IMG/VR virus record: IMGVR_UViG_3300022223_000021
Location: 1 to 26,452 of that record
DNA: 26,452 nucleotides
Direction: 5' to 3' (one strand)
Source of the DNA: a virus
Shown here: piece by piece, positions 1 to 26,452 of the stretch
Layout: each line of letters begins with the position of its first letter
Numbering within the stretch: the first letter of the stretch is position 1
The notes under the pieces: generated by a model
Told to the model about the DNA's origin: nothing
The model's input: only the letters and a program-made list of their open reading frames with translations
Databases searched by the model: none
Program-made: the position numbers and the translations under genes

Positions 1-55
1 ATGTGACGCTGACAAACTTGCCACCGCTGCTCAAGATGATATCGTCTAAATTCAT
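1..55 (-). CDS. 5' fragment of a small phage protein
   Basis: Only the first 18 codons lie inside the window, reading MNLDDIILSSGGKFVSVT; the gene continues past the left edge. The start is well supported: a GAGAGG ribosome-binding site lies 5 nt upstream, and the ATG overlaps the TGA of the preceding gene (ATGA), so the two are translationally coupled. The start resembles small SH3-barrel-like phage proteins that begin with a short helix and a 'GKxFxVTF' strand (DUF2693-type), but 18 residues are too few to assign it. It is the last visible gene of the leftward series. Confidence 0.55.
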   Translation of the reverse strand, partial: MNLDDIILSSGGKFVSVT

Positions 56-222
56 ACAAGCCTCTCTGCTTTTTTAGCCAATGTTAAGGTGCGACCAATG
101 CGCCACTTCGCCGCGAAAATGCTTTTGACCACTCGCGTCTTTTCGGTGTAAGGGTTGACCAGAGCCACGCCCTTGTTAACGGATTGCACAATGTAGAACG
201 AACGATATTGCACGATTTTCAT
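52..222 (-). CDS. Small basic protein, 56 aa, unknown function
   Basis: A short ORF beginning MKIVQYRSFYIVQSV and ending in a basic helix (KKAERLV). The ATG at 222 has a GAGG site 7 nt upstream, and the stop overlaps the next ATG, which is typical of phage operons. It is strongly basic with many Lys and Arg, so nucleic-acid binding is possible but unproven. I do not recognise a family. Its leader contains the hairpin at 264-285 that also occurs upstream of the gene at 2129-2320. Confidence 0.6.
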   Translation of the reverse strand: MKIVQYRSFYIVQSVNKGVALVNPYTEKTRVVKSIFAAKWRIGRTLTLAKKAERLV

Positions 223-253
223 GTTAAAGCCTCTAAGGTTATCCAGCCGGAAT

Positions 254-290
254 TGACTGGCAATAGAGCACCTGTTGATGCTCTACAGTC
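254..290 (-). repeat. Intergenic hairpin, diverged copy of the 2339-2447 hairpin
   Basis: TAGAGCA (264-270) pairs with TGCTCTA (279-285) around an 8-nt loop. Outer arms GACTG (254-258) and CAGTC (286-290) can pair as well. The flank and stem, CAATAGRGCA...TGCYCTACAGTC, are shared with both copies at 2357-2384 and 2412-2439, except that one A-T pair here is a G-C pair there. It lies about 40-70 nt upstream of the start at 222. There is no U-tract, so it does not look like a simple terminator. Confidence 0.6.
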
Positions 291-308
291 AGCAAACTCA
301 TTGTCCCC

Positions 309-509
309 TTAATCGTCAAGTTCAGCAAAAATTTCAGCTAGTGCGCCTTCTTTGAAGTCATCTGTCTCGTCTTGCAGCCACATTGCCTCATCCCCTTGGA
401 CAAAAAGATTTTTGCCTGTTGCGTTGCAAGTGACGCTGTACGCCGCACCATTGCCATAACTGATTATTTCAAAATGACCCTTGCGGGTTTTAAAGCGTGA
501 TTCTTTCAT
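309..509 (-). CDS. Small acidic phage protein, 66 aa, unknown function
   Basis: The chosen start is the ATG at 509 (MKESRFKTRKGHFEII...), which has a GGAGG site 7 nt upstream; the upstream in-frame ATG at 527 has no comparable site. The N-terminus is basic, the centre reads 'SYGNGAAYSVT', followed by 'LFVQGDEA', and the C-terminus is strongly acidic. The pattern 'syGnGxAYxVt...vQGdeA' is one I associate with small uncharacterised phage or plasmid proteins found near antirestriction genes. No catalytic motif is visible, and the function is unknown. Confidence 0.65.
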   Translation of the reverse strand: MKESRFKTRKGHFEIISYGNGAAYSVTCNATGKNLFVQGDEAMWLQDETDDFKEGALAEIFAELDD

Positions 510-569
510 GTTAAAACCTCCAAACAAACACGTCCAAAGCCACTACAACAAAAATAGTAGTGTACACCA

Positions 570-716
570 TTATTTCGTACCAACGCATGGCTCATCCTCC
601 CCTAAGTTGGCAAACTCTGTCTCGTCGAGGTCGATGATGCCCTCGCTGTGCAGCCAGAGCAAATATTCCTCCAGCTTTTCGACGTATTCGCGTTTCAGCT
701 TTTCACTCATGTTCAT
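570..716 (-). CDS. Small acidic helical protein, 48 aa
   Basis: The predicted start is the ATG at 716 (MNMSEKLKREYVEKLEEYL...), 9 nt downstream of a strong GGAGG at 726-730; the ATG at 710 is the alternative. The first 14 codons overlap the end of the ArdC-like gene, implying coupled translation. Residues 3-25 look like an amphipathic helix, followed by an acidic tail (DLDETEFANLGEDE). An in-frame extension upstream to 893 lies within the ArdC-like gene and is not believed. The function is unknown; small acidic proteins next to antirestriction genes are sometimes DNA mimics, but nothing here shows that. Confidence 0.55.
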   Translation of the reverse strand: MNMSEKLKREYVEKLEEYLLWLHSEGIIDLDETEFANLGEDEPCVGTK

Positions 717-1476
717 TTTGACCAGCCTCCATGATTTTGTTTGCAGCAGAAAAGATGCGCTGCGCCATCTTGTCGTTGATGTCACTGCCTTGGAGCCAGC
801 TTTGGATGTACCCACGGCTCTCATGCAGACCAGGCAATTGTAGCATGCTACATAAAATGTACGCAACACTCTCGGCTTCAACTTCGCGCACATCCCTAGG
901 TGTCGCCTCTGAGTCGGTCATGGCGCACTCTTTTGTGTGCCCAAGCACCACATGGGCAAGCTCATGGAAGCGAGTCTTGTGTGGGTAAATAGCAACAGGG
1001 TTAATTGTGATGGTATTGCCTTGGGCGTAACCCTGCACGTTGCCGTTCAAAAGGTCGAACACGCCCTCGGTAATGCCAAGTGTGTGCAATGCTTTGTCCT
1101 TGTCCCATTCGGGCGTTTTAAGCTCATTCTGTGGGCAAAGCTCGCCCTCTGTTTGCGACAAGGCAAACCAGTTATTTTTGAGAGTGAAAAGCTGGAACAC
1201 TTCGCCGGTCTGCTCGCCCTGCTCATCTTTTCGGGCGATTGTCACGGGCATGACCAACTGGATTGCCTTTTCGCCCTTTTTGACCCTGCGCCCTAAATCG
1301 CTCCACTTTTTGAACGTGCCAATGGGTGACAGTGGAATGCCGCGAGCATGCATTTGTGACCATGCCAACAACTGGTTGCCAATTGAGTAGTTGTGAAATA
1401 AACTGTAGGCGCTGCTAATGATGCCAGGCTGCTCGACAGCTTCGCGCAAAAGGCTTGCAAATGGTACGTTTTTCAT
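703..1476 (-). CDS. ArdC-like antirestriction protein with zincin metalloprotease domain
   Basis: A 257-aa protein with ArdC architecture. Residues 1 to about 110 form an ArdC_N/DUF1738-like domain with the typical series 'YSIGNQLLAW', 'GTFKKWSDLGRRVKKGEKAI'. A zincin metallopeptidase domain follows, with HELAH at residues 171-175 and a probable third zinc ligand in 'EAESVAY' (Glu about 202). In the family, the N-terminal part binds ssDNA and homologues protect incoming DNA from restriction; that role is inferred here. The start at 1476 (MKNVPF) has an AAAGGG site; an upstream TTG at 1491 would overlap the previous stop and is less likely. It lies downstream of the OB-like gene and overlaps the 48-aa gene. 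Confidence 0.85.
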   Translation of the reverse strand: MKNVPFASLLREAVEQPGIISSAYSLFHNYSIGNQLLAWSQMHARGIPLSPIGTFKKWSDLGRRVKKGEKAIQLVMPVTIARKDEQGEQTGEVFQLFTLKNNWFALSQTEGELCPQNELKTPEWDKDKALHTLGITEGVFDLLNGNVQGYAQGNTITINPVAIYPHKTRFHELAHVVLGHTKECAMTDSEATPRDVREVEAESVAYILCSMLQLPGLHESRGYIQSWLQGSDINDKMAQRIFSAANKIMEAGQNEHE

Positions 1477-1487
1477 TGGTTTCCCTT

Positions 1488-2060
1488 TCAATTTACGCGC
1501 TTGGGGCGCTGGATTACGGTTTGCTTGACACCCTCGCGAATGCCGTGATCTTTCACTGTGGCAATGATTGTAGCCGTCTCACCCTTACTAGGAAAATCGG
1601 CTTTTCCTTTGTAAATGATAACATTTTGTTCGCCATCTTCGCAAATGTGAACGTAATTAAAGCCGAAAGCGTTCTCAAGCTCGACGATATGGCGCACGGT
1701 AATGGTAACTGTTAGCTTTTCACCTACAACACCTAAGTGCTGGCGCTGAGCGTTGAGCGCGGCTTGTTTATCAGCCCATTCAGCACGGCGGGCAGCACGG
1801 GCGTCGATGCCCTTGAGAATGGCGGCGCTCTGGTTTGGCGTCAGCTTGCCCCAAGTATCAAGCGCCTGTGCCATAGATCCCACAAAATCTTCCGTGTACC
1901 CACTGACCTGCGAATTGTCGTTGTACAGTCGACCGCCCTGGATGGCGCTTTCAATTTCTTTGTGGCGCTCATTCGATGCCCGCCAGGTTTTTAGAGCATT
2001 GTTTAAAATGTTGCGCTTCACTGCTGAGGCGTAGCGCTCTGGGTATTCGATGCAACTCAT
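1488..2060 (-). CDS. Conserved phage protein with OB-fold-like C-terminal domain
   Basis: A 190-aa protein; the ATG at 2060 is preceded by AAAGGA. The N-terminal 100 residues are helical, with 'LTPNQSAAILKGIDARAARR' and a basic, charged stretch. Residues from about 110 to 188 show an alternating beta pattern, 'LTVTITVRHIVELENAFG...VIIYKG...GETATIIATVKDH...GVKQTVIQRPK'. This resembles the C-terminal OB-like domain I know from many phage proteins ending in '...GTVKxHxEYxGVKQTVLTRxK'. ssDNA or RNA binding is a reasonable inference, not a demonstrated function. The stop lies 11 nt before the ArdC-like start, so the two are probably co-transcribed. Confidence 0.7.
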   Translation of the reverse strand: MSCIEYPERYASAVKRNILNNALKTWRASNERHKEIESAIQGGRLYNDNSQVSGYTEDFVGSMAQALDTWGKLTPNQSAAILKGIDARAARRAEWADKQAALNAQRQHLGVVGEKLTVTITVRHIVELENAFGFNYVHICEDGEQNVIIYKGKADFPSKGETATIIATVKDHGIREGVKQTVIQRPKRVN

Positions 2061-2095
2061 AAAATCCTTTCAAATACGGGCGACAGTGCCCAGAA

Positions 2096-2116
2096 AAGCC
2101 CTCAGTGTAAGGGCTT
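2096..2116 (-). terminator. Intergenic hairpin, possible weak terminator on the minus strand
   Basis: AAGCCCT (2096-2102) pairs with AGGGCTT (2110-2116) around a 7-nt loop. Read on the minus strand the stem is followed by TTTTC, which fits a weak intrinsic terminator or attenuator between the genes at 2129-2320 and 1488-2060. A second small hairpin (GGGC/GCCC, near 2078-2091) lies next to it. The U-tract is short, so strong termination is unlikely. Confidence 0.4.
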
Positions 2117-2128
2117 CCCTTGGAATTG

Positions 2129-2320
2129 TCAAAATGTCACATCTTGAAGGCTTTTTTCGAATGCTAGTACACGCTCAAATTCGCCCCTGAAGGCTTCAAT
2201 TAAGCGCTGCGCGTTTGTAGTGTCGGCAACTGCCAAAGCTTCACCCAGGCGTGCCATAAAGCTGCCGTGAGTGCCGCGCGCCAAAGCCCGCGACAGCTTG
2301 AAAATTTCGGATTTGTCCAT
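2129..2320 (-). CDS. Small helical protein, 63 aa, unknown function
   Basis: The start chosen is the ATG at 2320 (MDKSEIFKLSRALARGTHGSF...), preceded by a GGAG about 9 nt upstream. A longer frame from a TTG at 2359 would run into the 54-bp repeat and is not believed. The sequence is almost entirely helical with alternating charged and hydrophobic residues (ALARGTHGSFMARLGEALAVAD), and no known motif is visible. It sits directly downstream of the tandem 54-bp repeat, so its leader contains two copies of the conserved hairpin. Confidence 0.65.
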   Translation of the reverse strand: MDKSEIFKLSRALARGTHGSFMARLGEALAVADTTNAQRLIEAFRGEFERVLAFEKSLQDVTF

Positions 2321-2338
2321 GTAATAAAACTCCACGTT

Positions 2339-2447
2339 AACCCTACAAAGCGCAGTCAATAGGGCACGCCAATGCCCTACAGTCTAAGCTTTGAACCCTA
2401 CAAAGCGCAGTCAATAGGGCACGCCAATGCCCTACAGTCTAAGCTTT
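2339..2447. repeat. Perfect tandem repeat, 2 x 54 bp, each carrying a hairpin
   Basis: Positions 2339-2392 and 2394-2447 are identical 54-bp units separated by one base (period 55). Each holds an inverted repeat, TAGGGCA and TGCCCTA, with a 6-nt loop (2360-2366/2373-2379 and 2415-2421/2428-2434). The array fills the gap between the leftward genes at 2453-3307 and 2129-2320, and would sit in the untranslated leader of the latter. Perfect identity suggests a recent duplication or selection on the whole unit. Confidence 0.9.
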
Positions 2448-2452
2448 TAGCC

Positions 2453-3307
2453 CTAGTGGACAGCAATCACAATCGGCAAGCCTTTAAGCGCCAGCATACC
2501 GCATGCGTGACCCTTACCGGTGCAGCTTCCGCATTTGCCCGGGCATGGGAAAGCTTTCGCGCCAAAGCTTTGGCGAAGGGCTTTATTTGTTTCAATTGTG
2601 CCGTGGTCGGTGCTTTTCACTTTTCGCCCGATGGATACCGCGACAAATTCGCCGCGCACAATGGGCAAAGCTTTAACGCGCGCCAGCATTTCACCGGTGG
2701 CATTGTGCCCGCTTGAAACATTCAAGACATAGTTGCCAGCCCATGCGCCCTCATACGCCAGCAGCAGCGCGAAGCTTTTCGAATAACCATAAGCACGCAC
2801 AGTGGGGAAAGCCCGCAGCAAACACTGCCAGAAATCAATATCTTTTAAGCTGGCGAAATCGCCATCTACATATAAACGAAAATCAAAGCCTTGGGCATGG
2901 TTTAAGCTGGCAAAGGCTTGGGCAATTGCGTCAGGGTTAAAACGCATAAGCACGGCATTTTGCGCCTGTCTGGCAAACGCTGCCGGATAACGCCACGCCC
3001 GAAAGCTGTAACAGAAATTCAAACACTCACCCGCGCCTGGGCAAGTCACGCCTGGCAAGCTCGAGAATGCCACAAATGGCAATTTTGAGTTACCGCCCAA
3101 AGCAAACACTGAAAACCTAGGCGACAGGGTTTCCAAGGCTTCGGCAAGCTTGCCGAGGTTTACTTGCCAGCCCTTTGATGCGAACAATGGCGACTGTGCA
3201 GCTTGGGCGACAGCTTCGCGGGCTTCGGACAATGTGCCCGTTTGCAGTGTTTGCGCCAGCCGGTAAAGGCTTGGCATTTTCTTAGCAGTAGTGGCGAATA
3301 CTTTCAT
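2453..3307 (-). CDS. GP88-like cysteine-rich phage protein
   Basis: A 284-aa protein; the ATG at 3307 (MKVFATT) follows an AAAGGG site, while a longer form from 3343 lacks a good start. The core reads 'PFVAFSSLPGVTCPGAGECLNFCYSFRAW', then 'FDFRLYVDGDFASL...FPTVRAYGYSKS', and ends with a cysteine cluster. Cysteines lie at 89, 95 and 99 and again at 255, 259, 262 and 269. The order (CPGAxxC...CY, then 'R.yvDGDF' and 'AYgYsKS', then a C-terminal Cys cluster) matches the GP88 family (mycobacteriophage gene product 88), whose members I recall as possible metal or Fe-S proteins of unknown function. It is the largest gene of the leftward block and probably shares an operon with the 63-aa gene 10 nt upstream. 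Confidence 0.6.
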   Translation of the reverse strand: MKVFATTAKKMPSLYRLAQTLQTGTLSEAREAVAQAAQSPLFASKGWQVNLGKLAEALETLSPRFSVFALGGNSKLPFVAFSSLPGVTCPGAGECLNFCYSFRAWRYPAAFARQAQNAVLMRFNPDAIAQAFASLNHAQGFDFRLYVDGDFASLKDIDFWQCLLRAFPTVRAYGYSKSFALLLAYEGAWAGNYVLNVSSGHNATGEMLARVKALPIVRGEFVAVSIGRKVKSTDHGTIETNKALRQSFGAKAFPCPGKCGSCTGKGHACGMLALKGLPIVIAVH

Positions 3308-3317
3308 TTTGACCCTT

Positions 3318-3509
3318 TCAATAGGTGAAGCCAATAAATACAATTGTAGAGCTTTTCAAGTACAGGCAGCGACTGATATCGTCGCAGTCTATGACTTCCC
3401 AACGCTTTAAAGACCTGTCAAAGCTGCCAAGCCTGTAGACTTTGACGCTGTCCGCTTTGCGTTTGATGTATTCGCCCTTGGGGGCTTTGTTGATTGCGAT
3501 TGCTTTCAT
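3318..3509 (-). CDS. Small conserved phage protein, 63 aa, unknown function
   Basis: The start at 3509 gives MKAIAINKAPKGEYIKRKAD..., with the pattern 'KGEyiKRKaDSxkVYrlGsfDRSxKrwevxDxDDIsRxlyLKsstxVFIGFTY'. I recognise this arrangement (KRK.DS..VY...DRS...DADDI.R....K...VF.GFTY) from widespread uncharacterised small phage proteins. It is compact, probably beta-rich, and has no catalytic motif. The ribosome-binding site is weak (AGGCAGC). An in-frame extension to 3593 would enter the DnaA-box region and is rejected. It is the first gene of the leftward block, next to the origin-like region. Confidence 0.7.
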   Translation of the reverse strand: MKAIAINKAPKGEYIKRKADSVKVYRLGSFDRSLKRWEVIDCDDISRCLYLKSSTIVFIGFTY

Positions 3510-3545
3510 GGTTTGCTGCCTGGTAAATACCCTGGATTGGGCAGC

Positions 3546-3578
3546 TTTATATATGCAACAATTGTGCCAGCTTGTCAG
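3546..3578 (-). promoter_or_regulatory. Possible promoter for the leftward gene block
   Basis: Read leftward, CTGACA (3578-3573) is one mismatch from the -35 consensus. It is followed by an AT-rich CATATATAAA stretch that can supply an imperfect -10 element 17-21 nt downstream. It lies upstream of the first leftward gene (start 3509), where a promoter is expected. The match is poorer than the three rightward promoters, so this is tentative. Confidence 0.3.
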
Positions 3579-3596
3579 CCTGTCACAATCCACAAG

Positions 3597-3849
3597 TTAT
3601 CCACAGGCTCTACCATTGGGCAAAGGGCTAAGTTATCCACAAATGGCACATCAAGCCTAGTTATCCACAGCAGGCACTAAAGTGGTGCAAAATGCACTAA
3701 TAGGGTGCTTCATTGCCCCATACTTGTGCAGACTGTGGATAACTTCCAAGCTCAGAAGTTATGCACAGCTTGTCCACAGCTTATGTGGATAAGTCTGTGT
3801 AGAACCTGTGGATAACCCTGTGCAGAACCTGTGGAAATCCTGTGGATAA
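3597..3849. other. DnaA-box cluster, candidate replication origin
   Basis: Seven perfect 9-mers equal to the E. coli R1 DnaA box (TTATCCACA) lie within 253 bp. Three are in plus orientation (3597-3605, 3633-3641, 3661-3669). Four are in minus orientation, TGTGGATAA (3734-3742, 3784-3792, 3807-3815, 3841-3849). One-mismatch versions occur at 3759-3767 (TTATGCACA) and 3770-3778 (TTGTCCACA), and a poorer one at 3830-3838. The two groups point toward each other around a short palindrome, GTGCA-AAA-TGCAC (3685-3697). AT-rich DNA at about 3886-4000 to the right could serve as an unwinding element. Function as an origin, or as a DnaA-titrating site, is inferred from known DnaA biology. Confidence 0.8.
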
Positions 3850-3856
3850 CTTCGCA

Positions 3857-3870
3857 GGGGGGGGGGGGGG
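3857..3870. repeat. Run of 14 G
   Basis: An uninterrupted 14-G homopolymer lies 8 bp after the last DnaA box and is followed by AGGG. It is the only such run in the window. It may be a real G-tract or an assembly or polymerase artefact at a repeat or contig junction. G-rich DNA here could also form a four-stranded structure. Confidence 0.9.
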
Positions 3871-3871
3871 A

Positions 3872-3895
3872 GGGCTGGCGAGCCCGTAATAATTT
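3872..3895 (+). terminator. Short GC hairpin followed by AT-rich DNA
   Basis: GGGCT (3872-3876), loop GGCG, AGCCC (3881-3885), then GTAATAATTTT. This could act as a weak rightward terminator between the origin-like cluster and the leader region, or be a structural element of the origin. The stem is only 5 bp and the U-tract is interrupted. Confidence 0.3.
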
Positions 3896-4125
3896 TAGCA
3901 CCCTACCAGATACAAAAAAAGCTAAAAAGACCTTCTAAACTGTAAAAAAAGAAACCCCCTATACTATATAGATTAACCAGACCTAACCCGTTGATTCTAA
4001 AGGGATAACAAAGGTAAGCAGTCGAAGTCGCTATTAGCAACTAAAGGGAAAGCACAACATCGACTGAACAGCTATGGAGCCGACCCCGACTGAACAGCTA
4101 ATTTGTAAAAAAGTGAAAAAAACAC
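3886..4125. other. AT-rich non-coding spacer between DnaA boxes and late promoter
   Basis: No convincing gene is present. The stretch contains A-runs (3917-3923 and 3944-3950 approximately) and one CTATATAG palindrome (3964-3971). It also contains a 14-bp direct repeat, CGACTGAACAGCTA, at 4061-4074 and 4087-4100. Its position beside the DnaA boxes and just upstream of the putative small-terminase gene makes it a candidate for both an unwinding element and a packaging (cos/pac) site; neither can be shown from sequence alone. Confidence 0.5.
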
Positions 4126-4154
4126 TTGACAAAATTCAAAAAGTGTGATATAAT
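4126..4154 (+). promoter_or_regulatory. Consensus sigma70 promoter P1 (packaging operon)
   Basis: A perfect -35 TTGACA (4126-4131), a 17-bp spacer and a perfect -10 TATAAT (4149-4154) with an extended TGA just upstream. The flanks and spacer match the promoters at 9328 and 16366. It drives the rightward block starting with the putative small terminase through a leader of about 150 nt. Confidence 0.92.
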
Positions 4155-4156
4155 GC

Positions 4157-4309
4157 CTATATAGGAAATGGATTTGAGGGGGTATCGAATACCTCTCATG
4201 TTCATCAGCAATATAGCTAATAAGCCTTAAAGAGGTTTCTAGTGAGCTAAGAACTATATAGTACAAAGCCCACAAGATACCTAAGTAGGGCTATATAGAG
4301 GAACCAGAA
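4157..4309 (+). promoter_or_regulatory. Long 5' leader with repeated CTATATAG palindromes
   Basis: About 150 nt separate P1 from the first start codon. The leader holds three copies of the 8-bp palindrome CTATATAG (4157-4164, 4254-4261, 4291-4298), with a fourth at 3964-3971 outside it. It also has a hairpin, GGTAT-CGA-ATACC (4181-4193). The last palindrome directly abuts the ribosome-binding site of the first gene. Repressor binding, RNA structure or a packaging signal are all possible; none is proven. Confidence 0.45.
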
Positions 4310-4687
4310 ATGGACAATCCAGCCCCACAAGCGAAAATAGGAAGACCGTCAAAAAGAGCTTTAGCAGAAGCCCGCAAGCAACCTATTGGGCGACCAAAAG
4401 GTGACGCCAGTGCTATTGAGGAATTCAAGGCTCGTATAATGAATTCCCCTAAAAGTAGGAAGGTGTTAGATGCTATCCTTGACGCTGCTCTGGATGAGAA
4501 CCACAAGAATCAGGCAGCAGCTTGGAAGTTGCTTGTGGACAGGATGCTTCCAATGTCTTATTTCGAGAAGGATAAAGCTATGGGTCATCGTCCCTCTGTT
4601 AATATTACTATCACAGGGGTTGGGGAGTCAGTCAGTATCGCAGGCTCAGATGACGTTATCGACGCAGAGGATGTATATGGCAACTAG
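4310..4687 (+). CDS. Putative small terminase subunit / DNA-packaging protein
   Basis: A 125-aa protein. The N-terminus has two AT-hook-like GRP motifs (IGRPSKR at about 10-16 and IGRPKGD at about 26-32) that suggest minor-groove DNA contact. A helical core follows, 'SPKSRKVLDAILDAALDENHKNQAAAWKLLVDRMLP', then a beta-rich acidic tail ending 'SDDVIDAEDVYGN'. The helical core resembles small terminase-like packaging proteins whose helices end in 'LLxDRxLP'. The call rests mainly on position: first gene of the operon, two genes before the large terminase. An AGAGGAAC site lies upstream of the ATG. A different DNA-binding role is possible. Confidence 0.55.
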   Translation: MDNPAPQAKIGRPSKRALAEARKQPIGRPKGDASAIEEFKARIMNSPKSRKVLDAILDAALDENHKNQAAAWKLLVDRMLPMSYFEKDKAMGHRPSVNITITGVGESVSIAGSDDVIDAEDVYGN

Positions 4688-5924
4688 TTTTTTAGACAAA
4701 TATATTGATGGCGTTTTAGCTAAAGCTGAAGGCACTACCTTTCATGATAAAGGTCAAGATATGCGCCCAACTCTACCTTATGGGATAAGAGTAGACATTG
4801 CTGAATCATTTGGCGCTAAACGTGCCAATGAATCAGATAGAGATTACGCTAAACGTATAGTTGAGCAAAAGTACCTACCGGAAGTTAAAAAGAAACTTGG
4901 TACAGCGTGGGACAAAATACCAGAGTCAATGAAAATTGTGGCGTTAGATACGCATTTCAATGCTGGGTTAGACATTGCCCCTGGGTTTGTTAAAAATTTA
5001 AAAACTGGTAATTATAAAGAAGCTCTAAAAAGTACGTTAGATATTGTTGGCGTAACTGACGCTAAGACAAATAAAAAGTACACCAGCCCTGGATTGGCAA
5101 ATCGTAGAGCCGCTGCTTACAACTTAGCCGCTAAAGATTTAAACCAGCCAACGATTACAGATACCCTTGTTTCTAAAGAAGGGGTTGTTTCCTACTTTAC
5201 AGGGGAAGGCAGGGATGTTTTGTTTTCCAAGGATATTGGTAAACCTCTCTACCCTACCTCTAGTGTAAATTTTAGAGCGCCTGCTGAGTTTAGTTTTCAA
5301 AGAGACCCTGTTAAATCAAAAGCACAACAAACTAAAAAAGGTATTATCAGTCAGGCTAATGCAACAGAAACACCAGTAGGGGCTGGCGCTGGAAGAGGTT
5401 TTGTCAACCCTCTCTTGGCTCTAACTAATTCTGAGTTTGGTTTAGAAGTTCCGGGTGATACAGTAAGTGCTGAATGGCAAGGGTTTATGCCTGACGCAAC
5501 TGTGCCAACACCTCCACCTTCTGCTGGGGCTGGGCGTGGTTTTGTTAACCCGCCTTTTGTTGCATCTAACCAAGATGAAATTCGTGGGGATACAGTAAAC
5601 CCTGAATGGGCAGCTTACATGGACGCTCTTAAAGCTGGAAGAGATGACCTTTTTGGTGGTTATCCTGCAAGAATTACAGAGCCAATCCAGGTAATCCCCA
5701 ACGTAATGCGGGAGTATATTCCAGAAGTTTCAATTGGCGCTGGGGCAGGCAGAGGTCTTGTAAACCCCCCATCAGTTATGCCTGATGAAGTATACCGTGA
5801 TAACGAAATCAGACCAAAGTCATTTATGGGCGAGCCAGTTGCGCCACAAAACATTTGGAGGGATTCTTCAGGGAATCCAATCCTTGATAGGTTCGGAGGC
5901 TATATTTACCAGAAGCAATACTAA
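4677..5924 (+). CDS. Lysozyme-like protein with C-terminal GAGRG repeat tail
   Basis: A 415-aa protein. The start at 4677 (MATSFLDKY) has AGAGG 6 nt upstream and overlaps the previous gene by 11 nt; the open frame back to 4470 is only antecedent sequence. Residues 1 to about 165 look like a phage lysozyme (GH24-like) domain: 'LAKAEGTTFHDKG' with Glu18 as likely acid, 'PYGIRVD', 'ALDTHFNAGLDIAPGFV', and the closing 'LANRRAAAYNLA'. The remaining 250 residues are low-complexity with three repeats of GAGRG(F/L)VNP at about 235, 283 and 354, each followed by acidic or proline-rich linkers and, in the first two, 'GDTVxxEW'. No signal peptide is visible. The fusion and its position between the terminase genes suggest a virion-associated wall hydrolase or a cytoplasmic endolysin released by a holin. 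Confidence 0.65.
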   Translation: MATSFLDKYIDGVLAKAEGTTFHDKGQDMRPTLPYGIRVDIAESFGAKRANESDRDYAKRIVEQKYLPEVKKKLGTAWDKIPESMKIVALDTHFNAGLDIAPGFVKNLKTGNYKEALKSTLDIVGVTDAKTNKKYTSPGLANRRAAAYNLAAKDLNQPTITDTLVSKEGVVSYFTGEGRDVLFSKDIGKPLYPTSSVNFRAPAEFSFQRDPVKSKAQQTKKGIISQANATETPVGAGAGRGFVNPLLALTNSEFGLEVPGDTVSAEWQGFMPDATVPTPPPSAGAGRGFVNPPFVASNQDEIRGDTVNPEWAAYMDALKAGRDDLFGGYPARITEPIQVIPNVMREYIPEVSIGAGAGRGLVNPPSVMPDEVYRDNEIRPKSFMGEPVAPQNIWRDSSGNPILDRFGGYIYQKQY

Positions 5925-6103
5925 TGATTAAATTTTATGTTCTAGTGTTTATGTTCTCAAACACACCCGACTTCAGGATGGTAACACAAATTGAAGTTCC
6001 TACTTTAGAAATGTGTGCAGAGAAGACACTAGAGATAAATGTGTCAGATGAAACTCCTTTTAACGCAGCTTGTTTTGTACAGAAATACTATAAAGATTCG
6101 TGA
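5924..6103 (+). CDS. Small ORF, 59 aa, between lysozyme and large terminase
   Basis: The ORF starts MIKFYVLVFMFSNTPDFRMV and ends FVQKYYKDS. Its ATG overlaps the lysozyme stop (TAATG) and its TGA overlaps the GTG start of the large terminase (GTGA), so all three are coupled. The first 11 residues are hydrophobic, and two cysteines occur later (CAEK, ACFV). This could be a small secreted or membrane-associated protein. There is no strong ribosome-binding site and no family I recognise. Tight overlap on both sides is the main evidence that it is real. Confidence 0.6.
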   Translation: MIKFYVLVFMFSNTPDFRMVTQIEVPTLEMCAEKTLEINVSDETPFNAACFVQKYYKDS

Positions 6104-7353
6104 GTGATTTAAAAATTGAGTTACTCCCGTGGCAACAGAAAGTCTGGAATGACCCCGCAAGGTTTCATGTCGTGGCTGCTGGGCGAAGAACGGGGAAAAG
6201 TAGACTCGCAGCATATCGACTGATTGTTGAGGCGCTACAGAGTGAGCGCGGACATGTCTTCTATGTTGCTCCTACACAGGGGCAGGCTAGGGACATTATG
6301 TGGCAAGTGTTGCTTGAGGTGGGTCACTCTGTTATCAGTGGAAGTCACATTAACAACTTGCAGATTAAACTTATTAACGGGGCAACCATATCGCTAAAGG
6401 GTGCTGACCGTCCAGAGACTATGCGAGGTGTGTCGCTAAAGTTTCTGGTGTTGGATGAGTATGCAGATATGAAGCCAGAGGTGTGGGAGCAAATCTTACG
6501 TCCCGCGCTGGCTGACTTGAAGGGTAGGGCGTTATTCATTGGTACGCCTATGGGTCGTAATCATTTTTATGACTTGTACCAATACGGGTTAAAAGGTGAG
6601 GATGTTACTTTTAAATCGTTTCACTTCTCTTCGTTTGATAACCCGCTGTTAGACCCAAAAGAGATTGAAGCTGCTAAGAAGAGTATGTCCTCTTTCAGCT
6701 TTAGGCAAGAGTTTATGGCTTCCTTTGAAGCGGCTGGTGGTGAGCTATTCAAAGAGGAGTGGATTAAGTTTGATGAGGAAGAGCCAAAAGAGGGTGACTT
6801 TTATATTGCGGTTGACCTAGCTGGCTTTGAGGATGAAGGTACAAAGGGGCTTAAAAACTCCAGGTTAGACAGTACGGCGATTGCTATTGTCAAAGCCAAT
6901 GATAAAGGCTGGTGGGTTGCAGATATCATCTATGGTCGTTGGGATGTCAAGGAGACAGCCAAGATTATATTTGATGCTGTTAAGAGGTATGAGCCGATAG
7001 CAGTCGGTATTGAGAAGGGTATTGCAAAACAGGCTGTTATGCCGTACCTGTCAGATATTATGAAGCGTACTCAAACCTTCTTTAGGGTTGAAGAGCTATC
7101 ACACGGGAATAAGAAGAAGGTAGACCGTGTAGTGTGGGCGCTCCAAGGAAGATTTGAGAACGGTTATATAAAACTTAACAAGGGTGATTGGAATAACGAA
7201 TTCTTAGACCAGTTATTTCAATTCCCCAATAAGCTAGTACATGATGACCTTCCTGACGCTTTGTCGTACATTGAGCAACTTGCAAAAGTTTCTTACACGT
7301 TCGACTACGAAGAGGAAGAGTACCAAATGTTAGACGCAACTGCGGGGTATTAA
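6100..7353 (+). CDS. Large terminase subunit (packaging ATPase-nuclease)
   Basis: A 417-aa protein that starts with GTG, overlapping the preceding stop. The ATPase domain has Walker A GRRTGKS at residues 28-34 and Walker B LVLDE at 116-120. The C-terminal RNase H-like nuclease has 'IAVDLAG' with Asp239, 'DSTAIAIVKAN', and 'DDLPDALSYIEQL' at 382-394, supplying the usual acidic residues. Length and motif order fit phage TerL. It pumps DNA into the prohead through the portal encoded 4 nt downstream, and cuts the concatemer. Confidence 0.95.
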   Translation: MSDLKIELLPWQQKVWNDPARFHVVAAGRRTGKSRLAAYRLIVEALQSERGHVFYVAPTQGQARDIMWQVLLEVGHSVISGSHINNLQIKLINGATISLKGADRPETMRGVSLKFLVLDEYADMKPEVWEQILRPALADLKGRALFIGTPMGRNHFYDLYQYGLKGEDVTFKSFHFSSFDNPLLDPKEIEAAKKSMSSFSFRQEFMASFEAAGGELFKEEWIKFDEEEPKEGDFYIAVDLAGFEDEGTKGLKNSRLDSTAIAIVKANDKGWWVADIIYGRWDVKETAKIIFDAVKRYEPIAVGIEKGIAKQAVMPYLSDIMKRTQTFFRVEELSHGNKKKVDRVVWALQGRFENGYIKLNKGDWNNEFLDQLFQFPNKLVHDDLPDALSYIEQLAKVSYTFDYEEEEYQMLDATAGY

Positions 7354-7356
7354 AAT

Positions 7357-9342
7357 ATGGAAGAAAAAGACTTTGTAGACCAAAAGGTTGAGAATTGGGT
7401 TATCTCCAAAGTAGACCAATGGCGCGACCACTACAGTGCCAACTACGAAGATAAGTTCGATGAGTACTATCGGCTGTGGCGTGGTATCTGGGCTGCTGAG
7501 GACAAGACACGCGAGAGTGAGCGTTCTCGGCTAATCTCTCCAGCCCTACAGCAGGCAGTCGAAAGCTCTGTTGCTGAAGTGGAGGAAGCCACCTTTGGGC
7601 GTGGTAAATGGTTTGACATCCGGGATGACCGTAATGACCAGGATAACAAGGATGTTGCTTTCCTGCGTGAACAGTTAGCGGAGGACTTCCAGTTTACCAA
7701 GACCCGTAAGGCAGTTGCTGAGTGTATCCTGAACGCTGCTGTTTTTGGCACTGGTATCGGTGAAATTGTCATCGAAGAGGTCAAAGAGATGAAGCCAGCC
7801 ACCCAACCTATTATGGATGGGGCTATGCAGGCAGTCGGTGTTAACATTGAGGATAGGGTTGTGGTTAAACTACGCCCCATTCTGCCACAAAACTTCCTGA
7901 TTGACCCTGTTGCCACCTCTATTGAAGAGGCTTTGGGTGTTGCTATTGACGAATTTGTGCCTCGCCATCAGGTTGAGATGGGCATTCAAAGCGGTATTTA
8001 CTTTGATGTTAAGCTGGAGAGTGCTTCGACAGACACTGACATTGAGCCTGACAAGGAAATTACCTCTTTTGATGAGGATAAAGTACGGCTAACCAAGTAT
8101 TATGGTCTTATCCCTCGGCATTTGTACAACGATGCCATCATGGAAGAGGATGAGAGCGAGATGTCCAAGTCGGTTAAGCCCGCAAAAGAAGAAAATGAGG
8201 ATGAAAGCGCCGAAAAAGGCTATGTAGAGGTTATTGTGGTTGTCGCCAACGGTGGTCAACTGCTCAAAATCGAAGAAAACCCCTACATGATGCAAGATAG
8301 ACCCATTGTGGCGTTCCCTTGGGATGTAGTTCCTGGGCGTTTCTGGGGTCGTGGCGTGTGTGAGAAAGGGTATAACAGCCAAAAGGCGCTGGATGCAGAG
8401 CTTCGCGCCCGTATTGATGCCCTAGCCCTCACCGTTCACCCAATGATTGCTATGGATGCTTCTCGTATGCCTCGTGGGGCTAAACTTGAGGTACGTCCAG
8501 GCAAGACAATTCTCACCAATGGTAACCCAGCAGAGATTTTGCAGCCATTTAAGTTTGGCAACCTCGACCAAGTTACCTTTGCCCAAGCTGGTGAGTTGCA
8601 GAAGATGGTACAGATGGCTACAGGCGCTATTGACGCTGCTGGTATCCCAGGCACTATCAATGGAGACGCTGCCGCTGGCGCTGTATCTATGTCTATGGGG
8701 GCTATTATCAAGCGCCACAAGCGTACATTGATTAACTTCCAAGAGAGTTTTCTCATCCCGATGATTGAGAAGACGGCGTGGCGGTATATGCAATTTGACC
8801 CTGAACATTACCCTGTTTCAGATTACAAGTTTGTACCATCTTCTTCTTTGGGCGTTATTGCCCGTGAGTATGAAGTTACCCAACTTGTACAACTACTACA
8901 AACCTTGGGTCAGGATAGCCCAATGTACCCGATGCTGGTATCTGCTGTTATTGACAACATGGGGCTGACCAACCGTGAAGAGTTGATGGCTCAGTTGCAA
9001 CAGAGTATGCAGCCTAACCCAGAGGCTCAACAGATGGAGCAAGCCCATATGCAGCAGCAGATGGAGATGGCGCAAGCCCAGCTTCAGCTTGTACAGGCTC
9101 AGACGATGGAAGCACAGGCTAGGGCGCAGAAACTATCTGTGGAAGCCCAATTGGAACCACAGGTTGTGCAGGCTAAGATGGCTGCGGCAATCTCGACCAA
9201 CCTACAACAAGGGACAGGGGATGACTCTGAATTTGCCCGTAGAGCCAAGATTGCTGACCTACTGCTTAAAGAGGAAGATATCAAGAGTAATGAGCGAATT
9301 GCAGTGATGCAAATGCGACAAAAAAACTTGACAAAACAGTAA
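7357..9342 (+). CDS. Portal protein (head-tail connector)
   Basis: A 661-aa protein directly after TerL, preceded by GGGG about 8 nt upstream. The N-terminus, 'WRDHYSANYEDKFDEYYRLWRGIW', and the later 'ERSRLISPALQQAVESSVAEVEEATFG' are typical of large podovirus portals, as is 'FGTGIGEIVIEEV'. The region 'MPRGAKLEVRPGKTILTNGNPAEILQPF' also fits a portal core. The C-terminal 120 residues are Gln/Met/Ala-rich and probably form a coiled-coil barrel as in P22-type portals (inference). It forms the dodecameric ring at one vertex. Its final codons overlap promoter P2. Confidence 0.9.
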   Translation: MEEKDFVDQKVENWVISKVDQWRDHYSANYEDKFDEYYRLWRGIWAAEDKTRESERSRLISPALQQAVESSVAEVEEATFGRGKWFDIRDDRNDQDNKDVAFLREQLAEDFQFTKTRKAVAECILNAAVFGTGIGEIVIEEVKEMKPATQPIMDGAMQAVGVNIEDRVVVKLRPILPQNFLIDPVATSIEEALGVAIDEFVPRHQVEMGIQSGIYFDVKLESASTDTDIEPDKEITSFDEDKVRLTKYYGLIPRHLYNDAIMEEDESEMSKSVKPAKEENEDESAEKGYVEVIVVVANGGQLLKIEENPYMMQDRPIVAFPWDVVPGRFWGRGVCEKGYNSQKALDAELRARIDALALTVHPMIAMDASRMPRGAKLEVRPGKTILTNGNPAEILQPFKFGNLDQVTFAQAGELQKMVQMATGAIDAAGIPGTINGDAAAGAVSMSMGAIIKRHKRTLINFQESFLIPMIEKTAWRYMQFDPEHYPVSDYKFVPSSSLGVIAREYEVTQLVQLLQTLGQDSPMYPMLVSAVIDNMGLTNREELMAQLQQSMQPNPEAQQMEQAHMQQQMEMAQAQLQLVQAQTMEAQARAQKLSVEAQLEPQVVQAKMAAAISTNLQQGTGDDSEFARRAKIADLLLKEEDIKSNERIAVMQMRQKNLTKQ

Positions 9343-9356
9343 AAGTGTGGTATAAT
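9328..9356 (+). promoter_or_regulatory. Consensus sigma70 promoter P2 (capsid operon)
   Basis: TTGACA (9328-9333), a 17-bp spacer and TATAAT (9351-9356) with an extended TGG. The -35 element lies inside the last codons of the portal gene. It is almost identical to P1 and P3 in spacer and flanks. It would drive the 80-aa gene, the zinc-ribbon protein, scaffold and major capsid protein, ending at the terminator at 11644. Confidence 0.92.
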
Positions 9357-9388
9357 AGCGACATCTCTCCACTTGAAAGGAAAAAGAG

Positions 9389-9631
9389 ATGGACAAAGAA
9401 TTACAGGTATATTATGAGAATTTGCTAGATTTGTTTACCCGTGATGGGTGGAAACAGTTTATCGAAGATATCCAAGACAATGCTGATATCTTAGCTGACA
9501 TAACTACAATCCCTGATGAGAAACAATTCTGGTATCGGCGTGGACAGCTTGAAGCAATTCAACGCATCCTATCCTACGAATCCACCATAAAAAATAGCTA
9601 TGAGGATTTCGAAAGGGATATGAATGAGTAA
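9389..9631 (+). CDS. Small acidic phage protein, 80 aa
   Basis: The ORF starts MDKELQVYYENLLDLFTRDGWKQ, then 'FIEDIQDNADILADITTIPDEKQFWYRRGQLEAIQRILSYE'. This resembles uncharacterised acidic proteins found between portal and scaffold genes of podoviruses ('LF..DGWK.F...I..N.......I.d...F..R.GQL..I..IL'). A GAAAGG site lies upstream of the ATG at 9389. It overlaps the next gene by 8 nt. A role in assembly is inferred from location only. Confidence 0.7.
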   Translation: MDKELQVYYENLLDLFTRDGWKQFIEDIQDNADILADITTIPDEKQFWYRRGQLEAIQRILSYESTIKNSYEDFERDMNE

Positions 9632-9860
9632 ACGAATCTTTGAGTTTCTCTGCGAAGACGGTCACATTTCCGATGTTTACATTGACGCGAAAATTCGCGC
9701 AACCAATTGTAAAGAATGTGACAAACTTGCACATCGAATCATCAGTAAGCCGATGGTTAAACTGGAGGGCGTAACCGGGGCGTTTCCTGGCGCAGCAATG
9801 CGGTGGGAGCGTAAGCGAGAAGAGAAGATGGCGCAAGAAAGGCGTGCCGCTAGTGACTAG
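9624..9860 (+). CDS. Small zinc-ribbon-like phage protein, 78 aa
   Basis: The N-terminus reads 'FLCEDGH', with Cys10 and His14, followed by Cys29-x2-Cys32 ('NCKECD'). This is a possible CxxxH...CxxC zinc site. The C-terminus has 'VKLEGVTGAFPGAAMRWERKREEKM', a pattern (zinc ribbon, then 'G..G.FPGA...W...RE') seen in small phage proteins near the capsid genes. The start overlaps the upstream stop, so translation is coupled. Its function is unknown. Confidence 0.7.
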   Translation: MSKRIFEFLCEDGHISDVYIDAKIRATNCKECDKLAHRIISKPMVKLEGVTGAFPGAAMRWERKREEKMAQERRAASD

Positions 9861-9908
9861 CACAAGCACTTAATTATATTCCACAATGCTTATTAGCACG
9901 GAGAGTTT

Positions 9909-10706
9909 ATGGCAACATTTATTGACGAAGGCGAACAAACGCAACAAGAAGACGAAGAGTTTTCACCCGTAGATGAGGTGAATGAGCAGGAAACTCCAGA
10001 ACAGGAGCCTGAGCAAGAGCAAGTTGAAGAGGACATTCCCGATAAGTATCGTGGCAAATCTGTTAAAGATATTGTCAGGATGCACCAAGAAGCTGAAAGG
10101 GCTTTGGGTAAACAAGGGAGTGAAGTTGGAGAGCTTCGGCGTATTGTAGACGATTTTGTTAAAGCCCAAACCGTCACCCAAAAACAACAAGCCCCTGAAG
10201 TCGAGGAAGAGGTAGATTTTTTTACTGACCCCGACAAGGCAATCGCAAAGGCTATCGACAAGCATCCAAAAGTGCGGCAGGCTGAACAGCTTACCGCGCA
10301 GATGAAAAAGGCTGAGGCACTAGCTATTTTGAAACAGACACATCCTGACTTTGGTGAAATCGTCAATGACGGTAGTTTCGCAGAGTGGGTTAACAAGAGT
10401 ACTGTTCGCCGCGAATTGTTTAGTCGTGCTGACCGGTTGTATGATTTTGAAGCAGCAAATGAGTTGATTTCTACTTGGAAGGAAAGAAAGCAAGTGGTTA
10501 ATCAGGCAGAGGCAGTTGAGAAAGTACAGCGCAAACAGGCTGTTAAATCCGCATCTATGGGTTCAACCAAAGGGTCTGGAGAAACAGCGTCAAAGAAAAC
10601 CTATCGCAGAGCCGACATCATTGAACTCATGCGTACGAACCCTGACCGTTACCAGCAACTATCTGAAGAGATTATGGCTGCATACGCGGAGGGTCGTGTT
10701 AAATAA
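9909..10706 (+). CDS. Capsid scaffold protein
   Basis: A 265-aa protein directly before the major capsid gene; the ATG follows GGAGAG. The first 40 residues are very acidic and Gln-rich ('EEFSPVDEVNEQETPEQEPEQ...'). The middle is helical ('KSVKDIVRMHQEAERALGKQGSEVGELRRIVDDF'), and the C-terminus is basic ('KKTYRRADIIELMRTNPDRYQQLSEEIMAAYAEGRVK'). An acidic helical N-part with a basic C-terminal capsid-binding end is the usual design of P22/T7-type scaffold proteins. It would guide prohead assembly and then leave. Confidence 0.85.
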   Translation: MATFIDEGEQTQQEDEEFSPVDEVNEQETPEQEPEQEQVEEDIPDKYRGKSVKDIVRMHQEAERALGKQGSEVGELRRIVDDFVKAQTVTQKQQAPEVEEEVDFFTDPDKAIAKAIDKHPKVRQAEQLTAQMKKAEALAILKQTHPDFGEIVNDGSFAEWVNKSTVRRELFSRADRLYDFEAANELISTWKERKQVVNQAEAVEKVQRKQAVKSASMGSTKGSGETASKKTYRRADIIELMRTNPDRYQQLSEEIMAAYAEGRVK

Positions 10707-10727
10707 TCATTTTGAAAGGTAATTATT

Positions 10728-11636
10728 ATGGCACTTGGAAGTAATCACGTTACCAATACTACTGCGGCAACGTTTATCCCTGAACTGTGGTCTGACGAAA
10801 TTATCGCAGCCTACAAAACCAACCTCGTTATGGCGAACCTAGTCTCCAAAATGTCCTTCAAGGGCAAAAAGGGTGACACTCTCCATATTCCGAAACCAAC
10901 CCGTGGCGCTGCCTCTTTGAAAGCTGCTTCTTCGCAAGTTACGTTGCAAGCTGCTACTGAGAGCGAAGTGCAAGTGTTGGTCAACAAGCACTATGAATAT
11001 AGCCGCTTGATTGAGGACATCACCGAAGTGCAAGCTCTCGCTTCTCTGCGTAAGTTCTACACTTCTGACGCTGGCTACGCTCTGGCTAAACAAGTCGATA
11101 CCGACCTGTTGCAACTGGGTCGTGGTGTTAAAGGTGGTAATGGCACTATCGCTTATGATAAGGCTGTTATTGGTGGTGACGGCTCTACGCTGTACACTGG
11201 CGCTAACGAATCTGCCCTGACTGACGCTGGCATCCGCAAAGTTATCCAAACTCTGGATGACGCTGATGTGCCGATGGATGGTCGTGTGCTGGTTCTGCCT
11301 CCTGTCGCTCGTAACGTCATGCTGGGTCTGGCTCGTTTCACTGAGCAGGCTTTTGTTGGCGAAGTGGGCGGTGGTAACAGCATCCGCAATGGTGAGATTG
11401 GCAACGTCTATGGCGTTAAAGTCTTTGTCTCGACCAACTGCGAAACTGCTACTGGCGATGCCCGTATCGGTATGATGTTCCACAAGGATGCTTTTGTCCT
11501 GGCTGAGCAAATGGGCGTTCGCTCTCAGACTCAGTACAAACAAGAGTACCTGGGTACATTGTTTACCTCTGACATGCTGTATGGCGTGAAAGAGTTGCGT
11601 GATGAGGCTGCTGTAGCTATCGCTATGCCTGCCTAA
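10728..11636 (+). CDS. Major capsid protein (HK97-fold)
   Basis: A 302-aa protein preceded by GAAAGG. 'IPELWSDEIIAAYKTNLVMANLVSKMSFKGKKGDTLHIPKPTRG' and 'VQVLVNKHYEYSRLIEDITEVQALASL' resemble the N-terminal and E-loop regions of HK97-fold coat proteins of podoviruses. 'DGRVLVLPPVARNVML' and 'GNVYGVKVFVSTNC' are typical of the A- and P-domains. It follows the scaffold gene and is closed by a strong terminator. Its codon usage is markedly biased (GCT/CGT/GGT), which fits very high expression. Confidence 0.92.
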   Translation: MALGSNHVTNTTAATFIPELWSDEIIAAYKTNLVMANLVSKMSFKGKKGDTLHIPKPTRGAASLKAASSQVTLQAATESEVQVLVNKHYEYSRLIEDITEVQALASLRKFYTSDAGYALAKQVDTDLLQLGRGVKGGNGTIAYDKAVIGGDGSTLYTGANESALTDAGIRKVIQTLDDADVPMDGRVLVLPPVARNVMLGLARFTEQAFVGEVGGGNSIRNGEIGNVYGVKVFVSTNCETATGDARIGMMFHKDAFVLAEQMGVRSQTQYKQEYLGTLFTSDMLYGVKELRDEAAVAIAMPA

Positions 11637-11643
11637 TCTGATT

Positions 11644-11667
11644 GGGGGTGTAATGCCCCCTTTCTTT
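11644..11667 (+). terminator. Intrinsic terminator after the capsid gene
   Basis: GGGGG (11644-11648) pairs with CCCCC (11656-11660) around TGTAATG, followed by TTTCTTT. It lies 8 bp beyond the capsid stop and would end the capsid transcript, or attenuate it before the fibre gene. Confidence 0.8.
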
Positions 11668-11696
11668 AGCGTCTTTTACAGAGGGTGCTAAAGAAA
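11661..11696 (+). promoter_or_regulatory. Perfect 10-bp inverted repeat overlapping the terminator U-tract
   Basis: TTTCTTTAGC (11661-11670) and GCTAAAGAAA (11687-11696) are perfectly complementary around a 16-nt loop. The left arm is the U-tract of the terminator at 11644, so the two structures share sequence. The right arm ends just before the AAAGGAG ribosome-binding site of the fibre gene. It may be an RNA processing, stabilising or translational element, or modulate termination. Confidence 0.6.
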
Positions 11697-11709
11697 CAAA
11701 GGAGTATAT

Positions 11710-14424
11710 ATGGCAATTTTTCGAGGAATTGGTGGGGCTGGTGATAGCACAACAGATGCTACAGTACAGGCTGTAACAGAGCAGGCAGTTAACGCTGCTA
11801 ATAGTGCCACAGCCGCTGCTAGTTCAGCTTCTGCTGCCTCTTCTAGTTCAAGTGCCGCAAGTTCTAGTGCTACCAATGCAGCTAGTAGTGCGACTGCTGC
11901 TGCCTCTTCCGAAACTAATGCTGCTGCCAGCGCCGCCGCCGCTAGTTCTTCTCAAACGGCTGCCGCCTCTTCAGCCAGTAGCGCATCGACAAGTGCATCT
12001 AATGCCGCTAGTAGTGCTTCTAGTGCTTCTACAAGTTCAACTAATGCTGCTAACAGCGCGTCTGCTGCATCTACCAGCGCCAGCAATGCAGCCACTAGTG
12101 CTTCTAATGCGGCTACTAGCGAGACTAACGCTGCCTCTAGCGCCTCTGCTGCCTCAACATCAGCAAGCAACGCTGCTACAAGTGAAACTAACGCAGCCAA
12201 TAGCGCATCAGCAGCTTCTACGTCAGCCAGTAATGCTGCCACTAGTGAAAGTAACGCCGCTGCATCTGAAGCCGCTGCTGCTGCTTCTTATGACTCTTTT
12301 GATGATAGATATTTAGGGGCTAAATCATCTGACCCATCGCTTGATAATGATGGTAATGCGTTGTTAACTGGTGCTCTTTATTTTAATACCGCTGACAATT
12401 TAATGAAAATGTACAGTGGTAGTACTTGGCTTACTGCCTATGCTACTCTTTCTGGCGCGTTACTTGCAACAAATAATCTAGCTGACTTAACAAATACTAC
12501 TCAGGCAACAACAAACCTTGGCTTAGGAACTGGAAATTCGCCTTCTTTTGCTGGACTCACCCTCTCAGGCGGCACAGCCAACGGTGTCCTGTACTTGAAC
12601 GGGTCTAAGGTTGCGACCTCTGGTAGTGCTCTGACGTTTGATGGGACGACATTTGCAACTACAGGCAACGTCACCCTAGGCGATGCCTCCACCGACACCG
12701 TGCAGGTGAATGGGTATATGGGGGTTAGAGCGACACCCGTACCTTTTTACGGGATTGCATTAGGTAACGCATCTACCATAACTGGGGACGCAAATCCTAG
12801 AGGCATTAGCAGTTCTGCGGTATATGGAAGTGATGCCACGGGTTTAGCGGCTGCTCTTTTTGGTCAGGTTAGAACAACGGCAACAGCCTACACAATGGCA
12901 AATGCTGCTGGGCTTAGATTGGGGGATGTCAGTAAGGGCGCAGGATCAACCGTCACCAACCAGCATGGCGTTTATCTTGAAGACCAAACCCAAGGAACCA
13001 ACAATTTCGGCATTACCAGCCTTGTCTCCAGCGGCGCTAACAAGTGGAATATCTACGCCAGCGGGACTGCGAATAACTATTTTGCTGGGTCGGTGGGGAT
13101 TGGGACGAGTTCGCCGACAGCAGTGTTAGCAAGTGGGCGTGTTCTTGAAGTCAGTAGCGGAGACTCTTCAGAAGTTATTGTAGGTAAGACTTCTACAAAC
13201 ATTGCTGCTGGTGCTGATATTGGCGGCTTTGCGTTTAAGAACGTAGATAGCTCACTAGGAACTGCGCCGCACTATGCAGGTATTCGTTCAAAATCAGAAG
13301 ATACCAGCGGCAACATGGATTTGAGGTTCTATACAGGAGTTTCTAACTACGAAAACGATACGCCTCAAATGCGCATTGACTCCTCCGGCAACGTGGGGAT
13401 TGGGAATACTTCGGCTAGTTCATTTAATGCGGCTGGCTTGCCATTAGTCGTTGGTTCTGGCTCTGGAAATACAGGGTTAACTATTTATAGTGGGACTGCG
13501 GCAAGCGGCTCTATTCATTTTGCTGACGGAACAACAACAACAGATTCGTATCGTGGGATTGTTTCTTATAGCCACACATCCAATTACATGACGTTTTGGA
13601 CTGATGCCGCCGAGCGCATGCGTATCGACTCCTCTGGCAACTTGCTGGTGGCTCGAACAGCGCCAAATACTTACAACACTGCCGTAGGTTTTGAGGCGCA
13701 AGCTAATGGTTTGGTTGCAAATACTAGAGATGGTGCGATTGCTCTTATTCTGAACCGTCTGACTTCTGATGGTGACATTGCTGTTTTCCGCAAAGACGGC
13801 ACTACGGTGGGGAGTATTGGGACAAACGCCAATGGCAATTTCCAGATATACAACAACCAAACAAGCCATGTAGGTATTCAGTTTGGTTCGCCAAGCATAT
13901 TGCCAGTTAATAACTCTGGTGCTTCGGCAGACAATGCGGTTGACTTGGGTGATGGCAGTGTACGCTTCAAAGACCTCTACCTATCAGGCGGTGTCTATGT
14001 AGGCGGTACAGGTGCGGCTAACCTGCTGGATGACTATGAGGAAGGGACGTTTACTCCGACGATTATTGGCACAACAGTTGCCGGTACTGGGACTTATACA
14101 AATCAAGTATCTAAATACACAAAAGTTGGAAATCAAGTTACGTTTCAAATATATATCGGCTGGACAGCGCATACCGGCACAGGAAATATGCGAATATCGG
14201 GGCTTCCGTTTACATCAACAACAACTACCAACGCATATTCTGCCGCAACTTTTGGAGAAGTAAATAACATAGCATTATCTGCAAATAATATTATGGGTGG
14301 GTATGTAGCACCAAACTCGACACAAATTGTTCCTGTTCAGAATGTTGTAGGTGGTGGAGCTGTTTCTTCCGTTCCTATGGATTCATCGGGATCAATTATT
14401 GTTTCAGGCTCATATGTTGTTTAA
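11710..14424 (+). CDS. Long tail fibre protein with Ala/Ser repeat stalk
   Basis: A 904-aa protein preceded by AAAGGAG. Residues 1-25 are the short N-terminus. Residues 29-193 are almost pure Ala, Ser, Asn and Thr with degenerate repeats such as 'SASAASTSASNAATSETNAA', likely a trimeric stalk. Residues 194-240 hold 'YDSFDDRYLGAKSSDPSLDND...ALYFNTADNLMKMYSGSTW', a linker common to phage fibres. The central region has beta repeats with 'MRIDSSGNVGIG' and 'MRIDSSGNLLVA'. From about residue 772 there is a C-terminal module, 'LDDYEEGTFTPT...YTKVGNQVTFQIYIGWTAHTGTGNMRISGLPF', that recurs in many phage fibres. No S74 chaperone domain is seen. It is the likely receptor-binding fibre. Confidence 0.85.
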   Translation: MAIFRGIGGAGDSTTDATVQAVTEQAVNAANSATAAASSASAASSSSSAASSSATNAASSATAAASSETNAAASAAAASSSQTAAASSASSASTSASNAASSASSASTSSTNAANSASAASTSASNAATSASNAATSETNAASSASAASTSASNAATSETNAANSASAASTSASNAATSESNAAASEAAAAASYDSFDDRYLGAKSSDPSLDNDGNALLTGALYFNTADNLMKMYSGSTWLTAYATLSGALLATNNLADLTNTTQATTNLGLGTGNSPSFAGLTLSGGTANGVLYLNGSKVATSGSALTFDGTTFATTGNVTLGDASTDTVQVNGYMGVRATPVPFYGIALGNASTITGDANPRGISSSAVYGSDATGLAAALFGQVRTTATAYTMANAAGLRLGDVSKGAGSTVTNQHGVYLEDQTQGTNNFGITSLVSSGANKWNIYASGTANNYFAGSVGIGTSSPTAVLASGRVLEVSSGDSSEVIVGKTSTNIAAGADIGGFAFKNVDSSLGTAPHYAGIRSKSEDTSGNMDLRFYTGVSNYENDTPQMRIDSSGNVGIGNTSASSFNAAGLPLVVGSGSGNTGLTIYSGTAASGSIHFADGTTTTDSYRGIVSYSHTSNYMTFWTDAAERMRIDSSGNLLVARTAPNTYNTAVGFEAQANGLVANTRDGAIALILNRLTSDGDIAVFRKDGTTVGSIGTNANGNFQIYNNQTSHVGIQFGSPSILPVNNSGASADNAVDLGDGSVRFKDLYLSGGVYVGGTGAANLLDDYEEGTFTPTIIGTTVAGTGTYTNQVSKYTKVGNQVTFQIYIGWTAHTGTGNMRISGLPFTSTTTTNAYSAATFGEVNNIALSANNIMGGYVAPNSTQIVPVQNVVGGGAVSSVPMDSSGSIIVSGSYVV

Positions 14425-14474
14425 TTATCTGCCTCGGACGATGCAGACGGACTTTTAACTGAAAGGAAATCAAA

Positions 14475-14729
14475 ATGGCTCTCGAAAAACAAACAGTAGT
14501 AGACAAAATGGAAGTGCTGGAAGACGGCACGATTCAGGTACGCACGGCAACCCGTATTGTTGAAGACGGCAATGTCATCTCAACTTCATACCACCGTCAT
14601 GTGTTACCCCCCGGTGCTGACCCCACTAATGAAGACCCACGGGTTCAGGCTATCTGTATGGCTGTACACAAGCCAGCCGTAGTCGCCGCCTATGCCGCCA
14701 AACAAGCAGCACAGAACAATCCCAACTAA
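14475..14729 (+). CDS. Small fibre-associated protein, 84 aa
   Basis: The sequence reads MALEKQTVVDKMEVLEDGTIQVR... and continues 'EDGNVISTSYHRHVLPPGADPTNEDPRVQAICMAVHKPAVVAAY'. I recognise this layout ('VDKiEVLEdGxiQVRxat.I.eDGn.is...HRHVl.PG.D......RVQ.Ic...h...Vi.aY') from small proteins encoded next to phage tail-fibre genes. The fold is probably beta with a C-terminal helix. A GAAAGG site precedes the ATG. Its role is unknown, possibly fibre assembly or receptor interaction. Confidence 0.75.
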   Translation: MALEKQTVVDKMEVLEDGTIQVRTATRIVEDGNVISTSYHRHVLPPGADPTNEDPRVQAICMAVHKPAVVAAYAAKQAAQNNPN

Positions 14730-14740
14730 AAGGAAATATC

Positions 14741-15040
14741 ATGGAAATCACTTGGAAAATCAATCAATGCGATCACAAAACGGCTGACGGTTTTATCACC
14801 GTTGCCCACTGGACTTGCACAGGCGTAGACGGCGAATTGAACTCATCGGTATATGCCACCTGTTCGTTTGAAGATGGCACACCAGAAGTCCCCTATGCCA
14901 ATGTCACAGAGCAAAATGTTCTGGATTGGATTTGGGCGCATGGTGTGGACAAAGCAGCCGTGGAGCAATCCATTGCTGACCGCATTGCTGCGCTGCAAAA
15001 CCCAGTTTCTGCCACGGGTCTGCCGTGGGCCGCTGCCTGA
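14741..15040 (+). CDS. Small fibre-associated protein, DUF7936-like, 99 aa
   Basis: The sequence begins MEITWKINQCDHKTADGFITVAH and continues 'WTCTGVDGELNSSVYATCSF...VPYANVTEQNVLDWIWAHG...IADRIAALQNPVSATGLPW'. The pattern 'W.in.m...taDGfv..ahW...a.dG....s.yg...f........y..lTe..v..Wv.......G.PW' matches the DUF7936 family as I remember it, commonly next to tail-fibre genes. An AAAGGA site lies upstream. Its function is not established. Confidence 0.75.
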   Translation: MEITWKINQCDHKTADGFITVAHWTCTGVDGELNSSVYATCSFEDGTPEVPYANVTEQNVLDWIWAHGVDKAAVEQSIADRIAALQNPVSATGLPWAAA

Positions 15041-15072
15041 CGGTTTCAGGTGTTAACTAAGGAGAAAACAGT

Positions 15073-15291
15073 ATGGAAAACAAAAAGCCCCAAACTGTAA
15101 CTATTGATGATGTTGAGTATGAGATTGACAGCTTGAGCGATAAAGCCAAGATGATTATTGACCATGTAACTGACCTTGACCGCAAGATGGCAAGCATAAA
15201 CTTCCAGCGTGACCAGATTCAGGTAGGTCGGGATGCTTTCTTTGCAATGCTCAAAACTGAAATTGAGCCAAAGCCAGAAGTGGTGCAGTAA
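15073..15291 (+). CDS. Small protein, DUF6447-like, 72 aa
   Basis: The sequence reads 'VTIDDVEYEIDSLSDKAKMIIDHVTDLDRKMASINFQRDQIQVGRDAFFAML'. A short beta hairpin (VTIdxxEYEidsLSdkAK) followed by a long helix with a final 'qxgRdaF...L' is the DUF6447-type layout I know from phages and environmental bacteria. It has a GGAG site. The stop overlaps the next ATG (TAATG). Its function is unknown; it may be a coiled-coil partner. Confidence 0.7.
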   Translation: MENKKPQTVTIDDVEYEIDSLSDKAKMIIDHVTDLDRKMASINFQRDQIQVGRDAFFAMLKTEIEPKPEVVQ

Positions 15292-15449
15292 TGGATGTAT
15301 TAGAGTTATTAGACAAGGGTTGGGGAATCCTTCTCTCCATAATAACTCTAATCATTGTCTTGGCTAAACTTGATTTACGAGTTGCTGTGGCTGAGGAAAA
15401 GATTAAAACACTGTTTGAATTGATAAACAAAGCTGATAAAAAGAGGTAA
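15291..15449 (+). CDS. Small membrane protein, 52 aa, one TM helix
   Basis: The ORF starts MDVLELLDKGWGILLSIITL and continues 'IIVLAKLDLRVAVAEEKIKTLFELINKADKKR'. Residues 10-26 form a single transmembrane helix, followed by an amphipathic, possibly coiled-coil tail rich in Lys and Glu. The layout resembles DUF7201-type phage proteins. It is coupled to both neighbours by overlapping stop and start codons. A place in the lysis or membrane cluster makes a holin or holin-regulator role possible. Confidence 0.65.
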   Translation: MDVLELLDKGWGILLSIITLIIVLAKLDLRVAVAEEKIKTLFELINKADKKR

Positions 15450-15451
15450 TG

Positions 15452-15673
15452 ATGGGAGACTACACTGAAGAGCGCCGTCAGTCTGACGTCAACTATGGCA
15501 TGTTGCTACAGCGTGTCAAAGATATGGATAAGAAGATGGGGAAGATGGAAGAGGATATTGCCTCCCTGCTTGCCCTGGCTAACAGGAGCAAAGGTGGTTT
15601 CTGGATGGGGATGACCCTTGCCTCGTTCTTCGGTGGCTTTATTACTTGGGCTATGGCTCATATTGGGAAATGA
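15452..15673 (+). CDS. Candidate holin or holin-like protein, 73 aa
   Basis: The preferred start is the ATG at 15452 (MGDYTEERRQSD), 5 nt after AAGAGG; an ATG at 15449 is the alternative. Residues 10-45 form a charged coiled coil ('LLQRVKDMDKKMGKMEEDIASLLAL'). Residues 48-70 are a C-terminal transmembrane helix ('GGFWMGMTLASFFGGFITWAM'). A single-TM protein with an N-terminal coiled coil beside a spanin-like lipoprotein is consistent with a type III-like holin or XhlA-like membrane protein; this is inferred. Its stop overlaps the lipoprotein start (ATGA). Confidence 0.55.
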   Translation: MGDYTEERRQSDVNYGMLLQRVKDMDKKMGKMEEDIASLLALANRSKGGFWMGMTLASFFGGFITWAMAHIGK

Positions 15674-16023
15674 GGGTACTTCTCCTAGCCTTGTTGTTAA
15701 CTGGGTGCTCTTCGTTGGCATCCTTTATACCAGGGCTTGGAGGTGGAACTAACGTAGCTGCTAACACGCAGGCTGGTAAGGAGAATAACCAAACTGGCGT
15801 TGTTGTCGGTGAGGTTAGAACTGGTAAGGTAGAAGCTAGAGATATCGGTAAATTGACTCAGGCTGACCAAGCTATTAGTGCAAAGGTAGTCGATATTACC
15901 AATGTCCCACCTTGGGTTGTTCTGTTGTTAATTCTTGGATGGCTGCTCCCTTCCCCTAAAGAGATGTGGGATGGGTTGTGGAATATCCCTAACAAGATTA
16001 GAGGGAAGAAGAGTAAAAAATGA
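15670..16023 (+). CDS. Lipoprotein with C-terminal TM helix, candidate u-spanin
   Basis: The chosen start is the ATG at 15670, overlapping the upstream stop. This gives 117 aa with a lipoprotein signal (MRVLLLALLLTGC) whose lipobox is LTGC and whose acylated Cys would be Cys13. A periplasmic stretch of about 65 residues follows, Gly/Ala/Val-rich at first, then 'VEARDIGKLTQADQAISAKVV'. Next come a C-terminal hydrophobic segment 'PPWVVLLLILGWLLPSP' (80-96) and a basic tail. An outer-membrane lipid anchor plus an inner-membrane helix in one chain is the architecture of unimolecular spanins such as T1 gp11, which disrupt the outer membrane at lysis. No overlapping Rz/Rz1 pair was found. Confidence 0.6.
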   Translation: MRVLLLALLLTGCSSLASFIPGLGGGTNVAANTQAGKENNQTGVVVGEVRTGKVEARDIGKLTQADQAISAKVVDITNVPPWVVLLLILGWLLPSPKEMWDGLWNIPNKIRGKKSKK

Positions 16024-16364
16024 AACATTCAATTGGCAGAACACTTCCAGCTAGTACAAATACCCAAGTTTTGTTAGTACCAAACGGGTATATCGCTGAT
16101 GTGAGCATGGTTTTCATTAGCAACACTAGTGGTTCTACAGGTAACATCTCCTTCTATTGGGAGCATGGGCATGACCCCTCCCACCAAATTTACGTCTTAA
16201 ACGCTAAAACCATTAACTCCAAAGATTACCTTCAATTCTCTCAAGGTAACCTTGTTATGAAAAGTGGGGATTCTTTCTACTTTAACCCCTCAGTGGAGAT
16301 GAATGTTATTGTAACATTTGACCTGTTGAAAGCTCCACAACTGTTCACTTTTCCTAACGAATAA
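16020..16364 (+). CDS. Small beta-rich structural protein, 114 aa
   Basis: The sequence starts MKHSIGRTLPASTNTQVLLVP and continues 'NGYIADVSMVFISNTSGSTGNISFYWEHGHD...KDYLQFSQGNLVMKSGDSFYFNPS...VIVTFDLLKAP'. The pattern of alternating strands with 'vPnGyxAxvsxvfisNtsgstgnisfxWeh' and 'kdylqfsxGxLVMksGDxf' occurs in small proteins near head-tail genes of aquatic podoviruses. It may be a head decoration or tail-associated protein; this is inferred. Its ATG overlaps the lipoprotein stop, and promoter P3 starts one base after its stop codon. Confidence 0.7.
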   Translation: MKHSIGRTLPASTNTQVLLVPNGYIADVSMVFISNTSGSTGNISFYWEHGHDPSHQIYVLNAKTINSKDYLQFSQGNLVMKSGDSFYFNPSVEMNVIVTFDLLKAPQLFTFPNE

Positions 16365-16365
16365 C

Positions 16366-16394
16366 TTGACAAATTAAGAAAAATGTGGTATAAT
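16366..16394 (+). promoter_or_regulatory. Consensus sigma70 promoter P3 (tail operon)
   Basis: TTGACA (16366-16371), a 17-bp spacer and TATAAT (16389-16394) with an extended TGG. The spacer end (AAAAATGTGG) and flanks match P1 and P2. It begins one base after the stop of the 114-aa gene and would drive the adaptor, hub, second fibre and internal virion protein genes through to 25381. Confidence 0.92.
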
Positions 16395-16414
16395 GACTAC
16401 AAAGGAACTTAAAA

Positions 16415-17074
16415 ATGCTATATATTGACCTTGTAAATGCTGTAATGCGGAGGCTGCGGGAGAGCGAAGTTAGCACTGTACAAAGTGTAAATAACGCTAA
16501 CAGCTACGCTCGTCTGATTGGTGATTTTGTTAATGAAGCTAAAAGTCAAGTTGAGGCTGCGTGGGACTGGAGTGCGCTGAGGACTACCCTTACCGCTTCT
16601 ACTCAAAATAGCGTGTTTAACTACGAACTGCAAGGGTCACGCAATAACTTTAAAGTGTTGGATGTTATCAATGATACAGATGACATTATAATGCAATACA
16701 AGGATGCTGAGTGGTTTAACAATGCTTTCTTGACATCCACACCAGCCCGTGGTTCTCCTGTTTTCTACAACTTCAACGGTGTCAGTGCAGATGGAGATAC
16801 ATTGGTAGATATCTACCCAATCCCAGATGGTGTTTACGCCCTACGTTTTAACGTCACCTTGCGTAATTTACCTCTTAGCGCAGATGCTGATACTTTGGTA
16901 ATCCCTTCCCGCCCTGTTATCCTTTTAGCAACGGCGATGGCTATTGAAGAGCGTGGTGAAGATGGTGGTCAGCAAAGCATTAACGCTTATGCCGCCGCTA
17001 AGAGTGCATTGGCAGATGAGATTTCCTTGGATGCAGCCCGTCACCCTGAAGATACTTTGTGGTATAGCGTATGA
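16415..17074 (+). CDS. Head-tail adaptor / tail-tube-like protein
   Basis: A 219-aa protein starting MLYIDLVNAVMRRLRESEV. 'LVNAVMRRLRESEVSTV...LIGDFVNEAKSQVEAAWDWSAL' is the typical opening of podovirus adaptor proteins (T7 gp11 / P22 gp4 functional class). 'VIPSRPVILLATAMAIEERGED' fits their C-terminal helices. These form the ring between portal and tail hub. The stop overlaps the start of the next gene (ATGA), consistent with their joint role in the tail. An AAAGGAAC site precedes the ATG. Confidence 0.8.
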   Translation: MLYIDLVNAVMRRLRESEVSTVQSVNNANSYARLIGDFVNEAKSQVEAAWDWSALRTTLTASTQNSVFNYELQGSRNNFKVLDVINDTDDIIMQYKDAEWFNNAFLTSTPARGSPVFYNFNGVSADGDTLVDIYPIPDGVYALRFNVTLRNLPLSADADTLVIPSRPVILLATAMAIEERGEDGGQQSINAYAAAKSALADEISLDAARHPEDTLWYSV

Positions 17075-18621
17075 AGCAACTTGAAACACTTTCTATTGTA
17101 GCCCCTGGTTTCTTTGGGCTTAACACACAAGAGAGTGGTGTTACCCTTTCGCCTAACTTTGCTCAGTTGGCAGATAATGTTGTTATTGATAAATATGGTA
17201 GGCTAGGGGCGCGTAAGGGGTGGACTATGGAAACTACCTCTGGCGCTTCTGAATTGAATGGTAATGCTATTCAGTACATGTTGGAGCATACCAACGCAGG
17301 TGACTCTTTAACTATTCTATCTGCTGGGAATAACAAGATTTTTAAAAATGGTATTGGCTCCACTTTAACAAACATCACGCCTGCTGGATATACAATTACT
17401 AACAACGATTGGGATGGGGCTTGTTTGTACGCTCATTCTATTCTGGTGCAACCAGGGCAAGAGCCTATCATTTATACCCAAGCTGGCGGTGCTGAGAAAA
17501 TAACAACGCATACAGGTAAAACTCAAAACTTTGGAACTAATTATTTAGATGGTGTTATAGCTGCGTGGGGTCGCTTTTGGGGCTTTACAAAGGATGCTGT
17601 TTATTGGTCTACTGATATTGCAGACCAGTATTTCCCTACCTTTAGTGAAGGCACTAGCGGTGTGTTAAATATTGCTGCCGTTCTGCCTGATAGCACTGAT
17701 GATATTAAAGCTATTGCAGCGTTTAACAACTTCTTGATTATTTTCTGTCAGCATAACATTGTTATTTACAAAGGCGCAGAGAATCCGATTGGCTTTAACT
17801 TTCAATTGCATGATGTTATTGTGGGTGTAGGTTGTATTGCTCATAAGAGTGTGCAGCATACCGGCAATGACATCATCTTTTTGTCTGACACTGGTTTGCG
17901 TAGCTTAGGTAGGCTTATTCAAGAGAAGAGTTTACCGATGCGTGATTTAACTAAAAACATTCGGGATGACTTTTTAAAAGATGTCACGGCTGTTTTGGCG
18001 GTTACAGGGGGAGACTTGAGCCGTGTTAATTCTGTATATTCTGAGAGGGATGCCTTCTATTTAATCTCTTTCCCGACCACAGAAACTGTCTACTGTCTTG
18101 ATATGAGAACACCATTAGAGGATGGAGCAGCAAGGGTTACAGGCTGGTATAACTACTTTGCTTACAGCTTTTTGAGAACTAAAGATAGAAGTATTTATAT
18201 TGGTAAGCCTAATGGGATTGGTAAGTATAGTGGTTATTCTGATAATGGCGAGACATACAGGCTTCGTTACTTTTCCCACTATATTGATTTTAATGCTCCG
18301 ACAACAACAAAAATTCTGAAGCAAATAGGATTAACAATATTAGGGGGCGCTAATCAACAGTTTACTATTAAAGTAGGAACTGATTATACTGCTAGTCATA
18401 CTTCCTACGCTTTTACTATCCCTGCTGGTTCTGTCTCTGAATATGGGCTATCTGAGTATAATTTAGCTTCTTATACCGCTGGGGTTCTTTTGGATAGAAT
18501 TAAAAGCAGTGTTGGAGGTAGCGGCACTTCTGTGCAAATTGGCTTTGAGGCTGATGTTAATGGTTCAGAATTGTCAGTACAAAAGATTGACGCTTTCATA
18601 AAAACTGGAAGGATGATTTAA
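17071..18621 (+). CDS. Tail hub / packaged-DNA stabilisation protein (P22 gp10-like)
   Basis: A 516-aa beta-rich protein. The N-terminus 'APGFFGLNTQESGVTLSPNFAQLADNVVIDKYGRLGARKGW' is characteristic of P22 gp10-like and T7 gp12-like hub proteins. 'AWGRFWGFTKDAVYWS', 'DIKAIAAFNNFLIIFCQHNIVIYKG' and 'DIIFLSDTGLRSLGR' follow, a spacing of repeated strands that suggests a beta propeller. The product closes the portal and connects it to fibres. The start overlaps the adaptor stop, and the next gene begins directly at its stop. Confidence 0.85.
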   Translation: MKQLETLSIVAPGFFGLNTQESGVTLSPNFAQLADNVVIDKYGRLGARKGWTMETTSGASELNGNAIQYMLEHTNAGDSLTILSAGNNKIFKNGIGSTLTNITPAGYTITNNDWDGACLYAHSILVQPGQEPIIYTQAGGAEKITTHTGKTQNFGTNYLDGVIAAWGRFWGFTKDAVYWSTDIADQYFPTFSEGTSGVLNIAAVLPDSTDDIKAIAAFNNFLIIFCQHNIVIYKGAENPIGFNFQLHDVIVGVGCIAHKSVQHTGNDIIFLSDTGLRSLGRLIQEKSLPMRDLTKNIRDDFLKDVTAVLAVTGGDLSRVNSVYSERDAFYLISFPTTETVYCLDMRTPLEDGAARVTGWYNYFAYSFLRTKDRSIYIGKPNGIGKYSGYSDNGETYRLRYFSHYIDFNAPTTTKILKQIGLTILGGANQQFTIKVGTDYTASHTSYAFTIPAGSVSEYGLSEYNLASYTAGVLLDRIKSSVGGSGTSVQIGFEADVNGSELSVQKIDAFIKTGRMI

Positions 18622-19845
18622 ATGACTCAATATGTAAAAGCCACAGATTTTGCTGGTAAAGATGCTTTGCCTTCTGGCGACCCTAATAAAATTGTTAAGG
18701 GTACAGAAATTAATAGTGAATTTAGTGCTATTCAGGTTGCTGTAAATAGTAAAGCTGATTTACTCAGCCCAACATTAACTGGTGTCCCTCTTGCGCCTAC
18801 AGCGGCTGCTGGAACTAACACCACACAGGTCGCTACAACAGCCTTTGTGAACGCAGAGCGCAGTAACACAGCAACTCTAACGAACAAGACAATCAACCTT
18901 ACCAGTAACACTTTAGTTGCCACTTCTGCTCAAATTGCAGCGGCAGTTACAGATGAAACAGGGACAGGTAGTTTAGTATTTTCGGCATCTCCTGCATTAA
19001 CAGGAACCCCTACTGTACCTACGGCGTCTGCTGGGACTAATACAACTCAAGCTGCTTCCACAGCTTTTGTTCACGCAGAGCGTACCAATACAGCAACGCT
19101 GACTAACAAGACGCTAACTAGTCCAACGATTAACACTCCAACCATCTCTGGTGGTAGCATCTCTGGCATTACTGATTTGGCAGTTGCTGATGGTGGTACA
19201 GGTTCTTCTACAGCATCTGGAGCGAGAACTAATTTAGGTCTTGTTATAGGTACAGATGTAGCCCCTGTTGCCAGCCCAGCGTTAACAGGAACCCCCACAG
19301 CCCCTACAGCAGCGGCAGGGACTAATACTACACAACTAGCCACAACAGCTTTTGTTATTGCTGAACGAACTAACACAGCAACTTTAACTAATAAAACATT
19401 ATCTAGCCCAACTATCTCTGGTGGTAGTATAGCTGGTATTACTGATTTAGCGGTTGCTGACGGAGGAACAGGAGCATCAACAGCATCAAATGCCAGAACT
19501 AATCTTGATGTTCCCTCTACTACTGGTTCTGGAGCTTCTGGTACTTGGGGTATTAGTATTTCTGGGAACGCTGCAACAGTTACAAGCGTACCTTCTAGCC
19601 AAGTTGGAAGCAGTACGGCAGGATTAGCTGCTGGCGCTGTTGGTACTTATGCAATGGCTCGTAATGACAGTACAACTAATCCAGTTACTTTTGGAGCAAC
19701 AATTTCAGGGGCTGATTTGAAACCCACCAACGCAACAGGCAATGATGTTGGTTCAGCTTTATCAGGTACTTGGCGGTGTATGGGGTATGCGTTAGGCGAA
19801 TCAACTTCAGGAAATGAAACAACATTGTGGTTGAGAATATCTTAA
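18622..19845 (+). CDS. Second tail fibre/spike protein with internal repeats
   Basis: A 407-aa protein starting MTQYVKATDFAGKDALPSGD, then 'NKIVKGTEINSEFSAIQVAVNSKAD', a known fibre N-terminal attachment motif. Three repeats follow of about 45 residues, starting near residues 49, 123 and 218: 'SPALTGTPTAPTAAAGTNTTQ', then 'ATTAFVIAERTNTATLTNKTL'. Two copies of 'GGSISGITDLAVADGGTG' begin near 177 and 267. This is a low-complexity trimeric beta shaft. No catalytic or receptor domain is evident. It directly abuts the hub gene and likely docks there. Confidence 0.8.
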   Translation: MTQYVKATDFAGKDALPSGDPNKIVKGTEINSEFSAIQVAVNSKADLLSPTLTGVPLAPTAAAGTNTTQVATTAFVNAERSNTATLTNKTINLTSNTLVATSAQIAAAVTDETGTGSLVFSASPALTGTPTVPTASAGTNTTQAASTAFVHAERTNTATLTNKTLTSPTINTPTISGGSISGITDLAVADGGTGSSTASGARTNLGLVIGTDVAPVASPALTGTPTAPTAAAGTNTTQLATTAFVIAERTNTATLTNKTLSSPTISGGSIAGITDLAVADGGTGASTASNARTNLDVPSTTGSGASGTWGISISGNAATVTSVPSSQVGSSTAGLAAGAVGTYAMARNDSTTNPVTFGATISGADLKPTNATGNDVGSALSGTWRCMGYALGESTSGNETTLWLRIS

Positions 19846-19854
19846 TGACTTTAG

Positions 19855-20133
19855 ATGAAAACACCCGTTGTAATAACTGATTACTACACAATGTATATTG
19901 AATCTGTACCGCCAATTGATGTTTTTCATTGTGATGTGTTAAAATGGAATAAAAGCATTAAGAATTCTTTTATAGAGAATTTTAACAATTTTTTTAAACA
20001 AGATATTTATTGTTTTATGGAACCAACTAACATTAAATTAAAAAAATTTGCTTCTATGCTTGGTTTTAAACACTATAAAGATTTTGTAGGTTTAGACAAT
20101 GTGTCTTATTCCTTATTTTTGAGGAGACAATAA
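19855..20133 (+). CDS. Small protein, 92 aa, possible remnant of an acetyltransferase fold
   Basis: The sequence starts MKTPVVITDYYTMYIESVPP and ends 'MEPTNIKLKKFASMLGFKHYKDFVGLDNVSYSLFLRRQ'. The C-terminal 'NIKLKKFASMLGFKHY...' is like the last strand-helix of GNAT acetyltransferases ('N.klikFvkklGFk'), which also occur among phage internal virion proteins, but no acetyl-CoA loop is visible. It is noticeably AT-rich, with many Phe, Lys and Asn, and has no clear ribosome-binding site. The start lies 10 nt after the fibre stop and the stop overlaps the next start. Confidence 0.5.
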   Translation: MKTPVVITDYYTMYIESVPPIDVFHCDVLKWNKSIKNSFIENFNNFFKQDIYCFMEPTNIKLKKFASMLGFKHYKDFVGLDNVSYSLFLRRQ

Positions 20134-21644
20134 TGGGATCTTTATTTGCACCAATTGCGGGTGCTGTTATCGGCGGGATGTTCCAAAAGAGCGCCGCGAA
20201 TAAAGCAACAGCGGCTCAACAAGCAGCAGACGCAGCACGTCTTGAAGAAGAAAAGCGGGTTAGAGAACTACTAAGGACTGATACAGAGGCACAACGTAAA
20301 GTTGCTGATGATGCCTTTGCTCAGTATAAAGCTGGTCTTATCTCTTATGCAGATGCCCAACGTATTGCTAATCAGGCAATGCAGGGGGTTCAGCAGACTA
20401 TCGCTGATAGCCAACTTAGTGATGTGGGTAAAGCCACTGCTATGGCTGAGTTTAAGCCATATGCTGTCACTACTGGCGCTGGTAAGAGCTTCTACGACAC
20501 TGCTACTGGTCAGGCTGGATTCCAGTTATCGCCTGAACAGCAAGCCTACCAGCAGGGGATGTTCGGGAAGGCGAGGGAGGAACTAGGCGGTATTAGTTCT
20601 CAGCTTACACCAGAGCAACAAGCCTTTCAACAGTCAATGATGTCAGGTGCTCAACGCATGGCTGGCGCTTTGCCTTTTGAAGGGACGCCAGAACAACAAG
20701 CATACCAACAATCTATGTATGGTAGAGCCGCTGAACAAGCTGCTGCTCTAAACCTCGACCCAACTGCTCAGGCACAAAAGTATTATCAGCAACAACAAGA
20801 CATCCTGGCTGGTAGTCGAGGTGCTGAAGATATTGCAGCGCGGCAGGCTTCCTTGGCTAGTGGTAGGATTGGTTTGGGTGTTAGTCAAGCAGCGGCTGGT
20901 TTTGGGCAAGGGGGTGCTCTTGTTAATCCCGAAGAGGCTGCGCGTCAACTAGCTAGGGAACAGGTTAACAAGCAGATTGCTGCTGAAGCCTCTCAACGTG
21001 CTGAGAGCGATATTACACAACAACTCAGCAGAACTCAAGGGCTGTTTGGGGCTGGTGCAGGCGCTCAAAATCAAATTCAACAAGCATTGGCTGGGCAGGC
21101 TCAAACGGCTCAAGGGTTGTATGGGGCAGGCTCTGGTGTCCCATTAGAACAGCAAAGACTAATGAGCCAACAACTACAGAATGTTCAAGGGCTGTATGGT
21201 GCTAGTATGGCTCCAGAAACCTTTGGCTTGGATGTTATGAAGACAGGGTTTAACCTTGGTCAGGGGGCTGCACAGGCTGGGGCTGCACAGGCTGGCTTGT
21301 ATGGGGCTGGTATGACTGACTACTACAAGAGCTTGCTGGGTGCTGCTCAAACTGGTCAGCAGGCTGGGTTGTTCACTCCAGCGGCTGAACAGGCTGGCGC
21401 ACAAGAGGCTTATCAGCGTCAACAAACTTACTTGCAAGGATTGCAGGGGAGTAACTTGCCTTATCAAGCCATGACTACACCTAGCCCAATGATTCCTGGT
21501 AGTGCCTACGCTGGCGCTGCTTTGGGAAGTAGTTTAGCTAATATGGGGTCTGGATTGTTTAATAAATATTTAAGCAATCAATCAGATTTTAGAAATAATC
21601 CAAATAGTTGGTTTAACCAGCAAGGTTTTGGGACAACAAAGTAA
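20133..21644 (+). CDS. Internal virion / DNA-ejection protein, Gln-Ala-Gly rich
   Basis: A 503-aa protein after a GAGGAG site. The N-terminus 'LFAPIAGAVIGGMFQKSAANKATAAQQAADAARLEEEKRVRELL' combines a Gly/Ala hydrophobic helix with a coiled coil. The middle has repeats 'TPEQQAYQQxMxGxA' near residues 130-200, and the second half is rich in 'GLYGAG/QA' motifs. Glycine-rich amphipathic helices are found in P22 gp7/gp16/gp20 and T7 core proteins that are ejected to make a channel. Specific function is inferred from composition and operon position. Confidence 0.7.
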   Translation: MGSLFAPIAGAVIGGMFQKSAANKATAAQQAADAARLEEEKRVRELLRTDTEAQRKVADDAFAQYKAGLISYADAQRIANQAMQGVQQTIADSQLSDVGKATAMAEFKPYAVTTGAGKSFYDTATGQAGFQLSPEQQAYQQGMFGKAREELGGISSQLTPEQQAFQQSMMSGAQRMAGALPFEGTPEQQAYQQSMYGRAAEQAAALNLDPTAQAQKYYQQQQDILAGSRGAEDIAARQASLASGRIGLGVSQAAAGFGQGGALVNPEEAARQLAREQVNKQIAAEASQRAESDITQQLSRTQGLFGAGAGAQNQIQQALAGQAQTAQGLYGAGSGVPLEQQRLMSQQLQNVQGLYGASMAPETFGLDVMKTGFNLGQGAAQAGAAQAGLYGAGMTDYYKSLLGAAQTGQQAGLFTPAAEQAGAQEAYQRQQTYLQGLQGSNLPYQAMTTPSPMIPGSAYAGAALGSSLANMGSGLFNKYLSNQSDFRNNPNSWFNQQGFGTTK

Positions 21645-21664
21645 CAGTAGAATTAGGAGTTATA

Positions 21665-23092
21665 ATGGCAACAGATTTTTATAGTTTATTCAGTGCCGCC
21701 CCAGACCCTTATGCTGAACGACAGCAGCAACAACAGTTATTTCAGCAAAATTTAAGCAGGGCTACTACTCCACAACAGTTTATTGCTACTGTGGGTTCTA
21801 ACTTAGGTGGGCAGCTTGGGGGCGCAGCTACTGACGCTGCTTCTAGTATGTTTGGTCTTAAATCAGAAGCTCAGAAACAAAAAGAAGCACTTAATCAAGC
21901 TATGCTTGCTGAGAAAGATATTACTGACCCTGTTCAAAGGCTAAAGAATGTTTCTGCTCGTCTGCGTAATTTAGGTATGAGTGAAGCTGCTATGCGCGTA
22001 GAGATGCAAGCCTCAGAAATAGAAAAAACAGAGTTATCTAAAGCAGCTACACGGGCTGGGACGGCGCAAACAGTACAAGAAACAAAATTTGCTGCGGAAA
22101 AACAACCTTGGCTTATTAAAGATTTGCGTCAAAATATTGAGCACGCTGCGGCTATGAATCCTATGTTGCAAATAAAAGCTGCCCAGGGGCTTACTATAGG
22201 AGCTTTAGATATTGAAGCAACCCGACAAAACATTGAGTCTGCTAAATGGAAGTTGGAAAATGATAAAAAAATAGCTCCTCTAGAGAAACAAAAACTTGAG
22301 CAACAAATAGAAAAAGCTACTCTTGAGATTGAAAAAGACAAAGCGTTGCAGCCTTATCTGATTAAAGAAGCACAATATAAAGTAGGCGCTCTAATGCGTG
22401 ATGAAAATTTGCGTAACGCCTTGTCTGACTTGCCTGAAAATGCTTCTAATGAACAAGTAATGGCAACTATTCGCCGTAATGGGGGTGACCCTAAAATAGT
22501 ATTGGATGCTATTGTTAGAACACAAATAGCGGATGAAAACAACAAATCTAGACTAGAAGCAGTTAAGGCACGCGAAGAAACTAAAAGACAAATAAATCAA
22601 CAGAAACTAGCTCAAATGCCTAAAGATGCTGCTGAAAAATTGGCTGAGACTGTTTTACTTGAAAATAGTAATGATAAGATTGACGGGTTTATCCAACTCT
22701 TAGATGAGAATAAAGTTGATTTTAGTATAGGAGGTCAAGCAAGTTCTTGGGTTAAATCAATGTTTGGTAAACCATCCCAAAAAGAATTAGATGCAGCTAA
22801 TATTAGGTCAGCAATTAAACAACAAGCTAACTCTATTCTACAAGCAGCTAAAGGTACACAAACTGAAGGAGACGCTAAGCGTGCTTTGGAAATTATAACT
22901 AATCAACTTGAGAAAAATTCAAACGCTGGTATCAAAAATGCGTTGCAACGTCTGAAAGAAACTCAAACTAAAGTTATTGCTGGTAACAGAGTTTATATGC
23001 GTGCTCGACATTCTGTGTCAGATGATTTGTATAATGAAGCTACTGGTAAGACTACTGGTGACCGCCCACCGCTGTCATCATTCAATAAGTAA
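21665..23092 (+). CDS. Internal virion protein with long coiled coils
   Basis: A 475-aa protein, preceded by AGGAG. Residues 1-60 contain a Gln-rich region ('YAERQQQQQLFQQNLS'). Residues from about 75 to 330 are highly helical and charged, with coiled-coil segments ('WKLENDKKIAPLEKQKLEQQIEKATLEIEKDKAL'). The C-terminus has 'AIKQQANSILQAAKGTQTEGDAKRALEII', as in T7 gp15-type proteins and other phage ejectosome subunits, where 'KGxQTExDxxRA' occurs. No lytic transglycosylase is seen. It is likely part of the internal core. Confidence 0.7.
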   Translation: MATDFYSLFSAAPDPYAERQQQQQLFQQNLSRATTPQQFIATVGSNLGGQLGGAATDAASSMFGLKSEAQKQKEALNQAMLAEKDITDPVQRLKNVSARLRNLGMSEAAMRVEMQASEIEKTELSKAATRAGTAQTVQETKFAAEKQPWLIKDLRQNIEHAAAMNPMLQIKAAQGLTIGALDIEATRQNIESAKWKLENDKKIAPLEKQKLEQQIEKATLEIEKDKALQPYLIKEAQYKVGALMRDENLRNALSDLPENASNEQVMATIRRNGGDPKIVLDAIVRTQIADENNKSRLEAVKAREETKRQINQQKLAQMPKDAAEKLAETVLLENSNDKIDGFIQLLDENKVDFSIGGQASSWVKSMFGKPSQKELDAANIRSAIKQQANSILQAAKGTQTEGDAKRALEIITNQLEKNSNAGIKNALQRLKETQTKVIAGNRVYMRARHSVSDDLYNEATGKTTGDRPPLSSFNK

Positions 23093-23101
23093 GGAATTAA
23101 A

Positions 23102-25381
23102 ATGGCTTTTAATGTAACAGAAGCTAAACAAGCTGGGTACAGTGATAAAGAAATTGCTGACTACCTAGCTAAAGAAAATAATTTTGATGCTGAGAAAGCT
23201 AGGAAAAGTGGTTACTCAGACTCTGAAATTATTAAGCATCTATCACCAGAGGCTGTTACTCCCAAAATAGAAGAGACGCAGCCACAAGAAAAAGAATGGA
23301 GCGTGGGTCAAGTAACTAAGGAAATGTTTGCCCCTTGGCTTGGTCTTGCTAAAGGTGCAGTGGTTGACCCTCTGTTAGCTATTAACCAATTAGCAGCCAA
23401 GGCTCTAGACCCAATAACTCCTGAAAGCTGGGGTGTCTCTCGGGGGGCAACTCAACTTGTTGGTGACGTTAACCAAGCATATAAAGCTGCTGGTGGTGAT
23501 TACAATAAACTTGCTGGTGTGGATTTAGCTCAACTTACAGGAGCGATTGCAAGCCCAATAGCAAGAGTGGCTTTACCGTCTTCTAGTTATGTAAAAACAG
23601 CAGAAGGCGCAAAGTATTTAGCCGAAGCCACTGGTGCTGCTAAATATGGGCAATCTGCTTTAAGTGGGGCGGCAGCTTCAATGCTAATGGTTCCAGTTGA
23701 ACAAGAAGATGATTTTGTAACTGCTAAACTAGTACAAGCTGGTTTTGGTGGTATCCTAGGGGGTGCTGTACCTCTAACTATAGATGCTGCAAAATTACTT
23801 ACTAATGTTATTAAATCACTGCCTATTTCTGAAGCAGCTAAAAATAGAGCTTTACAACGACATATTGGTGAGAAAATAGGCGATGATGCTAGAGATATAA
23901 TTACAGCCCTTCGCGGCGCGGATGAGATTGTCCCAGGCAGCAGACCAACAGTATCTGAAGCGTTGGCTGACACACCTGAAGGCGCTCTCCTAGCAGCGGA
24001 ACAACGTAGGGTAGCAGGCACTGCTCCAGTAGGCTTTAAACAGAGGCTAGAGGCACAGAAAGGCGCTAGACAAGAGGAATTGACTCGTTCTTTTGGGACA
24101 CCAGAAGAACTAGCGGCTATGGAGACTGAACGCCAAGCTGTTACTGCCCCTATCCGTGAAGAGGCATTGAAACGCGCTGATGTGTATGGTAATATTGTCC
24201 CTCAAACAGAAGCTAGGATTGCTTCTCTTGAAACTGCTGCTGGACAAAACCTTAACATGGGTGGTAAAGCATGGGGTTTACAACTTGAAAACGAAGCACG
24301 GTTTAGAGGCGGTAAACCAGGGTGGCTGTCTAACGCCGATAATGCTGTTAGCAACAAACAAGCTGCTATCCAATTAAAAGATACAGCTAAAATTAAACAA
24401 GCTGAGGCTGAGGTATTAAAAAATCAAATCCAAACTGTTAAGGATTTTGGGTTTTACCCGCTGGAGACTCAACCGCTGGTTAATCAAATTGATAGGATGT
24501 TGAGTTCTCCTGGCACTAGGTCAAACTCTATGTTGGTATCATCACTACAATCTATGCGTAGCAAACTAATAGGTTTAACTGATGATGCAACAGGCATTAT
24601 TAAAAGCGATGACTTGTACAATGTTAGAAAAGAAATCGCTATGGATATCCAAGAGTTTATGAGTCAAAAAGGTGCTATGGGTATGCAAGCTCAAGCGACT
24701 AAAGTAGAATCATCATTAAAGAAAATGCTTGATGCGTCTATCAACAAGGCTTCTAACAATAGTAAATTATGGAGTGAATACTTAGATAAGTTTGCTACCT
24801 ATTCAAAAAAGATTGACCAGATGCAAACTGGGCAGGCTCTGAAACAAAAACTTGGTGAGGATTCATTAGGTGATATTGAAAAAGCTGGTGCTTTTGTTAA
24901 CGCTGTGAGGGATTTACCACAGACAATTAAGAGAGCTACTGGAGTTGCTCGTTATAAAGAGCCAGAACAACTATTTACTACGCAACAAATGGAGTCTATA
25001 AATAGAGTTAGGGCTGATTTAAACAGAAAAGCTAGAGCAGAACAACTAGGTCAAGGGGTACAACCTGGGGAAAGTGTTAAGTTCTTCGGGCAACAAGTTT
25101 CTCCACAATTTATTTCTGCTTCAGTTGCTTTTGCTAATAAAGTTATGTCTTTGTTAGCTAAAGGAACACAGAAAGAACTAGATAATAGGATAGCTGAACT
25201 AATGCTCGACCCAAAGAAAATGGCTGATTTTATTGAAGCAATCCCTAAATCTGAAGTTAACAATGTAGTGGGAGCGATGGGTGCTAAAATGAGTCCAAAC
25301 TTGAGAACTCAATTTATTAGGTATATATCTATAGGAACGCCTGCTGAACTAGGTAGGATGGTTTCACAAGAAAGCTACTAA
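23102..25381 (+). CDS. Large internal virion protein with N-terminal GYSD repeats
   Basis: A 759-aa protein that ends the rightward operon. Two short repeats, 'GYSDKEI' (12-18) and 'GYSDSEI' (37-43), each with a following 'L' position, form a repeat typical of phage internal proteins that read 'A..aGYsd.eIa.yL'. Residues 60-260 hold small-residue hydrophobic segments ('GAIASPIARVALPS', 'SALSGAAASMLMVPVE', 'GFGGILGGAVPLTIDAAKLL') that could be membrane-active. The C-terminal half is mainly helical with charged coiled-coil stretches. No lysozyme or transglycosylase motif is present. It is a likely ejection protein functioning with the two preceding proteins. Confidence 0.7.
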   Translation: MAFNVTEAKQAGYSDKEIADYLAKENNFDAEKARKSGYSDSEIIKHLSPEAVTPKIEETQPQEKEWSVGQVTKEMFAPWLGLAKGAVVDPLLAINQLAAKALDPITPESWGVSRGATQLVGDVNQAYKAAGGDYNKLAGVDLAQLTGAIASPIARVALPSSSYVKTAEGAKYLAEATGAAKYGQSALSGAAASMLMVPVEQEDDFVTAKLVQAGFGGILGGAVPLTIDAAKLLTNVIKSLPISEAAKNRALQRHIGEKIGDDARDIITALRGADEIVPGSRPTVSEALADTPEGALLAAEQRRVAGTAPVGFKQRLEAQKGARQEELTRSFGTPEELAAMETERQAVTAPIREEALKRADVYGNIVPQTEARIASLETAAGQNLNMGGKAWGLQLENEARFRGGKPGWLSNADNAVSNKQAAIQLKDTAKIKQAEAEVLKNQIQTVKDFGFYPLETQPLVNQIDRMLSSPGTRSNSMLVSSLQSMRSKLIGLTDDATGIIKSDDLYNVRKEIAMDIQEFMSQKGAMGMQAQATKVESSLKKMLDASINKASNNSKLWSEYLDKFATYSKKIDQMQTGQALKQKLGEDSLGDIEKAGAFVNAVRDLPQTIKRATGVARYKEPEQLFTTQQMESINRVRADLNRKARAEQLGQGVQPGESVKFFGQQVSPQFISASVAFANKVMSLLAKGTQKELDNRIAELMLDPKKMADFIEAIPKSEVNNVVGAMGAKMSPNLRTQFIRYISIGTPAELGRMVSQESY

Positions 25382-25384
25382 AAT

Positions 25385-25409
25385 AAAGGGGCTATTAAGC
25401 CCCTTTTTC
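25385..25409. terminator. Bidirectional intrinsic terminator between convergent operons
   Basis: AAAGGGGCT (25385-25393) pairs with AGCCCCTTT (25398-25406) around ATTA, followed by TT and flanked by A on the left. It works as a rightward terminator after the virion operon. Because of the A/T symmetry it can also act leftward after the reductase operon, which ends at 25409. Confidence 0.9.
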
Positions 25410-25588
25410 TATTCAAACTTCCCAAACTCTCCATAATATATCGACAAGAATGGGAGTTTAATAATCAGCCCCTCATAAGCTGCTAGAAACCTCTCCTCCT
25501 CATCATCCCCGACAATATGGATGATGGTGTCATTGTGCTCAATATCGAACCCAATACCCAGGCGCGGCACTAAAGTAAGTTGCATCAT
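25409..25588 (-). CDS. Small protein coupled to the ribonucleotide reductase gene, 59 aa
   Basis: The preferred start is the ATG at 25588, which overlaps the reductase stop (ATGA) and follows GGGGG at 6 nt; an in-frame ATG at 25600 is the alternative. The sequence 'MMQLTLVPRLGIGFDIEHNDTIIHIVGDDEEERFLAAYEGLIIKLP' is beta-rich and acidic with no cysteines. It could fold as a small beta domain. Coupling to the reductase suggests a related function, for example an accessory to dNTP synthesis, but there is no direct evidence. The gene ends at the bidirectional terminator. Confidence 0.6.
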   Translation of the reverse strand: MMQLTLVPRLGIGFDIEHNDTIIHIVGDDEEERFLAAYEGLIIKLPFLSIYYGEFGKFE

Positions 25589-26452
25589 GCTTTCCCCCAT
25601 ACGTCATCCCAAGTGCCTTTGGTAGCGCCCTTAGAATAATCTGTTACTTTCTGTTCAAAGAAGTTGGTGTGGCTTACGCCTAGCATCCCATCCACCCAAG
25701 GCAGTGGATTCTTCTTCACCTTGAATACCCCCTTCATCCCCATAGAGATAAGCCGTCTATCAGCGATATAGCGGATATACTCCTTAACCTCTTCAGCGGT
25801 AAGCCCCTGTACCTCATACATCCCAAAGGCTAGGTCGATAAACTTATCCTCTAGTGCAACCATTTCCCTAGCAATCTCTTTCATCCTCTCAGGCGTGGTC
25901 TGGTCGGGGTGTTGTTTAACCCACTCGCGGTACACCTTAATCATCCCCTCGGCGTGTTGAGTCTCATCGACAATAGACCAAGCGATAATCTGCCCCAGCC
26001 CCTTGAGCTTCCCGTGCCTTGCAAAGTTGAGTAGCATAACAAAGGAAGAGAACAGTTGCATCCCCTCACCGAAGGCGCTAATGGTTGCAATCTTCTCAGC
26101 CATAGGAGCGTCATCAAGCGTCTGGAAGTACTCATGCTTCTCTACCATCTCACCATACTTTAAAAACTCATTGTAGGTCGATTCAGGCAACCCTAGAGTC
26201 TCAATCAGGTGGGCATAGGCAGCGACATGCAGCGCCTCCCTGCCAGCAAAGCCGCCCAGCATCATCTTAATTTCTGGTTGACCGAACACTGGTAGGTAGT
26301 GGTTGTAGTACCCATCCCCAATGTCCAAGTCCCCCTGAACGAAGAAGCGTAGGATTTTGGTTAGAAATTCCCTCTCCTCTTTAGTCAGTTTCTTCTGGTA
26401 ATCCTTTAAGTCTTCCCCCATTGGCACTTCAGTGTGTAACCAATGGCTCTGT
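25585..26452 (-). CDS. nrdB: Class I ribonucleotide reductase beta subunit, truncated at the window edge
   Basis: The reading frame is open to the right edge, so the 5' end lies outside the window; an internal ATG at 26421 is not the true start because 'QSHWLHTEVP' is encoded upstream. Counting from that Met, the ligands are Asp31, Glu62, His65, Glu119, Glu153 and His156. Tyr69 is in the position of the radical tyrosine. Spacings match E. coli D84/E115/H118/Y122/E204/E238/H241. With the alpha subunit it makes dNTPs from NDPs. The alpha gene would be expected upstream, beyond the right edge. Phages carry it to supply DNA precursors. It ends in an overlap with the small ORF at 25588. Confidence 0.93.
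   Translation of the reverse strand, partial: QSHWLHTEVPMGEDLKDYQKKLTKEEREFLTKILRFFVQGDLDIGDGYYNHYLPVFGQPEIKMMLGGFAGREALHVAAYAHLIETLGLPESTYNEFLKYGEMVEKHEYFQTLDDAPMAEKIATISAFGEGMQLFSSFVMLLNFARHGKLKGLGQIIAWSIVDETQHAEGMIKVYREWVKQHPDQTTPERMKEIAREMVALEDKFIDLAFGMYEVQGLTAEEVKEYIRYIADRRLISMGMKGVFKVKKNPLPWVDGMLGVSHTNFFEQKVTDYSKGATKGTWDDVWGKA

Follow-up and report, generated by a model that had tools for sequence, protein, structure and literature searches.

What is a dense cluster of DnaA boxes doing between the divergent arms of a phage genome? Host initiation proteins are generally considered dispensable for the replication of lytic T7-like phages. If host DnaA is recruited at such a site, the array would tie the bacterial master initiator to phage replication, to the processing of genome ends or to host shut-off. 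The DNA analyzed here, which we call the window, is a complete IMG/VR record of 26,452 bp; it is classed as linear, so it is probably a fragment. An earlier note, made from the letters of the window, had described the boxes and proposed that the phage either initiates replication through host DnaA or titrates it. We examined the array together with its counterparts in related genomes.

An array of DnaA boxes between two divergent arms

The array occupies part of an 800-bp gap (3510–4309, with p91 counted from its ATG). It lies where the earlier note had placed it, at the point of divergence between p91, which is read leftward, and the small-terminase (TerS) candidate, which is read rightward. 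A 253-bp stretch holds every perfect copy of TTATCCACA in the record (7/7). The positions of the 9-mer bear out the two groups described previously, three boxes on the plus strand at the left (3597, 3633 and 3661) and four in complement at the right (3734, 3784, 3807 and 3841). At least two one-mismatch copies had been noted as well, and two are found, at 3759 and 3770. In the whole record, 17 sites match the box with at most one mismatch, compared with 6.7 on average and at most 14 in 100 dinucleotide shuffles. The array is far above chance.

On its right side the array forms a phased ladder, in which the perfect boxes at 3784, 3807 and 3841 are interleaved with the two-mismatch boxes TTCTACACA, TTCTGCACA and ATTTCCACA at 3796, 3819 and 3830. 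The earlier note had missed these weak boxes, as well as the G-tract at 3857–3870 and a conserved motif at 3899–3921. It had also taken the head-to-head order of the two groups around a short palindrome for a designed structure. The layout is real in the window but is not conserved: among 129 boxes of the family, drawn from related loci and therefore not independent counts, 116 have one polarity and 13 the other. This rules out the convergent arrangement as a conserved design; the plus-strand group on the left, which makes the layout convergent, is peculiar to the window. Two 15-bp dyads are found among the boxes (Table 1). Dyads close to GCACYANNNTRGTGC recur among or beside the boxes of relatives (G025 at 99, 140 and 34120; G017 at 38646, 38667 and 38745; G005 at 16955), and their ligand is perhaps a phage regulator.

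In the rightward arm the TerS candidate is followed by the large terminase, portal and capsid genes. The leftward genes include a GP88-family gene and an ArdC-like antirestriction candidate; the latter, at 703–1491 on the minus strand in the early arm, encodes a protein with an ArdC N-terminal domain and an M78-like peptidase region. The array does adjoin AT-rich DNA, as the earlier note had said; the stretch of weak DNA at 3914–3979 lies 65 bp from the boxes, beyond the G-tract. A scan for leftward promoters at the array found none, and an Rfam search for an RNA element at the array gave no match. Upstream of the TerS promoter, an exact 14-bp direct repeat, CGACTGAACAGCTA, occupies 4061–4074 and 4087–4100; it is present in the same region of the relatives L003 and G001 too.

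Table 1. Features of the array and its surroundings. Positions refer to the window, except in the last row, which names loci of other phages.
Feature	Position	Strand	Remarks
p91, first leftward gene bordering the array	3318–3509	−	from ATG; ORF reaches a GTG at 3593
DnaA-box array	3597–3849		7 perfect, 2 one-mismatch and 3 two-mismatch boxes
Perfect DnaA box TTATCCACA	3597–3605	+	sequence match
Perfect DnaA box	3633–3641	+	sequence match
Perfect DnaA box	3661–3669	+	sequence match
15-bp dyad GCACTAAAGTGGTGC	3674–3688		fits GCACYANNNTRGTGC
Palindrome GTGCAAAATGCAC	3685–3697		read directly
Second 15-bp dyad GCACTAATAGGGTGC	3694–3708		one mismatch to GCACYANNNTRGTGC
Perfect DnaA box	3734–3742	−	sequence match
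DnaA box TTATGCACA	3759–3767	+	one mismatch, position 5
DnaA box TTGTCCACA	3770–3778	+	one mismatch, position 3; 11 bp past the box at 3759
Phased box ladder	3784–3849	−	boxes at 3784, 3796, 3807, 3819, 3830 and 3841; spacing 11–12 bp
G-tract, run of 14 G	3857–3870	+	7 bp past the last box; kept in relatives with and without boxes
CACCCTACCAGATACAAAAAAAG	3899–3921	+	counterpart of CACCYTAACAGAYACAAAAAAG, a motif that relatives conserve at the right end of the genome
Weakest DNA of the window, candidate unwinding element	3914–3979		thermodynamic stability, about 0.6–1.4% percentile
Sigma-70-type promoter into TerS	4126–4154	+	12/12 consensus matches
TerS candidate, 125 aa, first rightward gene	4310–4687	+	name inferred from position
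Large terminase subunit	6100–7353	+	query used to find relatives
Same-orientation arrays in T7-like isolates	L384:22–147; L318, L378, L379, L380, L381, L382		at or near termini; Berlinvirus A7, P483, nasanit and NJ2, Eapunavirus Eap1, Klebsiella phage ZK1

Host DnaA as the probable ligand

DnaA boxes are known to vary as TTWTNCACA. In a set of 121 distinct viral arrays, single mismatches fall at positions 3 or 5 in 106 of 194 cases inside the arrays, compared with 63 of 244 outside (p ~1e-9), and mismatches at positions 2, 4 and 6–9 are depleted inside. The window's own one-mismatch boxes differ at positions 5 and 3. Boxes in viral arrays most often follow one another in the same orientation at spacings of 11 or 12 bp. 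In E. coli oriC, low-affinity sites are separated by gaps of 2–3 bp, as between boxes 11–12 bp apart (PMC4451416).

Scanning IMG/VR for three direct boxes with gaps of 5–35 bp returned at least 120 stretches, compared with 12 in all for the backwards 9-mer used as control. Among the matches listed, 44 of 118 array loci carry a terminase more than 50% identical to that of the window's family, which makes this family, among these matches, a major holder of direct box arrays in IMG/VR. A phage-encoded DnaA was looked for and rejected: no DnaA C-terminal domain was found in 20 phage records, most of them family members. Because the array is beyond chance and its variation falls at positions that DnaA tolerates, host DnaA is very probably the ligand. 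Recruitment of host DnaA, as the earlier note had supposed, is thus well supported at the level of sequence, by box density, mismatch tolerance, conserved position and the lack of a phage DnaA.

Conservation and optional presence of the array

The relatives found by terminase are all uncultured, and no cultured phage with a terminase or portal above 60% identity was found. Near-complete relatives measure 36–42 kb and have two divergent arms. The early arm of one of them (G001) encodes ribonucleotide reductase, ThyX, a 5'-3' exonuclease, a gp2.5-like SSB, a family-A DNA polymerase and a T7-gp4-like primase-helicase. No T7-type RNA polymerase was found in ten family records, and neither a Rep initiator nor a DnaA homologue among the window's flanking genes or the scanned early genes of G001. 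We searched for integrated copies that would name the host; every match was a phage contig in a MAG bin or a distant terminase. The family consists of lytic phages with a T7-like replisome and, in the ten records examined, no T7-type RNA polymerase.

To what extent is the array shared? The region 350–900 bp upstream of TerS in 27 non-redundant loci contains 32 perfect boxes, compared with 0.20 on average and at most 2 in shuffles. When one mismatch is allowed the count is 55, compared with 5.35 on average and at most 13. At least one perfect box is present in 14 of the loci. An equal length of the terminase gene, taken as control, contains no perfect box and one box with at most one mismatch. 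The box nearest the G-tract has one polarity in 26 of 26 loci and lies 4–12 bp from it in 18 of the 26; these loci, too, are related, and the counts are not independent.

The earlier note had suggested comparison with related phages and would have counted absence of the boxes from close relatives against its reading; the outcome is divided. Of the 54 non-redundant relatives with full coverage, 28 have boxes at this place, 23 have none, and three have one-mismatch boxes only. The closest relative, L003, whose terminase is 99% identical, is among those without boxes. Continuous similarity between the window and L003 starts at about 3908 (6530 in L003), a sharp mosaic breakpoint at most about 10 bases from the predicted genome end. 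On the terminase tree, box state needs at least ten changes, with 9–10 forced by well-supported branches. Such switches would also arise if terminase and terminus had recombined relative to each other.

The G-tract and the end motif remain in box-less relatives. At the place of the array, another repeat stands above all shuffles in 7 of 21 box-less loci, and in the remaining ones none does; TTTATACAAC, for example, is present in seven to eight copies in L311 and L245. Inspection by eye of L243 and L241 had suggested substitute repeats in every box-less relative, an idea that the shuffle test rules out. Iteron-like repeats were seen upstream of the G-tract in box-less L311, L245, L312 and L243, comprising TTTATACAAC in seven to eight copies, TACTGTATAC in five and AACACACAGTGTTTTCTATTTA in several. 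We found no gene present in all box-minus and in no box-plus genomes that could have replaced the boxes. The small subunit of ribonucleotide reductase was found in five of the ten records with boxes and in none of the seven without, a difference likely confounded by phylogeny. Since 23 of the 54 relatives lack boxes, box-less genomes have the same replisome as box-plus ones, and substitute repeats are limited to a third of the box-less loci, the boxes cannot be essential across the family. The array is an optional feature.

Box arrays at genome termini

In the sister clade, the array site is the genome terminus and the boxes lie inside a direct terminal repeat. The 36,338-bp genome G025 has an exact terminal repeat of 221 bp, which stops after ...GGT, at the junction with CACCTTAACAGACACAAAAAAG. 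This repeat carries seven perfect boxes, and thus there are seven at each genome end. A second cluster, of three perfect boxes and two dyads, is found in the early arm of the same genome (G025:C1:34103–34199), about 2 kb from the terminal repeat. G030, a box-less genome of 36,208 bp obtained from a different sample, ends in ...GAG, immediately before CACCTTAACAGATACAAAAAAG. Upstream, contigs of different samples share their start base, L254, L256 and L257 at CCCTAC/CCCCAC and L241 and L246 at GGCTAAAGGG. Judged by its contig start, L285 also has its boxes inside the terminal repeat. By analogy, the right end of the window's terminal repeat is predicted at 3898/3899. The window runs through this site, and its own clade is without equally sharp contig ends.

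Several cultured T7-like phages carry comparable arrays. In Shigella phage VB_Ship_A7 (Berlinvirus), an exact terminal repeat of 177 bp (MK685668.1, 1–177 and 39882–40058) contains eight boxes in one orientation. Three to six perfect boxes are found in the homologous or terminal stretch of E. coli phages P483 and nasanit, Enterobacter phages phiEap-1 and NJ2, and Klebsiella phage ZK1; for P483, nasanit and NJ2 the matches lie inside deposited records that are possibly permuted, and "terminal" there denotes homology to A7. These isolates are of another lineage, the Autographiviridae, and A7 itself encodes a T7-type RNA polymerase.

A possible role in replication initiation

Our preferred reading, held tentatively, is that the array binds host DnaA and may serve as a replication-initiation module within the terminal (packaging or terminal-repeat) region of a lytic phage genome. 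We favor initiation because of the ladder, the fixed geometry, the weak DNA, the divergence of the arms and the lack of an alternative T7-type start. Host DnaA would occupy the perfect boxes and spread over the phased weak boxes. The resulting filament could melt AT-rich DNA nearby, for which 3914–3979 is the best candidate. The phage's T7-like primase-helicase and family-A polymerase would then enter the bubble, presumably after circularization or concatemer formation through the terminal repeats, there being no T7-type RNA polymerase on hand to open the origin by transcription. From there, forks would travel outward along both divergent arms.

Four observations count against initiation: the optional presence of the array, the lack of DnaA-trios, a polarity reversed with respect to R1, and the arrays of phages that have their own origin system. 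DnaA-trios (at least three within 16 bp on the correct side) accompany one of nine boxes, below the background of 0.26 per site, and a DnaA-trio or basal unwinding system is ruled out. The E. coli R1 unwinding element is on the TGTG side, whereas the candidate weak DNA of the window is on the opposite side. Arrays are also present in T7-like phages that supply an RNA polymerase of their own, so an array need not be the main origin. Cumulative GC skew, which the earlier note had put forward as a check, is equivocal. A minimum does lie near the array, 0.4–2 kb upstream of TerS in six near-full-length relatives, but the coding strand switches at the same point and two box-less relatives (G004 and G005) share the minimum. 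GC skew is thereby ruled out as independent proof of an origin.

Alternative roles for the boxes

The main rival of initiation is titration, which we regard as somewhat doubtful. Here the boxes would be a sink for host DnaA, halting new rounds of host chromosome replication and freeing nucleotides and replication capacity. Titration of DnaA by the chromosome is now experimentally supported in E. coli (PMC12371093). With many sites per phage genome, some degree of titration is expected from binding alone. A terminal repeat doubles the boxes that it contains, as in G025; the seven to nine boxes of the window would also be doubled if they lie within such a repeat, and then multiplied by copy number. 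The array has been switched on and off along the tree, like host-takeover traits, and T7-like phages with their own origins carry arrays too. A sink, however, needs no constant polarity, no set distance from the G-tract and no fixed terminal place. The boxes of datA are loosely spaced, unlike the direct, phased spacing of 11–12 bp seen here.

It is unlikely, though consistent with the position of the boxes, that DnaA controls the formation, duplication or packaging of genome ends and not bulk replication. Such a task would explain why boxes recur at the termini of an unrelated lineage, why they lie inside the terminal repeat in G025 and, by its contig start, L285, and why their geometry to the G-tract near the right end is fixed. 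Against it, relatives without boxes retain both the G-tract and the end motif, so that ends can be formed without boxes, and the window's own terminal repeat is a prediction by analogy. We consider it rather unlikely that, in unrelated lytic podovirus lineages, boxes inside direct terminal repeats let DnaA start local synthesis that duplicates the repeat in concatemers before packaging, acting also as the main origin where a T7-type RNA polymerase is lacking. This proposal agrees with the placing of boxes within repeats, with their fixed geometry to the end and with their being optional.

Regulation by DnaA of divergent promoters flanking the array is quite improbable. The array does lie between divergent arms, with a perfect sigma-70-type promoter into TerS, and DnaA is a known transcription factor (PMC8203912). 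That promoter, however, and the nearest box are about 280 bp apart, scanning leftward gave no promoter, and in T7-like isolates the arrays occupy termini and do not separate divergent arms. Binding by another host or phage protein that recognizes TTATCCACA would accommodate the 15-bp dyads among the boxes and the putative status of DnaA as ligand, but is highly improbable, as the pattern of tolerated mismatches is DnaA's and E. coli, Shigella, Enterobacter and Klebsiella, whose DnaA uses TTATCCACA, all have phages with such arrays.

Relation to known systems

In initiation, titration or end processing, how does the array compare with characterized DnaA-binding regions? It resembles bacterial oriC, namely the DnaA-oligomerization region of E. 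coli and the basal unwinding system of B. subtilis, in combining consensus and weak boxes at 11–12 bp, in one orientation, near AT-rich DNA. It differs in having no DnaA-trios and the opposite polarity relative to E. coli R1, and in belonging to a lytic phage with a T7-gp4-like helicase. Host DnaA boxes are also known in phage-plasmid origins, such as P1 oriR, and the array shares with these and with iteron-plasmid origins the presence of such boxes in phage or plasmid DNA; unlike them, it comes without a Rep initiator, signs of a plasmid state or conserved iterons. Similar to datA and other bacterial titrating clusters, it is dense enough to sequester DnaA, but its boxes are direct, tightly phased, of fixed polarity and placed at a phage terminus.

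For lytic phages, software-predicted DnaA boxes have been reported at one origin (PMC11512268). We searched the open-access literature for DnaA-box arrays within the terminal repeats of lytic podoviruses and met with none, which does not prove that none has been described. A further likeness is to the termini of Berlinvirus A7, P483 and nasanit, Eapunavirus Eap1 and Klebsiella phage ZK1, which have same-orientation boxes at or near the genome ends, not annotated as such; these phages differ from the window's family in their Autographiviridae lineage and, in A7, in the T7-type RNA polymerase. The occurrence of box arrays at the termini of both an uncultured family and T7-like isolates suggests that lytic phages repeatedly recruit or trap host DnaA.
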